In this document: positions 1 through 64,000 of the stretch, in pieces | How the letters are laid out: each line of letters begins with the position of its first letter | Numbering within the stretch: the stretch's first letter is position 1 | Assembly: GCA_018222865.1 (NCBI GenBank) | Contig: JAAEZM010000013.1 | Coordinates: forward strand, 1 to 64,000 | Direction: 5' to 3' | DNA from: Alphaproteobacteria bacterium | Lineage (GTDB): Bacteria > Pseudomonadota > Alphaproteobacteria > Caulobacterales > Maricaulaceae | DNA length: 64,000 nt | Notes under the pieces: generated by a model | The model's input: only the letters and a program-made list of their open reading frames with translations | The model's database searches: none | Told to the model about the DNA's origin: nothing | Made by a program: the position numbers and the translations under genes

Positions 1-1269
1 CTCTGTATAGGTCCGTTCGACATCCTCGGCAGGACGCGCGTGCAAGAGGCCGAACTGACCATCGAGAATGACAGGATCGCCGCTCTCGACCTTGTCGAGT
101 GCGCCTTCCAGCCCGCCGACAAAAGGAATACCCAATGCCTTCGCCACGATCGCCGCATGGGAGGAGGCGGAGCCTTCTTCCAGCGCCACGCCGCGAAGCT
201 TCTCGCGATCAAATTCCAGTAGTTCTGCCGGGCCGATATTGCGGGCAATGATAATGGCATCATCGGGCAGACCATCATTCAGCGCACCGTCGGCTCCATC
301 CAGATGACGCAATAGCCGGTTCGCCAGATCCTCCAGATCATGCAGACGTTCACGGAAGGTCGGGTCATGAGCCTTCATCAAACGGGCGCGGTTCTCGTTA
401 CGCACACGTTCGACGGCTGCCTCTGCGGTCAGGCCCAGACGCACAGCTTCGCGCAGGCGCTCCATCCAGCCGCGATCATGCGCAAACATCCGATAGGCCT
501 GAAGCACATCCCGGGTCGGGCCGCCAAAAGGTATCCGACCCCCTTCCAGCATCTCATCGACCGAGGCACGCAGACCGTCAATCGCTGCATCGAGACGTTC
601 TTCCTCACGGCCCACATCGTCCGCGATCAGCTTGTCCGACCCGACATGCGGCTCAAACATGACAGCAACACCGCGCGCCAGCCCACCGGAGAACGCGCCG
701 CCCTGCAATCGTTCAGGCTTGGATTGGCGGACATCGAGCCCGGCCATCTCTTCCGCTTCGACAATCTCCCCGGACGCCACAATTTCTGCGAGGACCATGG
801 CGACGGTCTGGAGCGTCTCCACCTCTTCTTCGTTGATCTCGCGCTCTTGCTGGGTTTGCGCTGTCAGCACGCCGACCAGACGTCCGCCTCTCAGAATGGG
901 CACGCCCACGAAAGTATTGAAAGGCTCCTCGCCCGTTTCCGGCTTGTAGGAGAAGGACGGGTGTTCTCTGGCATTCGACGTGGTGAGCGGGCGCGCACTG
1001 ATTGCGACCAGTCCGACCAAGCCTTCGCCTGGCTGCAAGGAGACCTGGTGCACGGCTTCGGGCTTGAGGCCATGCGTCGCACATAATTCAAGAGCACTCG
1101 ACTTGCGCGCCAGATAGATCGAGCTGACATCCCACCCGGCTTCCTCCGCAATCAGATCGGTGAGATGATCCAGGCGTGCCTGTGCATTCTCCTGAACCGC
1201 CATCAGCTCGCGCAGGCGTTTGAGCAATTGGCGCGGATCGCGCCGTTCCGATGTCGTCGAATCGAGCAT
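1..1269 (-). CDS. ptsP: PtsP, phosphoenolpyruvate-protein phosphotransferase of the nitrogen PTS (3'-truncated by the window edge)
   Basis: EI-Ntr autophosphorylates from PEP and passes phosphate to NPr and then EIIA-Ntr, a regulatory cascade linked to nitrogen and potassium status. Reading the minus strand from the ATG at 1269 gives 423 uninterrupted codons to the window edge; about half the usual protein (roughly 750 residues) is visible. An N-terminal GAF-type sensor domain fills about residues 18-165. The PEP-utilising region follows, with the motif SASSHAAIVAK at about 366-376 and H371 as the expected phosphohistidine. The start lies 2 bases after the lysC stop, so the two genes are almost certainly co-transcribed. 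The barrel domain that binds PEP lies outside the window, so integrity cannot be judged. Confidence 0.9.
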   Translation of the reverse strand, partial: MLDSTTSERRDPRQLLKRLRELMAVQENAQARLDHLTDLIAEEAGWDVSSIYLARKSSALELCATHGLKPEAVHQVSLQPGEGLVGLVAISARPLTTSNAREHPSFSYKPETGEEPFNTFVGVPILRGGRLVGVLTAQTQQEREINEEEVETLQTVAMVLAEIVASGEIVEAEEMAGLDVRQSKPERLQGGAFSGGLARGVAVMFEPHVGSDKLIADDVGREEERLDAAIDGLRASVDEMLEGGRIPFGGPTRDVLQAYRMFAHDRGWMERLREAVRLGLTAEAAVERVRNENRARLMKAHDPTFRERLHDLEDLANRLLRHLDGADGALNDGLPDDAIIIARNIGPAELLEFDREKLRGVALEEGSASSHAAIVAKALGIPFVGGLEGALDKVESGDPVILDGQFGLLHARPAEDVERTYTE

Positions 1270-1271
1270 GG

Positions 1272-2489
1272 TCAGATCTGATCCAATCCGTAGGCGGCAT
1301 GCAAGGCACGGACGGCCCGCTCTACCGCATTGTTTTCGACCAGCGCAGAGATCTTGATCTCGGAGGTTGAAAGAACCTTGATCTCGATATTGCGCTCACC
1401 CAACACGCTAAAAAGCGACCGGGCGATATCCGCCCGCTGCCGCAAACCGGCCCCGACCACTGAAACCTTGGCCAAGCCGGTTTCCCACCGGATCTCAGTC
1501 TCACCCAGCGCCTCTTCGAGCCGCTCGCGCGCCGCCGCCAGATCCTTATGGGCAACGGAGAACTCCAAATTCACCACACCCGGTGTGCGGGAATGGGTCT
1601 GAACGATCATATCGACACCGATCTGGCCCTGCGCAAGCGCAGAGAAGGATTTTTGTGCGATATCGCCGCAATCATCCGTCCCCAGCAGAGCGACACGGGC
1701 CTGGTCGCGTGCATAGGCCACACCGCTGACCAGCCGCCGCTCGGCGATTCGGGGCTCGGCGACAATATCTGTCCCCTCAGCTTTACCCGGTTCAGCAAAG
1801 CTCGAGAGAACCCGCATCGGCACCTGATGTGCTTTTGCAAACTCCACTGATCGCGGCTGCAGCACTTTTGCGCCCTGTGCTGCAAGTTCGAGCATCTCAT
1901 CATGGCTGACCGCGTCCAGCCGCTGAGCCTCAGGCACCAATCTCGGATCTGTCGTGTAAACGCCATCGACATCCGTATAGATATCACACCGTGCTTTCAG
2001 CGCTGCCGCGAGGGCTGCTGCCGACAAATCCGTCCCGCCGCGACCGAGTGTCTGGATCTGCGCGTCTGTATCAATGCCCTGATATCCCGCCAGCACCGGA
2101 ATAATGCCCTGGGCCATCAGCGCCTCGAACACCTCGACATCCATGCCATCGATAGAGGCACCGCCAAATGGCCCTTTGGTGATCACCGGGGCCTGCCACC
2201 CCATAATCGACCGCGCCTCCAAACCCAGATCACGCAAGGCCAGAGCCATTAGAGCGGCTGAGACTTGTTCACCTGCGGCGAGCGCTACATCGCACTCCCG
2301 ATCGCCCAATCCCGCAGAGAACTCGCCGGCCAGACCCAATATGCGATCGGTTTCGCCCGCCATGGCCGAGACCACGACAACCGGTTGCTCACCGGCATCG
2401 CTAGCCGCTTTGATCAGGCTGGCCGAATGCCGGATACGCTCCGGCGAACCGACCGATGTGCCTCCGAATTTCGCGACAACACGCGTCAT
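1272..2489 (-). CDS. lysC: LysC, aspartate kinase
   Basis: Phosphorylates aspartate to aspartyl phosphate, the first step to lysine, diaminopimelate, threonine and methionine. The kinase signature KFGGTSV is at residues 7-13 and the C-terminal third (about 260-405) looks like the paired ACT regulatory domains, so feedback control is expected. The ATG at 2489 is chosen over an in-frame ATG at 2543: it is preceded by AGGGAAG at good spacing and places the conserved motif at the usual distance from the N-terminus. 405 residues is normal for this class. It is the upstream gene of a lysC-ptsP pair and diverges from ubiG across about 236 bases. Confidence 0.95.
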   Translation of the reverse strand: MTRVVAKFGGTSVGSPERIRHSASLIKAASDAGEQPVVVVSAMAGETDRILGLAGEFSAGLGDRECDVALAAGEQVSAALMALALRDLGLEARSIMGWQAPVITKGPFGGASIDGMDVEVFEALMAQGIIPVLAGYQGIDTDAQIQTLGRGGTDLSAAALAAALKARCDIYTDVDGVYTTDPRLVPEAQRLDAVSHDEMLELAAQGAKVLQPRSVEFAKAHQVPMRVLSSFAEPGKAEGTDIVAEPRIAERRLVSGVAYARDQARVALLGTDDCGDIAQKSFSALAQGQIGVDMIVQTHSRTPGVVNLEFSVAHKDLAAARERLEEALGETEIRWETGLAKVSVVGAGLRQRADIARSLFSVLGERNIEIKVLSTSEIKISALVENNAVERAVRALHAAYGLDQI

Positions 2490-2725
2490 ATGGCGCTTCC
2501 CTGCGTCCCCTGCCTTCATGCCCGGTGCGATCTCCTCATCCAACGCCGCTTATGGCTCTCGATAAGCGTGGAAGATGGGACCATATTAGGGCAAAGCACG
2601 GCGGACGCGTCCCAGAGCACCCCGTGCGCATTCGCCGCCTGTCCTACGCGGGCAAAACGTCATATGCAACGCTCGAACGCAATCGCGCCACAGCTCGCGC
2701 CTAAGGTGAACAACAAGGAGAAACA

Positions 2726-3484
2726 ATGTCCAGTGCCGACGCGCCGGAGACGCTGTCCCGCCCCTCCATCGACCCGGAAGAGGTCGAAAAATTCTCCCGC
2801 ATCGCTGCGGAATGGTGGGATCCGGAATCCAAGTTCAAGCCTTTGCACAAGTTCAATCCGATCCGATTGAACTTCATTCGTGACACAATCAGCGCGCATT
2901 TCGGCCGTTCGGGCGAACGCCCGCTGGAAGGCCTGCGCATGCTGGATATTGGCTGTGGCGGCGGGCTCGTTTCCGAACCCATGGCACGCCTGGGCGCCTC
3001 TATGACATCCGTTGATGCCGCAGAAGCCAATATCAAAACGGCCTCTGTTCACGCTCAGGAGGAAGGGCTGGAGATTGATTATCGCCATGGCGTCGCCGAG
3101 CAATTGCTCGAGGCAGGTGAAGAGCCCTTCGATGTCGTGCTCAATCTGGAAGTGATGGAGCATGTCGCCAACCCCCATACCTTCCTGATGGATTGTGCCC
3201 ATCTGGTGAAGCCCGGCGGCCTGATGATCTGCGCTACGATCAACCGTACGCCCAAAGCCTTTGCCCTGGCGATTGTCGGAGCGGAGTGGGTGATGGGCTG
3301 GCTGCCACGCGGCACCCACCGTTTTGGCAAGCTGGTGAAACCCGAGGAGATCCGTGCGGCGCTGGGACAGGCCGATATGGTCTGTGAGGCGCCCATTGGG
3401 GTCAGCTACAATCCGCTGAGCGACCAGTTCTCGCTCGGTTCAGACATCTCGGTAAATTATATGATGGTGGCTAAGAAGGCCTAA
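2726..3484 (+). CDS. ubiG: UbiG, bifunctional ubiquinone O-methyltransferase
   Basis: Performs both SAM-dependent O-methylations in ubiquinone synthesis. The SAM-binding motif LDIGCGGG is at residues 73-80, and the N-terminal stretch EVEKFSRIAAEWWDP (about 19-33) is typical of UbiG rather than other class I methyltransferases. The ATG is preceded by AAGGAG at ideal spacing. At 252 residues it is family length. It is divergent from lysC, and its stop codon overlaps the stop of the convergent DUF1178 gene. Confidence 0.95.
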   Translation: MSSADAPETLSRPSIDPEEVEKFSRIAAEWWDPESKFKPLHKFNPIRLNFIRDTISAHFGRSGERPLEGLRMLDIGCGGGLVSEPMARLGASMTSVDAAEANIKTASVHAQEEGLEIDYRHGVAEQLLEAGEEPFDVVLNLEVMEHVANPHTFLMDCAHLVKPGGLMICATINRTPKAFALAIVGAEWVMGWLPRGTHRFGKLVKPEEIRAALGQADMVCEAPIGVSYNPLSDQFSLGSDISVNYMMVAKKA

Positions 3485-3903
3485 TTCACCTTTTTCGGCG
3501 GGGTCGGGGCCAGCGCATCCGGCAAGGGTGCGACCGGCACGCCCTCCTCTACCAGGGCCTTGCTCTCCTCCGCCGAGGTCTCGCCATAAATCAGGCGTTC
3601 GGGCTTCTCGCCATCATGCATGGCCCGCGCCTCGCTGGCGAATTCATCGCCGACATAGTCATAATTATCGCGGATGTGCGCGCGCACTTTCGAGGCCATC
3701 TGCTTGAGCTGGTGCTCGGGTGTCGATTCCTTGCGGCGCGATGTGCGAACCGCGGGCGCCATCAGGGCCTTGCGCACCTCTATCGAGCCGCAATGCGGGC
3801 ATTCGACCAGGCCTCGGGCGACCTGTTCGTCATAAGAATCAGAATTTGAAAACCAGGCCTCGAATTCATGGTCCTGGTCGCAAACAAGCGCGTACTTGAT
3901 CAT
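3481..3903 (-). CDS. DUF1178 family zinc-ribbon-like protein
   Basis: 140-residue cytosolic protein of unknown function. The start MIKYALVCDQDHEFEAWF and the pair C35-x2-C38 (CPHC) are typical of the DUF1178 family; C8 with the later pair suggests a zinc ribbon. It is the last gene of the comF-grxC-nitrilase-DUF1178 run, starting 5 bases after the nitrilase stop. Its stop overlaps ubiG's stop. The family name is well supported; no function is known to me. Confidence 0.9.
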   Translation of the reverse strand: MIKYALVCDQDHEFEAWFSNSDSYDEQVARGLVECPHCGSIEVRKALMAPAVRTSRRKESTPEHQLKQMASKVRAHIRDNYDYVGDEFASEARAMHDGEKPERLIYGETSAEESKALVEEGVPVAPLPDALAPTPPKKVN

Positions 3904-3908
3904 ATCGA

Positions 3909-4751
3909 CTAGGTTGGCTGCGGATCTGAAAAGTCCAGGATCCGGTCATGCTCAAGCGCGGGGATACGTCGCCGCGCTTCCTCCACTTTTCGCATATCCA
4001 GCCTCGCATGCAAAATGCCGGTCTCATCATGGTCGAGCTGAGCGATGATCTCACCCCAGGGCCCCACAATCATGGAATGCCCCCAGGTCTTGCGACCATC
4101 CTCATGTTGCCCGCCCTGAGCCGGCGCGAGGACATAGCTACCCGTTTCGATCGCACGGGCGCGCAAGAGCGTCTCCCAATGCGCCCGTCCGGTCGGCCGC
4201 GTGAAGGCGGCCGGCACGGTCAAGACCTGGGCGCCCGCCTTGGCCAGGGCCCGGTAAAGATAGGCAAAGCGGATGTCATAGCAGATCGACAGGCCGAGCT
4301 TGAAACCGCCTGCTTCCGCCAGGACAAGCGCTTGACCGGCCTGGTAGTTGGCGCTCTCGCGATAGGTCTCGCCCTGCCCCAAACCCACATCAAACATGTG
4401 CGCCTTGTCATAGCGAGCCTTGATGGCGCCATCGGGGCCAAAAAGGAAAGACCGGTTGGCCGCCTTGCGCTCTGCCAGTTTGATCGCCAGCGACCCGATC
4501 AGGAGATCAATGCCAAGCTCTTCCGCCAGCGAGGCAAAAAAGCCCAGTGCCGGCTCTTTCGCTTCGGGCTTGAGGACGGCGAAGGCCTGATCCGCATCCT
4601 TTTGCACAAGATGCGTGGTCTCTGGTGTGGCGACGAGCTTCGCGCCCTCACCCGCCGCCTGGCGGATGAGGCGTTCCGCGATCACCAGATTGCGGTCAGG
4701 GTCGATTCCAGAACGCATTTGCACCAGGGCGATGTCGAGCGGGTTGGTCAT
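3909..4751 (-). CDS. Carbon-nitrogen hydrolase, Nit1/NitA type (probable deaminated-glutathione amidase)
   Basis: Nitrilase-superfamily amidase. The catalytic Glu-Lys-Cys triad is visible: E44 in TPETTHL, K116 in RYDKAHMFD and C157 in LSICYDIRF. The CYDIRF form of the cysteine motif is characteristic of the Nit1/NitA branch, which repairs deaminated glutathione made by aminotransferases; that substrate is inferred from family. The gene lies 6 bases after the glutaredoxin stop, so it sits in a glutathione-flavoured operon. 280 residues is full length. Confidence 0.88.
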   Translation of the reverse strand: MTNPLDIALVQMRSGIDPDRNLVIAERLIRQAAGEGAKLVATPETTHLVQKDADQAFAVLKPEAKEPALGFFASLAEELGIDLLIGSLAIKLAERKAANRSFLFGPDGAIKARYDKAHMFDVGLGQGETYRESANYQAGQALVLAEAGGFKLGLSICYDIRFAYLYRALAKAGAQVLTVPAAFTRPTGRAHWETLLRARAIETGSYVLAPAQGGQHEDGRKTWGHSMIVGPWGEIIAQLDHDETGILHARLDMRKVEEARRRIPALEHDRILDFSDPQPT

Positions 4752-4757
4752 GCTATT

Positions 4758-5015
4758 TTAGGCCGCGAGAAGCGGGTCGAGTTTGCCGCTGCGTTCCAGC
4801 GCCATCATCTCGTCGCAACCGCCAATATGCATGTCGCCTACGAAGATTTGCGGGAAAGTGCTGGCGCCATTGGAACGCTGAATCATTTCCTGTTTCAGAT
4901 TGCGGTCGAAACCAGCTTCGATTTCTTGGAACTCAACGCCCTTATCATTCAACAGACGGAGAGCGCGGGCGCAGTATCCGCACATGGGGCGCGTATAGAT
5001 TGTGACTTTAGCCAT
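4758..5015 (-). CDS. grxC: GrxC, glutaredoxin 3
   Basis: Small dithiol glutaredoxin (85 residues) that reduces protein and glutathione mixed disulfides. The active site is C12-G-Y-C15 rather than the commoner CPYC. The glutathione-binding pieces STFPQIFVG (about 53-61) with its cis-proline, and GGCDEM (about 66-71), are present. The start has AAAGGAG just upstream. It lies between comF (19-base gap) and the nitrilase (6-base gap) in one operon. Confidence 0.95.
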   Translation of the reverse strand: MAKVTIYTRPMCGYCARALRLLNDKGVEFQEIEAGFDRNLKQEMIQRSNGASTFPQIFVGDMHIGGCDEMMALERSGKLDPLLAA

Positions 5016-5034
5016 GAGTGACTCCTTTGAGCCC

Positions 5035-5832
5035 TTAAATAGTCACATCCACGTCGCGTACAACACGGCAAAGCGTCACAACACCCACACAGGCTGCTCC
5101 CGAATTCTTGATCATGCGGCAGCACGCGCTCACCGTCGCCCCGGTGGTGAATACATCATCGACCAGAATGACCTGGCGTCCGGCCAGGCGCTCCGGGCGC
5201 CGGACAGCGAAGGCACCGGCGATATTCCGCCTGCGCCCCTTGGTCCCGCGCCCGGCCTGGCTGGGCGTGCGGCGCTTGCGGTAAAGCGAACCGGTCTCGA
5301 CGGGACATCCCAATTCATGCCCGAGCGCCTGGGCCAAAAGGGCAGCCTGGTTATAGCGTCGCGATAAAAGTCGCATCCAGTGCAGCGGGACGGGGACAAG
5401 CACGGCATCCTCTTGCACCAGACCGTCCAGGCTGCGCAGCATCCATCGCGCGAAGACATTGAGCATGTCGCGCCGGTCGGCGTTCTTCAGGCCGAGCACC
5501 AGGGGTTTGACCGGATCATCATAGACCAGCGGCGCGCGCAACCAGTCAAAACGCGGAGGCTGGGCAATACACGATGCGCATAAAAGCCCGTCCTCGCCTG
5601 CACCCGCGGCTTCATAGGCGAAGGGCAAACCGCAGGACCGGCAACAGGGCGGCGCAATGAAATCCAGCTTGGCCCAGCCCTCGGGCGATAAATGTCCAGC
5701 CCGGTCCACCGGTACGTGTTCCAAGGGACATTCCGGCGGCCACAGCAGGCGCGCCATGAAATCGACAGCGCCATGGGCCTTTTTATCGCGCAAAGATCGC
5801 GTATATCCGGGATATGGCTGTTGATCCTTCAT
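5035..5832 (-). CDS. comF: ComF family phosphoribosyltransferase-like protein
   Basis: ComF-type protein with an N-terminal cysteine module and a C-terminal phosphoribosyltransferase fold; in naturally competent bacteria ComF takes part in DNA uptake. Seen here: LLWPPECPLEH, the paired CRSCG and CASC zinc-ribbon-like cysteines, and the PRPP-loop motif VILVDDVFTTGATV near the C-terminus. The start is uncertain. The ATG at 5832 gives the usual N-terminal length but overlaps the divergent methyltransferase by 19 bases; the ATG at 5757 avoids overlap but cuts the N-terminus close to LLWPP; a further ATG lies at 5895. It is the first gene of the run through grxC to DUF1178. Confidence 0.85.
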   Translation of the reverse strand: MKDQQPYPGYTRSLRDKKAHGAVDFMARLLWPPECPLEHVPVDRAGHLSPEGWAKLDFIAPPCCRSCGLPFAYEAAGAGEDGLLCASCIAQPPRFDWLRAPLVYDDPVKPLVLGLKNADRRDMLNVFARWMLRSLDGLVQEDAVLVPVPLHWMRLLSRRYNQAALLAQALGHELGCPVETGSLYRKRRTPSQAGRGTKGRRRNIAGAFAVRRPERLAGRQVILVDDVFTTGATVSACCRMIKNSGAACVGVVTLCRVVRDVDVTI

Positions 5833-6791
5833 CCACCCAATCGCGCCCGTCTGCTTCTCTGCCGCCCGCCGGCCTGGCAAGCGATGTGCCGCCAAAACTC
5901 TTCGACCGCGCCTTGCTGCGCCAACGCCGCAATCGCGCTGCGCGCAGTTTAACAGATTACAGCTTTATCGCGCACCGGGCTTTTGACGATATGTGCGACC
6001 GGGTGGAGAGCGTGACCCGCGATTTTGATCGCGCTGTCATCCTGGGAGGTGGCCCAGGCCTGGTCCAGCAACTGACCAAACGTCCTGTTGCCGAAAAAAT
6101 CGGCTGGTGGATGCAATCCGATATCGCCGAAAACGTCGCTGCGGATCTGGGACCGCGCGCCTGCGCGATCGATGAGGAAAACCTGCCCTTTGCGCCGGAG
6201 AGTCTCGACCTTATCCTTGCCCCTCTGGGTCTTCACTGGACCAATGACCTGCCCGGCGTCTTGTCGCAAGTCCGCCTGGCCCTGAAACCTGATGGTTTTT
6301 TTGCGGGCGCACTCCTGGGAGGACAGACCCTCACAGAACTGCGGCGATCCATCATGCAGGCTGAGAGCGAGCTGATGGGTGGGGTCAGCCCACGCGTCTC
6401 GCCATTTGCGGGCACGTTCGACATGGCCGCCTTGCTGCAGCGCGCCGGCCTGGCCATGCCGGTCAGCGATATCGACCGCATCACCGTGCGCTACGACAAT
6501 GCCTTCGCCCTAATGCGGGATCTGCGCGGCATGGGCGAGACATCAATCCTCACCGAACGTCCGCGGCAACCCGCCAGCCGTCGTTTCTTCCAGCGTGTCG
6601 CCGAGATCTATCAGCAAAACCATGCCGATGCAGACGGCCGGATCCGCGCGACCTTTGAAGTCATCCACTTCGCCGGCTGGGCGCCACATCCCGATCAGCC
6701 GCAACCCAAGCGGCCCGGCTCCGCCACGCATTCCCTGGCCAAGGCCCTGGGCGGTGAGGAAGTGTCATTGGATGAAAAGACGGGACGTTAG
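5814..6791 (+). CDS. SAM-dependent methyltransferase-fold protein resembling NDUFAF5 (complex I assembly factor)
   Basis: Class I methyltransferase fold with a loose SAM motif, AVILGGGPGLVQQ (about 74-86). Several segments recall mitochondrial NDUFAF5, which modifies an arginine in a complex I subunit: NDLPGVLSQVRLALKPDGFF, GGVSPRVSPF, RDLRGMGETS, a C-terminal GWAPHP and KRPGSATHSL. Modification of NADH dehydrogenase is therefore inferred. A GTG at 5886 (giving M-P-P-K-L-F-D-R) is a plausible shorter start that would remove the overlap with comF; the ATG at 5814 has a poor ribosome-binding site. BioC-type methyltransferases are the main alternative. Confidence 0.8.
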   Translation: MAVDPSSTQSRPSASLPPAGLASDVPPKLFDRALLRQRRNRAARSLTDYSFIAHRAFDDMCDRVESVTRDFDRAVILGGGPGLVQQLTKRPVAEKIGWWMQSDIAENVAADLGPRACAIDEENLPFAPESLDLILAPLGLHWTNDLPGVLSQVRLALKPDGFFAGALLGGQTLTELRRSIMQAESELMGGVSPRVSPFAGTFDMAALLQRAGLAMPVSDIDRITVRYDNAFALMRDLRGMGETSILTERPRQPASRRFFQRVAEIYQQNHADADGRIRATFEVIHFAGWAPHPDQPQPKRPGSATHSLAKALGGEEVSLDEKTGR

Positions 6792-6868
6792 ACGCGTGGC
6801 GGATTTTCAACGCCCCTCAGAAATCGCGTTCTCATGATGCGCATCGGGCGCAAGCCTGTAAGCGCTGA

Positions 6869-7054
6869 TTAGGACCCGTCCGCGCCGGTGGCGAATTGCA
6901 CACCGTCAAACCAGCCGAAAACATTTCCGCCAATGGCCTGCCAGGCCGCTACCGAGACGACCGAAACAAAAACGGCGATCAGGCCGTATTCAATGGCTGT
7001 TGCGCCACGCTCATCGCGCCAGAAGCGCTGCATCAGTCCGGTCGCTTTCATCAC
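6869..7054 (-). CDS. Flp family type IVb pilin
   Basis: Small (60-61 residue) prepilin of the Flp/Tad class. It has the short basic leader and the invariant GATAIEYGLIA motif (about 18-28), in which processing follows the glycine and E+5 and Y+6 are kept, and then one hydrophobic helix. GTG at 7054 and ATG at 7051 are adjacent possible starts; GGGAGG sits 6 and 9 bases ahead of them. That ribosome-binding site lies just inside the mutT stop, so translation after mutT on one transcript is likely. No tad secretion genes are in the window, so it is an orphan pilin or is served by a tad locus elsewhere. Confidence 0.85.
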   Translation of the reverse strand: MMKATGLMQRFWRDERGATAIEYGLIAVFVSVVSVAAWQAIGGNVFGWFDGVQFATGADGS

Positions 7055-7065
7055 AGGCGCCCTCC

Positions 7066-7482
7066 CTATAGGCGGTCCCTCAACTCGGCCGCCAGAGGAA
7101 GATCCGCTGCCGGCATCTGATAATCACGCAGGCGCTCTTTGCGCACCCATTTGATCTCCTGCCCCTCTACCGGTTGTGGGAAACCATCCCAGGTCCGGCA
7201 CAGGAATAAGGTCATGACGATATGAAAATCGTCATAGGGGTGAGACACGAACGCGAACGGGTGAAGGCAGGTCTTGCACGGTTCCACCATCAATTCTTCG
7301 CGCAGCTCGCGCACCACGGTCTGCTCGGGCGTTTCACCGGGCTCGATCTTGCCGCCGGGAAACTCCCATAACCCCGCCATCGGCTTACCTTCAGGCCGCT
7401 TGGCGATCAGAATGCGTTTATCCGCATCCAATAGCGCGCAGGCGGCGACATAGAGGACCGGCTTTGAGGCCTTAGAGGTCAT
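7066..7482 (-). CDS. mutT: MutT-type Nudix hydrolase (probable 8-oxo-dGTP diphosphatase)
   Basis: Hydrolyses oxidised nucleoside triphosphates to limit mutation. The Nudix box runs from G44 through about residue 66 and includes GKIEPGE and VRELREEL with all acidic metal ligands. The upstream GLWEFPGG is typical of MutT and NudG proteins. 138 residues is normal. It lies 55 bases downstream of the SurA-like gene and 11 bases ahead of the Flp pilin, all on the minus strand. I recall argJ standing near mutT in some relatives; it is absent here. Confidence 0.88.
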   Translation of the reverse strand: MTSKASKPVLYVAACALLDADKRILIAKRPEGKPMAGLWEFPGGKIEPGETPEQTVVRELREELMVEPCKTCLHPFAFVSHPYDDFHIVMTLFLCRTWDGFPQPVEGQEIKWVRKERLRDYQMPAADLPLAAELRDRL

Positions 7483-7537
7483 AGTGGACCAACTCCCTTA
7501 AAATGAGGTGGAAGAACACGGTTACGCAGGACTTAAC

Positions 7538-8458
7538 TTATTGTGGCGGAACGTCATCTTCCGGCTCGTCCGCCGCCAGCTCGGCAAGCGGCATATCGAT
7601 CAGGGTGATGCTGGCGCCGTCGCGAAGCTCTGCTACCAAGTCCACCAGGCGGTCAAACTTGTAGAATTCCTCGATCCGCGGCCGCAAGACTTCGAAGGAG
7701 GGTGGCGGCTGCCGACGCCGGTCCTCGACCTTGAGGATGTGCCAGCCAAAAGCGGTCTGAAACGGGGGCGACATCTCACCTTCTTCCAGACCAAAGGCGA
7801 TCGCGCCAAAGGGATCTGCAATGCCGGAACGGGTGAAATAGCCCAAATCACCGCCTTCAAGGCGGGTGGCCGAGTCCAGGCTGATGCGGATCGCCAAGGC
7901 CGCGAAGTCCGTACCGTCGACCAAGAGTGCCATCGCGGCATCGGCTTCTTCCTGCGTATCCACGAGGATATGGCGTGCGCGCACCTCATCGCCCAGAGCG
8001 ATCAGCTGGACCTGCTCATCATAAATCCTCCGGATTGCATCTTCAGTGGTGGCGTCAGTCAGTACTTCATCGACAAGAACATTGGACAGGATCCGCTCTT
8101 GCGCGTGCGCCATTTGCCGACGCGCTTCCTCGGACTGGTGCAGCCCTCGCGCCCTCGCTTCAATTGCCAAGAGGCGCTGGTCAATCAGCTCTTCGCGGAT
8201 ACGTTCGAAATCCGTCAATGCTATTTCGCCGGAGCTCTCCCGCTCAGACTGTTGCGCCTCGAACTCCCGCAGAATATCGGACCGGCGGATCACGCTGCCA
8301 TTAACCCGGGCAATCACCGGATCTGCCGTTTCCGGGTCAAGAACCTGCGGATCCGGGTCAACAGCTTCGAGCGTACGGCGAGGCTCGGGGCCGCATGCGA
8401 CAATTAACGTCGCCAAGAGCAGCACACCGAATGTGCGAAAAAGTGTCGCAATTATCAT
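7538..8458 (-). CDS. Peptidyl-prolyl isomerase, SurA/PrsA-like parvulin lipoprotein
   Basis: Probable envelope foldase for secreted and outer-membrane proteins. The N-terminus is a lipoprotein signal with lipobox LIVAC and C22 as the lipidated residue. A SurA-like helical chaperone region follows, then a parvulin domain (about 160-255) containing VRARHILVDTQEEAD, GGDLGYFTRSGI and FGWHILKVED. The tail is acidic and proline-containing. It is divergent from secA across 168 bases, so preprotein translocase and a periplasmic folding factor share a control region. Confidence 0.9.
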   Translation of the reverse strand: MIIATLFRTFGVLLLATLIVACGPEPRRTLEAVDPDPQVLDPETADPVIARVNGSVIRRSDILREFEAQQSERESSGEIALTDFERIREELIDQRLLAIEARARGLHQSEEARRQMAHAQERILSNVLVDEVLTDATTEDAIRRIYDEQVQLIALGDEVRARHILVDTQEEADAAMALLVDGTDFAALAIRISLDSATRLEGGDLGYFTRSGIADPFGAIAFGLEEGEMSPPFQTAFGWHILKVEDRRRQPPPSFEVLRPRIEEFYKFDRLVDLVAELRDGASITLIDMPLAELAADEPEDDVPPQ

Positions 8459-8501
8459 CGCTTAGAGCCCTTCTTGCACGCATGCCAGCCGCGCCGCTCG
8501 A

Positions 8502-8530
8502 TTGACACGTTCTGCCCCCATCCTTAAGTC
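8502..8530 (+). promoter_or_regulatory. Possible secA promoter
   Basis: TTGACA at 8502-8507 is followed after 16 bases by TTAAGT at 8524-8529. The -35 match is perfect, the -10 match weak. It is the best sigma-70-like candidate I see in the interval between the SurA-like gene and secA, but the leader to the secA ATG would be about 90 bases. Confidence 0.3.
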
Positions 8531-8626
8531 AGCTCAAGGTTTCAAAGCAATGCCAGCGTCTGTGCTATTCGTGAACGCGTGTGCGCACAGCCAGCTTGGC
8601 CCAATTGGATTTAAAAGCACAAGCTC

Positions 8627-11488
8627 ATGCTCTCCATCGCCCGCAAACTCTTCGGCACCGAGAATGACCGCAAACTGCGCCGCATGCGCCCGCTGGTCGA
8701 GAAGATCAATGCGCTAGAGCCCGATTTCGAAACGCTCTCAGACGAAGCGCTGGCCGGCAAGACGGTCGAGTTCCGCGAACGTCTGGAAAAGGGCGAGAAG
8801 CTGGACGCGCTTCTGCCCGAGGCTTTCGCCGCGGTCCGCGAAGCAGCCAAGCGCGCCCTCGGCCTTCGCCCCTATGATGTCCAGCTTATGGGCGGCATGG
8901 TGCTGAATGACGGCTCCATCGCTGAAATGAAAACCGGTGAGGGTAAAACGCTTGTCGCCACCCTGCCCTCCTATCTCAACGCTCTGCCCGGCAAGGGCGT
9001 CCACGTGGTCACGGTCAATGATTACCTGGCCAAGCGTGACGCGGAATGGATGGGCAAAGTTTTCGCGAAGCTTGGCATGACGACCGGTGTTGTGGCCCCC
9101 GGCATACCGGATCCGGATCGCCGCGCGGCCTATGCCTGTGACGTCACCTATGCCACCAATAACGAGCTCGGCTTCGATTATCTGCGCGATAATATGAAGT
9201 ACACGACGGACGAAATGGTTCAGCGCGGTCACGCCTATGCCATCGTCGACGAGGTCGACTCCATCCTGATCGATGAAGCGCGCACGCCATTGATCATTTC
9301 CGGTCAAACGGAAGACAAGACCGAATTCTACAAGACGATTGATGCCCTCATCCCGCTGATGGATGAGGAGTGCTATGAAGTCGATGAAAAGGCGCGCTCC
9401 ATCCTCCTGACCGAGGAAGGCAATGAGGAAATCGAGCGCATCCTCAAGGAACGCGAGCTGATTGATCCGGAACTGGATCTGTATGACGTCGACAACATCG
9501 CCACGGTCCACCATGTGAACCAGGCGCTGAAAGCGCATAAAATCTTCCAGCGCGACAAGGATTACATCGTCAAGGAAGACCAGGTCGTCCTGATTGACGA
9601 ATTCACCGGCCGCATGATGCCGGGCCGCCGCCTGTCCGATGGACTCCACCAGGCCCTCGAAGCGAAGGAAGGCACGGCGATCCAGCCGGAGAACCAGACC
9701 CTCGCCTCGGTCACCTTCCAGAACTATTTCCGCCTCTATGGCAAGCTGTCGGGTATGACCGGTACGGCTGCGACGGAAGCGGAAGAATTCATGTCGATCT
9801 ACAAGCTCGGCGTGGTCGAAATCCCGACCAATAAGCCGATTGCTCGTATCGATAATGAGGATGAAGTTTACCGGACATTCGACGAGAAATATGCGGCTAT
9901 CATCGACGATATTGTCGATTGCCAGGAGCGCGGACAGCCCGTTCTCGTGGGGACCGCCTCGATCGAGAAGTCGGAAATTCTCTCCAAGCTCTTGAGCGAC
10001 AAGAACACGTTCAAGAAAGCCCTGGGTCACCTTTATCCCAAGGATGAAGCAGAGCGCGAAGAGAAGTTTGAAAAAGGCGGCCGCCCGGAGGCCCGTCTCC
10101 TGCCGGAGATGATCAAGCTCTTCCCGATTGAGCACCAGGTTCTCAACGCGCGTTATCACGAAGAAGAAGCGGGCATTGTTGCACAGGCCGGTATTCCCGG
10201 TGCGGTGACGATCGCCACGAATATGGCTGGCCGCGGGACCGATATCCAGCTCGGCGGCAATGTCGATATGCTTCTCGGTGATTGGGTCGAGGCTCAAAAG
10301 GCCGCAGGCAAAGAACCGACCGAGGCAGAGACGGCTGAACGCCGCGAAGCCGTGGCCGGCGAAGTGGCTGCCCGCAAGCAGCAAGCACTGGATGCCGGTG
10401 GTCTCTACGTTCTGGCGACTGAGCGCCATGAGAGCCGCCGCATCGATAATCAGCTGCGCGGCCGTACAGGTCGTCAAGGCGATCCGGGTCGGTCGAAATT
10501 CTTCATCTCCGTACAAGATGACCTCTTGCGCATTTTCGCGCCGGAACGTCTGGACGGCATCATGAAGACACTGGGGATGAAGGAAGGCGAAGCCATCCAG
10601 CACCCATGGATGTCAAAAGCGCTGGAGACCTCTCAGAAAAAGGTCGAGCAGCGAAACTTCGACATTCGTAAGAACGTCCTCAAATACGATGATGTGATGA
10701 ATGATCAGCGTAAGGCGATCTTCGAACAGCGCATCGATTTCATGACCTCAGATGATGTCGCCGACGTCATCAAGGATATGCGTCAGAACACGATCGAGGA
10801 TATGGTCGAAACCCATATTCCGCCAAAAGCCTATGCCGATCAGTGGGATGCAGAGGGGCTGCAAAAGGAAGTCAAGGAAACCTTCAATCTCGATCTGCCT
10901 GTCGTGGACTGGGCTGCCGAGGAAGGTATCGCCGATGAAGAGATCCGCGAGCGCCTGCTCAGCGAAGCTGACAAGGCTTATGCCGAGAAGGCCGCAAATG
11001 CGGGTCCGGATCTGATGCGCCGGATCGAGAAATCCATCCTGCTTCAGGCGATTGATGTGAACTGGCGTGAGCATCTTCAAAACCTCGACGCCATGCGCTC
11101 CATGATCGGGCTTCGCTCCTATGCCCAGCGAAACCCGCTCAACGAGTTCAAGACCGAGGCCTTCACAGCCTTTGAACGCATGATGGATAATCTGCGTTCG
11201 GAAGTGACGCGCCAGCTGATGCTCATCCGCTTCGAACGCGCTCCGGAAATGCCCAAAGCACCGGAAGGCATGAAGGAAACCCATATCGACCCGCGGACTG
11301 GCAGCAATGAAATGGATGCTCCGTCGGCGCCGCCCGCCGCGCCGCGTGTCGCTCCAACCCTGCGCCGAACGAATGCGCCGCTCGACCCGACCAAGCCGGA
11401 AACCTGGGGCCGTGTGCAGCGCAATGCCCTGTGCCCGTGCGGATCTGGCAAGAAGTACAAGCACTGCCACGGCGCTCTGAAGGCCTAA
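8627..11488 (+). CDS. secA: SecA, preprotein translocase ATPase
   Basis: ATP-driven motor that pushes unfolded preproteins through SecYEG. Visible parts: Walker A with GEGKT at about 104-108, Walker [19 protein letters not shown] (about 207-224), helicase motif [23 protein letters not shown] with [20 protein letters not shown], and a C-terminal SEC-C zinc motif [13 protein letters not shown] that binds SecB and phospholipid. 953 residues is full length. No clear Shine-Dalgarno precedes the ATG. The GNAT gene begins 4 bases after its stop. Confidence 0.97.
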
Positions 11489-11492
11489 GGTT

Positions 11493-11954
11493 ATGAGCGA
11501 GGTTCAGCTTCGCCCTGCCCGGCTGGATGAAGCCGACAGCCTGTCAGAGCTCTGTGCCCGCTCAAAAGCGGTCTGGGGGTATGACGAGGCCTTCATGAAG
11601 GCCGTCACACCTCATTTGAGGGTGCGGGAAGAGGCTATCCGCGCCGGGTTTGCCACTGTGGCCGAGAGCGATCAGGGCGAAGTCCTGGGGGTTTGTCAGA
11701 TCGATCCAGGGTCAGAACATGGCACTTTGGATCTCTTGTTCATCTCCCCCACAGCGATCGGCCTGGGCGTCGGCAAATTGCTGTTCGAGCATGCAAAAGA
11801 CCTTCTGCGCGCCCGCGGCGAAACCGTGATGACGATCCTTTCCGATCCTTATGCCGAACAGGCCTATCTGCATATGGGCGCCAAGCGCGTTGCGATGCGG
11901 CCGTCAGATGTCTTCGAGGGGCGAGAGCTTCCCTGGCTGGAAGTTGAGCTTTGA
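11493..11954 (+). CDS. GNAT family N-acetyltransferase
   Basis: 153-residue acyl-CoA-dependent acetyltransferase of the GNAT fold. The acetyl-CoA pyrophosphate-binding segment is LLFISPTAIGLGVGKLLFEH (about 75-94, a Q/R-x-x-G-x-G/A variant reading I-G-L-G-V-G). Later SDPYAEQAYLHMGAKRV is the usual C-terminal beta-strand and helix. The substrate is unknown. Its start 4 bases after secA indicates co-transcription. A hairpin lies downstream between it and the convergent repeat-protein gene. Confidence 0.85.
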   Translation: MSEVQLRPARLDEADSLSELCARSKAVWGYDEAFMKAVTPHLRVREEAIRAGFATVAESDQGEVLGVCQIDPGSEHGTLDLLFISPTAIGLGVGKLLFEHAKDLLRARGETVMTILSDPYAEQAYLHMGAKRVAMRPSDVFEGRELPWLEVEL

Positions 11955-11963
11955 TCAACCCGC

Positions 11964-11997
11964 AAAAGAGTACGGCCGACCCTGAGGGGCCGGCCGT
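11964..11997 (-). terminator. Rho-independent terminator for the repeat-protein gene
   Basis: ACGGCCG at 11972-11978 pairs with CGGCCGT at 11991-11997, with an inner CCC-TGA-GGG hairpin. On the minus strand the stem is followed by CTCTTTT. It sits between convergent genes; the plus side lacks a T tract. Confidence 0.65.
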
Positions 11998-12025
11998 CTG
12001 CACTGAACCCGGATTAATCCGATGA

Positions 12026-12964
12026 TCAGAAGTCAGTGATGTCGCTGACCGAAACGGAGTTGCCAATGGCCGCTGCCGTCGCAGAGACATTGCCGGTGAT
12101 GTCGGTGATCGTCACATTGGCCTCAGCGCCGGTGAAGGCATTGTTCAGCTGTGTGGAGTTGATCTGGACATCCGCCGTGGCCGGCAGGGTGGATACACTC
12201 AGCGAGTTGGAGATTGCGGCGGTCGTCGAGGTGACATCGCCAACCACATCATCAACGCCGACATTTGAATAGGCGCGCGGGTCGATATTGGTGGTCTGGT
12301 AATTGTTCACATTCGCCCAGTCCGTTGCCTCAACTTCAAAAGACGCGGAATTGGCGATGGCCGCAGAGGTCAGCGAGACCTCGCCCGTGACATCATCAAT
12401 ATGACCGTTCAGCTCGGAAACCGCATCACCGCGGAAGAACTGACGGTTATTGAGGTTGAGGCCTTCACCCGCCGCTTCGACTGAAAGCGAGTTGCCAATC
12501 GCCGCTGCTGTGCCGCTGACATCGCCGACAACATCATCAACGCCCAGATTGAGATCAGCATTGAAATTGCCAATCGCGCGCTGGTAGTTGTTCAGGGAAC
12601 CATATTCGTCTGCATTGATCACAGCACTGGCTGAGTTGCCGATGGCTGCAGCCGTGGCAGAAACCTCACCGACAACATCATCAATATTGGCGTTCAGCTC
12701 GGCATCAGAACCGCGGCCCGTGTACTGGCTGTTATTGATCTGCAGGTCGCCGGCAATGTCAGCCGAGAACGAGTTGTTGATTGCAGCGGAGGTCAAGGAC
12801 ACATCGCCATTGATATTGTCGATCTCGGAATTGAGCTGAGCGCGCGCCTGCGCCCAATTGCCTTGAACATTATTGATGGTCTGACTTTGAGCACTGGCTG
12901 CCCCGGCGGTACCGATGATGGCCAATACGGAACAAGCTCCCATGCAAAGGGTCTTAATCGTCAT
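12026..12964 (-). CDS. Secreted protein of six ~48-residue repeats, candidate holdfast-attachment/fibre protein
   Basis: No named family recognised with certainty. The ATG at 12964 gives 312 residues with a signal peptide ending GAASA at residue 25. The mature chain is six tandem units of about 46-50 residues, each opening with an NN-x-Q type segment and closing with a version of DDVxGEVSxTAAAIxNSxS. Units 3 and 5 are more alike, as are 2 and 4. The chain is rich in Asn, Ala, Ser and Asp and has no Cys after the signal. It is divergent from hfaA-hfaB, whose Caulobacter versions work with HfaD, also a secreted, repeat-containing, polymer-forming protein. HfaA carries a similar ALGNSVNI segment. 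A role as fibre or adhesin exported with HfaB is inferred. Confidence 0.7.
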   Translation of the reverse strand: MTIKTLCMGACSVLAIIGTAGAASAQSQTINNVQGNWAQARAQLNSEIDNINGDVSLTSAAINNSFSADIAGDLQINNSQYTGRGSDAELNANIDDVVGEVSATAAAIGNSASAVINADEYGSLNNYQRAIGNFNADLNLGVDDVVGDVSGTAAAIGNSLSVEAAGEGLNLNNRQFFRGDAVSELNGHIDDVTGEVSLTSAAIANSASFEVEATDWANVNNYQTTNIDPRAYSNVGVDDVVGDVTSTTAAISNSLSVSTLPATADVQINSTQLNNAFTGAEANVTITDITGNVSATAAAIGNSVSVSDITDF

Positions 12965-13552
12965 CTTTTGTCTCCTTCCAACGATTAGGATCGCCGGTCG
13001 GATCCCCCTCCCGGCTCGCTGTAAAAGCCGCAAGCGAGACACCAGAGAGACGAGGCGCGAAGCGTTAAGGTTTACCGGGGGTAAATTTCTTCCATCGCAT
13101 TCAAAACAAATACGATTTTCTGCCCTAACGAAGCTGGTTCGTGAACAGGGTTAAAAGCTTCAAATTTTCACGTCAAAATTAACCGTTTTTTTGGCACAAG
13201 CGGCGGCTCGAATTCCCGCTCTGGCACGGCTTATAGTTGCCAGAATCTTAATATGCGCGCCATGCCAAACCCGGGCGTATCAGGAATTTCTCTTTTCAAT
13301 TCAAAGGGGAAATAATTTTATGCGCTTCGCGGCGAGGGAGACAATTTAATTAGAATTTTAGTCAAATCAGAATCGTGGGGCGCGAAGATTTACTGAAAAC
13401 TAACCTTAACAACACCTTGTAATACGGCATAACCCCCTGTTTTTATTAAAATTGAAAATATTGCGCTGAAATTGGCACGGCGCATGGCCTCCGCGTTGCA
13501 ATTCCCTTTTTCGAAAACCGCGAAATCGCCATCAGGCGAGAGGGAGCGCAGC
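12965..13552. promoter_or_regulatory. AT-rich divergent control region between the repeat protein and hfaA
   Basis: About 590 bases without a credible gene, much more AT-rich than its surroundings. It must hold promoters for both directions. Two sites approach the CtrA consensus TTAA-N7-TTAA: 13346-13360 (TTAA, seven bases, TTTA) and 13406-13420 (TTAA, seven bases, TTGT). Neither is perfect, so they are only candidates. AGGGAG lies just before the hfaA start. Confidence 0.45.
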
Positions 13553-13990
13553 ATGGAGCGCGAGATGAAATTTGGACCTTATATAATAGGCAGCTGTGCC
13601 GTTCTTGTTTTGACGACACCGGCACTCAGCCAGAGCGCACCGCAATCAGGCCTGCCGCAAACCCAACCCTATGGCCAAGCGCCGGGCGCGCACGCGCAGC
13701 CCTATGAGCGCCCCGAACGAGACGCCAACGGGAACCGGATCATTATCAATGGACAGCAAGTCGGCGCCGCGCAGACCAATCCTGCGCGTCATGGCGGGTC
13801 GCTGGCCACACGGAGCAATACGACCCTGCCCTCAGGCGGCACTCTGGGTCCACGTGGGGTAACAGCGGTCGCACTGGGCAATAGTGTGAACATCGCGAAC
13901 ACTTACGGCAGTACGATCATAATCAACCAGACCAATAATGCGGACCAGACGGTGAATGTGAACGGTGCGCCGGAAGACGGGGGCAATTGA
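13553..13990 (+). CDS. hfaA: HfaA-like holdfast attachment protein
   Basis: Small secreted protein (145 residues). A signal peptide ends near PALSQ (about residue 26), a Pro/Gln-rich linker follows, and then RDANGNRIIINGQQ. That phrase and the later GVTAVALGNSVNIAN and GSTIIINQTNNADQTVNVNG match my memory of Caulobacter HfaA, a curlin-like protein forming stable multimers that anchor the holdfast. ATG 13553 is preceded by AGGGAG; ATG 13565, twelve bases on, also has GGAG upstream. The hfaB start follows the hfaA stop by one base, so the two are translationally coupled. Confidence 0.78.
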   Translation: MEREMKFGPYIIGSCAVLVLTTPALSQSAPQSGLPQTQPYGQAPGAHAQPYERPERDANGNRIIINGQQVGAAQTNPARHGGSLATRSNTTLPSGGTLGPRGVTAVALGNSVNIANTYGSTIIINQTNNADQTVNVNGAPEDGGN

Positions 13991-13991
13991 G

Positions 13992-15227
13992 ATGCGCCAG
14001 CTGGCTCTCCCCCTCCTCGCCGCACTTGGCTTGACCGCCTGTGCCAGCACGTCCGACCCGAATGAAGTGGTGGAGCATGTGGCCCCGCTTTCTGGAAGCC
14101 CGGTCGTTGAATCGCGAAGTGATTATACCGGAGCACTCCAGTGCCTCGCCGATCATGCCGGACGCCAGCCCTATGCTGCGCCGCGGGTGGCCGTCGGGCA
14201 TATCTCTGACCTCACAGGTGCAGAAGATTACCTCTCCGGTCGTCGTCTGACCCAGGGAGCGACGCTGATGGCCATCACCGCCGCCTCGCAATCAGGCATG
14301 CGGCTGGTGGAGCGCTTCGATATGGGCGTGGTTCAGGTAGAGCTGGACTATGCTCAAAATGGCCTGTTGCGGGACGCACCTGATGTCTTGCGCACGGTGC
14401 AGCGCGGCCAGATGGAAGGGGCAGACCTCTATCTCGTCGGCGGCATTACCGAGTTCAACCCGAATATCCGCTCCAGCGGAACCAATGCCTTCGCCAATAC
14501 CACCGGGGAGACGGGCGGCGCGCTGGCCTTTGGCGGCTCGGAATACATTGTCGATGTCGGGATTGATCTGCGTCTGATTGATGTCCGATCGACCGAAGTG
14601 CTCGCCGTGCGCTCCTTGCGCAAACAGATCCGGGGCCGCGAAGTCGAGGCGGGTATCTATGCCTTCCTGGACGGCACCGTGCTCGATATTGGCGGCGGTG
14701 AACGCGCGCTGGAGCCGGTTCAGACCGCCGTGCGCTCCATGATCGACCGGGCCGTCTTTGAGTTTATGGCCATGCTGTATGATCTGGAATCAGGCTCTTG
14801 CATTGATGGTCGCCCGGCTCAGCCGCGTCAGCAGGCTGCGAGCGCTCCGGCTAGCGCAAGCGCCCAACTGGCCCAGACCCCGCCCCCTGCCAGCTCTGCT
14901 CCGGTTGAAACCCTGCCGCAACCGGCTTTGCCGGAGGCACAATTACCGCCGCCCTCAGGTTATGCGCTTCACCTGGCGTCCCAGCGCACGGTCTGGCACG
15001 TCAATCGTGACTGGCAGGAGCTTCGCGCGGCTTATGCCGATATTCTAGCGGGGCGTGATGGTCGCATCAGCCGGGTTCAACGCTCGGATGAGGGCGTGGT
15101 CTTTCGGCTCCTGGCGGGCAGCTGGCGCACGGAAACCGAAGCCAGCCGGGCCTGTCAGGAAATCCGCCGCCGCGGCGGACAATGCCAGATAACCGCCTTT
15201 GAAGGCATGCCGGTCATGCGATCTTGA
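13992..15227 (+). CDS. hfaB: HfaB-like CsgG-family lipoprotein with a C-terminal SPOR-like domain
   Basis: Outer-membrane lipoprotein with lipobox LTAC and C17 lipidated. The middle of the chain carries the CsgG-type features: RVAVGHISDLTGAEDY near the N-terminus, GADLYLVGGITEFNPN, and GSEYIVDVGIDLRLIDVRST. CsgG forms the curli export channel and HfaB is its holdfast counterpart, needed to export and stabilise HfaA and HfaD. After a Pro/Ala/Gln-rich linker (about 285-320) the last 85 residues look like a SPOR domain: YALHLASQRTVW, VFRLLAGSWRTETEASRACQ and a final RRGGQCQI. SPOR domains bind denuded peptidoglycan, so polar or septal targeting is possible. accA converges from the other side. 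Confidence 0.8.
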   Translation: MRQLALPLLAALGLTACASTSDPNEVVEHVAPLSGSPVVESRSDYTGALQCLADHAGRQPYAAPRVAVGHISDLTGAEDYLSGRRLTQGATLMAITAASQSGMRLVERFDMGVVQVELDYAQNGLLRDAPDVLRTVQRGQMEGADLYLVGGITEFNPNIRSSGTNAFANTTGETGGALAFGGSEYIVDVGIDLRLIDVRSTEVLAVRSLRKQIRGREVEAGIYAFLDGTVLDIGGGERALEPVQTAVRSMIDRAVFEFMAMLYDLESGSCIDGRPAQPRQQAASAPASASAQLAQTPPPASSAPVETLPQPALPEAQLPPPSGYALHLASQRTVWHVNRDWQELRAAYADILAGRDGRISRVQRSDEGVVFRLLAGSWRTETEASRACQEIRRRGGQCQITAFEGMPVMRS

Positions 15228-15247
15228 TCTCGGAGAGAGGTGCAGGC

Positions 15248-16231
15248 CTAGCTGGCCTCGCTCTCCATACGCCCAATCGCCAAGAAGCGTTCGCGACGCT
15301 TCAGGCGCAACGCCTTGCTGTCCAGACCATCAAGATGGCTGAGCTGACGTTCGACGGCGTCGCCGACCGCGCGCATGCTTTCCTCGCGATGGCGGTGCGC
15401 TCCGCCGATCGGCTCGGGAATGATCTGATCGATGATCTTCAGCTCGAGCAGATCCGGCGCCGTCACTTTCATTGCCACAGCTGCATCCTTCGCCCGTGTC
15501 GAGTCCTTCCAGAGAATGGAGGCACAGCCTTCCGGCGAAATCACTGAATAGATGGAATGTTCCAGCATCAACACCGCATTGGCGCTGGCCAGTGCAACGG
15601 CACCGCCGGATCCGCCTTCTCCGGTAATCACAGAGATGAGCGGTGTGCCCAGTGACAGACAGCGCTCGGTGGAGCGGGCAATCGCTTCTGCCTGGCCGCG
15701 TTCCTCCGCGCCAAGGCCAGGATATGCCCCTGCCGTATCGACAAAGGTCAGGACCGGCAGGTCAAACTTTTCCGCCAGATCCATAAGGCGGATCGCCTTG
15801 CGATAACCTTCCGGACGCGCCATGCCGAAATTATGCTTCAGTCGGCTTTCCGTGTCGTGGCCCTTCTCATGGCCCATCACAACAACCGGACGACCACGAA
15901 AACGCCCCAGACCGCCAACAATCGCATTGTCCTCGGCAAAACGGCGATCGCCGGAAAGCTCCTCGAAATCCTCGATCAATGCCGCGCGATAATCGCGGAA
16001 ATGCGGGCGATCGGGATGCCGGGCCACCTGCGTCTTGCGCCAGGGATCGAGCTTGGAATAGAGCGCTGCAAGCTGTTCCGAGGCCTTCTGGCGCAGCTTT
16101 GCTGTCTCTTCCGCCGTGTCGGGTGCATCATCCCCCGATCCAGATGACAGCGATTCCAATTCTTCGATTTTGGCTTCCAGCTCGGCGAGCGGACGTTCGA
16201 AATCAAGATAGGTACGAGTCGGATCAGACAT
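15248..16231 (-). CDS. accA: AccA, acetyl-CoA carboxylase carboxyltransferase subunit alpha
   Basis: Transfers carboxyl from carboxybiotin to acetyl-CoA together with AccD, the committed step of fatty acid synthesis. The N-terminus [18 protein letters not shown], the oxyanion-hole region [17 protein letters not shown] and [15 protein letters not shown] are diagnostic. 327 residues is standard. It stands alone on the minus strand and is convergent with hfaB across 20 bases. In several alphaproteobacteria I recall xerD nearby; here a cassette of about 3.3 kb separates them. Confidence 0.96.
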
Positions 16232-16703
16232 TTAGACGCCTTGCCCAGAACACTAAAAGAAAGGCCGCAACCTAACCAGAGCTGCGAAGCGTCACAAGAG
16301 CGCGATACGGTTGGGCTGCAGGCGAGGCCGGACCTGGCCGAAAAGAATTTCTCATAATTCTGCGCTTCAATCGACTACTACGACGACGATTATGTGCCTG
16401 GGGACAGCCCGGCAGCCCTGCGACCTGAAAGGTAATATTTTTCCAGCGGATAAGGGGCGGCCGGGGCAATGATGCGCGTGGATAAAGGGGCGAAGGCGGC
16501 TGTCATGCGGGCCGGTCACCCCCTTCACCCCCTGACCCCATTACGCGCGAGCGGTGGTCAAAGCGCGGTTTCACCATGTCAAAGAACCCGGTGAGCATAC
16601 GCGCATGAACCGGAAGGCGGATAAGATGAGGCGGACACCGTCCGCTCTCACCTCGCTTCCTCGCCGCTGAAGGGCTGGCGCGCGCCCTTCGCCCCTATTG
16701 CTG
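16232..16703. other. Intergenic stretch without a recognisable gene
   Basis: About 470 bases between accA and the small membrane protein. I see only short frames with no family resemblance and no supporting ribosome-binding sites, and no tRNA or clear hairpin terminator. It must contain the accA promoter (minus strand) and may hold the end of the three-gene pirin operon transcript. Remnants of an insertion junction are possible but not demonstrable by eye. Confidence 0.4.
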
Positions 16704-16940
16704 CTATGAATCAATCCAGCCTTTGAAACCCCGGATCAGCACTGGCATAATCACATAGGTCATCAAGATGACGATGAGTGCGACGCCCAGTAGTGTTCCA
16801 AGAATACGCTGTTCAGGAAGGAAATGGGCCAGCGCTTCGGGTATTACGTAGACCGGCACCAACAGCCCCAGAAAGGTAAGCACGGCCATCTTGTGACGCT
16901 GAAAGTGTCGATGGGTGTTTGAGGGTCGGAACATATCCAT
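16704..16940 (-). CDS. Small two-helix membrane protein
   Basis: 78 residues with two predicted membrane helices: LTFLGLLVPVYVIPEALAHF (about 21-40) and GTLLGVALIVILMTYVIM (about 48-65), followed by PVLIRGFKGWI. The second helix and tail recall the M-x-Y-x-x-M-P-x-L-x-R-x-F-x-x-W-L ending of small membrane segments attached to some antibiotic-biosynthesis-monooxygenase proteins; this is only a resemblance. It lies 44 bases after the isochorismatase-family gene, probably the last gene of that operon. Confidence 0.65.
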   Translation of the reverse strand: MDMFRPSNTHRHFQRHKMAVLTFLGLLVPVYVIPEALAHFLPEQRILGTLLGVALIVILMTYVIMPVLIRGFKGWIDS

Positions 16941-16984
16941 CTCCTGATTGGCGTCGCCTTGAAACGACCGGGCGCGCGGATGCG

Positions 16985-17626
16985 TTAAACGGCGAGTGGC
17001 TCTTTTCCAACGGCTGCGCTGGCGCGCACCTGCCCCACAAGCACAGACCAGTCCATATCCAGCGCTTGGTAGACCTCGGCTGCTTTTGGCGAAGCGTTAT
17101 CGCCAAGGATTTCGACCATCAGGCTCGCCGCATCAGCAGCGACCACACCGCTTTGAAACAGGCGCATAAGACCTGTCTCCCGCTTGGTCATGTCAAATGT
17201 CCCGCTCGCATCAACAGCGACATAGGCTTCAAAGCCTTCACGCACCGCACGCATGGCCGGAAACGCTGCGCAGACTTCCAGCGAGACACCCGCAAAGATC
17301 AGCTTCTTTCGGCCCGTTGCCCGGATCGCAGCCTCGACGCGAGGGTCATCCCACGCATTGACCGTGGTGCGGTCGATGAAGTCCTGACCTGGCAGCGCTG
17401 CTTGCAGCTCAGGGAAGGCTGGCCCCCAAAGCGTTTCCGCCGAGGTTGTCGTGGTCACGATGGGCAGGCCGAGGGCCTTCGCGGCTCTCGCGAGGCCGAT
17501 GACATTGTGTTTGAGTTCGGCGATAGAGTAATCGCGAATTCCGGTCATCAGCCCGACCTGGTGGTCGACCAGAACAAGCGCGGCATTCTCCATGGTGAGC
17601 GGGCCCGGATTATAAACATTCATCAT
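16985..17626 (-). CDS. Isochorismatase-family cysteine hydrolase
   Basis: 213-residue alpha/beta hydrolase of the isochorismatase/nicotinamidase superfamily. The first catalytic aspartate is in ALVLVDHQVGLM and the nucleophile cysteine in FAGVSLEVC (about 121-129), with the GRKKLIF strand before it. The substrate is not identifiable; such proteins beside pirins are often annotated as generic hydrolases. AAGGAG precedes tandem ATGs at 17626 and 17623, which fixes the start and discards about 29 upstream in-frame residues. It follows pirin by 55 bases. Confidence 0.88.
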   Translation of the reverse strand: MMNVYNPGPLTMENAALVLVDHQVGLMTGIRDYSIAELKHNVIGLARAAKALGLPIVTTTTSAETLWGPAFPELQAALPGQDFIDRTTVNAWDDPRVEAAIRATGRKKLIFAGVSLEVCAAFPAMRAVREGFEAYVAVDASGTFDMTKRETGLMRLFQSGVVAADAASLMVEILGDNASPKAAEVYQALDMDWSVLVGQVRASAAVGKEPLAV

Positions 17627-17681
17627 TGCTTTCTCCTTAGTTTGAAGCGGTTGAAATTGCGGGTATCGAAAAGGGTCAGGT

Positions 17682-18551
17682 TCAATCGATGGAACCGAGT
17701 TCACCGGCGGCATAGGCCGCCTCCACGGTCTCGATTTCGGCCATAGTGTTCATCACAAACGGCCCTCTCTGGACGAAGGGCTCATTGACGGGCTCGCCTT
17801 GCATCAAGACGATATGCGCACCGGCTTCGCTCTGGATCCCGATTGATGCGGCCTCGCTGCCAGTGCGCAGGGCAATCGCCTCCCCTGCGGCGAGGAAAGC
17901 GCTCGCTTGCTTGATCTGAATCTCTGCATCGCCACGCACAGCCAGCAGCCAGACGCTCTGAGACGCGGGCAAAGCGTGTGTAAAGTCGCCATGCTGACCG
18001 AGGCCAATATCGAGGATGGTCAGCGGCAGGGCCGGTGAGCGCGCACCCTCTATTCCATTGCTTTCACCGAGAGTGACGCGCACCCGGTGTTTCGGGCCTT
18101 GGATGATCGGCATCTCGCCTGCGGGAATATGCAGTGATGCCGGCGCGTCTGTCTTGTGCCTGGCCGGCAGGTTCACGAAGACCTGAAGCGCATGAATTCG
18201 GGCCCCTGGCCGCGGCGCTTCATCATGGACCGCCCCGGCCCCGGCTTTCAGCCAGTAGAGATCGCCCGGGGCAATATCGAAATCATTGCCGAGCGAGTCC
18301 CGATTGTGGAACAGCCCCTGACTATCCTCGAAGAGAATGGATACGGCGGACATGCCGGCGTGGGGGTGCGCCCCGAATGTCGGCTCTGTCATGGTGAAAT
18401 GATCGACCATGACCAACGGATCCATCAATCCGTCAAAACGCCCCTGTTTGAAACTTGAAGCCTTAAAACCAGTGCCGATGACAAGTGGCTGACCAGAGAT
18501 CGGTTTCGAGATTTCGAAGGACCGTTCCGTGTCGAGCGATTGCGTGTTCAT
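17682..18551 (-). CDS. Pirin family protein
   Basis: 289-residue bicupin. The N-terminal cupin carries the iron ligands in GAHPHAGMS and in VHDEAPR, as in pirin and quercetinase-like YhhW. The C-terminal cupin is degenerate, as usual. Function is likely redox or electrophile related, perhaps quercetinase; not provable here. GGAGG five bases ahead of ATG 18551 sets the start and rejects about 47 upstream in-frame residues. It diverges from a LysR regulator across 108 bases that contain a strong palindrome. Confidence 0.92.
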   Translation of the reverse strand: MNTQSLDTERSFEISKPISGQPLVIGTGFKASSFKQGRFDGLMDPLVMVDHFTMTEPTFGAHPHAGMSAVSILFEDSQGLFHNRDSLGNDFDIAPGDLYWLKAGAGAVHDEAPRPGARIHALQVFVNLPARHKTDAPASLHIPAGEMPIIQGPKHRVRVTLGESNGIEGARSPALPLTILDIGLGQHGDFTHALPASQSVWLLAVRGDAEIQIKQASAFLAAGEAIALRTGSEAASIGIQSEAGAHIVLMQGEPVNEPFVQRGPFVMNTMAEIETVEAAYAAGELGSID

Positions 18552-18618
18552 TCTTACCTCCATCTGATGCAATGGAGATACCAGTGGGACGGTAGTAGAA
18601 AAAAGTGGCAAGAATGGA

Positions 18619-18641
18619 AACAATTGTTCTATAAATAGAAC
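18619..18641. promoter_or_regulatory. Paired palindromes, likely LysR operator
   Basis: AACAATTGTT (18619-18628) overlaps GTTCTATAAATAGAAC (18626-18641). The second is a perfect 7-bp inverted repeat with a 2-base spacer and contains the T-N11-A core of LysR-type sites. It lies 18 bases ahead of the lysR start and about 75 bases ahead of the pirin start, placed to control both. Confidence 0.7.
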
Positions 18642-18659
18642 GACGAGAGAGGGCGTGCC

Positions 18660-19571
18660 ATGGATCTGAACGACTTCTTCTATTTTGTGCATGTGGTGGA
18701 GAAGCGAGGGTTTGCACCAGCCGGACGCGCGCTTGGCGTGCCAAAGTCACGACTTAGCCGGCATATTCAGCAGCTCGAAGATCGCCTTGGAGCACGCCTA
18801 ATTCAGCGTACCTCGCGCCAGTTCGTCGTCACTGATGCCGGCGAGGCGCTTTATCGACACGCGCGGACGGTTCTCGATGAAGTCGAGGCGGCCGAGGTAG
18901 CTGTGCGCCAGCAGACCAGCACGCTGTCCGGCACTGTCCGCTTGTCGTGCTCCGTTGGCGTCGCCCAATTCGCTGTTCGCGACGCTCTTTCGGCCTTCTT
19001 GATGGACAATCCAAAAGTCCATGTCATCCAGCATGTCAGCAATCAAACGATCAATCTGGTCGAAGCGGGAATTGATCTGGCCATTCGGGGGCATATCGAT
19101 CCCCTTCCCGATTCCAGCCTTGTTCAAAGCCGTCTGGCTTCAGTGAAATGGCAGTTGTTTGCAGGCAAATCCTATCTGGACCAATCCTCAGCCCCATCTC
19201 GGCCGGAGGAATTGGAGGCGCACATCGGATTGAAACTGGGATGGCGCCCTGAATTTGGAAACTGGACGCTTCGAAACGCGCTGGACGACGAAGTCACCAT
19301 TCCCTTCAAGCCGCGTTTGTGCAGCGATGACATGGTCACACTGAAACATGCCGCCGCTGACGGGCTGGGCATTGTCGCCCTGCCTGATTATGTGTGCCGC
19401 GATTTTGTGCAAACAGGACGCCTGATCCCGATACTTCCGGACTGGACCGCTGGCACCGCCCAGCTCAGCCTGCTCATGCCTTCAAAACGCGGTTTGCCCA
19501 GTGCCGTGCAAAGGCTTGCTGACTTCCTTAGAGATCAAGTGCCTCACCTTGTTGAAACCAGCGAGAGCTGA
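18660..19571 (+). CDS. LysR family transcriptional regulator
   Basis: 303-residue LysR protein. The winged helix-turn-helix occupies residues 1-60 (FVHVVEKRGFAPAGRALGVP, SRHIQQLEDRLGARLIQR), then a linker helix and a two-lobe effector domain. The N-terminus MDLNDFFYFVHVVEKRGF is the type often encoded next to pirin genes. GAGGG precedes the ATG. It is divergent from the pirin operon and presumably regulates it and itself through the palindromes between them. The inducer is unknown. Confidence 0.92.
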   Translation: MDLNDFFYFVHVVEKRGFAPAGRALGVPKSRLSRHIQQLEDRLGARLIQRTSRQFVVTDAGEALYRHARTVLDEVEAAEVAVRQQTSTLSGTVRLSCSVGVAQFAVRDALSAFLMDNPKVHVIQHVSNQTINLVEAGIDLAIRGHIDPLPDSSLVQSRLASVKWQLFAGKSYLDQSSAPSRPEELEAHIGLKLGWRPEFGNWTLRNALDDEVTIPFKPRLCSDDMVTLKHAAADGLGIVALPDYVCRDFVQTGRLIPILPDWTAGTAQLSLLMPSKRGLPSAVQRLADFLRDQVPHLVETSES

Positions 19572-19591
19572 GACGAAGTCCAGCTTCGCCC

Positions 19592-20518
19592 CTAAGTCTT
19601 CCTCGCCAGTGGATGAGCCGTTTCGACGATTTGTTTCAGGCGCTCATCCAGCACGTGGGTGTAGATTTGCGTCGTTGAGACATCGGCATGGCCGAGCAGG
19701 AGCTGGACCGCGCGCAGATCCGCGCCATTGGCGAGAAGATGTGTCGCGAAGGCGTGGCGCAGCACATGGGGTGAGACCTTGGCCGGATCCATGCCCGCCG
19801 CGAGTGTCAGCTCGCGCAGGATCTGGGCGAAGCGCTCACGCGTGATATGCCCGGCCTTGGCAGTACGCGAGGGGAAAAGGAAACGCTCAGCCTTGCGGCG
19901 CTTGTTTACATCGCTTGGCAAATGCTGGTCACGCAGGAGGCGATAGTCTTCAACGGCATCGAGTGCCGCCTCCGTAAGCGGAACCAGGCGTTCTCGACCG
20001 CCCTTGCCGGTGATGGAGATACATTGCTCCGCCCGGATGAAGGCGCTCAGAGGCAGGCTCACCAGCTCGCTCACCCGCAAACCACCCGCATAAAGCAGCT
20101 CCATCAGCGCGCGCGTCCGCGCACCGGCAGCGCCATCCAGGCGCGCGGCCGCCGTAAACAGCCCGTCCACATCCGCCTCGCTGAGGATTTTGGGCAGGCT
20201 ACGCGCCTGTTTGGGGCCGCGCAAATGGCCCGCCGGATTATCCTGGCGCAAACCTTCCACCAGCAGGAATTTGTAAAAGCGCTTCATCGCAGAAAGACGC
20301 CGAGCCGCCGTCGCTGCCGAGAGGCCGTCCTCACGCAAATCCGCCAGCACGGTTTCCAGATCACTCGTGGCAGCTTCCGACAGCGCGCAACCTCGCCCGG
20401 CCAGGCGCGCCGCGACATCGTCCAGGTCCCGGCGGTAAGCATCCAGCGTATTGGCGGAAGCACCACGCTCCGCCGCCATCATATCGAGAAAGAGCGCGAT
20501 CTGTTCGCCAGCGCTCAA
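19592..20518 (-). CDS. xerD: XerD-type tyrosine recombinase
   Basis: 308-residue site-specific recombinase of XerC/D size. The catalytic residues are all visible: R148 (GLRVSEL), K172 (GKGGRE), H251 and R254 (HVLRHAF), H277 (LLGHADV) and Y286 (IYTHV). The N-terminal core-binding SAM-like domain is about residues 1-95. It most likely resolves chromosome dimers at dif with XerC. Its ATG overlaps the stop of the upstream secreted-protein gene as ATGA. Nothing suggests it is a phage integrase: no adjacent tRNA and no cargo. Confidence 0.9.
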   Translation of the reverse strand: MSAGEQIALFLDMMAAERGASANTLDAYRRDLDDVAARLAGRGCALSEAATSDLETVLADLREDGLSAATAARRLSAMKRFYKFLLVEGLRQDNPAGHLRGPKQARSLPKILSEADVDGLFTAAARLDGAAGARTRALMELLYAGGLRVSELVSLPLSAFIRAEQCISITGKGGRERLVPLTEAALDAVEDYRLLRDQHLPSDVNKRRKAERFLFPSRTAKAGHITRERFAQILRELTLAAGMDPAKVSPHVLRHAFATHLLANGADLRAVQLLLGHADVSTTQIYTHVLDERLKQIVETAHPLARKT

Positions 20519-22212
20519 AAGGCCCTCACAAGATGACGTTCCAGAAGCACTTCCAGCATGGCGCCGTCCCGGGAGGACTCGGCGAGGAAGCTGGCGACAC
20601 GCGGGAAAATCTCCGCGGCATTGAGCGCATCAGCACCTTGCAGGGCTGAGATCGCAAACAGCATGGCCTCCGTCTGCGCACCGGCAACACGCGCCTCATC
20701 CATCGCCAGGAGCGTCGGCGGCACCAGGGCCGGCTCGCGCTCGAGCAGGGCCAGTCGCAAGTCAGCGGGTACCGGCGCCCCCAGACGCTGAAGCGCGAGA
20801 AGATCCGGCAGGACATCACCGCCAAAGCGATCGAACAAGGCCGCATAGACCGCCTCGGCACCCGGCCGGTTCAACTCACCGCTGGCCAGCAAAAGGGCAA
20901 AGTCCAGGGCCACAAGCTCTGCCGGGCTCGGAGGCGTCCAGGCCTCATCCATGACCGGCTGGCCAAGAGGCTCGGCAGGCATGGGCTGGGCAAGCTTATT
21001 GGCGTCATCATCCTCGACTGTCGGGCTCGCCGGCGTGTTTGCAATCGGCTGGCGCGGCCCATCAATCAGAGCATCCCGCCAGCTCCGCGCCGTCGCGAGA
21101 TCCCCATAGGCCATGGCGGCGAGCGCAAAGCGCACCCCGTCTTCCAGCGTCACAGCGGTTTGAGGGAGGCTGGAGACCTCACTGCCATAAAGCCGCAGCG
21201 CTGAGGCCAGATCGCCAGCGTCTGCCGCGTCATTGAACAATTCACTCATCGCTCGGGCTGCGAGCTCGCGATCCATCCCCTGGGACAGGACGGAAATCAG
21301 CGCGAACTCCCGGTCAGCGCCCGTAAGTTCCGCCGCACGCTGCAAATCCCCCGCCGGATCGGAGGAATTGAGGAAATTGGGCAGTCGGCGATAACTCATA
21401 TGCTCGGCAAGCCAGCGCGGTGTCGCCTCGCCGGCCTGAACCATGCTCGGATCACTCGTGGTGAGCATATTCACCAGAGCGAGATCGAGACCGGTGCGCA
21501 CTTCGACAGGCTCGCCTTCCAGGCCCTGCTCCAGGGTGAATGCAAACAGGAGACGATCAAATAGCGGGTCCGCTTCCACGCCCCCGGCCAGCTCGGCGGT
21601 CAATTCCGCGGCGGAACTCTGTCCTTCCAGCGCCAGGCAGACGGCGCGCACGCGCAGCCAGTAGGGCGCATCACGGCCATCGAGGAGAGCATTGGCGGTA
21701 TAGCAGGCCCGATCAAACTCCATGGCAGCGAGTGCCAACTCAGCGTGCCAGCGTGCCAGCTCCGGTATGCGATTGAGATTGGGCGTGCGCTCAAGCAGAT
21801 CGAAACCGTCATAGACGCCGCTGGCCGCGACCAGCCGGTCGGCCCGCAAAACGGCCAATGCGGTATCCCCGCGCGCACCACTGGGCGGATATCCGCCGGA
21901 AACCAGAACGGAACGGGCCAGTTCCGACAGGGCTTGTGCCGGATATGACCCGGTCGCTGCATCGGGCAGGCTGGCGAGAGCCGCGCGGGCGCTTGCCGCG
22001 TTCGACCCATCCCACATCGTCATCGACAAGGCAGCACCGGGAAGCCCGACTTCCATCGGATCAAGGGCCTCCAGGCTTTGAACCTCAATCCCGACCGGAG
22101 CCCGGCTCTCGGGGCCATCCTGGGCCCATGCCGGTGCGGCAATGGACAGGAGCGCAGCGCCAAGCGCGCTGGCGCACAGACTAGCGCGGGAAATCATCTT
22201 CAAGCTCGACAC
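20515..22212 (-). CDS. Secreted helical protein of unknown function
   Basis: 565 residues with a signal peptide ending APAWA-Q. The mature chain is Ala/Leu/Glu-rich and looks all-helical, with SEL/TPR-like helix pairs but no clean repeat consensus; it is probably periplasmic. I do not recognise a family. The GTG at 22212 is chosen because AGGAGG stands 6 bases ahead, whereas ATG 22197 has no ribosome-binding site. That choice makes it overlap the 3' end of the 46-residue membrane protein gene by 32 bases in another frame. It is coupled to xerD by an ATGA overlap. Confidence 0.75.
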   Translation of the reverse strand: MSSLKMISRASLCASALGAALLSIAAPAWAQDGPESRAPVGIEVQSLEALDPMEVGLPGAALSMTMWDGSNAASARAALASLPDAATGSYPAQALSELARSVLVSGGYPPSGARGDTALAVLRADRLVAASGVYDGFDLLERTPNLNRIPELARWHAELALAAMEFDRACYTANALLDGRDAPYWLRVRAVCLALEGQSSAAELTAELAGGVEADPLFDRLLFAFTLEQGLEGEPVEVRTGLDLALVNMLTTSDPSMVQAGEATPRWLAEHMSYRRLPNFLNSSDPAGDLQRAAELTGADREFALISVLSQGMDRELAARAMSELFNDAADAGDLASALRLYGSEVSSLPQTAVTLEDGVRFALAAMAYGDLATARSWRDALIDGPRQPIANTPASPTVEDDDANKLAQPMPAEPLGQPVMDEAWTPPSPAELVALDFALLLASGELNRPGAEAVYAALFDRFGGDVLPDLLALQRLGAPVPADLRLALLEREPALVPPTLLAMDEARVAGAQTEAMLFAISALQGADALNAAEIFPRVASFLAESSRDGAMLEVLLERHLVRAF

Positions 22213-22321
22213 GGACTTCCTCCTGGGTGGGTTCAATTCCATTGGCCATCAGCACCAAAGCGCCGAAACCTGCCAAGAAAAGGCCGACTACAACGACCAG
22301 ACCAATCAGAAATCCCCTCAT
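22181..22321 (-). CDS. 46-residue single-helix membrane protein
   Basis: A short gene easily missed. It begins MRGFLIGLVVVVGLFLAGFG, one long hydrophobic helix, and ends in an acidic tail RVELEDDFPR. GAGAGGG sits 7 bases before the ATG. It is the first gene of a minus-strand run (46-residue protein, secreted helical protein, xerD) and overlaps the start of the next gene by 32 bases. The acidic tail ending F-P-R looks like a kept feature rather than chance. Function unknown. Confidence 0.65.
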   Translation of the reverse strand: MRGFLIGLVVVVGLFLAGFGALVLMANGIEPTQEEVRVELEDDFPR

Positions 22322-22406
22322 GAACACGCCCTCTCAGTGTTTCTTCGTCTTGCGTGCAGGATAAATGCCCCACTGCAATCGCTCAGGCGACAGAGCCTAA
22401 CCGTGA

Positions 22407-22434
22407 TTGCGGCGATTTCCAGACGCTTTATACC
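22407..22434 (+). promoter_or_regulatory. Candidate aroK promoter giving a leaderless transcript
   Basis: TTGCGG (22407-22412), 16 bases, TATACC (22429-22434). Transcription would begin about 22441, the A of the aroK ATG. No Shine-Dalgarno precedes that ATG, which fits a leaderless mRNA. Confidence 0.4.
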
Positions 22435-22440
22435 AATCAT

Positions 22441-22980
22441 ATGACATGCAATGCGTCTTTGGATCGAACAATTGTCCTTATCGGGCTGATGGGCGTGGGC
22501 AAAACCACGGTCGGGCGCCGTTTGGCGCAGGCCTTGGACTGGCCATTCAAGGATGCAGATGAAGAGGTGGAGAAAGCCGCCGGACGCACGGTCAGCGAAA
22601 TTTTCGATGATTTCGGCGAGGCCGGATTCCGCGAGGGTGAGCGCAAGGTGATTGCGCGGCTTCTGGAACAGCCCCCGATGATCCTGGCCTTGGGCGGCGG
22701 TGCCTTCATGGACCCGGAGACGCGGGCTCTGGTCAAGGACAAGGCGCGCTCCATCTGGCTGCAGGCCGATGTCGCCACACTTGTACAGCGTGTTGGCCGC
22801 CGCGATACGCGCCCATTATTGCGACAGAAAGACCCGCACGCTGTGCTGACAGAGCTATTGGAGAAGCGCACGCCGGCCTATGCTGAAGCCGAGCTGCATA
22901 TTGATGCGGCAGGCGGCTCCCATCAAAAAACGCTCAATCGCATCCTCGACGCCCTGAATGCCGGGAGCTCTGCGTCATGA
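22441..22980 (+). CDS. aroK: AroK, shikimate kinase
   Basis: Phosphorylates shikimate to shikimate 3-phosphate. The Walker A motif GLMGVGKTT is at about 15-23, the shikimate-binding GEAGFREGE region about 60-68, and LALGGGAF about 80-87. 179 residues is usual. The ATG at 22441 is preferred to an in-frame ATG at 22354, which would add 29 unrelated residues. The stop overlaps the aroB ATG as ATGA, the usual aroKB coupling. Confidence 0.95.
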   Translation: MTCNASLDRTIVLIGLMGVGKTTVGRRLAQALDWPFKDADEEVEKAAGRTVSEIFDDFGEAGFREGERKVIARLLEQPPMILALGGGAFMDPETRALVKDKARSIWLQADVATLVQRVGRRDTRPLLRQKDPHAVLTELLEKRTPAYAEAELHIDAAGGSHQKTLNRILDALNAGSSAS

Positions 22981-24077
22981 CCCAGATCCATACTGTACAC
23001 GTTCCACTGGGCGATCAGGCCTATGATGTCCTGGTCGGTGAGCGGGCCATTGACGCACACTGGCCGGCGATCAAGGCGCTCTTTGCGCGCGGACGGGCGA
23101 TCATCGTCACGGACGGGCATGTCGCGACCTATCACCTGGCCGCATTGGAATCGCGCCTTCGCGATAGCGCGATCGCACCAGAAGCCATCATCCTGCCGCC
23201 CGGTGAGACCTCGAAGAGTTTCGCGACGCTGGAAAGACTCGTCGATACCCTGCTTGATCATAATGTCGAGCGGTCCGAAACGATCATCGCTCTGGGCGGC
23301 GGTGTGATCGGCGATCTCACCGGCTTTGCGGCAGCGATTACCAAGCGCGGTACGGATTTCATCCAGATCCCCACAACCTTGCTGGCCCAGGTGGACAGTT
23401 CAGTGGGCGGGAAGACCGGGATTAATACCCGTCATGGCAAGAATTTTGTCGGGGCGTTTCATCAACCCCGCCTGGTCATCGCTGATACGGCTTTGCTCGA
23501 CACCCTGCCCGAGCGCGAGCGACGCTCCGGCTATGCGGAGATCGTCAAGGCCGCGCTGATCGGTGATGCGCCACTCTTTGATCGTCTCGAAGCTGCAGGC
23601 GCAGATATTTTAGGCGGCGAGAAGCTCGATGACGCCATTGCGGCGGCTGTCGCCTTCAAGGCGCAAATCGTGGCTGAAGACGAAAAGGAGGCCGGTCGAC
23701 GCGCCCTCCTCAATCTGGGGCATACATTCGGCCATGCGTTTGAGGCCGATGCCCCCAAGGATGCCATTCGCCATGGCGAGGCGGTCGCGGCCGGTCTGGC
23801 GCTCGCCTTCGATTATTCTGTCCGTCTCGGCGTCTGCCCGCCAGAGGATGCAGAGCGCGTGAAGGCGCATCTGCGTGAAACAGGCCTGCCGGACGGACCG
23901 AAATCCCTTGCCTTCACCGGCTGGAATGCCAGCTCTCTGATCGCCCGCATGAAGGACGACAAGAAAAACAAGGACGGGCAAATTACGCTAATCCTGGCGC
24001 GCGGGATTGGTAAGGCTTACATCGCGCGTGATGCGGACCCGAATGATCTGGCCGCTTTTTTGACAGATGAGGTTTAG
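22977..24077 (+). CDS. aroB: AroB, 3-dehydroquinate synthase
   Basis: NAD- and zinc-dependent cyclisation of DAHP to dehydroquinate, step two of the shikimate pathway. Recognised by LPPGETSKS, the NAD-binding GGGVIGDLTGFAAA, PTTLLAQVDSSVGGKTGIN and the zinc-ligand region LNLGHTFGHAFE. 366 residues is standard. It is translationally coupled to aroK; the CNNM/CBS gene begins 5 bases after it. Confidence 0.96.
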   Translation: MTQIHTVHVPLGDQAYDVLVGERAIDAHWPAIKALFARGRAIIVTDGHVATYHLAALESRLRDSAIAPEAIILPPGETSKSFATLERLVDTLLDHNVERSETIIALGGGVIGDLTGFAAAITKRGTDFIQIPTTLLAQVDSSVGGKTGINTRHGKNFVGAFHQPRLVIADTALLDTLPERERRSGYAEIVKAALIGDAPLFDRLEAAGADILGGEKLDDAIAAAVAFKAQIVAEDEKEAGRRALLNLGHTFGHAFEADAPKDAIRHGEAVAAGLALAFDYSVRLGVCPPEDAERVKAHLRETGLPDGPKSLAFTGWNASSLIARMKDDKKNKDGQITLILARGIGKAYIARDADPNDLAAFLTDEV

Positions 24078-24082
24078 AACCG

Positions 24083-25357
24083 ATGACCTTTGAACCGTGG
24101 ATGGTGTGGACCGGGCTGAGCATATTGTGCCTTTTGGCCTTTTCCGGCTTTTTCTCCGGCTCTGAAACCGCCCTGACGGCCACGTCCAAGGCCCGCATGC
24201 TGGCTCTGGAAAAGGAGAAGGATCACCGGGCCCGGCGCGTGAACATTTTGATCGAGGATCGCGAAAGCCTGATCGGCGCCATTCTGCTTGGCAATAATCT
24301 GGTCAATATCCTCGCAACCTCGCTCGCCTCCGCTGTGTTCCTGGCGATGTTTGGCGAGGCCGGTGTTCCAATCGCGACGCTGGTGATGACCCTCTTGGTT
24401 CTGATCTTCGCGGAAGTCCTGCCCAAGACCTATGCCCTGTCCAATCCGGACCGGATGGCTCTGACCGTCTCCCTGCCCATTCGCGTTATCGTCTCGACCT
24501 TTTCTCCGATCGTGGCGGCGGTGCAATGGCTGGTTCGCCGGACGTTGAAAATCCTGGGCCTTACGGTTGAAGGCCCGGTCCTGTCTGCCCATGACGAATT
24601 GCGCGGTGCCATCGCCCTGCACCATGAAGAAGGCAATGTGATCAAGGATGACCGCGACATGCTGGGCGGGGTGCTCGACCTGCGCGATCTGACGGTGGAT
24701 GACATCATGATCCACCGCAAATCCATCACCATGCTGGATGCAGACCTGCCTGCTGCTGAAATTGTCTCACAGGCCCTCAACAGCCCGCATACCCGCCTGC
24801 CGCTCTATCAGGGCGATACGGAGAATATCATCGGCGTCCTGCATGTGCGTGATCTTGCACGGGCTCTGCATGATGTGGATGGGGATGCCAGCAAGGTGGA
24901 TATTGCGCCGCTCCGCCGTGAACCCTGGTTCGTTCCGGAGACAACGGAAGTGCTCGACCAGCTCAATGCTTTCCGTCAGAAGCGCGAACACTTCGCTCTG
25001 GTGGTTGATGAATACGGCGCGCTCATGGGCCTGGTCACGCTGGAAGACATTCTGGAGGAGATCGTCGGCGCGATTGAGGACGAGCATGATGTCGCCGTTG
25101 AAGGCATCCAGGTCGATGAGGACGACAAGAACGTCTGGCTGGTCGATGGCGTGGTGCCGATCCGCGACCTGAACCGGGCGCTCGACTGGGAATTGCCGGA
25201 TGATGAAGCGGTTACGGTGGCTGGGCTCGTCATTCACGAAGCGCAGACCATCCCGGAAAAGGGACAGGTTTTCCGCTTCCACGGGGTGCGGTTTGAAGTC
25301 GTGGAACGACGCCGCAACCAGCTGACCCGCCTGCGCGTCTGCGCCAGCCCGGATTAA
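24083..25357 (+). CDS. CNNM/CBS-domain transporter-like protein (HlyC/CorC family)
   Basis: Membrane protein with an N-terminal CNNM (DUF21) domain of three to four helices, starting LSILCLLAFSGFFSGSETAL. Two CBS domains follow (about 205-330, including DDIMIHRKSI and FALVVDEYGALMGLVTLED) and then a C-terminal CorC/HlyC domain ending RFEVVERRRNQLTRLRV. Relatives move or regulate Mg2+ or other divalent cations. 424 residues is full length. It is the third gene of aroK-aroB-CNNM, an arrangement I recall from other alphaproteobacteria. Confidence 0.93.
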   Translation: MTFEPWMVWTGLSILCLLAFSGFFSGSETALTATSKARMLALEKEKDHRARRVNILIEDRESLIGAILLGNNLVNILATSLASAVFLAMFGEAGVPIATLVMTLLVLIFAEVLPKTYALSNPDRMALTVSLPIRVIVSTFSPIVAAVQWLVRRTLKILGLTVEGPVLSAHDELRGAIALHHEEGNVIKDDRDMLGGVLDLRDLTVDDIMIHRKSITMLDADLPAAEIVSQALNSPHTRLPLYQGDTENIIGVLHVRDLARALHDVDGDASKVDIAPLRREPWFVPETTEVLDQLNAFRQKREHFALVVDEYGALMGLVTLEDILEEIVGAIEDEHDVAVEGIQVDEDDKNVWLVDGVVPIRDLNRALDWELPDDEAVTVAGLVIHEAQTIPEKGQVFRFHGVRFEVVERRRNQLTRLRVCASPD

Positions 25358-25384
25358 GGTCCGGGCGCGCGCCGGCCTGCCAGA

Positions 25385-26134
25385 TTACTCGACGCTGGCG
25401 GTATCCGTCTCATCATCGCCAAGGGCGCCACATGTACCGCGATCCGTTGATCCGGTCTGGCCATTGGCATCATCGCGCGCCTCGATAATCAGATCACCGA
25501 AACGGTCCGCGAAGGCCTGGGCGAGGTCACGCGCATCAGACGTCGCACCGATATCGCCGCGCAGAAGCGTGAACGTCCCCGCACCCGAGGCCAGGTGATT
25601 GCGCGCATCATATTGCATGGCCACGACCTGCTCGCCCTCCAGATCCATCAATTCACCCTCAGCGGCGAGGGCGCCAATACCGATCGGGATACGCGGGCTT
25701 AGCGGACCCGGTACGAAGACGCCGATAACGCCAGACGCGCCTGCAGCCACCGGGTTGGTTGCGTCAAATCCGGTAATGGTCAGGTCGAGGCGATGGCTGG
25801 CTTCGGCCGGATCGGTTGTCACGCGCATATTGCCGCGCGCCAGGCGGCGGCACATCGTGCCAGACAGGGTATCGACAAGACGATTGAAGCTGGTCGCATC
25901 CAGCCCAGAGGCCTCAAGGACACCCGGCGCGACCGCCGCCCGCTCCATATAGACCGCGGTGATGGCGCCAGCGCCGTCGCGATCCGCGAAAGCGCGCACA
26001 GGCACCAGCCCATCTTCATTCTGCGTGAGGCGATCATAGCGGCTCAGCGTCTCAACGCGTGAGATATTGGACGCGCAACCCGCGAGCAGAGCGGCCGAAA
26101 GACCGGTGGCGATGAGAAGGGCGATGGGCTTCAT
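25385..26134 (-). CDS. Lipoprotein, possibly DUF3313-like
   Basis: 249-residue lipoprotein: lipobox LLAGC with C18 lipidated (start ATG 26134, GGAG upstream, rejecting nine earlier residues). The region SRYDRLTQNEDGLVPVRAF and a later LEGEQVVAMQYDARN recall DUF3313 proteins, but I am not certain. The C-terminal 30 residues are acidic with two cysteines (RGTCGALGDDETD). Convergent with the CNNM gene and monocistronic as far as can be seen. Confidence 0.65.
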   Translation of the reverse strand: MKPIALLIATGLSAALLAGCASNISRVETLSRYDRLTQNEDGLVPVRAFADRDGAGAITAVYMERAAVAPGVLEASGLDATSFNRLVDTLSGTMCRRLARGNMRVTTDPAEASHRLDLTITGFDATNPVAAGASGVIGVFVPGPLSPRIPIGIGALAAEGELMDLEGEQVVAMQYDARNHLASGAGTFTLLRGDIGATSDARDLAQAFADRFGDLIIEARDDANGQTGSTDRGTCGALGDDETDTASVE

Positions 26135-26201
26135 AACAAACTGTCTCCAAACCGTGTGCATGCGGAGGTAGAGCAGGATTGTAACAGATCAACTATGCCG
26201 C

Positions 26202-26474
26202 TCAATTTTCTCCGGGTGCGCGGGCCTTGATCACCAGCGCATGGACCGGGCCGGCCAGTTCTTCCGCCAGCGCCTCATTGACCAGACGATGGCGGGCAAT
26301 CCGCATCTGGCCCGCAAAACGAGACGAGACGATCTCGACAGTAAAATGGCTCTCCCCACCCGGACGCGCACCGGCATGGCCGGCATGGAGATGACTATCA
26401 TCAGTGACACTTAGCTCAACTGGATCAAGTGCTTCGCGCAAACGGGTTTCGATACGCTGGGCGACGCTGCTCAT
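26202..26474 (-). CDS. BolA family protein
   Basis: 90-residue BolA protein, partner of monothiol glutaredoxins in Fe-S cluster and iron signalling. It shows the class pattern LSVTDDSHLHAGHAG followed by SHFTVEIVSSRFAG and RHRLVNEAL; the His residues in the first segment are cluster ligands in the family. Divergent from the J-domain gene across 63 bases. Confidence 0.93.
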   Translation of the reverse strand: MSSVAQRIETRLREALDPVELSVTDDSHLHAGHAGARPGGESHFTVEIVSSRFAGQMRIARHRLVNEALAEELAGPVHALVIKARAPGEN

Positions 26475-26537
26475 TTTGGCACCCCTTTTTCATGGCTTTC
26501 ATTGCCGCTTTACACCTCAGCACCCATACTTGGCGAT

Positions 26538-27152
26538 ATGGCAGACGCATTCCAGTACAAGCCCCGGTTCAAGGATATCCGGATCAAGCCGCCGAAAGAC
26601 CAGCCGTCACCCGAGGAGCGTGTGTGCGACTGGCCGGGCTGTCGCAAGCATGGCAATAGCCGGGCGCCGAAATCCAATGACCAGCTCAATGATTTCTACT
26701 GGTTCTGCCCGGACCATGCAGCCGAGTACAACAAGTCCTGGAATTTCTTTGAGGGCATGAGCGAAAGCGCAGCGCAATCCTTCCGCGACAGCGCCGCCTA
26801 CGGCCATCGACCGACCTGGAATTGGCGCTCCACCCATAGCACATCTGCGCGCGCCTCAAAGGCCAGCCAGGATTTCCGGAACGGGTTTGAAGACCCTTAT
26901 GGCGTCTTCGGTGATCGCCGCGATCCCCACAAGGAAGCCCCTCGCGAGCAAAAACTGGGGCGTCTCCAGACAAAGGCGCTCGAGACGATGGGGCTGGAAG
27001 CCGATTGTGACAAGAGCACGGTCCGCAAGCGTTATGCGGAATTGCTCAAGCGCTACCATCCGGATGCGAATGAAGGCGACCGCTCCTCCGAAGAGCAACT
27101 CGGACGCGTCATCGCAGCCTATAATATTCTGAAAAGTGCGGGGATGGCCTGA
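26538..27152 (+). CDS. J-domain (DnaJ-like) protein with N-terminal cysteine region
   Basis: 204 residues. The C-terminal 60 residues are a J domain with the essential HPD in KRYHPDANEGD, so it should stimulate a DnaK-type ATPase. The N-terminal half has CDWPGCRKHG and FCPDHAAEYN, a likely small zinc-binding module. This two-part form beside BolA and cobS is familiar from alphaproteobacteria. ATG 26538 is chosen over 26502 because it gives the usual N-terminus (MADAFQYKPRF). Confidence 0.88.
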   Translation: MADAFQYKPRFKDIRIKPPKDQPSPEERVCDWPGCRKHGNSRAPKSNDQLNDFYWFCPDHAAEYNKSWNFFEGMSESAAQSFRDSAAYGHRPTWNWRSTHSTSARASKASQDFRNGFEDPYGVFGDRRDPHKEAPREQKLGRLQTKALETMGLEADCDKSTVRKRYAELLKRYHPDANEGDRSSEEQLGRVIAAYNILKSAGMA

Positions 27153-27161
27153 GCGCAGCCG

Positions 27162-27767
27162 CTAGACCGGCGTCTTGGGTGGGTCGAAGGCTATGGCATA
27201 GCCGTCGTCGAGATGGCGTGCGACCGTGCCAGTCATCACGCCCACGCGGGCCGTCATGCCGATCGGCGGACGTCGATCACTGAAGAAAGCCACTCCGGTC
27301 ATCGACACGTCCTTGATCAAAGCAAACTCTCTCTGACCATCACCAAACTCTACCGGATCGGATTCCCCGGTCACAGATTCCCGGTCTGACGCCCGGCGTT
27401 CACTCAGATCAAGGCGCTTGCGATTGAACTGCAGGACAATCTGATCGGCGAGACGCGAGCGCGCTGTGTCGGTGAGTGTGAATTGGACGCCAAAGTCGAA
27501 CGGATCAGAGCGCACAACAATGCCTTCAATCCGGCCCGTCGCCGCTATGTCGAGCATGATCCGCGTGCCGACTTGCGGAATATTGCGGGTCTCGACGCAG
27601 GCACCGCCCGGCGAAAGGTCCACAATCGTACAATGGCTTGGGTGATGGCCTTCGACATGGAGACGACCATGGAGGCAAACCTCTGTTCGCTGATAAGCGC
27701 GGCGATCCGGCTGGTCAGCAAGATCACCAGGGACAGACGAGACAGCGTTCGCACCAGACATGGCCAT
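27162..27767 (-). CDS. Tandem PilZ-domain protein (c-di-GMP receptor candidate)
   Basis: 201 residues with two PilZ domains. The first has RRAYQR and later DLSPGG; the second has RRASDR and later DVSMTG. Both thus keep the R-x-x-x-R and D-x-S-x-x-G signatures that bind cyclic-di-GMP. No other domain is present, so it probably acts by protein contact. ATGs at 27767 and 27761 are both plausible; AGGAG precedes them. It is convergent with the J-protein gene and faces cobS across about 230 bases. Confidence 0.88.
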   Translation of the reverse strand: MAMSGANAVSSVPGDLADQPDRRAYQRTEVCLHGRLHVEGHHPSHCTIVDLSPGGACVETRNIPQVGTRIMLDIAATGRIEGIVVRSDPFDFGVQFTLTDTARSRLADQIVLQFNRKRLDLSERRASDRESVTGESDPVEFGDGQREFALIKDVSMTGVAFFSDRRPPIGMTARVGVMTGTVARHLDDGYAIAFDPPKTPV

Positions 27768-28000
27768 TTACTCCTGTCGCCTGCTCCCCACCCCGCAGAC
27801 TTTTGTTTCAATTGTGAATAAATTAGCACAAGTAGCTTAAGTAATCCTTGCGCCTCGCCGTGACAATTTTAGCTAAATGCACAGGATCGGGCTCGCCCGG
27901 ATCTGCATCTGGCTTACATCTCCCCTTCTAGTCCTGTTTCAGCATGCTATAGCTGCTGCAACCCCTCATGGACCCGTTGCAACGAAAAGCCAGAAGATCA

Positions 28001-28987
28001 ATGAGCGATAGTTTCCCCCTCTCCGCCCCGGACGCCCAGGCTGACACCAAAGCCCTGTTCGGTTTTGACGCCGGTTTTGACGTCCCGATGTTCTCTCAGG
28101 CGGATGAGCACACGCCCATTATCGACCCGGATTACGTTTTCGATCCGGCCACCACGCGCTCCATCCTCGCCGGCTTTTCCTATAATCGCCGCGTGATGAT
28201 CCAGGGCTATCACGGCACGGGTAAGTCGACCCATGTCGAGCAGGTCGCCGCGCGTCTGAACTGGCCAATGGTTCGCGTCAATCTCGACAGCCATGTCAGC
28301 CGTATCGACATGGTCGGCAAGGATGCGATCGTGCTGAAGGATGGCAAGCAGATCACGGAATTCCAGGAAGGCATTCTGCCCTGGGCGCTGCAGCGCCCCG
28401 TCGCGCTCTTGTTTGATGAATATGATGCGGGTCGCCCCGACGTGATGTTCGTGATCCAGCGCGTGCTTGAGGCCGCCGGCTCCCTGACCCTCTTGGACCA
28501 GACCAAGGTGATCCGCCCGCACCCGTATTTCCGCCTCTTCGCAACGACCAATACGATCGGCCTTGGCGATACGACGGGCCTTTATCACGGCACCCAGCAG
28601 ATCAACCAGGGCCAGATGGACCGCTGGTCGATCGTTTCAACGCTCAATTATCTGCCCACCGAGACGGAAAACCAGATCATTCTGGCCAAGATGAAAAAGC
28701 TGGCTTCCGCCGATGATGGCGAGAAGACCGTCTCCGATATGGTCAAGCTGGCCGATCTGACGCGCGATGCCTTCATCAATGGTGACATCTCGACCGTGAT
28801 GAGCCCGCGTACGGTTCTGACCTGGGCGGAGAATTACGAGATCTTCGGCGATCTCGGCCAGGCCTTCCGTCTGACCTTCCTCAATAAGTGTGACGAGCTG
28901 GAACGCCCGACAATTGCTGACATGTATCAGCGCGTTTTCGGCGTCGACCTTGCAGAAGCACCGGTGAAGCCTGCGGCTGTGGCTTAG
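28001..28987 (+). CDS. cobS: CobS, cobaltochelatase-type AAA+ subunit
   Basis: MoxR-branch AAA+ ATPase: Walker [10 protein letters not shown], Walker [14 protein letters not shown] and sensor-1 LFATTNTIG. In aerobic B12 synthesis CobS and CobT form the ATP-driven part of cobalt chelatase with CobN. No CobN or other cob gene is in the window, and CobS/CobT pairs occur in many alphaproteobacteria, so a metal-insertion or chaperone role outside B12 is possible. ATG 28001 (MSDSFPL) is preferred over 27968. cobT follows only after four other genes, 4.35 kb away. Confidence 0.92.
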
Positions 28988-29092
28988 CCGGGCCTTACTG
29001 CGTTCATCACTCGCTTGAATTGCTGGGCCTTTGGGAGCGGAGGTCGGGACAGGCGCACGGACGGACAGAGTCGTACCGCAGACCAATTGCCC

Positions 29093-30214
29093 CTAAAGCC
29101 GCAACTCCTCAGCCGGTCTTTCCTTGATCCAGGCTTCGATCAACGGGTCGGAGATGCGCCAGTCCTTGTCCCAGCGATCGACCACGTCGAGGCGGCGTAG
29201 ACGGCGCAGGGCGGCCTGGATTTCGCTGGTTTGCAGGCTGGCTCCGCCAGTCAACGTCGCGATCGCATCTCTCCCCTCTTCGCCATAAACCTGCTCGACC
29301 CGCTGGGCCAGCAGGCGTGCGACAATGCGCTGTCCCGGGGAAAGCTTGAGCCAGATGGCTTCAAAGCCGAGCTCTTCGGCCAGGGCAGCGCGGACCAGCT
29401 CCAGCGTCCCGTCCTCATCGAGATCGGGGCGCACGGCCAGCATCATCAGCCAGCGCTGGAAGATCAACGGATTGCGTTCAAAGCGCTCGAAAACCTCATC
29501 AGCCTTCTCCCTGTCGAGCATTCGCTTGGATATCTCTCCAAAGGCCTTGAGCTGGTGGTCGACGAAATCCTCCCCCAGCGGTGGCAGATCGACAGGAGTG
29601 GCAAAGCGGAAGAAAGGCGCACTGCGGGTGGAAAAGACGCGATTGAGCCCGTCAACCGATGAGCCGGTGAAGATGGCCCTTAACCCGTCACGACGCTTGT
29701 CCAGCGCGGTGCGCAAGGCAGCAACCAGCTCGGCATTTTCCGTATCGGCCAGCTCCTGGAATTCATCGAGCATGATCAAGGTTGGATGACCCGGATCGGC
29801 CAGTGCGCCCAGCAGGGCGTCGAGAGCAAGCAGTTGATCGCCCGGCAGTTCGCGCGGTGACTGTCCCAGATCAACCGTCAGCTCGCCCGGCCCGACGGGT
29901 GCTTTCAGGGAGAAACGCGCCTTCAGCTCGCCCGGCCGGGCATTGAGTCGGCGGCCCAGCTTGCGGTGTTTCAGGGCGAGATCGAGCTCGAACAGGGTCA
30001 AGGCAAGCGGCGCGCCGGTTTGCATGAAGCTGACATAGACCGCGCGATGGCGTTTGCGTTCGGCCAAGGGCGCGAGATCATTGAGCAGGAACTGGGTCTT
30101 GCCCATGCGGCGCGGGCCGAACAGGCTGACGCCCTGGATCGGCCCGTCCATCAACAGGGTCAGAACGGAGCGAGCGAAATCAGCGCGCGGGAAATGCCAG
30201 GGTGAGGTGTTCAT
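29093..30214 (-). CDS. Archaeal-type/STAND-like P-loop ATPase
   Basis: 373-residue ATPase of the kind found in prokaryotic STAND-like and archaeal ATPase families. Walker A is GPRRMGKT (33-40), Walker B LIMLDEFQEL, with a sensor-like FTGSSV after it. The C-terminal third looks like a winged helix (TSEIQAALRRLRRLDVVDR). No effector domain is fused. It is single, minus-strand, and inserted between cobS and cobT, divergent from the HDAC-like gene. The upstream region is AT-rich with TATAAA near the start. Function unknown; a defence or toxin-associated role is conceivable but unsupported. Confidence 0.82.
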   Translation of the reverse strand: MNTSPWHFPRADFARSVLTLLMDGPIQGVSLFGPRRMGKTQFLLNDLAPLAERKRHRAVYVSFMQTGAPLALTLFELDLALKHRKLGRRLNARPGELKARFSLKAPVGPGELTVDLGQSPRELPGDQLLALDALLGALADPGHPTLIMLDEFQELADTENAELVAALRTALDKRRDGLRAIFTGSSVDGLNRVFSTRSAPFFRFATPVDLPPLGEDFVDHQLKAFGEISKRMLDREKADEVFERFERNPLIFQRWLMMLAVRPDLDEDGTLELVRAALAEELGFEAIWLKLSPGQRIVARLLAQRVEQVYGEEGRDAIATLTGGASLQTSEIQAALRRLRRLDVVDRWDKDWRISDPLIEAWIKERPAEELRL

Positions 30215-30311
30215 CAGTCAAGTTTATACATTGATGTCTAATTAGCTACCAGTGAATAATCGCGGCTAACCAGGGCGTGACAATTGCGGCCAGCCCCCTA
30301 GATATCCTCCC

Positions 30312-31211
30312 ATGCAAGTCTTCTATTCCGACACATTCACACTGCCCCTGCCCGAGAAACACCGCTTCCCGGGAAGCAAGTACCGCATGCTGCGCGAACG
30401 CCTGATCAGCGACGGTCTGGTGCGTGAAGATGAGCTGATGGAAAGCCCGCTCGCGCAAACCGAGGATATCCTGCGCGCCCATGATGCGGATTATGTGGAG
30501 GCTTTCGAGACCGGTACGCTCGACGAAAAGGCCATCCGCCGCATCGGCTTTCCCTGGTCAAAGCAATTGGTGACCCGCACACGGGCAACCGCGGGCGGCG
30601 CCGTGGCAGCAGCCGAAGCCGCGCTGGAAGACGGGATAGCCGGACAACTCGCAGGCGGCACACATCATGCCCACCGTGACTTTGGATCAGGCTATTGCAT
30701 CTATAATGATTTCGCTATCGCAGCCCTGAGTCTGATCGAGACCGGCCGGTTAAGTCGCATCGCCATCATCGATCTCGACGTCCATCAGGGCGATGGCAAT
30801 GCGGCGATACTGAAAAACCATCCGCAGACTTTTGTCTTCTCCATGCATGGCGAGAAGAACTTCCCGTTCCGCAAGCATGCCAGTGATCTCGATGTTGCCT
30901 TGCCGGACGCCATTGAGGACACGGCCTATCTCGACACGCTGGACGAATACCTGCCCGCCGTCTTCGCCTTCGCACCCGATCTCGTGCTCTACCAGACCGG
31001 CGTCGATGGTTTAAGCGAGGACAAGCTGGGCCGTCTGAACCTCACCCATCAAGGCCTCATGGCCCGCGATAAACGTGTGCTTTCCGAATGCCTTTCCCGG
31101 GGCATCCCGGTCTCGATGGGCATTGGCGGCGGCTATGCCGACCCCATTGAAGCTTCCGTCGAGGCCTATGCCAACACATATCGCGTGGCCAAGTCGCTGT
31201 ATGGCTTTTGA
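30312..31211 (+). CDS. Histone-deacetylase superfamily protein
   Basis: 299-residue zinc amidohydrolase of the HDAC/acetoin-utilisation/acetylpolyamine amidohydrolase fold. Catalytic H118-H119 lie in GGTHHA; the zinc site has D154, D156 and H158 in DLDVHQGDG; a second aspartate is in QTGVDGLSEDKLG. GIGGGYA is the C-terminal glycine loop. Likely deacetylates a small molecule or protein lysine; the substrate is unknown. Confidence 0.92.
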   Translation: MQVFYSDTFTLPLPEKHRFPGSKYRMLRERLISDGLVREDELMESPLAQTEDILRAHDADYVEAFETGTLDEKAIRRIGFPWSKQLVTRTRATAGGAVAAAEAALEDGIAGQLAGGTHHAHRDFGSGYCIYNDFAIAALSLIETGRLSRIAIIDLDVHQGDGNAAILKNHPQTFVFSMHGEKNFPFRKHASDLDVALPDAIEDTAYLDTLDEYLPAVFAFAPDLVLYQTGVDGLSEDKLGRLNLTHQGLMARDKRVLSECLSRGIPVSMGIGGGYADPIEASVEAYANTYRVAKSLYGF

Positions 31212-31316
31212 GGTTGGAAGCCTGTGACAGCTAGGATGTCACGTACGTCTGTTTGATGACCGGTCTTGCCCATGCTGCTCGCCGCGCCGGGATCCGGGAG
31301 CCATACATGCGTCATC

Positions 31317-32261
31317 TCACCGCCCATGCGTTGCCATGACCGCATCGGCCAGTGCCCGTCCGGACAGGAAGGCGGCTTCGACGCGGGGCGCAAGACACCA
31401 ATCCCCGGCCAGGCCGAGGCCCAGCCCCTTATCCCACAGACAGGGCTGACCGAGCGCTGTTTCCACCTTGGCATAGCGCCAGCGATGAGCATCGGCATGG
31501 ATAAGCTCGGGCAGGGGTGCGCCTACAGCTTCGGCAAAGGCCTCGCGCATCACTTCCAGCACGGCCGCACCATAATCCTCCAGATTGTCCCGTGACCAGT
31601 CTGCACTGGCCTGGATCACCCATCGCTCATGCTTATTGTCACGTTTGGGGCGCGCATTTTCACGCGCAGCCCAGGCGATAGGGCCCGAATGGCGGATCAC
31701 ATCATCGCTGATGGGCACGGGTTTCTTAAAGCCCAGCAGCACCGTCCAGGAGGGCGCGATCGAAACCTCACTCAGTGCCGAAAAGCTGCCCGCATGTTCT
31801 GTGAGCAAGTCCAATGCTTGTTGAACCGGGATAGCCAGCAAAACAGCGTCAAACCCTTCTTCCTCTCCGGTCTCAAGGTGCAGCGTCCAGCCACCCTTGG
31901 CGGCCGACAGTCCCGTAACCCGCTCGCCCTTGCGAAGCGCGAGCCCGTCCGCCAGCGGTTTGACGAGACCGCTCATACCCGGCCGCCCCGTCCACCAGAC
32001 ATCCTCGCCGGATGCTGGCGTTTTCCAGCGCGCTGCGTAACCAGCCGACTTGGCGCGTTTGAGATAGGCCTTGAACCCATTATCGCGCGCCGTCACGAAT
32101 TGCGCGCCGTGATCAAATCCGCCGATCTCGCTGCGTCGTGTGGCCAGACGACCGCCCGTACCGCGGCTTTTCTCAAACACCGTAATCTCGAACCCGCCGG
32201 GCTTGAGTGCATCCGCACAGGCCAGCCCCGCCATCCCGGCCCCAATAATGGCAATCCGCAT
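31317..32261 (-). CDS. FAD-dependent oxidoreductase, renalase-like
   Basis: 314-residue flavoprotein. The dinucleotide-binding motif IIGAGMAGL is at 5-13, followed by EKSRGTGGRLATRR and GGFDHGAQF, a pattern of bacterial renalases, which oxidise wrongly isomerised beta-NAD(P)H. C-terminal GLAGDWCLAPRVEAAFLSG is the second FAD contact. Alternative: another small amine-oxidase-like flavoenzyme. The upstream spacing and convergent HDAC-like gene show it is a single gene. Confidence 0.85.
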   Translation of the reverse strand: MRIAIIGAGMAGLACADALKPGGFEITVFEKSRGTGGRLATRRSEIGGFDHGAQFVTARDNGFKAYLKRAKSAGYAARWKTPASGEDVWWTGRPGMSGLVKPLADGLALRKGERVTGLSAAKGGWTLHLETGEEEGFDAVLLAIPVQQALDLLTEHAGSFSALSEVSIAPSWTVLLGFKKPVPISDDVIRHSGPIAWAARENARPKRDNKHERWVIQASADWSRDNLEDYGAAVLEVMREAFAEAVGAPLPELIHADAHRWRYAKVETALGQPCLWDKGLGLGLAGDWCLAPRVEAAFLSGRALADAVMATHGR

Positions 32262-32326
32262 TCTGTCCCGCCTTTTTCGCTATGCAGCTGCGAAGCTAGC
32301 GCAGCGACCGGGATTTGCGAGGTCTA

Positions 32327-33172
32327 TTAGAAGAAGCCAAGCACAGAGCGTGGTGCACGATTGGCAATTTCCAGGGCCTGGATACCGAGTTCCTGCCGCA
32401 CGAAGAGTGCTTTGAGCCTGGCGCTCTCGCGCCCCAGATCCGCATCGACCAGATTTCCGATACCCTTGGCCGTCGCATCATATTGCTTGGTCAATAATTC
32501 GCGCTGGATCTGCAGGGTTTTCAAACCCGTGCCGAGACGCGAGAGGGCCGCATTCACATCATTCATCGACTGTTCGAAAGTCGCGACCATGGCCTGGTCG
32601 GGCTGGCTGACAATATGGGCAGTGTTGGAATAGGGCAGCGTGCCGGTCAGGGCGACATCAACAATTCCGCCGCCATCTATGAGATTTTCGGCCGCAATCG
32701 TCATCGTATCGCCAGCATCATCACCCACCAGAATGCTCAAATCGCTGGCACCATTATTCAGCAGATTAATCCCGTTGAACTCGGCATTCTCGGCCAATCG
32801 GTTCATCTGATTGCCCAGAATGATGTAATCGCTCATCAAGATCCGCCAGCTGCCCTCATCCAGGCTCGCATCCGTGGCGGCCACCAGCTTGTCCTTCATT
32901 TCCACCATAAGGTCGGAAATGCCTCCGGCTGCCGCAAGCGCAACCTCAACCACACCGGTCGCCATGTCGATAGATCGCAGCGAAGCCTCGCGCGCGCCAT
33001 TGGACGCACGCATGCCCTGAGCAATGGCCCAGATCGTCCCGTCATCGCGGGCACTGCCGACTTTCATGCCTGTCGCGATCCGCTCCTGCACACGGGTCGT
33101 TTCCCGCGTCAGGCTTTCAATATGCCGCAACGCTGCATTCGTGTCGGCCATGGAATGAACCGAGAAGCCCAT
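32327..33172 (-). CDS. Flagellin (orphan)
   Basis: 281-residue flagellin. The N-terminal D0/D1 helix shows RIATGMKVGSARDDGTIWAI, and the C-terminal helix QALEIANRAPRSVLGFF is the matching partner. The central variable domain is short. ATG 33172 (MGFSVHSM) best matches flagellin N-termini; an in-frame ATG at 33229 would prepend 19 odd residues, and 33151 is another option. No other flagellar gene is in the window. Two adjacent inverted repeats lie upstream, and the gene diverges from cobT. Confidence 0.9.
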   Translation of the reverse strand: MGFSVHSMADTNAALRHIESLTRETTRVQERIATGMKVGSARDDGTIWAIAQGMRASNGAREASLRSIDMATGVVEVALAAAGGISDLMVEMKDKLVAATDASLDEGSWRILMSDYIILGNQMNRLAENAEFNGINLLNNGASDLSILVGDDAGDTMTIAAENLIDGGGIVDVALTGTLPYSNTAHIVSQPDQAMVATFEQSMNDVNAALSRLGTGLKTLQIQRELLTKQYDATAKGIGNLVDADLGRESARLKALFVRQELGIQALEIANRAPRSVLGFF

Positions 33173-33207
33173 CCAGCCAACTTTCGCCACCAAAGGTATC
33201 CGCCGGT

Positions 33208-33237
33208 ATTCCGGTCGGAATTGTCCCATTTTTGGGA
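33208..33237. promoter_or_regulatory. Two adjacent inverted repeats upstream of the flagellin
   Basis: ATTCCG-GT-CGGAAT (33208-33221) and TCCCA-TTTT-TGGGA (33224-33237) lie 36 to 65 bases ahead of the flagellin ATG. They could be an operator or a 5' leader hairpin acting on translation, as known for FlbT control of caulobacterial flagellin mRNA. Confidence 0.45.
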
Positions 33238-33339
33238 TCTATCGGACAGTTTTCCACAGCAGGGTTAGCAAGATGTTGACGATCATCGAGACGCACTTGC
33301 CCTCTCGCAATTGCGAACAAACCCGCTAGTTTGGCATCC

Positions 33340-35238
33340 ATGAGCAAGTCAACCGCCGATCCCGAAGCGTTCAAACGCGCCTTGTCCATCACCACGCGTG
33401 CCCTCGCGAAGGAGAAGGAGCTGGAAGTCCGCTTTGGCGGAGAGATCGCCGGTTTGAATGGCGGACGCATGGTTCTGCCCAATCCGGGCAATGAGCCTTC
33501 GGAAAAAGCCGCTGCCACGGTCCGCGGCCGGGCGGATGCACTGGCGCTCCGCCTCGCCCATCATGACGAAGGCGCACATGTAAAAGCCTTGCCACCGGGA
33601 GCCACCGCCCGGGCCATTTTCCACGCCGCCGAACAGGCCCGCGTCGAGGGGCTCGGCGCGCGTGAACTGGAAGGCGTCGCTCAAAACCTTGATGCCGCCC
33701 TCATCCAACGCTGCAAGCAAAAGGGCTGGCAGCGCGTTGAGGACCGGCAAGCGGCGCCAATGGAAGAAGCCATTGCCATGCTCGTGCGTGAGCGTGTTTC
33801 CGGCCGTCCTGCACCGGCCGAAGCCCTGGGCTTGATGACGATTTGGCGCGAGCAGCTGGAAGGCCTGGCCGGTCTCTCTCTCGATGCCCTAGCCGGCAAT
33901 GCAGACGATCAGACCGCTTTTGCAGACGCCCTGCGGACCGTGATCCAGGATCTCGACCTGGCGGATGAACTCGGCGGTGATCCAGAGCAATCGGAAAACC
34001 AGGACGATGAGGATGAAGGCGTCGATCGCGAACAACGCACGGGCGAGGATGAACAGCCCGATGGCGATGATGGCGGCGATCCCGATACGCCTGACGCGTC
34101 CGGTACGGCGGCGGATGAGGAAGAGATTTCTGCCGATACCGATGATCTCGATACCCGCGTTGAAGCCATGGATGATGAGGGCGCCGCCCAGACCTCCATG
34201 CGACCCAATTGGCGCCCCAGCGATGACCGGACTGATCAGGCCTATAGAGTCTTCACGCGCGAGTTTGATGAGGTCATCCAGGCGACCGATCTTTGCGACA
34301 CGGAAGAGCTGGAACGCCTGCGCCGCTATCTCGACAATACGCTCAAAGGCCTTGACCAGGTTGTCGGCCGTCTTGCCAACCGCCTGCAACGCCGCTTGAT
34401 GGCGCAGCAGGAACGCGCCTGGAAATTTGACCTGGAAGAAGGCGTTCTGGATGGGTCGCGCCTGGCCAGGGTCATCGCCGACCCCACCCTGCCGCTCTCC
34501 TACAAGCAGGAAAGCGATACGGAGTTTCGCGATACGATCGTCACCCTCCTGCTGGACAATTCCGGCTCCATGCGTGGACGCCCGATCACGGTGGCCGCTG
34601 CCTGTGCGGATATTCTCGCGCGCACGCTGGAGCGTTGCGGTGTGAAAACGGAAATTCTCGGCTTCACCACCAAGGCCTGGAAGGGCGGCAAGTCGAAGGA
34701 AAAATGGCTGGCCGATGGCAAACCGCCTCAGCCCGGCCGCCTCAATGATCTGCGCCACATCATCTACAAGGCCGCCGATACGCCCTGGCGCCGAGCCCGG
34801 GTCAATCTCGGCCTGATGATGCGCGAAGGCCTGCTCAAGGAAAACATTGACGGCGAAGCCCTCAACTGGGCCTGGAAGCGCCTTGCCGGGCGTCCGGAGC
34901 AACGCCGCATCCTGATGGTGATCTCCGATGGTGCCCCCGTGGATGACGGCACCCAGTCGGCCAATACGTCGGGTTATCTGGAAAAGCACCTGCGCGAGAC
35001 GATCGCCATGATCGAGAAGCGTTCAGAGGTGGAGCTACTGGCGATTGGTATCGGCCATGATGTCACCCGCTGGTATCGTCGCGCCGTCACCATTAATGAT
35101 GTCGACCAGCTCGGCGGCGCCATTACCGATCAGCTGGCGGCACTATTTGACGAGGATGGCCCGGCCATGCCGGTGTCCAGTTCTGGAGCGGCACCGCTTC
35201 GACGCATTGACTTCTCCAGTGTCGCCGGCCGGGTTTAG
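33340..35238 (+). CDS. cobT: CobT, cobaltochelatase-type subunit with VWA domain
   Basis: 632 residues. An N-terminal CobT domain is followed by a highly acidic linker (about 210-290, many Asp/Glu) and a C-terminal VWA domain with MIDAS motif DNSGSMRG beginning at D406. CobT pairs with the AAA+ CobS. The AAA+ and VWA pairing is the general MoxR-type chaperone plan, so metal-dependent remodelling is the safest reading. ATG 33340 ([11 protein letters not shown]) chosen; a TTG lies nine bases upstream. Confidence 0.94.
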
Positions 35239-35295
35239 GCTTTCCACGACATCCATATTCCGCTAGGTCGCTCGAAAGTCTTCGAGGTCGTCTCC

Positions 35296-36267
35296 ATGCG
35301 TTTTTCTGCCCTGTCCGCCCCCCTCATTCTCCTCCTCACCGCGTGCTCCCTGCCGAGCGGCGATGTGACACTGGCCTCCACCGGAACGATTGAAATCCCG
35401 CTTTACGAGGCCGAACCGGAGCGGCGTGATCTTGGTCAGCTCAGCTATCTGGGCGGTATCGCGATCAACTATTCCGATGAGCGCCTCGGAGGGCTTTCCG
35501 CCATTCACCTCAGCGATGACGGCTCACATCTGCTTGCCGTTTCCGATCGCGCCTATTGGGTTCGCGCCGGTCTGAGCTGGAATGAGGATGGGGCCCCTGT
35601 GGCGATCGGGGGCATTGATATCGCCCCACTGCTATCGCGCGACGGCCGCGCGCTGGCGGGCGAAGCCGCCGATAGCGAGGCAATCGCCGATCTGGGCAAT
35701 GGACAATTCGCCGTTTCCTTCGAACGCGATCACCGCATTAATGTCTATAATCTCGGCCCTGACTGGAGCGCGCTCGATGCGGCCGGCGTGGAGATCTCAG
35801 TACCCGCCAGCGCGGCTCGATTTGAGAATAATGGCGGTATGGAAGGTCTGACCCAGCTTGCCGATGGCCGCTTGATGGCGGGCGTGGAGGACACAGCCGG
35901 GTCGGACCGTGAACTCTGGGTCCTGGATGATGGGCGTTGGAGCGCCCATCGCCTCGCCGCCGAGCCCGATTACGGCCTTACCGCCCTCGACGCCCATGGT
36001 GATCATATCTACGCGCTGGAACGCTTCTGGCGGCGTGATATTGGCAATCGCATCCGCATCTTGCGTTTTGAGGCTGCTTCGCTTGCAAGCGACGGCACGA
36101 TCCGCCCCGAGCTCCTCGGCGAGCTGGGGGCCGGGATGACCGTTGATAATTTCGAAGGCCTGGACGTGATCGAACGGAATGGCCGCACCGTGCTGGTGAT
36201 CGCCTCCGACGATAATTACAGCGACAGCCAGCGCACGCTTTTGATGGCGTTTGCCCTGGAAAACTGA
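35296..36267 (+). CDS. Esterase-like phytase-family lipoprotein
   Basis: 323-residue lipoprotein with lipobox LLTAC (C17). The mature chain carries GGLSAIHLSDDGSHLLAVSDR, DSEAIADLGNGQFAVSFERD and NFEGLDVI, the acidic segments of the esterase-like-activity-of-phytase beta-propeller family. The substrate is uncertain; phytase activity is only a family name. It follows cobT by 57 bases and is convergent with the amidohydrolase. Confidence 0.85.
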   Translation: MRFSALSAPLILLLTACSLPSGDVTLASTGTIEIPLYEAEPERRDLGQLSYLGGIAINYSDERLGGLSAIHLSDDGSHLLAVSDRAYWVRAGLSWNEDGAPVAIGGIDIAPLLSRDGRALAGEAADSEAIADLGNGQFAVSFERDHRINVYNLGPDWSALDAAGVEISVPASAARFENNGGMEGLTQLADGRLMAGVEDTAGSDRELWVLDDGRWSAHRLAAEPDYGLTALDAHGDHIYALERFWRRDIGNRIRILRFEAASLASDGTIRPELLGELGAGMTVDNFEGLDVIERNGRTVLVIASDDNYSDSQRTLLMAFALEN

Positions 36268-36331
36268 ACCCCCCTCTTCCCCCGACTTCATGTCGGGGAA
36301 AAAAGCGGAATGCGTCTGAGGCGCCCGGAAC

Positions 36332-38053
36332 CTACTCCCCCGAGTGGTGGAAGCTTGCTTCGTGCTCGTACACGGTCTCGCCTTCCACCACCGTCATCCA
36401 GGGTGTCACTGACAGGATCTCCATCGGTTCAATCGTCATGATATCGGCGGAGAAGATGGTGAAATCGGCGCGTTTACCGATCTCGATTGTGCCCAGCTCG
36501 TCCTCGCGGAAGGAGGCATAGGCCGGCCAGAGGGTGAAGAGTTTGAGCGCATCATCCCGCGATAGCGCCTCCTCCGGGTGCCAATTCTCGCCCTGGAAGC
36601 CCGCCAGGTCCGCACGCGCCACGGCGGCATAAAACTCGATGCGCGGATCGCCCTGCTCGACAGGCGCATCAGAGCCGCCGGTTATGCGAGCGCCGGCATC
36701 AAGAAGCGATTGCCAGGCATAGGCCCCCTCAAGACGGTCACTACCCAGGCGCGCCGGAGCGAAATGAAGATCGCCAATCGCGTGAGAGGGCTGCATGGAA
36801 GCGATGACGCCCAGCTCGGCAAAACGCGGAATATCAATCGGGTGGACGATTTGCGTATGCTCATCGCGCCAGCGATGATCAACCAGCGCGCGATCTTCCG
36901 GCGGGACTTGTTCCAGCGCATCCTCAACCCAGTTGAGAAGATTGCGATTACCCAGATCACCAATGGCGTGGACATTCATCTGCACGCCAGAGCGCAAGGC
37001 TTCGGTGAACAAGCCGATTGTCTGGTCTTCTTCTGCAATGGTGAGACCGGAGGTTTCCGGACGGTCGGAATAGGGCATGAGAAGCGCAGCACCGCGCGAT
37101 CCCAGAGCGCCATCCATGTAGATTTTAACCGCGCGCGTGATGACACGGCCATCATCGACAATACGCGGCACCCGCTGCGCCAAATCGGCAAACCCGTCAG
37201 GGTTCACCGAGACATAGACGCGGACGGGCAGGCGATTGGCTTCTGCCAGCCCCTCAATCATGTCGACATCGGCGTACGGAACGGACATGTCATGCGCCCC
37301 GGCCCAGCCAAGACTGGCGAGGCGGTGGGCACCGGCTTCGTAGACGTTCGCACGCTCTTCACCGGTTGGCGCCGCGACCAGTGCAGACGCGGAATACATC
37401 GCGGTATCAATCAGCATGCCCGTGGGCTCACCCGCCTCATTAAAAAGGATCTCTCCGCCATCGGGGGCGATGCTGTCTCGGGTGATACCGGCCTGTTCCA
37501 GAGCCATGGAATTGGCCACAAGGGCGTGGCCATCGGCTCGAATGAGGACGACCGGATTATCCGGCGCCACGGCATCAAGGTCCTGCCGGGTCGGGAAGCG
37601 GGCTTCGGGATAATGGGTCTCGATCCAGCCTCGTCCATAAACCACCTCGCCTTCACCAACCGTGCTGGCCGTCTCGGCAACAGCCTCGGTCAATTCAGCA
37701 ATCGAAGCGACACTGTCGAGGTTTAACGTGCGCTCGCGCTGCCCCACACCGAAGACGTGAATATGGCTGTCGGTGAAGCCGGGATACATGGCGCCGCCAT
37801 TGAGATCGATAATCCGCGTGTCCGGGCCGATCAATAATTGCGCTTCATCCTCGCCGCCCGCGAAGCTGATACGCCCGCCCGATGTCGCCACGGCCTCAAC
37901 CAGCGGAGCGTCATCATTGGCGGTATAGATCGGGCCACCCCAATAGATGGCATCGGCAAAGGCGACCTCCTGATCATAGGAGGGACCTCCCTCTTCGCTG
38001 ACGCCACAAGCAGACAGCAAAATCGCCAAGGCTGGCACAATTTGTTTGATCAT
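36332..38053 (-). CDS. Amidohydrolase-family lipoprotein (YtcJ-like)
   Basis: 573-residue metal-dependent hydrolase of the YtcJ subgroup, exported as a lipoprotein (lipobox LLSAC, C16). Metal residues: HIH in GFTDSHIHVFG, a candidate bridging lysine in AVKIYMDGALGSRG, H in MNVHAIGD and D in GGSDAPVEQGDPR. YtcJ relatives act on amide or N-acyl bonds; the substrate here is unknown. Minus-strand and single, with a terminator from rpmB upstream of it. Confidence 0.9.
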   Translation of the reverse strand: MIKQIVPALAILLSACGVSEEGGPSYDQEVAFADAIYWGGPIYTANDDAPLVEAVATSGGRISFAGGEDEAQLLIGPDTRIIDLNGGAMYPGFTDSHIHVFGVGQRERTLNLDSVASIAELTEAVAETASTVGEGEVVYGRGWIETHYPEARFPTRQDLDAVAPDNPVVLIRADGHALVANSMALEQAGITRDSIAPDGGEILFNEAGEPTGMLIDTAMYSASALVAAPTGEERANVYEAGAHRLASLGWAGAHDMSVPYADVDMIEGLAEANRLPVRVYVSVNPDGFADLAQRVPRIVDDGRVITRAVKIYMDGALGSRGAALLMPYSDRPETSGLTIAEEDQTIGLFTEALRSGVQMNVHAIGDLGNRNLLNWVEDALEQVPPEDRALVDHRWRDEHTQIVHPIDIPRFAELGVIASMQPSHAIGDLHFAPARLGSDRLEGAYAWQSLLDAGARITGGSDAPVEQGDPRIEFYAAVARADLAGFQGENWHPEEALSRDDALKLFTLWPAYASFREDELGTIEIGKRADFTIFSADIMTIEPMEILSVTPWMTVVEGETVYEHEASFHHSGE

Positions 38054-38114
38054 TTTCGCTTCCCCGTATCGCGAAATGGGAAGCTAGCGCTGCCTGTCTC
38101 AAACCTCAACGCGC

Positions 38115-38149
38115 AAAAAAACGCTCGCTGCATGGCAGCGAGCGTTTTT
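38115..38149 (-). terminator. Rho-independent terminator of rpmB
   Basis: ACGCTCGCTGC (38121-38131) and GCAGCGAGCGT (38135-38145) form an 11-bp stem with a three-base loop, flanked by A and T runs on the two sides. On the minus strand it follows the rpmB stop by about 26 bases; it could work in both directions. Confidence 0.9.
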
Positions 38150-38175
38150 CAAACCGGTCTAAGCGGCGATAAGGC

Positions 38176-38454
38176 CTAGCTGGCCTTCTTCAGCTCACGC
38201 TTGATTTTCAGAGCGCGGTCGGACAGCTGCTCGTCACGGGCTTTCATCAGGAAAGCATCGAGACCACCAACATGGTCGACAGAGCGCAGTGCCTTAGCGG
38301 CAACGCGAAGCTTGTAGCTGCGACCCAACTTGTCGGAAGACAGGGTCACATCGCACAGATTCGGCAGGAAACGGCGACGGGTCTTGTTATGCGCGTGGGA
38401 AACGTTATTTCCCGTCATCACACCCGTACCAGTCAATTCGCAGCGACGTGCCAT
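38176..38454 (-). CDS. rpmB: RpmB, 50S ribosomal protein L28
   Basis: 92-residue basic protein with the L28 start [20 protein letters not shown] and [14 protein letters not shown] 38454 is used; in-frame upstream ATGs would add a long unconserved extension. AAGGTG lies ahead. It is followed by a clear terminator and diverges from the DUF3108 gene, a neighbour pair I recall in other alphaproteobacteria. Confidence 0.97.
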
Positions 38455-38657
38455 GATCATCGCACCTTTCAAACAATAGAATTCTTGCGCTTTGGCCTTG
38501 CAGCCATTGCGGGAGCGGGCGAAATAACGGAGTGAGCGGGCTGCGTCAAGCATTTGGCGTTCATCTTGCAGCCAGTTTAGCGGTATTATTGCAGTTACCG
38601 GACAAGATCTCAATTAACTGCCGGGGCCGGCGGGGCCTTATGACAGGAGAGTAAAGC

Positions 38658-39458
38658 GTGAAAAAGGTATGGATTCTCAGCACGAGCTTGGCAATGGCAA
38701 TGGGCGCTCTGCCGGCACAGGCCGATGATGCAGCTCCCCTCGCCGCGACGGGCCAGGGCGTTACAGTCCAATACGCTGGCTCGGTGATGATCTTCCAGGT
38801 CGCCAATATCGTCGTGAGCGGTGTCTTTGAACAGGACACCTACCAGGCGTCGGCCCGTTTCACCGCTGCCGGTCTGGCGGCGCTATTCACCGATGCGGAT
38901 ATTGAAGCGGGAGTGAGCGGCTATCGTAACGGTCCGAACCTGCTGCCCTGGCGTTACAGCCACCTCAATCATGCCTCTTCAAAGGGCCGGATTGTCGGCA
39001 TTGATTTCCCCGAAGGCGTCGCAACACCGGACATCAATCCGCCCTTTGGCAATATGGGCGAACCACCCGCCAATGAAGACCAGCGTCGTGGCGCTGCTGA
39101 CCCACTCTCGACTTTACTCTCAGTCGGTCTTGGAGCGGCGGCCAGCGAAGAGGCCCCTTGCGAGGGCTCCATGCCGGTCTTTGACGGTCGAGCACGCTAT
39201 AATCTGCGTTTTGAATATGGTGGCCAGGACCAGGTTCGCACGCGGGCCTGGAGCGGTGAAGCGGCGGTTTGTCATGCCTTCTATGAGCCGATCGCTGGTT
39301 ACGAGGCGGGCGAATTCCCGTCCGACGACCTCACATCCAACCCGATCACCATGTGGTTTGCCGAAGTTGATGACGGTGTCCGCGTCCCGGTCCGCATCCG
39401 CACCAATGCCGGTTTTGGCGGCGTCACGGTGACCGCACGCTCCATCCAGGTCGATTAA
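38658..39458 (+). CDS. DUF3108 domain-containing periplasmic protein
   Basis: 266 residues with a signal peptide ending LPAQA. The sequence VFEQDTYQASARFTAAGLAALF and the later YNLRFEYGGQDQ and PITMWFAEVDDGVRVPVRI match the DUF3108 plan of beta-strand repeats. Two cysteines (about 169 and 210) could form a disulfide. Function unknown. The Suv3-like helicase follows by about 100 bases. Confidence 0.8.
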   Translation: MKKVWILSTSLAMAMGALPAQADDAAPLAATGQGVTVQYAGSVMIFQVANIVVSGVFEQDTYQASARFTAAGLAALFTDADIEAGVSGYRNGPNLLPWRYSHLNHASSKGRIVGIDFPEGVATPDINPPFGNMGEPPANEDQRRGAADPLSTLLSVGLGAAASEEAPCEGSMPVFDGRARYNLRFEYGGQDQVRTRAWSGEAAVCHAFYEPIAGYEAGEFPSDDLTSNPITMWFAEVDDGVRVPVRIRTNAGFGGVTVTARSIQVD

Positions 39459-39560
39459 TCCGCACCGGACTGCCGAGAGAAGTTGCGCGGAACTGCCCGC
39501 ACTGGCTCGATAAAAGCCTCAACCTGTCCTATTCCTCGGGCAGACGACGAGGATGATGCC

Positions 39561-42344
39561 ATGACTTCGGCAATTCCGGCCCGCGGGCCAGCCCCGGGTG
39601 GAGAGAGCTCCGCCCCGATCACAGCAGCGCTCGGGCCTACCAATACCGGCAAGACGCATCTGGCAGTGGAACGCATGCTGGCGCACAGCTCCGGCATGAT
39701 CGGGCTGCCACTGCGCCTGCTTGCCCGCGAGATCTATGATCGCGTGGTGAAGATCAAAGGCGAAGCCGCCGCGGCGCTGATCACCGGGGAAGAAAAAATC
39801 ATCCCCTCTTCGGCGCGCTACTTCATCTGCACCGCCGAGGCCATGCCGGTTTCCAAACCCGTCGCCTTCATGGCGATTGACGAGGTCCAGCTTGCGGCTG
39901 ACCCGGAGCGCGGTCATGTGTTCACCGATCGCATGCTCCATGCGCGCGGCACGCAGGAAACCATGATACTGGGTTCCGCGACCATGACCGGGCAGATCCT
40001 CGACCTTGTCCCGGACGCAGAAATCGTCACCCGCGAACGCTTCTCCCAGCTGACCTATGCAGGCCCTTCGAAACTGACACGCCTGCCCCGCAGAAGCGCA
40101 ATCGTCGCTTTCTCGGCCGAGTCCGTCTACGCGATCGCGGAGCTTCTGCGCCGGCGACGCGGCGGGGCAGCGGTGGTGATGGGCGGGCTGAGCCCGCGCA
40201 CCCGCAACGCCCAGGTCGAGCTCTACCAGTCCGGCGAAGTGGACTTCCTGGTTGCGACCGATGCCATCGGCATGGGGCTGAATATGGATATCGACCATGT
40301 CGCCTTTGCCGAGGCGCGCAAGTTCGACGGCCAAAAGACCCGCCGATTACGTCCCTCGGAACTGTCGCAGATTGCTGGCCGTGCCGGACGTTTCCGCAGT
40401 GACGGCACCTTCGGCGAGACCGGCGATTGCCGTCCCTTTGATCCCGATGTGGTCGAGGCGATCGAGAGCCATCGTTTCAACCCGGTGGAGCGCTTGTCCT
40501 GGCGCAATCCGGATCTCGATGACAGCTCGCTGGACGCGCTCCGGTACACGCTCAACAAACCCACCCCGCACCCCGCTCTCGAGCGCGTGCGCGAATCCAG
40601 TGATGAGCGTGCCCTAGATGTCCTCGCCGGCGATCATGAAGTGCGCGATCGCGTTACCAACCCGGCCATGGTTGAACGCTTGTGGGATTGCTGCCGCCTT
40701 CCCGATTTTCGCAAGGCTACCATTGATGCCCATGCCCGTCTGGTGAAGTCCATCTTCATGCACTTGTCGACCGGCAATGGCCGCCTGCCCAATAGCTGGA
40801 TGGCCGGGCAGCTGGAGAAACTCGACAAGACCGCCGGGGATGTCGATGCGCTGGCGGCCCGCCTGGCGCATGTGCGCACCTGGGCCTATGCCGCTCACCG
40901 TTCTGACTGGACCCAGGACCCGGAGCATTGGCGCGGTGAAACACGTCGTGTCGAGGACAATCTCTCCGACGCGTTGCATGAGCGCCTGATGCAGCGCTTT
41001 GTCGACCGCCGCACCAGCGCCCTGATGAAAGGGCTGCGCGATGAGAAAGATCTTCTGGCGGGTGTCTCGGCGGAAGGCGATGTAACCGTTGAAGGTCATT
41101 ATGTCGGCCGCCTGGACGGGCTGGTCTTCAAACCCGATGCGGAAGGCAAGGAAGCCGCGGCAAAAGCCTTGCGCTCTGCCGCGCTCAAAGCCCTGCAGCC
41201 CGAACTCAATCGACGTCTGAGCGCGCTGGCAAACGCCAGTGTTGAAACGCTGAGCATTGACCGCGCCGGTCAGGTTTTCTGGCAAGATGAAGTCATTGGC
41301 ACGCTGAGCAAGGGCCACTCCTTGCTACAGCCGGGCGTCCGCCTGACCGGTGGCGAGTTGGGCAGTGCAGACATGCTTACCGCAGCGCGGCACAGCGTGC
41401 AGTCCCGGGTTGAGGAGATTTTCAGAACCCAGCTCGCCCCGCTTTTCGGTCTGAAGACCGGCGCTAATGATCCCGAGATTGCGGGCGCGGCGCGCGGTGT
41501 TCTTTTCCGCCTTTATGAAGCGGGCGGTGCCTTGCCGCGACACGAGATCGCCGAGGAGATCAAAGCGCTGGAACAGCCAGAGCGTCGCGCTCTGCGCCAA
41601 CTCGGGGTCCGTATTGGCGAGCATATGATCTATTTGCCGGCACTGGTGAAACCGGCTCCGGCCCAGCACTACGCCCTGCTGCGGGCATTGGAGCAGGATG
41701 ATCTCGATACCAGCTGGATGCCCGGCGCCGGGCTGACTTCTGTTGCCAATGACAAAACGCGCCGCCGCGCCGATTATGCCGCGATTGGCTATCAGACGTG
41801 CGGCCCCCGCGCTGTGCGTTTCGATATGCTGGAACGGCTGGCTGATGAAATCCGCGACGGCCGGAAAAAGTCCGGCAAGTCCGGCTTTGAGCTGACGGCT
41901 GAAATGACTGCGCTCCTGGGCTCGAGTGTCGAGGATTTGCGAGGCGTGCTCTCGGCCTTGGGATATCGCCGCGTAAAGAAAGGCGCTGATCCGGAAAAGC
42001 TGGAAGGTGAAGTCTGGGCCCCACGCCGCACGGCTCGCGCTGATGACAAGGCAGAGCCCGCAGGAACCCGCTCGCCCAAGAGAGAGGGCAAACCGCGCGG
42101 CAAGGACACGCAGCGAGGCCGCCCTCAAGCATCATCTCGTGGCAAGCCCGCACCGCAACCCTCAGAGCCCGATGCGGACAACCCGTTTGCGGTGCTCGCC
42201 GCCCTCAAGCTGGACAATGCGGAGCCGAAGAAGAGCCCGAAAAAATCCAAACGCCGCCGCTCACGCAAACCCAAAACAGACGCCGCCGCCGCGCAAACAC
42301 AGCCCGAGCCGGCCAATGATGAAAAGAAAGAGCCACAGAGCTGA
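39561..42344 (+). CDS. Suv3-like ATP-dependent RNA helicase
   Basis: 927-residue superfamily-2 helicase resembling mitochondrial SUV3. Walker A GPTNTGKTH is at 25-33, Walker B AIDEVQLAAD, motif III LGSATM, and motif VI QIAGRAGRF. SUV3 unwinds RNA with PNPase, so RNA turnover is likely. The last 120 residues are a basic, disordered tail (KSPKKSKRRRSRKPK) suited to RNA binding. ATG 39561 is chosen over 39483. The S4 gene follows by 11 bases. Confidence 0.92.
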   Translation: MTSAIPARGPAPGGESSAPITAALGPTNTGKTHLAVERMLAHSSGMIGLPLRLLAREIYDRVVKIKGEAAAALITGEEKIIPSSARYFICTAEAMPVSKPVAFMAIDEVQLAADPERGHVFTDRMLHARGTQETMILGSATMTGQILDLVPDAEIVTRERFSQLTYAGPSKLTRLPRRSAIVAFSAESVYAIAELLRRRRGGAAVVMGGLSPRTRNAQVELYQSGEVDFLVATDAIGMGLNMDIDHVAFAEARKFDGQKTRRLRPSELSQIAGRAGRFRSDGTFGETGDCRPFDPDVVEAIESHRFNPVERLSWRNPDLDDSSLDALRYTLNKPTPHPALERVRESSDERALDVLAGDHEVRDRVTNPAMVERLWDCCRLPDFRKATIDAHARLVKSIFMHLSTGNGRLPNSWMAGQLEKLDKTAGDVDALAARLAHVRTWAYAAHRSDWTQDPEHWRGETRRVEDNLSDALHERLMQRFVDRRTSALMKGLRDEKDLLAGVSAEGDVTVEGHYVGRLDGLVFKPDAEGKEAAAKALRSAALKALQPELNRRLSALANASVETLSIDRAGQVFWQDEVIGTLSKGHSLLQPGVRLTGGELGSADMLTAARHSVQSRVEEIFRTQLAPLFGLKTGANDPEIAGAARGVLFRLYEAGGALPRHEIAEEIKALEQPERRALRQLGVRIGEHMIYLPALVKPAPAQHYALLRALEQDDLDTSWMPGAGLTSVANDKTRRRADYAAIGYQTCGPRAVRFDMLERLADEIRDGRKKSGKSGFELTAEMTALLGSSVEDLRGVLSALGYRRVKKGADPEKLEGEVWAPRRTARADDKAEPAGTRSPKREGKPRGKDTQRGRPQASSRGKPAPQPSEPDADNPFAVLAALKLDNAEPKKSPKKSKRRRSRKPKTDAAAAQTQPEPANDEKKEPQS

Positions 42345-42355
42345 GCCAAGCCTGA

Positions 42356-42670
42356 ATGTCGGACACGCAGCGCATTGATATCTGGCTTTGGCAAGCGCGT
42401 TTCTTCAAGACGCGCAGCCTCGCCACGACCATTGTCCAGAAGGGACAATGCCGCATCACATCGGGCGGCACGACACGCCGGATCAGCAAGGCCTCCAGCC
42501 TGGTCCGGATCGGCGATGGTTTGACCTTCAAGAAGAATGGCCGGATTGTTCAACTCGAAATCCTCGAGCTCAGCGCCCGGCGCGGACCGGCAGCAGAAGC
42601 GCAGACGCTCTATCGCCTGCTTGAGGATGAGACAGAAACTGGCGTAAGGCGGGAAGAGACGGAGATCTGA
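42356..42670 (+). CDS. S4-domain RNA-binding protein (Hsp15/HslR-like)
   Basis: 104 residues. The S4 fold begins RIDIWLWQARFFKTRSLAT and holds QKGQCRITSG, the pattern of Hsp15-type proteins that bind stalled 50S-peptidyl-tRNA. The C-terminus is charged. It stands between the helicase (11 bases) and the TerB-like gene (4 bases), one operon centred on RNA handling. Confidence 0.9.
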   Translation: MSDTQRIDIWLWQARFFKTRSLATTIVQKGQCRITSGGTTRRISKASSLVRIGDGLTFKKNGRIVQLEILELSARRGPAAEAQTLYRLLEDETETGVRREETEI

Positions 42671-42674
42671 GACG

Positions 42675-43121
42675 ATGGAAATTATCAAACGCCTCTTCAA
42701 TAAAACCGGGACTGAAGCGCAGCCGGAAACCGACCCTCATGTTGCAGCCACAGCCCTTTTGGTCGAGGCGGCCCTGGCGGACGGTATCTATGCGGATTGC
42801 GAGCAGGACACGATCATCAACACGCTGGAAGTCGCCTTCGGCCTTGAAGGGGAAAAGGCGCGACGCATCCTCGACCAGGCGGAAGAACTCGCCGAGACGG
42901 CTGTTGATCATCACCGCTTTACCAAGGTCGTGAAGACGTGTCTGAGCGAGCAAGAACGTGTGGCTCTGATCGAACAGCTTTGGCTTGTTGCCCTGGCTGA
43001 TGGCGAGAAATCGCCCTTCGAGGATGCCTTTGTGCGCCGGATCGCTCCCTTGCTGGGCATTGATGATCGCGAACGGGTGTTCGCACGCTCACGTGCAGAA
43101 GCGAAAGCAAGACAGCGTTGA
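42675..43121 (+). CDS. TerB-like protein
   Basis: 148 residues, all-helical. The repeated pattern of two helices with ALADGIYADCEQD and ALADGEKSPFEDAF marks a TerB-type fold, in which the acidic ADG turns may bind metal. TerB names tellurite resistance, but most family members have other, unknown roles. It is part of the helicase-S4-TerB run, 72 bases before fdxA. Confidence 0.85.
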   Translation: MEIIKRLFNKTGTEAQPETDPHVAATALLVEAALADGIYADCEQDTIINTLEVAFGLEGEKARRILDQAEELAETAVDHHRFTKVVKTCLSEQERVALIEQLWLVALADGEKSPFEDAFVRRIAPLLGIDDRERVFARSRAEAKARQR

Positions 43122-43192
43122 CAAAGCGGCTCCGGGGTCCCATGTCCCGCCCGCACATGTGATCTTAGACAAACCGCTGATACCTGCCCCCT

Positions 43193-43534
43193 ATGACCTA
43201 TATCGTCACCGACGCCTGCGTCCGCTGTAAATACACCGATTGTGTCGAAGTCTGCCCCGTAGATTGCTTCTATGAGGGCGAGAACTTCCTCGTCATTCAT
43301 CCCGATGAGTGCATTGATTGCGGTGTGTGCGAGCCGGAATGCCCGGTCGAAGCCATCAAGCCGGATACGGAAGATGATAAAGACGGCAAATGGCTGGCAG
43401 TGAACTCCAAGTTCGCGGAAATCTGGCCGAACATCACCCTGCGCAAGGATCCGCCTGCCGACGCAGACAAAATGGCTGAGGAATCCGGCAAGTTCGAGAA
43501 GTATTTCTCCGAGAATCCGGGACAGGGAACGTAA
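43193..43534 (+). CDS. fdxA: FdxA, seven-iron (3Fe-4S/4Fe-4S) ferredoxin
   Basis: 113-residue electron carrier. The cluster-binding cysteines lie in [17 protein letters not shown] and [12 protein letters not shown], the FdxA spacing, with the long C-terminal extension after [11 protein letters not shown] typical of Azotobacter-type 7Fe ferredoxin. A hairpin terminator follows. The fdxA-carD adjacency is familiar from alphaproteobacteria. Confidence 0.96.
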
Positions 43535-43604
43535 TCGATTTCCCTAAATTTCGCGCGGTTGATTGAAAATTGCGCAAATTTGTGATATCCAAGACACATT
43601 AGAT

Positions 43605-43632
43605 GGGCTGTGCGGGTGGCACGGCCCGCTTT
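43605..43632 (+). terminator. Rho-independent terminator after fdxA
   Basis: GGGCTGTGC (43605-43613) pairs with GCACGGCCC (43619-43627), one G-U pair, five-base loop, then GCTTTTC. Confidence 0.75.
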
Positions 43633-43753
43633 TCTACGTGGCGACTGGTGCACGCATATTATCGATCTCGAAGCCGGCGAAGCCGGAACCTCTTTGAGAT
43701 TGGCGTGATCCTTTTGTCGTTCCGTACACGAAGAGCCCAATGAGAGAGCATCA

Positions 43754-44266
43754 ATGACGAAGAAGACCGCCAACGATAATTTCCAGCAAGGCGATTTCAT
43801 CGTGTATCCGGCCCATGGCGTTGGCCAGGTTACCGGTGTTGAGAAAGACACCGTCGCCGGATTTGATATCGAAGTTTACGTCGTCACCTTTGAGCAGGAT
43901 AAGATGACCCTGCGCGTCCCGACTGCAAAAGCTGAAGCATCTGGCATGCGCCCGCTGTCCAGCGACCGCATTGTCAAGGATGCGCTGAAGACGCTGAAGG
44001 GCAAGGCCCGCGTCAAGCGCACCATGTGGAGCCGTCGTGCGCAAGAATACGAAGCAAAGATCAATTCCGGTGATTTGATCATGATTGCCGAGGTCGTTCG
44101 TGACCTGCACCGTGCTGAAGACCAGCCCGAGCAGTCCTATTCCGAACGCCAGCTCTATGAGAGCGCTCTGGACCGCATGGTCCGTGAGCTCGCGGCTGTC
44201 GAAAATATCGGCCATGAAAAAGCGCGCGAAATGCTGTCAGACTCGCTGCTGAAAAAAGCGGCCTAA
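43754..44266 (+). CDS. carD: CarD/CdnL family RNA polymerase-binding transcription factor
   Basis: 170 residues. An N-terminal RNA-polymerase-interacting Tudor-like domain begins FQQGDFIVYPAHGVGQVTGV, followed by a helical DNA-interacting domain with AKARVKRTMWSRRAQEYE-like basic residues. CdnL in Caulobacter supports rRNA and housekeeping transcription by stabilising open complexes. It has its own upstream interval after the fdxA terminator and a strong hairpin downstream. Confidence 0.95.
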   Translation: MTKKTANDNFQQGDFIVYPAHGVGQVTGVEKDTVAGFDIEVYVVTFEQDKMTLRVPTAKAEASGMRPLSSDRIVKDALKTLKGKARVKRTMWSRRAQEYEAKINSGDLIMIAEVVRDLHRAEDQPEQSYSERQLYESALDRMVRELAAVENIGHEKAREMLSDSLLKKAA

Positions 44267-44305
44267 GACAGATCTCTGCCTTTTTTAAATGCCCTGCGCA
44301 TTGAT

Positions 44306-44340
44306 GAACGCCCGGCCCCGTGCCGGGCGTTCTGCATTTA
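44306..44340 (+). terminator. Hairpin terminator after carD
   Basis: GAACGCCCGGC (44306-44316) and GCCGGGCGTTC (44322-44332) make an 11-bp stem with loop CCCGT. The following TCTGCATTTA is a weak T tract. Confidence 0.6.
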
Positions 44341-44404
44341 ACTGCAGCTTTTCATGATCCGATCCGAGCCCTTTTCCGTACATCAGGGCAAAAGGATTGA
44401 AATC

Positions 44405-45319
44405 ATGACGCTACGCCATACTTCTTCCGCCCCTTCTGTCCGCGCCGAACTTCGCGAGAGCGGTCAGCAGGATTTTGTTCGCGCCGCAATGGCCGAACCG
44501 CTCCTCGAACGGGAAGAAGAAGCAGACTTGGCGCGTCGCTGGCGTGATGATGGCGACGAGGTTGCCCTGCACAAGCTGACCCGCGCGCACATGCGCCTGG
44601 TCGTGTCGCTTGCCGCGAAATACCGCCGCTATGGCCTGCCCATGGCTGACCTCATCCAGGAAGGCAATATCGGGCTGATGAAAGCCGCGGAGCGCTTTGA
44701 GCCGGAACGCGATGTGCGTTTTTCCACCTATGTGTCCTGGTGGATCCGGTCCTGCATCCAGGATTATGTGCTTCGGAACTGGTCGATTGTTCGGACCGGT
44801 ACGACTTCCGCCCAGAAATCCCTCTTCTTCAATCTGCGTCGTCTGCGGGCTCAGATCGGCGATGTCGATAACGCAGCACTGACACCGGAAAACCGCACCA
44901 AGATTGCCACGGAGCTGAAGGTACGCGAGAGCGATGTCGACGCCATGGCCCAGCGCCTGTCCGCATCGGATCGATCCTTGAATGCGCCGGTTGGCGATGA
45001 AGAAAACTCTCAGTGGCAGGATTTCCTGGTGGACGAGAATGCGGTTCCGGAAGAAGCCGTGATGGAGTCCACCGATACGCAGCGCCGCAAGGCCTGGCTC
45101 GGTGAAGCCATGACGCAGCTGAACGACCGGGAGCGCTTCATCATCGCCGAACGCCGTCTCACAGAAGACGGGTCGACGCTGGAATCCCTGGGCAAGGTGC
45201 TTGGCATTTCCAAAGAGCGTGTCCGTCAGATTGAGAACGCCGCGCTGACCAAGCTCCGCAAAGCTCTGGTCACCCGGGTGGGCGACCCGGCAGAAGCCGG
45301 GCTCATCCCGTCGGCCTGA
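44405..45319 (+). CDS. rpoH: RpoH-type sigma factor (RpoH2-like)
   Basis: 304-residue sigma-32-class factor. Region 2 is seen in LIQEGNIGLMKAAERFEPER and FSTYVSWWIRSCIQDYVL, the RpoH box region in QKSLFFNLRRLRAQIG, and region 4 in LGISKERVRQIENAAL. The S-L-F-F-N-L-R-R form of the box resembles alphaproteobacterial RpoH2, linked to oxidative or photo-oxidative stress rather than classic heat shock; this is inferred. ATG 44405 with AAGGA upstream replaces an ATG at 44354. It follows carD's terminator and is convergent with the SNase-like gene. Confidence 0.92.
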   Translation: MTLRHTSSAPSVRAELRESGQQDFVRAAMAEPLLEREEEADLARRWRDDGDEVALHKLTRAHMRLVVSLAAKYRRYGLPMADLIQEGNIGLMKAAERFEPERDVRFSTYVSWWIRSCIQDYVLRNWSIVRTGTTSAQKSLFFNLRRLRAQIGDVDNAALTPENRTKIATELKVRESDVDAMAQRLSASDRSLNAPVGDEENSQWQDFLVDENAVPEEAVMESTDTQRRKAWLGEAMTQLNDRERFIIAERRLTEDGSTLESLGKVLGISKERVRQIENAALTKLRKALVTRVGDPAEAGLIPSA

Positions 45320-45325
45320 TCACGC

Positions 45326-46135
45326 CTAATCAGCCATCTCGTCGAGGCGTTCAAGCCGCAGCGGATTTTCCAAGCGGATCATCGGACCATTCTCGCGCCG
45401 GATGATTCCGCGCACACGGACCCTTCGCCCTTCCAGGGCTTCCAGATCATAGCCAGCGGTTTCAAACCCCGCCACATCCTCTGCCTCGACTCGAATGGTG
45501 AAATCCGTGCGCCAATCGGAACCAAAATTCAAATAGGTCCGCCCGCTTTGCAGGATGGCGACACTCATCACGCGCCCCTCCACAAGGTGGAGCCCTCCCG
45601 CATCCTGCATCAGCAAATCCGGATTTGTATCGCGGACACCATATTGCGGATCGCCCCAGATTCCCGCGCCAGCCGCACGGGCTTCGGCTTCACTGGCGAG
45701 GAGCGCTGTGATTTCCTCCGGATCATTATCAGGATAGGCAAGAACGCGGGCCGCGCCCTGGCTGACAAGGCGCGCTTGTACGCTGACCCATCCCGCCTCA
45801 TCGATTGGCCGCCAAACCCTCGCGATTGTTCTGCCATAGCGGTCAGGTCCCTCGCGGACCGGATCAAGTCTTACCCGGCCCGCGGCAAGTTCCGCCTCCA
45901 ACAAGGTCCGGCTTAGCGTCTCATCCGGCGCCTCAAGCATGGCCAGGCGCACTTCACCATTCATGCGCTCGCCAGAAACGTCGAAACTGAGCGGGCCGCT
46001 TACCGCCTCCACCCCAGCCACGACCGCATCGGCCGGGGGCGCATCGGCCGGAGGCTCCAATCGTGGTTCTTCGGCGCGGGAGCATCCAGCCGAGAGCGCA
46101 AGAACAAGGACAAACCAGACAGATAGATTACGCAT
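45326..46135 (-). CDS. Staphylococcal-nuclease-like lipoprotein
   Basis: 269-residue lipoprotein (lipobox SAGC). The central part, PDRYGRTIARVW, QGAARVLAYPDND and AGAGIWGD, is the SNase/thermonuclease fold pattern. The C-terminal 80 residues, with VEGRVMSVAILQSGRTYLNFG, look like an OB-fold stretch. Whether it cuts nucleic acid is not certain. GGAGG before ATG 46135 fixes the start; the ATG at 46219 is unlikely. Confidence 0.8.
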   Translation of the reverse strand: MRNLSVWFVLVLALSAGCSRAEEPRLEPPADAPPADAVVAGVEAVSGPLSFDVSGERMNGEVRLAMLEAPDETLSRTLLEAELAAGRVRLDPVREGPDRYGRTIARVWRPIDEAGWVSVQARLVSQGAARVLAYPDNDPEEITALLASEAEARAAGAGIWGDPQYGVRDTNPDLLMQDAGGLHLVEGRVMSVAILQSGRTYLNFGSDWRTDFTIRVEAEDVAGFETAGYDLEALEGRRVRVRGIIRRENGPMIRLENPLRLERLDEMAD

Positions 46136-46291
46136 ACTGACCTCCATTGATATCTCGGGTGACAATATACACTCTTTGGTTGCATTTTTATATGCACTCG
46201 CCCCAAAAACCGCGGACAAAATGAAGAGCGGTTAACCATTTTTTTTCTGTCTAGGGCGCTAATGGCATGAACCAGCCAGCAGGATGCCGAC

Positions 46292-46831
46292 ATGAACGCC
46301 TACGCTTATGATGATAACGCCTCTACCGGCGAAACCGATATGCACGCTATTGCTCACGCCGTAGGCGAGACCGCAGCTCGCGCCTCCCAAGGTGCTGAAG
46401 CGGCTCAGGTCGCCTTCGATGCGATGAACCAAGTCGAGGAAAGCTCGCAGGTCCTGGAGCGCCGTGTGGAAGCTCTGACCGACGCGTCTCAGCGAATCAA
46501 TGCGATCTTGTCCACCATCGAGGCCATTGCCAGCCAAACCAATCTTCTCGCGCTGAACGCCACGATCGAGGCCGCGCGCGCTGGTGAGGCCGGTCGCGGC
46601 TTTGCCGTTGTTGCCGGCGAAGTGAAAGCCCTGGCCGGTCAGACCGCCAAGGCCACCGAAGACATCGCCTCTCGCATCTCGGCACTTGATAATGAAGTGA
46701 AAGAAATCCTCGACGGCGTTCGCGGCTCTGGCGTCTCTGTCGCCCGCGGCAAGGAAGCCGTTGACCAGATGACGGCAGCGACCCAGGAAGTTGCAACCCA
46801 GCTCAATGATTTGCGCACCCAGGTCGGCTAA
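46292..46831 (+). CDS. Stand-alone chemoreceptor (MCP) signalling domain
   Basis: 179 residues with no membrane helix, HAMP or sensor domain. The hairpin tip [20 protein letters not shown] and then [20 protein letters not shown] are the conserved MCP region that contacts CheW and CheA. It is therefore a soluble receptor-like protein, or a decoy or cytoplasmic scaffold. Preceded by ATP-rich-looking TTAACC and T-run DNA at 46231-46249; followed by a terminator. No che gene is in the window. Confidence 0.88.
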
Positions 46832-46853
46832 GCCGCTCACTGCAGATTTACTG

Positions 46854-46889
46854 AAAACGGCCTGCCTCCCGGCGGGCCGTTTTTCTTTG
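46854..46889 (+). terminator. Rho-independent terminator after the MCP-domain gene
   Basis: AAAACGGCC (46854-46862) pairs with GGCCGTTTT (46875-46883), followed by TCTTT. The inner TGCC and GGCG extend the stem imperfectly. Confidence 0.85.
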
Positions 46890-47227
46890 CGCGCCCGCAA
46901 GCGACTCAAATAGGGCAGAGACCGCACTAGAATAAGGCGCTCACAACACGCTGTGACTGTTTGTTTAGACTTTAATCCACTCTCACGAGTACCCACCTCG
47001 CGAAATATCGCTTTCGCGCAAGGAAATTTGAGCGCCCACGATCTAGAGATAGTCTATTTTAAGTATATATTTCTTATACTTATAAAGCTCCCACCTCCCG
47101 CTTCGGATTTCACGGTGAATACGCCCCAATCCAGTCTCATTTCTTACAAATTCCCCCTTTAGGAGAGTAGTGGCGAGGGGAAACGTAACGCGATGTGCGT
47201 TCTAAGGGGCCAAGCCGGGGGGATACC
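46890..47227. promoter_or_regulatory. AT-rich leader of the exopolysaccharide locus with inverted repeats
   Basis: About 340 bases without a gene, markedly AT-rich for this genome. It contains CGCGAAA (46999-47005) facing TTTCGCG (47012-47018), and TAAGTATA (47060-47067) facing TATACTTA (47075-47082). These could be operator sites for the BcsB-like gene at 47228. No promoter hexamers stand out. Confidence 0.4.
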
Positions 47228-49189
47228 TTGTCTGAAAATCAACCACAGCGCCGCAAGCGGCCATGGTTTTCGCTGATTATGATGGCGATCGCGGTGAGCA
47301 GCGTCATCACTTTGTTCAATACAGGCGCGCTCAATGCCGGACAGGGCAGTTTCGGGCGCAATCTTACAGCCATACTCGACCAGCTCGTCCGTACCAGCGC
47401 GCTGGCTTCCGGATCCGGTCCGACGACGATCACCCTCGCTGATGTCGGCGCTGAGGACGGGCTGATGCTTGCGGGCTATCCCTCCTACGCCGCCATCCGT
47501 CTGCCGCGTATTCGCGATGCAGACATTGAAGATGTGCAAGTTCGCCTTATCGGGTCCCAGGAGGTCTCGACGGATACCATTGCCTCTGTCCGCATCATGG
47601 CGAATGGCCGCCGTGTGGCAGAACGGGTTTTGTCTGCAGGGATCCGCGAGTTTGAATGGGTACTGCCCATCCCCGCGAATGCCTGGAATGGGACTGACAT
47701 ACAGCTGAGCTTCCAGCTGCTTGGCGATCTGCCCGATGATCTTTGCCACAATGAACGCTCGGTTGGCGCCGTCATGCGTTTCGACTCCCTCTCGGCCATT
47801 CAATACACAATCGAAGATGAGATCAGTTCCGTACGCGATGTCGTCGCTCTGCTGCCCAACGCCGTAGCGATCTCCATGCCTGAAGGCGAAGGCGCGCGTG
47901 AATACACGGAAATCGGTCTGCGCCTCGGAGAACGCCTGACCCGGCTGGGTTATCAGGTCAACTTTGTTGATCTTGGCGAGGTGGCCCGTGGCGGTATCAG
48001 AGGCCGCGGTCTCATCCTGCTCGATACGCCAGAGGCCCTGATTGCTGCGGGACTTGAGAATTTTGAAAGCGATGGCAATGGCATGGTTTGGCGCAGGAAT
48101 GGCTTTGCCCACCTCGCCATCACCGATCCCCAAGACAGGGCGGGCGTTGATTTCCTGACCGGGGAAGTCCTGTCGGTCGCCCGTTCGAGTGCGGTCGGAT
48201 CAATTGAATACATTGGTGAAGATCAACAGCGCGACGGGGTCAGCTTTGAGCGCCTCGGCGTTGATACCAGCGTCCAGCAGGTCACCCAGAGCCGCAGCTG
48301 GAGCTTTGACTATGATATCGCCCAATACGCAACGGGGCGCGCGCCGACCCATATGCATCTGGACATCCGCCTGCCGGAAGGTCCAGGCGACTTCACCAAT
48401 CTCGTCCATACCATGCTGAATAATCAGATCATTGATAGCCGCCATATCGATACCGGACGGCTCAACTCGGTTGATGTGGAGCTGCCCGCCGGCATGCAGA
48501 TCCTCAATAATGATCTCAAGATCACTGTTCAGCGCCATCGCGAACACGGTGGTTGCGCCGTGACAGCGCAACGTTACCCGATACAGCTGCTTGATAGCTC
48601 CCACCTCGCCTATAATGGCGGCGGCAATACGCTGTCGGGACTGTCCGGGCTACCGGCCGCCTTCTCCAACGGGGTTGATGTTCGTGTGCCCCAGTCTCTG
48701 GAGGCGGAAGAGCGCCTGGCAGTGATGGGCTTCCTTGCCCAGGCCATCGCCTATTTCGTTCCGGAAGGCGCTGACTATACCCTGGTGGAGATTGATCCGG
48801 ACACGGCCATGACCTCGACCACCCCGTTCATTGCCGCCAATCATATTCCAACGAATGCCTCTGCACGGCTGATCATTGAGAACGGCTCGCTGCGGATCCG
48901 AAATTCCGGGTCATTGCGCGCTGCAGAGATCACCAATGTCATGGGTCTGACCGTGCTTGAACGTGTGAGTGCCGATATTCCGGCACCGACCCGGAATAAT
49001 CCCAATCGCGTGCAGAGCGTGCCCGGCCTTATCGGCTTCGCCCAACCGGGCACGGAAGGTCTCGCCGGGGCCCGTATTGGACGCAATACGATCGCTATCC
49101 TGCATGATGAAGCCTCTACCCCCGCTCGGTCTGTCCGGGCGGGGGTTTTTCATTGGGCAAGGTCGGTTGCAATCATCCGGGCCGCTTAA
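47228..49189 (+). CDS. BcsB-like periplasmic polysaccharide-synthase partner
   Basis: 653 residues with one N-terminal hydrophobic segment (FSLIMMAIAVSSVITLF, about 15-31). The mature part has the BcsB order: a first carbohydrate-binding-like domain with RIMANGRRVAERVL and CHNERSVGAVMRFD, then a flavodoxin-like domain with ILLDTPEALIAAG, then a second pair (HLDIRLPEGPGD, LNSVDVELPAGM). In cellulose synthase BcsB guides the growing chain through the periplasm with BcsA. Unlike BcsB it has no C-terminal membrane anchor. TTG 47228 with GGGGGG upstream is chosen over GTG 47195. A terminator hairpin falls inside its last 24 codons, so the 3' end deserves checking. Confidence 0.78.
   Translation: MSENQPQRRKRPWFSLIMMAIAVSSVITLFNTGALNAGQGSFGRNLTAILDQLVRTSALASGSGPTTITLADVGAEDGLMLAGYPSYAAIRLPRIRDADIEDVQVRLIGSQEVSTDTIASVRIMANGRRVAERVLSAGIREFEWVLPIPANAWNGTDIQLSFQLLGDLPDDLCHNERSVGAVMRFDSLSAIQYTIEDEISSVRDVVALLPNAVAISMPEGEGAREYTEIGLRLGERLTRLGYQVNFVDLGEVARGGIRGRGLILLDTPEALIAAGLENFESDGNGMVWRRNGFAHLAITDPQDRAGVDFLTGEVLSVARSSAVGSIEYIGEDQQRDGVSFERLGVDTSVQQVTQSRSWSFDYDIAQYATGRAPTHMHLDIRLPEGPGDFTNLVHTMLNNQIIDSRHIDTGRLNSVDVELPAGMQILNNDLKITVQRHREHGGCAVTAQRYPIQLLDSSHLAYNGGGNTLSGLSGLPAAFSNGVDVRVPQSLEAEERLAVMGFLAQAIAYFVPEGADYTLVEIDPDTAMTSTTPFIAANHIPTNASARLIIENGSLRIRNSGSLRAAEITNVMGLTVLERVSADIPAPTRNNPNRVQSVPGLIGFAQPGTEGLAGARIGRNTIAILHDEASTPARSVRAGVFHWARSVAIIRAA
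49118..49150 (+). terminator. Strong terminator hairpin inside the 3' end of the BcsB-like gene
   Basis: ACCCCCGC (49118-49125) pairs with GCGGGGGT (49139-49146), then TTTT. It has every mark of a Rho-independent terminator but precedes the annotated stop (49187-49189) by about 37 bases. Confidence 0.75.
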
Positions 49190-49223
49190 ACCCTGTCGGG
49201 GAAACGCCTAGCGCCGTAACACC

Positions 49224-51182
49224 TCAGCTCTGCTTCTCGACCTGCCGCTCACGACGTTTACGACGGCGTCCCGTAAGACTGACGGGTTCAAGCGCCTTCT
49301 GGATCCAGCTGCGCCGGGGTGTGCGCTCACGCGAGAGCGGCATGGGCGCTTCAAACGCCCGATCAGACGCCCGGTCCGGATAGACCAGCGTCAGGACTGC
49401 TCCGAGCGTGTAATAGGAGCGCAAGAGCCGGAACCCCATATAGAAGGGCATGTAGAGAACGAGATCCGGGCGCCCCCAGAGCGTCACCACAACACAGGCC
49501 ATGACAAAGGGCATGCCCAGCAAAACCGCCAGGACGGTCTGGATCTCCGGGTGAAGATACACCCCGCCATAAACGAAATAGAGAATGGCGCCAAAGATGG
49601 CCAAAGGCGCCATCATCGCCCGCCGCGCCCCATTCATCAAAGTGAAGGGCAAAACGACAGCCCCGGTAATTGTCCGCCCCTCAAACAGGATGGAGCGATT
49701 ATGGGCGGTGACGTGATAGAGGCTGCGGAACCAGCGCGTTCTTTGCTCGCGCAAATGCACCATGCTCTCTGGAACTTCGGTCTTGAAGCGGATCCGCGGA
49801 TCAGACACCGCCCGAAAGCCCAGATTGGTCATCCGCAGAACAATATCCGTGTCCTCGCCATTCATCTCCTCGGTGATACCGCCCGCCTGGATCAGGACAT
49901 CACGGCGATAGACCACAAACATGCCGGGGATCCCGATGATCCCGTTGAACGCCCCCAGCGCGACCTGGGTGAATCCATGTCGGTTCAGGACCTCGATGGT
50001 GCGGAATTTCGACAGCGTGCCCTTATTGCTCAAGGGCAGAGGCAGCCCACCAACAGCGCCGACGGTCCGGTTCGCAAAATGGCGCATGGCCTTCTTCAGC
50101 GCCTTGCGTTCAATCACCGTATCGGCATCGATGCGAACAATATACGCCTCATCAATCAGGCTGATGCCGTGATTAAGCGCCTTCGCCTTGCCCGGGACCG
50201 GACTGTCGATGATCTCGCCCCGCGCGCACCGGCATTGATCCAAGGCGGCTTGCGCGACCGCGACCGTGTCATCACTCGAGCAATTATCCATCAATACGAT
50301 GCGCACCGGGCCATCATAATGTGCGGCGGCCTCATCAATCGCATCAATCGTCTGGGTGATGAGATGGGCTTCATTATGCGCCGGGATCAAAACAGCGATC
50401 GGGGGACTGTATTTGCGCCATCCGGAAAACAGGTTTCGCGTCAGCCCCCAGACGCCCAGCGTCAGGGTCAATACCTGCTGCGCCAGAAACACCCCCGGCC
50501 CCATCCCGCCCAGCAGGGCGATCGCATGCAGTTGATTGAGAACGGGCTCATACCAGAAGGCCATAACCACAGCGAATAAGGCGGCGAACACGGTGACGGC
50601 GATTAAAAGCGTATACTCCCAGACCCGGCCGCGTCGCCTCAGTGGCGCATTGGCGTCACTGGGTAGCCTGGCCTGGCTCAAAATGGTTTGCGGGAAAATG
50701 GCCAGCCCCACCAGGCCCACCAGGATTTGCTGGACCTGTACCGGCCAGATCGATGCGGCGTAATTCCAGGAGAGGAAGGCCATGCCATCGACAAAGGCAC
50801 TGATCGCGACGAGCTTGCCGACCAGGGACAGGCCCAGTCGCAGTTTGGCCCACAGCCCGCCATGGGCGTAGAGCGCGTAAACCAGGAAGAAGACCAGAAG
50901 AAAGGTCCGGATGGGCAGGATCGCATTGACCCGATCTGCGGTGAAAAAGATCAGATCCTTCGGGATGGTCTCCGGATATTGCGCGTTGATCCAGGCATAA
51001 AGAGAGAAGACCAGCACGCTCAAGGCCGTAAAGGTCACGATAAACCCGTCCGCCGCCGAGCGCGGACGCTTGACGCTGATACCTTTCGGAGCGCTGTCGA
51101 CGGACCTGAAATGGTCCTGCAACACCTTGTTATCGGTTAGTTTATTTGAAGCTTTGCCTTCAAAGGATACCGTCTCAGCCAT
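49224..51182 (-). CDS. Processive family-2 glycosyltransferase (BcsA/PgaC-like), no PilZ domain
   Basis: 652-residue inner-membrane synthase. Several helices occupy about 50-235, the GT2 domain about 250-480, and further helices the C-terminal part. Catalytic pieces: LIPAHNEA, MDNCSSDDT, VRIDADTV (DxD), GEDTDIVLRMT and REQRTRWFR (the Q-x-x-R-W chain-holding motif). This is the plan of cellulose, hyaluronan and poly-GlcNAc synthases; the sugar is not predictable. Unlike BcsA no PilZ domain follows. The C-terminus is very basic. ATG 51182 is preferred over 51209, though neither has a clear ribosome-binding site. Convergent with the BcsB-like gene, divergent from the barrel gene. Confidence 0.85.
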   Translation of the reverse strand: MAETVSFEGKASNKLTDNKVLQDHFRSVDSAPKGISVKRPRSAADGFIVTFTALSVLVFSLYAWINAQYPETIPKDLIFFTADRVNAILPIRTFLLVFFLVYALYAHGGLWAKLRLGLSLVGKLVAISAFVDGMAFLSWNYAASIWPVQVQQILVGLVGLAIFPQTILSQARLPSDANAPLRRRGRVWEYTLLIAVTVFAALFAVVMAFWYEPVLNQLHAIALLGGMGPGVFLAQQVLTLTLGVWGLTRNLFSGWRKYSPPIAVLIPAHNEAHLITQTIDAIDEAAAHYDGPVRIVLMDNCSSDDTVAVAQAALDQCRCARGEIIDSPVPGKAKALNHGISLIDEAYIVRIDADTVIERKALKKAMRHFANRTVGAVGGLPLPLSNKGTLSKFRTIEVLNRHGFTQVALGAFNGIIGIPGMFVVYRRDVLIQAGGITEEMNGEDTDIVLRMTNLGFRAVSDPRIRFKTEVPESMVHLREQRTRWFRSLYHVTAHNRSILFEGRTITGAVVLPFTLMNGARRAMMAPLAIFGAILYFVYGGVYLHPEIQTVLAVLLGMPFVMACVVVTLWGRPDLVLYMPFYMGFRLLRSYYTLGAVLTLVYPDRASDRAFEAPMPLSRERTPRRSWIQKALEPVSLTGRRRKRRERQVEKQS

Positions 51183-51342
51183 ACCCACGCCATAATCCAA
51201 TGCCCCCATATGGGCGTCCCACCGCCAAGATCAGCATAGCGTCGTGGCGAGAATGTGTGCAAACTCTCAGTCGCTCAACGGGACCAGTTTGGCGCGGCAC
51301 GCCAAAGGCATAATGGACAGGGCGAAAGCCTGGGGGATGAGA

Positions 51343-52266
51343 ATGGACAAGACTTGGGCAATTGCGGCGAGCGGACTGGCAGCGGCCTCCGCATTTGTTG
51401 CCGGCGCTGAGGCGCAGGAGACACGTTTTCAATTCCGAACCGACACGGCGCTATCTCGCGGTGAGACCTTCGTTGAAGACACGGCCGATCCCGGCGACGG
51501 GCTGAGCCTGGAAAACGGGTTTGATACGAATAATTGGGCCTCCCTCATCATGCCGACGGGCGGCGGCAAGGTCTGGCGGCTGGAGCAACAGGCCCGCATC
51601 CGGATTTACGAAGACCGGGATGATCTGGACTCCCAGCTCTTTACCACGCGCCTGCAATATTGGACGCCGGTGGGCGAGAATGACCAGGTCCGCTTCTGGA
51701 TTGATGGCGGTGTGAATTACCGGGATGGCGATCACCGCTATACGCGCTATCGCGGCCATGCCCAGTATCGTCACCGTCCCAGTGAGACCTTCGAAACCGT
51801 CTTTTCTATTCAGACCGACCTTTATGACTTCACTGACAAGGCGACGCCGGGTCTTGATCAGACCCGCTGGCGCGCCGGTATCGAGCAATACCGTTATGCC
51901 GATGATGTCTGGCCGGTGAATATGGCCGTTGGCGCTTTTGTCACGACGGCGGATGCTGATGCGGACCGGTTTGCCTTTGATGGCTGGCAAGTGCGTGCCC
52001 GCGCCTGGACAGATTTCGATGAGAGCTGGTCCGGTGAAGTGCGCGCCAGCCTCTCTCAGCGCGATTATGACGGCGATTTCTCAACTGCCGAGCCCTTCGC
52101 CCGAGAAGATGATCGCTGGGAGGCAGCGGCGCGGATCAATTATGATTTCGCCCCGGAAATGACCGCGTATGCCGAGATCGGCTATCTCTCCAACGATTCC
52201 AATATTTCCGTGCGCGATTTTGAAGGCACGACCTTCCGGGTCGGTTTCCGGGCGCGTTTCGGCTAG
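51343..52266 (+). CDS. Outer-membrane beta-barrel protein
   Basis: 307 residues with a signal peptide ending AGAEA-Q. The mature chain alternates polar and aromatic residues in strands (QARIRIYEDRDD, LFTTRLQYWTPV, FRVGFRARF) and ends near a terminal Phe, as outer-membrane barrels do. It resembles the C-terminal barrel of Slam-type or BcsC-like proteins without the preceding TPR part. With the BcsB-like and GT2 genes it could export polysaccharide. GGGGG six bases before ATG 51343 sets the start. Family unassigned. Confidence 0.72.
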   Translation: MDKTWAIAASGLAAASAFVAGAEAQETRFQFRTDTALSRGETFVEDTADPGDGLSLENGFDTNNWASLIMPTGGGKVWRLEQQARIRIYEDRDDLDSQLFTTRLQYWTPVGENDQVRFWIDGGVNYRDGDHRYTRYRGHAQYRHRPSETFETVFSIQTDLYDFTDKATPGLDQTRWRAGIEQYRYADDVWPVNMAVGAFVTTADADADRFAFDGWQVRARAWTDFDESWSGEVRASLSQRDYDGDFSTAEPFAREDDRWEAAARINYDFAPEMTAYAEIGYLSNDSNISVRDFEGTTFRVGFRARFG

Positions 52267-52283
52267 CGCCGGAACCGCCCGCC

Positions 52284-53204
52284 CTACTGCGCCAGGACCC
52301 GTTCGATAAACCCGATCATCGTGTCGCGAACCGCGTCTTCAGCCTCACGGTCTGCCATGCCCAGGAAGAGCGAGGCATGGGTTTCCTCCATGAAATAGGC
52401 GAACTCGATCTGGCTGACGCCCGGCTCCGCCTCGACACGCTCTTCAAAGGGTTCGGTATAAAGGGCTGTCTGGCCTTCCGCGATCACCAGCATGGGCGCA
52501 TCAAAACCCTCCAGATAAGTCTCCGGCGAGGCCGCCGCATGGCCGTCTCGCGGCCCGAACACGCCGATCACATGATCGCGGGCGGCATCCGCACCCATCC
52601 CCTCATGGATGACCTCATAATAATACTCAACATCATAGGTCCCCGCGATCGGGACCGATCCACGGATATTCTCAGCGCTCAACCCTTCGGCCGCGAGATA
52701 GCGCCCATCCATCGCCAGGAGCGCAGACAAATGTCCGCCGGCGGAAAATCCACTGACGAAAAAGCGATCACGGTCGAGATTATAGTCGTCTGCATTGGCC
52801 CAGAGCCAGGCAAAGGCGGAGGCGACATCCTCTATATGCGCGGGATGCTGCACGCCCGTATCGGACAAATCTTCCGACATCCAACGTCCAGGGCTGAGCC
52901 GGTAGGACATTACAGCCACCGCGAACCCGCGATCAGCCAGGGCCTGCGCCAGTGTGATGTCACGCTCGCTTACTCCGGCCGCCCATGCCCCGCCATGGAT
53001 CCACAGGATCGTTGCACGCGCCTCGCCCTCGGGCAGGACAAGATCAAGGCGGTGGAAAGGGTCAAGGAATTCATCCCCGTCCACATAAGCCAGATCGGAG
53101 ATGACACGGACGCGGTCCTCCTCCGCTGTCGGCGCCTGCGCGAAAACCGGAACAGCGAAGGCAAAGGCGGCGAGGATGGCTGTTTGAAAGCGTTTTAAGA
53201 ACAT
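52284..53204 (-). CDS. Secreted alpha/beta hydrolase (BD-FAE/esterase-like)
   Basis: 306-residue hydrolase with a signal peptide ending VPVFA. The oxyanion loop WIHGGAW, the nucleophile motif GFSAGG and a catalytic histidine in METHASLF are seen. Similar to carbohydrate esterases and HSL-like enzymes; perhaps deacylates the nearby polysaccharide, but that is only location-based. It converges on the barrel gene. Confidence 0.85.
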   Translation of the reverse strand: MFLKRFQTAILAAFAFAVPVFAQAPTAEEDRVRVISDLAYVDGDEFLDPFHRLDLVLPEGEARATILWIHGGAWAAGVSERDITLAQALADRGFAVAVMSYRLSPGRWMSEDLSDTGVQHPAHIEDVASAFAWLWANADDYNLDRDRFFVSGFSAGGHLSALLAMDGRYLAAEGLSAENIRGSVPIAGTYDVEYYYEVIHEGMGADAARDHVIGVFGPRDGHAAASPETYLEGFDAPMLVIAEGQTALYTEPFEERVEAEPGVSQIEFAYFMEETHASLFLGMADREAEDAVRDTMIGFIERVLAQ

Positions 53205-53345
53205 GAGATCAGGCCCTAGTCAGACATGGTTGAAGCAACCGACCACGCCTGTCGCCGCACATCAAGGCGGCGCTGCTCGCCCCACGGTAAAAACGCAAAA
53301 CCTGACACGGACAGCTTTGAATATGGCGCGCAAAGCGCCCAAACG

Positions 53346-53375
53346 AAAAAAGGGCCGCGCCATGCAGCGCAGCCC
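53346..53375 (-). terminator. Rho-independent terminator of the two-repeat secreted protein
   Basis: On the minus strand GGGCTGCGC pairs with GCGCGGCCC (one G-U) and is followed by TTTTTT (plus-strand A-run 53346-53351). Confidence 0.8.
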
Positions 53376-53402
53376 CTTCACGATCAGTGCTTCCTTTAGC
53401 GA

Positions 53403-54299
53403 TTACTCGCTATAGAGCTCGGAAATCGACAGGGTCGCATTCGCGTTATTGCCCTGGCTGTAGGATCCGATCCAGATGTCATAAGTGCCCGACATCGCAT
53501 TGTAGAAGGTCAGCGCCGGGTTGAGCCCCTGATTGCCGCCATCATCATTACAATGCCAATTGCCATTGGGGTCATTGACCAAGAGCGTGGTGTCCGTGCT
53601 GGATGCCGCTGAAATGATCAGTGGCAGGCTACCGGCTGAGAAGGTCAGCTGGAAGTCCGGCGCAGAGGCGACCCAACCGGCACAGCCGGAACGCACTTCA
53701 TTGGCACGGTGACGACCACCGGAGACGATGGACACGCGGTATGGATCCGGCTGGAAACCGGCGCGCAGCGTCGCATTGCCATAGGTTGCCGGCAGAGTGT
53801 AATCGATGCGGCTCGGCGGTACGGGTGCAGAACCACTGCGACCAAGTTCAGAGATGGACAGGGTTGCAGCCGGAAGACCCGCAGAAGACGAGTAAGTGCC
53901 AACCCAAATGTCGTAACGGCCCGATGACGGGTTGTTGAAGGTCAGTGCCGGGTTCAGGCCCTCACCGCCATCATCATTACAGAACCAGTTGCCGTAAGGA
54001 TCATTGACCACAAGCGTCGTGTCTGTCCCGGAGTTGGCGAAGATCGACAGATCGAAGAGCGAGCTGGCCGTGTAATAGACCGAGAAGTCCGGTGCATTGG
54101 TGATATAGCCGCGGCAGCTGGACGAAATATTCGAGGCTGCGATACCGCCGCCTGCGTTAAGTGTCACCGTGTAAGGGTCCGGGGTAAAACCGGAGTTCAG
54201 GGTAACACTGCCATAGTTCGGCGTTGCACTCGGATTCTGCGCAACAGCGCCAGACGTGACCAGCATGGCGGCTGCGGTAAAAGCAAGGAAAGATCTCAT
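53403..54299 (-). CDS. Secreted protein of two homologous ~120-residue domains
   Basis: 298 residues with a signal peptide ending GAVAQ (about 21). Two copies follow, each beginning YG-x-x-TL-x-x-GF-x-PDPY, with conserved NDPYGNWFCNDDGG (or NDPNGNWHCNDDGG), LNPALTF, YDIW(V/I)G-(T/S)-YS and ATLSISEL. The acidic CNDDGG turn suggests a metal site, and a second Cys in each copy may pair with it. The order recalls pre-peptidase C-terminal domains but I cannot confirm that. ATG 54299 replaces an in-frame ATG at 54377. The terminator follows 27 bases after the stop. Function unknown, extracellular or periplasmic. Confidence 0.75.
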   Translation of the reverse strand: MRSFLAFTAAAMLVTSGAVAQNPSATPNYGSVTLNSGFTPDPYTVTLNAGGGIAASNISSSCRGYITNAPDFSVYYTASSLFDLSIFANSGTDTTLVVNDPYGNWFCNDDGGEGLNPALTFNNPSSGRYDIWVGTYSSSAGLPAATLSISELGRSGSAPVPPSRIDYTLPATYGNATLRAGFQPDPYRVSIVSGGRHRANEVRSGCAGWVASAPDFQLTFSAGSLPLIISAASSTDTTLLVNDPNGNWHCNDDGGNQGLNPALTFYNAMSGTYDIWIGSYSQGNNANATLSISELYSE

Positions 54300-54569
54300 G
54301 AATTGTCCCTGGTCTACCGGCACTCCCCCGCCTCCCATGAGACGTCCCAAGCGCACCGGTTGCTTAACAATAGTCAATATTTCCGCTGAACCCTAGCTGA
54401 ATATGGCCGCCAATCGAAAAACATTTTTAGGCCTCACACCGCCTAAAGCACTAATTCTTCTAGTCAAATTCACATCAGAAGCACCAGACCCCTCTCGCCG
54501 GGCGCGCAAGCGACATGGAGACGTCACAGGCTCTGGATATGGCAGAAGGCCAAGAAGCAGAGGCAAGAC
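54300..54569. other. Intergenic region before the SUKH-type gene
   Basis: 270 bases with no credible gene. TTTAGGC (54426-54432) faces GCCTAAA (54441-54447) in a small hairpin of unknown meaning. The promoters of both flanking genes must lie here. Confidence 0.35.
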
Positions 54570-55118
54570 ATGTTTGAGCAGTACACGACTTTTGGCACGC
54601 CGAGCCCCGTTTCCGAGGCCGATCTCGAAACCGCTGAGGCTCAGCTCAAGCTCCGTTTTCCGACCGGCTATCGCGCCTTCATCACGAAATTCGGCAAGGG
54701 CGTTCTGGGCGATGAACATCTCAACCTCACCTATGAAGAGATGATGCAAGACCCGGAGAAGTACGATGATGATGAAAACACCGGGAGCGAAATTCGCGTC
54801 TATACACCCGCAGACATTCTTGACCCTGCCGAAGGTGTGGAAGCCTGGCGGGAGCGCATCACGAAATACTGGTTCTGGAATGAGGGCGCGGACGTGCTGA
54901 GCAAAGACCAAGCTGTGGAGTGCGTCGTTTTTGCGGACACAACAGTGGGAGACGAAATCATCTTCCATCCGTCCCAGCCTGACCAGATCTATATTCTGCC
55001 GCGGGATGAAGGGAATATCTATGCCGTGGACGGCGGATTGCCCGGCGTGATCGAATGGATGTTCTCTTCAGGAACGCTTTATTCCAGCTTCACCGCTCGC
55101 TGTTTCAAACCGGATTAG
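54570..55118 (+). CDS. SMI1/KNR4 (SUKH) family protein
   Basis: 182 residues. The pattern LETAEAQLKLRFPTGYRAFI, then FADTTVGDEIIFHP and GNIYAVDGGLPGVIEWMF, matches the SUKH fold, widely used as immunity protein against polymorphic toxins. No toxin or polymorphic-toxin backbone lies next to it, so it may be an orphan immunity gene or a housekeeping member. It stands just before tRNA-Arg. Confidence 0.82.
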   Translation: MFEQYTTFGTPSPVSEADLETAEAQLKLRFPTGYRAFITKFGKGVLGDEHLNLTYEEMMQDPEKYDDDENTGSEIRVYTPADILDPAEGVEAWRERITKYWFWNEGADVLSKDQAVECVVFADTTVGDEIIFHPSQPDQIYILPRDEGNIYAVDGGLPGVIEWMFSSGTLYSSFTARCFKPD

Positions 55119-55194
55119 GGCCGCCACAAATCGACAGCTCTGGACCTGCAGCACGGCTTGCCAGCCCGGTCGGGCAGCGGCATCTTGCGCTCAA

Positions 55195-55271
55195 GGCCCC
55201 GTAGCTCAGCAGGATAGAGCAGCAGATTCCTAATCTGAAGGTCGGAGGTTCGAATCCTCTCGGGGTCGCCA
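55195..55271 (+). tRNA. tRNA-Arg (CCT)
   Basis: 77 bases including an encoded CCA. The acceptor GGCCCCG pairs with CGGGGTC (one G-U), the anticodon loop TTCCTAA carries CCT at the wobble-to-third positions, and GGAGG-TTCGAAT-CCTCT forms the T arm. Reads AGG codons. No integrase or attachment-site duplication was seen beside it. Confidence 0.95.
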
Positions 55272-55391
55272 CTTGCTCGCGACGTTCAAATCGGCGCTCT
55301 TGGCTTGCCAGATCATCTCGCAAGTCTATGCCCAACGTGCGGCCGCGCTTTATGAATGGGCGGATGCCGATCAAACCAGCGGGGAGGCTAA

Positions 55392-56438
55392 TTAGCCGAG
55401 CGTCGCCATATCGATCACGAAGCGATACTTCACATCGCTCTTGAGCATGCGTTCATAGGCCGTGTTGATCTCCGCCATCGCGATCATCTCGATATCGGAC
55501 ACGATCTTGTTCTCGGCGCAGAAGTCCAGCATTTCCTGGGTCTCCGAAATCCCCCCGATGAGGGATCCGGCCAAAGACCGGCGCTTCATAATCAGATTTC
55601 CCATGCCAGCAGGCGGATGGGGTTCATCCGGCAATCCGACCATAACCATGGTCCCGTCCAGTTTGAGAGCCTGGAGATAGGGGTCCAGTTTGTGCGGAGC
55701 GGCAACAGTGTTGAGGATGAGGTCGAACTGACCACGAACCGCCTTCATCTGATCGCGCTCTTTTGAAATAACCACCTGGCTGGCCCCCAGGCGTCTGGCA
55801 TCTTCGGCCTTGCCGGGCGAGGTTGTGAAAAGCGTGACCTCAGCACCCATGGCTGCGGCGATTTTCACGCCCATATGGCCCAGGCCGCCAAGACCGACAA
55901 TCCCGACCTTCTTTCCCGGCCCAACCTGCCAGTGCCGGAGCGGAGAGTAAGTCGTGATACCGGCGCAGAGCAACGGCGCGGCGCCAGCCGGATCCATGCC
56001 CTCCGGGATCCGAAGCACAAATTCTTCGCGTACCACAACATGCTTGGAGTAACCGCCATAGGTCAGGCTTCCGTCCGGAAGCTTGCTGTCATAGGTGCCG
56101 GTCATGCCCTTTTCGCAATACTGCTCGAGCCCCTGCTCGCAGGGCGAACAGCTCTGACAACTGTCCACCATACATCCCACGCCAACTCTGTCTCCGACCT
56201 TGAATCGGGAAACGGCACTGCCGACTGCGCTGATCCGACCAATGATTTCATGCCCGGGCACTATGGGGTAGGTGGTTCCGCCCCAGTCATTGCGCGCAGC
56301 ATGCAGGTCCGAATGACAAACGCCGCAATACTCAATATCGATCGCAATATCATTGGGTCGCGGCTCGCGCCGAGCAATGTCTAGAGGCGCAAGATCACTG
56401 GTTTCAGATTGGGCCGCATAGGCGTTGATCATTGGCAT
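55392..56438 (-). CDS. NAD(P)-dependent zinc alcohol dehydrogenase (YahK/CAD-like)
   Basis: 348-residue medium-chain dehydrogenase. Catalytic zinc ligands are in GVCHSD and GHE; the structural zinc has four Cys in CMVDSCQSCSPC with a further Cys in QYC. The Rossmann motif GLGGLGHMG (about 189-197) is intact. Closest in style to YahK and cinnamyl-alcohol-type dehydrogenases, which use NADPH to reduce aldehydes. MPMINAY is the start used; MINAY (M3) is equally possible. Confidence 0.92.
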   Translation of the reverse strand: MPMINAYAAQSETSDLAPLDIARREPRPNDIAIDIEYCGVCHSDLHAARNDWGGTTYPIVPGHEIIGRISAVGSAVSRFKVGDRVGVGCMVDSCQSCSPCEQGLEQYCEKGMTGTYDSKLPDGSLTYGGYSKHVVVREEFVLRIPEGMDPAGAAPLLCAGITTYSPLRHWQVGPGKKVGIVGLGGLGHMGVKIAAAMGAEVTLFTTSPGKAEDARRLGASQVVISKERDQMKAVRGQFDLILNTVAAPHKLDPYLQALKLDGTMVMVGLPDEPHPPAGMGNLIMKRRSLAGSLIGGISETQEMLDFCAENKIVSDIEMIAMAEINTAYERMLKSDVKYRFVIDMATLG

Positions 56439-56481
56439 GAAGTTCTCCCCGGCTTCGTGTCAGCCTGTCTTTAATTCCTAG

Positions 56482-57264
56482 CTAGTCGCGTCGAAGGCCG
56501 ATCACGCCGCCTTGACCGCCAAACACGCCGGTTTCTCCGCGATGGTGAGAGCGACGCGCAGAAAACAGATCCGCCTCTTCAGCATAGGTACACAGCGAGG
56601 AGCGGTCGATCTGTGCTTGCGGCACCCCGGCAGCGCGCAATTGCAGAGCGCAGGCCAGAGCCACATCGAGCTGGGCGCCGCCATCCCCGTCACGCGGACC
56701 TAAAACTCCGCTCTGCGCTTCAAATTGCTCAAACTGGGCCACAACCTCCGGGCCGACCCGGTAATGAGCCGGGGAGACCGAGGGCCCGATCGCGGCCTTC
56801 AGATCTTGCGGCTTCGTTCCATATGCCTCGGCCATCGCCTTGATCGTCTCCGAGACGATGTTTTTCACCGTGCTGCGCCAGCCTGAATGGATGGCTGCGA
56901 CCGCGCGGTTTTCAGGGTCAAACAGGAGAATGGGGGTGCAGTCCGCGGTTTGAGCGACCAGTCCGATACCCGGCTGATTGGTGATCATCGCGTCGGCTTC
57001 GCCCGCCGGCTGCTCTCCTCGGGGCGCCTCGTCCACGCGCACCACATCACACCCGTGCACCTGGGTTGCAAAGGCGAGATAGTCGAGCCCGAGCGCATCC
57101 CGCACCCTATTGCGATTAATCGCAACATTCTCGGGCTTGTCGCCGCGCGAACGCGTAATATTCAAGCTCGCATAAGCGCCTTCGCTCACGCCGCCATGGC
57201 GGGTGGTGAATGCGTGGGTCAGGCCAGGTGTGAAAAGCAGGTCTGCGTGAAGAAGCTTCAGCAT
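56482..57264 (-). CDS. pgeF: PgeF, peptidoglycan editing factor (YfiH/laccase-like)
   Basis: 260 residues. Catalytic/zinc residues are in ATQVHGCDV, TADCTPILL and AIHSGWRS, the set of YfiH proteins, which remove incorrectly inserted serine from peptidoglycan precursors. The final segment TGVFGGQGGVIGLRRD is a normal end. It lies between the ADH and the SelO genes on the minus strand. Confidence 0.9.
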   Translation of the reverse strand: MLKLLHADLLFTPGLTHAFTTRHGGVSEGAYASLNITRSRGDKPENVAINRNRVRDALGLDYLAFATQVHGCDVVRVDEAPRGEQPAGEADAMITNQPGIGLVAQTADCTPILLFDPENRAVAAIHSGWRSTVKNIVSETIKAMAEAYGTKPQDLKAAIGPSVSPAHYRVGPEVVAQFEQFEAQSGVLGPRDGDGGAQLDVALACALQLRAAGVPQAQIDRSSLCTYAEEADLFSARRSHHRGETGVFGGQGGVIGLRRD

Positions 57265-57315
57265 TTGATCCTTTAGGGCAAAGCTGCACCAGTCTTGCGC
57301 GCGCTCAGCTCACCG

Positions 57316-58755
57316 TCAATCCGCGCGCTGATTGAGGAAGCCGCTACGCGAGCGTCCCAGATCAAAGGCTTCACGCGCTCCGCCAATCCCGATGAGCATA
57401 TCGTCCAGCCCGCTCCAATCATCACGGTCGGCTATCTGGCTCCAAATGCCCTCAACCGTTTCAATGGTCATGTGAACGGGCGCTTCAGCCTTGAAGTAAG
57501 GGTGCTGCAACCGCTCAGGGCGATCCGGCTCGTGTCGCTTCAGCCGCTCAAACCAGCTTCGATAGCTCTCGCTTTTATAAAGCGGCGCACGTGGTGACTG
57601 GGCAGCGCGTTCGATATCCACGAAATGGTCGAAGAACACAGCTTCCCACGGCGTTTCGCTCGCCTGCATGAAGGCCAGGAAGGCGCGGATCATGTCTTCA
57701 TCTTCCTGGCGTCCGGCTGATTTCAAACCGAAGCGGGCCAGAAAGGCGTCCATCAGCGCGAGCCGATAATGCGCCGGGAAAGTATTCAGATCCGCAATCA
57801 ACTGTTTGTCATCACCGACCAGGGACAGGGCCTGCGCCAATTGCTGGAGCGCCCAGTAAACAGCCTCGGGCTGACGTGCATATGCATAAAGCCCCGTCTG
57901 ATCGAAATAAGCCGCGGTAAAGCCGGGCTGGTAGAAGGGCAGAAAGCGCCACGGACCGTAATCGAAGCTTTCGCCAGTCACGTTGAGATTATCGGTGTTG
58001 AGCACGCCATGGACAAAACCGGCCGCCATCCAGCCCGCAACAAGATGCGCACTTGCTTCCGCGACGGCCTGCATGAGTGTGGACGCCGGGTCCGGTCGGT
58101 TCTTCAGGTCTGGATAATAATTCTCCAGCGCATGGGCGATCAGGGCTTCAATCCTGTCCGGCGCGTTTTCATAAGCGTGACGCTGGAAACTGCCAAAGCG
58201 CAGGTGAGAATGCCCCAGCCGCGTCAGCACAGCCGATCGCGTCGGTGACGGCTCGTCATTTCGCTCGAGTGGCTCGCCTGTTTCATAAACCGCGAAAGTC
58301 TTGGAGGTGTAGACGCCCAGCGCCTCCAGCATTTCTGTTGCCAGGATTTCGCGGACCGCTCCTTTCAGGGTCAAGCGACCATCGCCGGCGCGTGACCAGG
58401 GGGTTTGGCCCGAGCCCTTCGTGGCCAGGTCAAGAAGCCGGCCTTCATGATCTCGCAATTGCGCGAAAAGGAAGCCGCGTCCATCGCCCAGATCCGGATT
58501 ATAGGTGCGGAATTGATGGCCGTGATAGCGCATCGCCAAAGGCTGGTGCTGATTGTCCGGCAGCATGGCAAAGCCGTGAAAATGACGCTGTTTTTCCTGC
58601 GCACTCAGCGCACCAAGGCCAACAGAGTCAGCCCAGCGATCATTCCAGTAGCGCAATTTGGCATCCGGGAAGCGCGCCGGATCAACAGCGTCAGCAAAAT
58701 CGGATCCGAGAGCGGAAAAGCGCGGGTCGGGCGTGTAGAGATCTGAAAAAGCCAT
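57316..58755 (-). CDS. selO: SelO-family protein AMPylase, variant C-terminus
   Basis: 479 residues of the YdiU/SelO pseudokinase fold. Seen: MRYHGHQFRTYNPDLGDGRG, ATKGSGQTPWSRAGDGRLTL (nucleotide loop) and HGVLNTDNLNVTGESFDYGPW (catalytic loop with metal-binding Asn and Asp). SelO transfers AMP to proteins in redox stress. The usual C-terminal end with a conserved Cys or Sec pair is absent; the chain ends EAFDLGRSRSGFLNQRAD. Confidence 0.88.
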   Translation of the reverse strand: MAFSDLYTPDPRFSALGSDFADAVDPARFPDAKLRYWNDRWADSVGLGALSAQEKQRHFHGFAMLPDNQHQPLAMRYHGHQFRTYNPDLGDGRGFLFAQLRDHEGRLLDLATKGSGQTPWSRAGDGRLTLKGAVREILATEMLEALGVYTSKTFAVYETGEPLERNDEPSPTRSAVLTRLGHSHLRFGSFQRHAYENAPDRIEALIAHALENYYPDLKNRPDPASTLMQAVAEASAHLVAGWMAAGFVHGVLNTDNLNVTGESFDYGPWRFLPFYQPGFTAAYFDQTGLYAYARQPEAVYWALQQLAQALSLVGDDKQLIADLNTFPAHYRLALMDAFLARFGLKSAGRQEDEDMIRAFLAFMQASETPWEAVFFDHFVDIERAAQSPRAPLYKSESYRSWFERLKRHEPDRPERLQHPYFKAEAPVHMTIETVEGIWSQIADRDDWSGLDDMLIGIGGAREAFDLGRSRSGFLNQRAD

Positions 58756-58804
58756 GCCCAGCAGCTAGGAGCCCTTGAGGCAAAAGGCAATGCCCTGCCT
58801 GCCG

Positions 58805-59731
58805 CTATCCACGCAAAGCCGTTCCCAAAGCGATTGCCGCTTCATCAATGAGGGCTTTGGCTGGCGGCAAAATGCCCGTCATATTGGCAAAACCATGTGG
58901 GAGTGCGCGGCCCATTACATAGTCCACTTCAATGCCCGATGCCCGCAAGCGATCACGATAGGCCTGCCCCTCATCCAGGAGCGGATCGAGTTCCGCCGCC
59001 AGGATCAGGGTTTCCGGCATGGCGGCGAGATTGTTTTCCAGCAATGGAGATACGCGGACATCACGGGCCTGGTCCGCATCTGCAAGGTAGGCGCGAATTA
59101 TTTGTTCCAGCGTATAAACCGAGAGGATATGGCCCTCGAGCGCTTTCAGCTTGGTCTTTCGTGGCTGAACGAGCTGCAAGAGCGGGTAGATCAACAGCTG
59201 GAACCGGATCTTGTCTCGTCGCTGCTGCCCAAGAACCGCCGCCAGGCCTCCGCCTGCGCTGTCCCCGCACACCGCCAGCCGGTCAAGGTCCGCCTTGATT
59301 TCCAATTCGCCCTCACGGACCAGCCAGTCAAAAGCGGCGAGACTGTCTTCTATGGCTGCGGGGAATACATGTTCGGGCGCGAGACGATAATCGATTGCGA
59401 GGATCTGCACCCCGCTTTTCGCTGCCAGTCGCGCGCAGAGGCGGTCATGCGTGTCGAGATCGCCGATGACATAGCCACCACCATGGGTGAAGAGCATGGT
59501 CGGACGCGGCTCAGCATCTGCCAGGGGCGTGTAAAGACGCGCCGGAATATCACCGGCTGGCCCGGGAAGAGTGAGATCCTTGCAAGCGGCGAGCTTGGGG
59601 GGAACCGCCTCCATGACGGGTACAGCCTGACGCAAGCTGCGGCGCAGGGCGGGCGCGGCCTTGGCCGGCTCCAGCGGATCATCCATCCCAAGTTTCGCGA
59701 GGGCCTGGCCCCAGGGCGTCATGCTTTCCAT
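58805..59731 (-). CDS. Alpha/beta hydrolase of the hormone-sensitive lipase family
   Basis: 308 residues without a signal peptide. The oxyanion hole HGGGYVIGD, the nucleophile in VCGDSAGGG, the acid in AELDPLLDEG and the histidine in LPHGFANMTG make a complete HSL-type triad. Likely a cytosolic esterase. Single minus-strand gene 49 bases ahead of SelO. Confidence 0.92.
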   Translation of the reverse strand: MESMTPWGQALAKLGMDDPLEPAKAAPALRRSLRQAVPVMEAVPPKLAACKDLTLPGPAGDIPARLYTPLADAEPRPTMLFTHGGGYVIGDLDTHDRLCARLAAKSGVQILAIDYRLAPEHVFPAAIEDSLAAFDWLVREGELEIKADLDRLAVCGDSAGGGLAAVLGQQRRDKIRFQLLIYPLLQLVQPRKTKLKALEGHILSVYTLEQIIRAYLADADQARDVRVSPLLENNLAAMPETLILAAELDPLLDEGQAYRDRLRASGIEVDYVMGRALPHGFANMTGILPPAKALIDEAAIALGTALRG

Positions 59732-59793
59732 GCGGACCGGATTAGCATGTGCAGCATAACAGGCAAGCGTGCGCTTTGCCGCAGCGATGCCGG

Positions 59794-60018
59794 CTAGTGG
59801 AGCACCACCGCATTATCACGCGTCAACCGACCCGCGACCGCATCTTCAACGACTGACCGCAGGATGCGCCATGCGTCCGCGCTTTCCGGGCACCCTTCTT
59901 CATCCAGCTCACAAGCCGCCTGATCGGCCACACCAATCGCCTGCACGCCGTGCAGATCGATAAGGGTCCATGCAATCTGCTGCATATCCTGGGCGGTGAT
60001 GGTGACTTGGACTGACAT
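59794..60018 (-). CDS. Small acidic hypothetical protein
   Basis: 74 residues, acidic, no signal peptide or membrane helix: it begins MSVQVTITAQDMQQIAWTLI and ends RDNAVVLH. AxxA helices and two Cys (about 36 and 43) are the only marks. Not recognised. The start has GGAGCACC upstream. Confidence 0.6.
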   Translation of the reverse strand: MSVQVTITAQDMQQIAWTLIDLHGVQAIGVADQAACELDEEGCPESADAWRILRSVVEDAVAGRLTRDNAVVLH

Positions 60019-60147
60019 TATGGTGCTCCGGTTGATCCTTGCCCCTTAGTGAGCAAGGCAGAGGCCAACCGGCCAGATGCCATATTATTAATTACTACAA
60101 ATACTTAGATCAAAGTCCGTGGGAGACGCACGGAGTCAGTCCTGCCC

Positions 60148-60741
60148 TCAGGCGGATTTTGCCGAGTCCTTTCGACCGGGCTGGTAGGTGGAGGCGGAAA
60201 GATACGCCCCCTCTTCCGGCGTGCTGTCGCGCCCGAGCGCGGCATTGCGATAAGGGAAACGCCCGAAACGCTCGATGACCTCGCGGTGCTTGCGCGCATG
60301 ATGCAGCGTGTTGTCCTGCTCAAGCCGCGAGGCCGCCAGTGCGATGCAAAGATCCTGATGCTCCAGGCTCTCCGCATGCATGAAGGGCATATAGATGAAG
60401 TCGCGCCGCTCCGGTTCGATCACCCAGTCAAAGCCGTGCTCCACCATGTCCAGCGCGACATGACGGGCAAGAGCGTCATACGCAAAGGCCCGTCCGGAGC
60501 CGCGCCAGATATTGCGCGGGAATTGATCAAACAGAAGCACGAGTGCCAGGGCCGCCTCAGGCTCAACGAGCCAGGGATGCTCCCCATCGCAGATCTGGCG
60601 GGCATGACGATCCACCGCCCGCGCAAATCGGCGCCGGACCCGCGCATCAAAGCCGGAGGAGACTTTGTACCAGCGCTTGGGCCCGGCCTCGTCGAACCAG
60701 AATTTTAGTATGTCGTCAGGCGTCGGGTCTGAAATGCTCAT
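60148..60741 (-). CDS. DUF924 family protein
   Basis: 197 residues, helical. ILKFWFDEAGPKRWYK, LVLLFDQFPRNIWRGSGRAFA, and FIYMPFMHAESLEHQD are the characteristic DUF924 segments; the fold resembles TPR. Function unknown. Its ATG overlaps the stop of the acyl-CoA synthetase gene as ATGA, so they are translated together. Confidence 0.9.
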   Translation of the reverse strand: MSISDPTPDDILKFWFDEAGPKRWYKVSSGFDARVRRRFARAVDRHARQICDGEHPWLVEPEAALALVLLFDQFPRNIWRGSGRAFAYDALARHVALDMVEHGFDWVIEPERRDFIYMPFMHAESLEHQDLCIALAASRLEQDNTLHHARKHREVIERFGRFPYRNAALGRDSTPEEGAYLSASTYQPGRKDSAKSA

Positions 60742-62528
60742 ACGCGCACTTTACCGCCCACGATCTGTTCGTACAGCTCGGCAGTAAGACGGACATATTT
60801 ACCCAGTTTCGGATGATCGAAATAAAGCGGATCGGCGATCTTCTTGGGATCGAAGCCTTCCTTCACCAGATCAACCTTGCGGAGTTTGAACGTTCCCGTC
60901 GTATCGCCCTGCTCCTGCAGACGCAGGAAGAGCGGACGCGCAAAGGTGGGAAGGGCGTCATGAAGGTGTGAACGCAGCTCGTCGAGATCGAGCCCCGCCC
61001 GCGCGACGAGCGCCGCCATGCCAGCGCGGCCGGCATGGCCTTCCACTTCCACACCATAGACATTGGCCTGTTCGATACCGTCAAAGTGCAGCGCTTCGGC
61101 AACTTCGCCCGTAGCGACATTTTCAGACTTCCAGCGGAAAGTGTCACCGACCCGGTCGACGAAATAATAATAGCCCAGACGGTCACGCGACATCAGATCA
61201 CCGGTCCGGAACCAGGCATCGCCGGGCGCGAACACATCCCGCAGAATTTTCTTCTCAGTGTCTTCCTTGGAGCCATATCCGTCGAAACGGAAGCGCGCAT
61301 CATTGGGGTCGATCCGGCCGATCGCCTCTCCGACTTCATCGGGTGCACAAGGCTGGCAATGCCCGTCCGCGCCGCGGACCGGCATCTCCGCATCCATGTC
61401 GAATTTCACCAGATCAATATTGAAACGATGCCGCAGATATTTCGGCACTCGACCGATCGCGCCCGGCTGGTTCATCGCATTGACCAGACCGACATTGCCT
61501 TCCGTGGAGCCATAGAATTCCACGATGTCGGGCAGATTATAGCGCGCCTGGAAGGCCTCCCAGACATCGCGGCGCATACCATTGCCGATGGCGCAGCGCA
61601 GTGTGTGGCCTTTTTCCGCTTCACTTTCCGGAGCATTGACCAGGAAACGACAGAGCTCGCCCACATACATGAAGAGCGTCGCATTATGGCGTTTGACATC
61701 CGGCCAGAAGCCGGAAGTGGAGTATTTCTGGCGAATGATCAGCGAACCGCCGAAAGAGAGTGCGCAGCCAACACCGCACAGACCGCCCGTGGCGTGATAG
61801 AGCGGCAGAACCATCATCATGCGGTCTTCCGGCGCCGCCTTTGCAACAATCGCAAAGATGTTGAGATAGTAGAGCGCTCGGATATGCGTCATCAGCGCGG
61901 CCTTGGGCAGGCCGGTCGTGCCGGAGGTGAACATCTTCAGCACAGCATCGCCGGGCTTGACGCTTTCACGCAGCGCCAGATCCGGGCGCGCTGTCGACTG
62001 TTCAGCGAGGGCCGCATTAAAATCGCCGGCCCAGTCACACGCGACATCAACCGTCCAGGGCATGACTTCAAGATCATCGCTGGCCTGGGCCGACCGGAAG
62101 GCTTCCACCAGCTCGGCCGAAACCACAGCATGACGGCTTTCGCCCACCTTCAGGCAATGCGCCAGGGAGTGACCGGTCAGCTGCGTATTGATCAGGGAGG
62201 TAACGACGCCAACCTTGGACAGGCCAAACCAGATAGCGATATAGCGCCAGCAATTGGGCATGAGCAGAGCGACCGTATCGCCAGGCTTCATCCCGTGACT
62301 GCGCGCCCAATGGGCAACCTGGTTCGCATACGCCTCGAACTCGGCATAGCTGACATCACCCTCATCGGTGATCGCCATGGGCCGATCGGGATATTTATCG
62401 ACGGTCTTCTCAATATGGTCCGGCACGCGCAGGCCAGAGCCCGGACCGACCTTCTTGATTTTGCCCAGAATCCGCAGCATGGCGGACATGAATTCGACTT
62501 CGCGACCGATTGCCGACAAAAAGCCCAT
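60738..62528 (-). CDS. Long-chain acyl-CoA synthetase of the FATP/FadD class
   Basis: 596-residue adenylate-forming enzyme. Signatures: LKMFTSGTTGLPKAAL (AMP loop), YGSTEGNVG, WFRTGDLMSRD and GKVRV at the end. The FATP-like subgroup is indicated by FALSKVGVV-type N-terminal segments such as YIAIWFGLSKVGVVTSLINT, with no membrane helix visible. Activates fatty acids for uptake or beta-oxidation. Start has GGGAGG 7 bases ahead. It is translated together with DUF924. Confidence 0.92.
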   Translation of the reverse strand: MGFLSAIGREVEFMSAMLRILGKIKKVGPGSGLRVPDHIEKTVDKYPDRPMAITDEGDVSYAEFEAYANQVAHWARSHGMKPGDTVALLMPNCWRYIAIWFGLSKVGVVTSLINTQLTGHSLAHCLKVGESRHAVVSAELVEAFRSAQASDDLEVMPWTVDVACDWAGDFNAALAEQSTARPDLALRESVKPGDAVLKMFTSGTTGLPKAALMTHIRALYYLNIFAIVAKAAPEDRMMMVLPLYHATGGLCGVGCALSFGGSLIIRQKYSTSGFWPDVKRHNATLFMYVGELCRFLVNAPESEAEKGHTLRCAIGNGMRRDVWEAFQARYNLPDIVEFYGSTEGNVGLVNAMNQPGAIGRVPKYLRHRFNIDLVKFDMDAEMPVRGADGHCQPCAPDEVGEAIGRIDPNDARFRFDGYGSKEDTEKKILRDVFAPGDAWFRTGDLMSRDRLGYYYFVDRVGDTFRWKSENVATGEVAEALHFDGIEQANVYGVEVEGHAGRAGMAALVARAGLDLDELRSHLHDALPTFARPLFLRLQEQGDTTGTFKLRKVDLVKEGFDPKKIADPLYFDHPKLGKYVRLTAELYEQIVGGKVRV

Positions 62529-62670
62529 GTATCTACCTCCCGAAACAGGCGGATTGCCCCGCTCTCGTTAGGTAATACGATAAAACCCGGCCTGCCCGGG
62601 TCAAGGAATACCGCATGCAAAGCACGGCAAGTGTGAAGCGCGTTTCAGAACGTTACGAAAAAAATCCGCG

Positions 62671-63561
62671 TCAAGCGCGTCGCCCGTAACGATATTCCCG
62701 AAATTCTGCGCCTAGCGCCCCGCATACGGCGAGCAGGGCCAAGTCCTTTATCAAGAAGTGCCCCGCACCGGAAAGTGCCGGGAATCCACCCAGATCCGCA
62801 CTCCAGCTCGGTGCGAAACTGACCATGAAGGACAGGGTCAAAACGAAGGTCAGCGCAGATGCAAGAAGCCCCAGCGCGTATAATCGCCGATTATACCAGT
62901 ATCCCGTCAGGGCGATCACCGTCAGAAGCTCAATCACGCCGATGACATAGGATACGATCTGGATATCCACGAAATTGAGCGTCCACGCGAAGAAGAGACT
63001 GGTTTCCACCAGAGGCTCAATGCCGCGCGCCTCAACCGCAGTGAATTTCATCGCGCCGATCCAGCCCAGCACCAGGATCAAGCCCGCGAGCATTACCGGA
63101 CGAGACCATTGCCGCCAGTCATTTTGACGATGCGAGAACATGCGCGATTGATCAAAGCTCCCCGCCCACATGGCGAGACCGAGAATGCCCAGATATTTCA
63201 ATATTCCCTGCCCCGAACCAATCGCCGGGAAACCGCCCGCGCTTTCAATCCAGACTGGATTGGTGAAGAGCACGGTGAGCGCACACGCTGCATGCGCGCC
63301 AAGCATGATGAATCCGATCCGGCGAAAACTGCCGGACGGCAAGGGCGCGCCGATCAGGGCACCCATAATGATCTGATAAATACCAATGGTTATGGCGGCA
63401 GACGCCGCTTGCGGTTCAAGGCCTGACAAGAAGGGATGCCCACCAATCCAGCTGGCCATATTGGCCACACCCACCGAGGTGAAATTCATCGCGCCAAACC
63501 AGATGAAGATCAGCGCCAGTGAAGCGCGTGCAAACAGGACAGCATTTGTAATGGTAATCAT
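62671..63561 (-). CDS. Membrane protein with two tandem DUF417 (YkgB/RclC-like) domains
   Basis: 296 residues and about eight hydrophobic helices. Each half follows the DUF417 plan, ending in a Gly-rich turn and short helix: GGFPAIGSGQGILKYLGILG in the first and GGFPALSGAGHFLIKDLALL in the second. RclC, a relative, protects E. coli from reactive chlorine. A duplicated form is unusual in my experience. ATG 63561 with GGGGAGG before it replaces an ATG at 63645. Confidence 0.78.
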   Translation of the reverse strand: MITITNAVLFARASLALIFIWFGAMNFTSVGVANMASWIGGHPFLSGLEPQAASAAITIGIYQIIMGALIGAPLPSGSFRRIGFIMLGAHAACALTVLFTNPVWIESAGGFPAIGSGQGILKYLGILGLAMWAGSFDQSRMFSHRQNDWRQWSRPVMLAGLILVLGWIGAMKFTAVEARGIEPLVETSLFFAWTLNFVDIQIVSYVIGVIELLTVIALTGYWYNRRLYALGLLASALTFVLTLSFMVSFAPSWSADLGGFPALSGAGHFLIKDLALLAVCGALGAEFREYRYGRRA

Positions 63562-63762
63562 ACCCGCCTCCCCGAATGCGGACCGACTCATTGCCCAAAC
63601 GTCAATGTGCCACAGCCATGATAGCTCTGGCATGGGTTTTCTCACTTTAAGCGATAAGCGCTCTGGAACGCCCGCACACCGGGCAGCCCTATGCCGGTCG
63701 TGACGGGCGGCGTTTCGATGGACGAGTGAGGTGTTTTGCCCCTCAGCCGAAAGCGCGAAGGG

Positions 63763-63847
63763 TGGTGCCCCTGGTCAGACTCGAACTGACACTCCTTGCG
63801 GAAACGGATTTTGAATCCGTCGCGTCTACCAATTCCGCCACAGGGGC
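63763..63847 (-). tRNA. tRNA-Leu (CAA)
   Basis: 85 bases including an encoded CCA. Acceptor GCCCCTG/CAGGGGC pairs fully; anticodon loop TTCAAAA carries CAA; a long variable arm follows, as expected of a class II tRNA-Leu. Reads UUG. Confidence 0.95.
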
Positions 63848-63961
63848 ACTGTGCTTCGAAAAGCGGAGGCGCAAGCTGCCGATATCGCCCTGCAAAGTCA
63901 ACTTCCCAGAGCGCTCGACGCGGGGGTGTCGCGCAGCTAGTGTCGCGCCGCAATCGATGGA

Positions 63962-64000
63962 ATGGACCGTATGACCGAAACCGCCAGCCGCAGCGGCCTT
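63962..64000 (+). CDS. Start of an unidentified gene, cut off by the window
   Basis: Thirteen codons from ATG 63962 (M-D-R-M-T-E-T-A-S-R-S-G-L), open to the edge; a later in-frame ATG lies at 63971. Too little remains to name it. Confidence 0.4.
   Translation, partial: MDRMTETASRSGL

Follow-up and report, generated by a model that had tools for sequence, protein, structure and literature searches.

Three genes of the 64,000-nt window, which is the whole stretch of Maricaulaceae DNA analysed here (contig JAAEZM010000013.1), form the locus described in this study (Table 1). The repeat gene hfaD2 lies on the minus strand, with its ATG at 12964 and its stop codon at 12026–12028, and is divergent from hfaA2 and hfaB2. 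In the list of open reading frames hfaD2 has a longer frame that starts from a GTG, but its signal peptide, judged by eye, begins at the ATG. Downstream of hfaB2, accA is encoded on the opposite strand and consequently there is no HfaD-like gene in that place. The claim of the first-pass annotation that no gene downstream of hfaB fills the HfaD position thus stands for the locus, but not for the organism, because a canonical hfaA-hfaB-hfaD set, with all three members above the NCBIfam cut-offs, is present on another contig of the same genome. The three genes make up a second module of the HfaABD type, paralogous to the canonical one, for which we coin the name Hfa2.

Table 1. Positions in the window of the genes and elements of the Hfa2 locus.
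Feature	Position	Strand	Basis
hfaD2, secreted six-repeat protein, 312 aa, distant HfaD homologue	12026–12964	-	profile search, profile-profile comparison, repeats, AlphaFold2
HfaD2 signal peptide, residues 1–25	12890–12964	-	by eye; AlphaFold2 confidence low for residues 1–23
HfaD2 six repeat units of 46–49 residues, each with N[NS]xQ opening and TAAAIxNS-type core	12029–12874	-	
Gap between divergent hfaD2 and hfaA2, 600 bases	12965–13564	.	blocks conserved in three Maricaulis relatives
Sigma-54-type promoter element, TGGCCT-N5-TTGCA	13485–13500	+	80 bases 5′ of hfaA2 ATG
hfaA2, HfaA-like secreted protein, 141 aa	13565–13990	+	NF037934 match, below cut-off
HfaA2 single HfaD-type repeat unit, residues 98–134	13856–13966	+	
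hfaB2, CsgG/HfaB-type lipoprotein exporter, 411 aa, lipobox LTAC	13992–15227	+	profiles, structure model
HfaB2 CsgG domain	14166–14768	+	Pfam
HfaB2 SPOR domain, residues 321–400	14952–15191	+	Pfam, AlphaFold2, Foldseek

The signal peptide and six units of about 48 residues that had been read in HfaD2 were borne out. Six AAxxN[ST] cores start at residues 59, 105, 153, 200, 248 and 297 and six N[NS]xQ openings at residues 31, 77, 125, 172, 220 and 269, and an ungapped self-comparison scored best at offset 95, which spans two units (220), and at offset 48 (130), compared with a top score of 62 among 300 shuffled sequences. Motifs in the relatives were counted with one regular expression, which undercounts diverged members. 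When hfaD2 was compared with four relatives, divergence at the first, second and third codon positions was 0.14–0.24, 0.12–0.17 and 0.51–0.62 respectively, the pattern of a conserved coding gene.

The same annotation had proposed that the repeat protein could be the counterpart of HfaD, and the comparison with the HfaD profile NF037936 agrees with it (E 7.8e-8, 32 bits). Because the curated equivalog cut-off of this profile is 100 bits, HfaD2 qualifies by sequence as an HfaD homologue but not as an equivalog. NF037936 also matched 37 of 37 HfaD2 relatives at E 0.01 or better, and the profile-profile alignment of the HfaD2 family with canonical HfaD (hhalign) reached E 3.2e-11 and a score of 83, against control maxima of 19.5 in 60 column shuffles and 46.9 in 60 block shuffles. 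At the level of profiles, HfaD2 is a distant homologue of HfaD. The AlphaFold2 models of HfaD2 and HfaB2 were computed from 37 HfaD2-type and 37 HfaB-type rows, respectively, picked from 52 loci. The HfaD2 model is an all-beta repeat fold (pLDDT 89.9); AlphaFold2 is prone to give confident solenoids for repeat sequences. The predicted fold is not that of an enzyme, the outcome that would have spoken against the annotation. The fold search found no solved structure close to the model, and its weak matches include the functional amyloid FapC (9u4u and 9nqd, E 0.27 and 2.8). FapC is likewise a secreted bacterial all-beta repeat polymer, although in HfaD2 the fold is a prediction and the structural matches are not significant. 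The exporter of FapC belongs to another family than HfaB2.

The two neighbours, which had been read as hfaA and hfaB, proved to be HfaA-like and HfaB-like. HfaA2 matches NF037934 (E 5.2e-9, 36.5 bits, cut-off 50) and carries one repeat of the HfaD type, so that the two secreted proteins have a unit in common, and HfaB2 matches NF037935 (E 1.8e-83), its 279.8 bits missing the HfaB equivalog cut-off of 300; all three Hfa2 proteins are accordingly below the NCBIfam cut-offs. In HfaB2 the CsgG domain is recognised by Pfam (PF03783, E 9e-19) and in the model, whose overall confidence is moderate (pLDDT 75.6, pTM 0.52), by a Foldseek match to 6l7c (E 1.2e-14). The lipobox was read in the sequence; calls in relatives were made by regular expression, with some starts truncated and likely lipoboxes missed in loci L158 and L166. 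The tree of HfaB proteins was built by a quick method without bootstrap, and its long branches were flagged. At its C-terminus HfaB2 carries a SPOR domain (25.6 bits, Pfam gathering threshold 21), modelled in beta-alpha-beta-beta-alpha-beta order mostly at pLDDT over 90 and matching the SPOR domain of RlpA (Foldseek E 9e-4). The canonical HfaB of the same genome has no SPOR domain, only 5 of 37 HfaB-type exporters have one at E 0.01, and none was found in the exporter of locus L118. As in RlpA, FtsN, DamX and DedD, the domain ends an envelope protein after a low-complexity linker; unlike in these division or wall proteins, it is fused to a CsgG-type exporter.

Is the association of the three genes a general one? 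Across 52 named loci, an HfaB-type gene stands beside the repeat gene in 42, at a distance of at most 1.4 kb, and an HfaA gene accompanies it in 40; HfaB was absent from the examined DNA in the other 10, three of which lie inside contigs (L120, L122 and L162). Among the other genomes of the order, 17 of 18 carry an HfaB-type gene within 1 kb of the repeat gene, a raw count, like all genome counts given here, uncorrected for relatedness. The co-occurrence with hfaB that was looked for is therefore found. As for the arrangement in relatives, the repeat gene does lie near hfaB; in many of them it follows hfaB in the same orientation, which gives the A-B-D order known from Caulobacter.

A sigma-54-type element precedes hfaA2 and likewise the canonical hfaA. 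The sigma-54 consensus and the CtrA motif TTAA-N7-TTAA used in these searches are those of general knowledge. A strict sigma-54-type element was present in 14 of 20 A-first operons, a count that leaves aside B-first operons (Aquisalinus), and depends on start codons chosen by hand; L150 has only 122 bases upstream. For 22 of 30 canonical hfaB genes, too, an element occurs in the 1 kb upstream (background 0.007 per 250 bases). The strict element was found before none of 15 divergent hfaD genes, so the expression of hfaD2 may not be coupled to that of hfaA2-hfaB2. Control of the locus by CtrA was dropped as a candidate, since TTAA-N7-TTAA is absent from the 600-base gap and from six related gaps; the L117 gap contains one TTAACCAT-type CtrA half-site.

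Taken together, we consider it reasonably probable that Hfa2 is a paralogous HfaABD-type secretion-and-assembly module that makes a surface polymer, of which HfaD2 is probably the building block. The view of the repeat protein as a candidate partner of HfaB was thus largely right, export by HfaB2 being what we infer. The strongest competitor, which we regard as unlikely though worth serious attention, is that Hfa2 anchors the same holdfast polysaccharide as canonical HfaABD, either redundantly or at a particular stage, and is no separate fibre system. The homology of the components to HfaABD and the promoter element common to hfaA2 and canonical hfaA fit this explanation, and so do the HfsA- and HfsB-like genes present in 15 of the 19 genomes that encode the repeat protein. 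On the other side, four of these 19 genomes (G069, G119, G031 and G120) carry the module without detectable hfsA/hfsB-like genes or another HfaB, and the HfsB search gave no match in G150–G153, which are outside the order. Hfa2 is therefore not strictly tied to the holdfast. The markers in these comparisons were the HfsA- and HfsB-like proteins of the genome itself, because Poly_export (PF02563) was too general and matched 23 of 23 genomes. For the L170 proteins we take these names from the Caulobacter hfsDABC gene order and from our reading of the sequences; NCBIfam labels them chain-length-determinant-like and CpaE-like, under the cut-offs.

It is improbable that HfaB2 serves mainly to export something else, for example the product of a curlin-repeat gene of the genome (G000:C13), with HfaD2 leaving through canonical HfaB or another route. 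That curlin-repeat gene (Pfam E 5.4e-22) has no CsgG of its own, and the CsgG family is represented in the genome by just two genes, those for canonical HfaB and for HfaB2; relatives of hfaD2, however, are tightly linked to HfaB. The curlin-repeat protein might be an alternative or an added cargo of HfaB2. It is very improbable that HfaD2 has no kinship with HfaD and is some surface or matrix protein whose gene neighbours hfaAB by chance. The opposite orientation of hfaD2 would fit, and so would the spurious profile matches to which N-, S- and A-rich repeats are liable, yet the linkage over many genomes and gene orders already contradicts it, and the hhalign shuffle controls and the HfaD match in every relative count against it too. 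An ordinary curli (csg) operon is hardly conceivable and was rejected on its repeats and on the missing CsgF, for despite a CsgG-family exporter and N/Q-containing repeats, the matches listed for the three proteins up to E 10 include no curlin repeat (PF07012), CsgF is absent from the one genome concerned, the HfaA, HfaB and HfaD profiles fit better, and the units of about 48 residues are twice as long as the X6QXGX2NX10 unit given for curlin in the excerpt of PMC3521004 considered here. According to the same excerpt, CsgF is missing in half of alphaproteobacterial genera anyway. With curli (CsgA/CsgB exported via CsgG), Hfa2 nevertheless shares a CsgG-fold exporter and repeat subunits with stacked N/Q positions expected and a variable number of repeats (PMC3521004, same excerpt).

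A model of how a surface-polymer module of this kind might work can be proposed. HfaA2 and HfaD2 would be taken across the inner membrane by Sec and, unfolded, would cross the outer membrane by way of the HfaB2 ring, in the manner of curlin and CsgG. Once outside, the HfaD2 repeats would fold into beta-solenoid coils with their N and Q positions stacked, and HfaA2, with its one matching unit, would dock on the exposed solenoid edge and aid the end-to-end joining of HfaD2 into a polymer kept at the pore. Most likely, then, HfaB2 exports both proteins, and these form a beta-solenoid polymer at the surface by stacking. The Maricaulis-type SPOR domain would bind denuded peptidoglycan and in this way may position the HfaB2 pore at the division septum, where the new pole will arise. 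The polymer might serve attachment or matrix anchoring, either by anchoring the holdfast a second time or as a fibre independent of it.

Hfa2 resembles the Caulobacter system (NF037934, NF037935 and NF037936) in its three homologous components, its CsgG-type exporter and its secreted A and D proteins, and it resembles many canonical hfa loci in the sigma-54-type element before hfaA. In contrast to Caulobacter HfaABD, all its members score below the family cut-offs, the same genome also has a canonical set, D is divergent from A-B, the 48-residue repeats are regular, the exporter carries a SPOR domain, and the module also occurs in some genomes that lack detectable hfsA/hfsB-like genes. In Caulobacter, as stated in an excerpt of PMC6707917, HfaB is needed for HfaA and HfaD to reach the outer membrane and HfaD for HfaA multimers, and the precise function of each anchor component is described there as unknown. 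In this respect Hfa2 offers a handle on Hfa function, with its regular repeats, the unit common to HfaA and HfaD and its homologues in genomes without detectable hfs genes. The core task of Hfa proteins may be to assemble a beta-repeat polymer in connection with a pore, and anchoring of the holdfast may be one application of this. More tentatively, it is possible that HfaABD represents just one branch within a broader class of beta-solenoid polymer systems that depend on CsgG and are not bound to the holdfast, in which B is the pore, D the repeat fibre and A a one-repeat partner that nucleates or caps it, and in Maricaulis the SPOR domain would direct the pore to the site of division, with the polymer being deposited at the newborn pole. 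By fusing a surface-polymer exporter to SPOR, a cell would have simple means of coupling the secretion of adhesins to its division.

Features of the Hfa2 locus and of related loci
Feature	Sequence	Coordinates	Strand	Remark
hfaD2	window	12964-12026	-	312 aa
Conserved gap blocks	window	13085-13470		
hfaA2	window	13565-13990	+	HfaA-like
hfaB2	window	13992-15227	+	HfaB-like; followed by accA on the opposite strand
Tandem HfaD-like genes	locus L158	5039-9284		
Canonical hfaB, two copies	genome G072, contig C1 (L109/L110)	168404-169165; 632766-633527		equal scores; hfaA beside each
Curlin-repeat gene	own genome, contig C13 (L183)	2428-2994	-	188 aa

The first-pass annotation had described a secreted six-repeat protein, encoded divergently from hfaA- and hfaB-like genes, as a candidate counterpart of HfaD, and the description is borne out. 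Behind an N-terminal signal peptide recognised by eye, HfaD2 carries six units of 46-49 residues. The best self-offsets score 220 and 130, and none of 300 shuffles exceeded 62. At the level of sequence, kinship with HfaD is firmly indicated: all 37 HfaD2-type proteins compared with NCBIfam match its HfaD profile at E 0.01 or better, and an alignment of 12 HfaD2-type with 13 canonical HfaD sequences, spanning 258 columns, has a probability of 97.2 (E 3.2e-11). The score of this alignment when rerun, 83, exceeds those of column shuffles (at most 19.5, n=60), 12-column-block shuffles (at most 46.9, n=60) and the reversed alignment (15).

Is HfaD2 then the HfaD of this organism? Here the earlier interpretation has to be amended, although kinship with HfaD and linkage to HfaB stand, since a canonical hfaA-hfaB-hfaD set is found on contig C11 of the same genome. 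Its products score 70.4, 403.6 and 136.8 bits against the NCBIfam profiles (cut-offs 50, 300 and 100), compared with 36.5, 279.8 and 32 bits for HfaA2, HfaB2 and HfaD2. A tree made by a quick method, without bootstrap and with long branches flagged, places hfaB2 within 20 exporters linked to HfaD2-type genes, separate from 16 canonical ones, and at E 0.01 the genome holds just two CsgG-family genes, canonical HfaB and HfaB2. These results support Hfa2 as a paralogous second system beside canonical HfaABD. Titles and abstract openings of the papers listed by searches on HfaD/HfaB, holdfast, curli and Maricaulis describe no second hfaABD set, no SPOR-bearing HfaB and no repeat common to HfaA and HfaD, and the main text of a curli survey (PMC3521004) holds no word starting Caulobacter, hfa or Maricaulis.

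The Hfa2 set is flanked by secA and a GNAT gene on one side and accA on the other. The genome is probably that of a Maricaulis, since same-genus and closest named relatives are Maricaulis records. In two genomes of the genus, about 65 (G088) and 195 bases (G054) separate the GNAT match from the accA match, too little to accommodate the module; G118 and G108 have other genes in an interval of about 2.9 kb, and for G138, G049 and G068 the comparison used stretches without the secA side.

Linkage of HfaD2-type genes with HfaB and HfaA is firm. The repeat protein occurs in 19 of 150 genomes of the order (E 1e-5). Leaving our own genome aside, 17 of 18 have an HfaB-type gene within 1 kb of the repeat gene; these counts, like those of the loci below, are not corrected for relatedness. 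In the exception, G093, hfaA2 and hfaB2 lie together at one contig end and the repeat gene at the end of another contig. All 17 genomes with a sub-cut-off HfaB belong to the 19; in the remaining two (G037, G106) the repeat gene adjoins an HfaB above cut-off. A public-genome scan using HfaD2 patterns alone returned 52 loci. In the surrounding DNA, 42 of these have HfaB, never more than 1.4 kb away from the HfaD2-type gene, and 40 have HfaA. HfaB was not found at ten (L119, L120, L122, L143, L152, L157, L160, L161, L162, L167): six are no more than 0.7 kb from the end of their contig, a seventh, L160, is an entire 6.4-kb contig, and L120, L122 and L162 are contig-internal, in genomes that carry an HfaB-linked copy elsewhere (L124, L126, L163).

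The genes remain together although their arrangement differs among lineages: D divergent from A-B, as in the window, in Maricaulis and kin; A-B-D in Aquidulcibacter, Phycosocius and Hyphomonas; B-D-A in Aquisalinus; D-A-B-B in Brevundimonas and Caulobacter; two sets in tandem at L117; and, outside the order, B-D in Alkalilacustris and one Rhodospirillales MAG, B-D-D in Marinimicrococcus and A-B-D-D-D in one Myxococcales MAG.

The repeat family thus extends past Caulobacterales, with two or three HfaD-like proteins in tandem at L158, L160, L162, L163 and L167 (Myxococcales MAG, Marinimicrococcus flavescens). In the D-A-B-B operons (L128, L132, L133, L144, L145, L146, L148, L154; Brevundimonas, Caulobacter and kin), the signal peptide of the first HfaB (five rows, one starred tree branch) is in most cases an ordinary one lacking a lipobox, and that of the second includes one; a CsgG-type ring mixing lipidated and unlipidated subunits is conceivable. 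In G072, one of two canonical hfaA-hfaB pairs adjoins a 256-aa HfaD-like protein and the other lies near canonical hfaD; related drafts have canonical hfaD near contig ends and lack canonical hfaB, perhaps through a collapsed repeat. L130 is titled Maricaulis salignorans, yet its Hfa2 exporter clusters with Aquidulcibacter, and the label may be wrong.

Both the HfsA- and the HfsB-like protein of our genome, used as holdfast queries, have matches in 15 of the 19 genomes with the repeat protein. The other four (G069, G119, G031, G120), whose single HfaB is of the diverged type, gave no match to either (thresholds E 1e-10 and 1e-5), and the HfsB-like query matched none of four genomes outside the order (G150-G153); the module can therefore exist without detectable holdfast secretion genes. 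The queries detected G116, taken as Caulobacter, at 1.3e-44 and 2.4e-10, and are imperfect markers, as both also have matches in G138 and G019, two genomes that lack HfaB.

The 600-base gap between hfaD2 and hfaA2 has a GC content of 0.475, versus 0.596 for the window. A sigma-54-type element lies 80 bases upstream of the hfaA2 ATG, and another 55 bases upstream of the canonical hfaA of this genome. Within 250 bases, where the background is 0.007 for the strict and 0.028 for the loose pattern, A-first operons carry it in 14/20 (strict) and 16/20 (loose) cases and D-first operons in 5/20 and 10/20; for canonical HfaB, within 1000 bases upstream, the counts are 22/30 and 23/30. Divergent D genes have none of 15 strict and two loose matches, hfaD2 being one of the two, so that hfaD2 may be expressed otherwise. 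A Caulobacterales survey lists rpoN among regulators absent jointly with flagellar and holdfast genes (PMC12700997). Distinct from the sigma-54-type element, gap blocks including CAAAACAAATACG, AAAATTAAC and TTTTTATTAAAA are conserved in four Maricaulis copies, and perhaps hold an hfaD2 promoter and shared operators.

The AlphaFold2 model of HfaD2 (37-row alignment) is all beta, with about three strands per repeat by eye (pLDDT 89.9, pTM 0.83); because confident solenoids are a common outcome for repeat proteins, it is support and not proof. No solved structure matched at E 0.001 and no PDB chain sequence below E 0.04; weak structural matches are chiefly beta-helical proteins, amyloid FapC among them. 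For the HfaB2 model (pLDDT 75.6, pTM 0.52), the closest structural matches to CsgG reach E 1.2e-14, and its C-terminal part matches a structure of the RlpA SPOR domain with denuded glycan at E 9e-4. Pfam SPOR scores above gathering in exporters of the window, L116, L121 and L123; L088 and the two L117 copies fall short of that score, and L118, L125, L127 and L129 have no match; at E 0.01 it is found in 5/37 exporters. The canonical HfaB of our genome (335 aa) lacks such an extension. SPOR domains bind denuded glycans, directing proteins to the septum (PMC6895207), and HfaB2 may be placed there.

In another secreted protein of the same genome, Pfam detects curlin repeats, four in all (E 5.4e-22). 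Searches of this genome found no CsgF and no CsgG-family gene beyond the two HfaBs, either of which may be its exporter; an adjoining 185-aa frame, matching no Pfam family, could be CsgH-like.

Finally, residues 98-134 of HfaA2 align with a single HfaD2 repeat (41 HfaA against 37 HfaD2 rows; probability 92.6, E 4.7e-7, score 49.5), where the top scores over two sets of column shuffles, 40 in each, are 16.9 and 16.2; against canonical HfaD the unit scores 32.9 with probability 38, a score without shuffle control. In Caulobacter, HfaA multimers require HfaD (PMC6707917). HfaD2 and HfaA2 would be exported and form polymers, and a unit common to HfaA and HfaD would let both stack.
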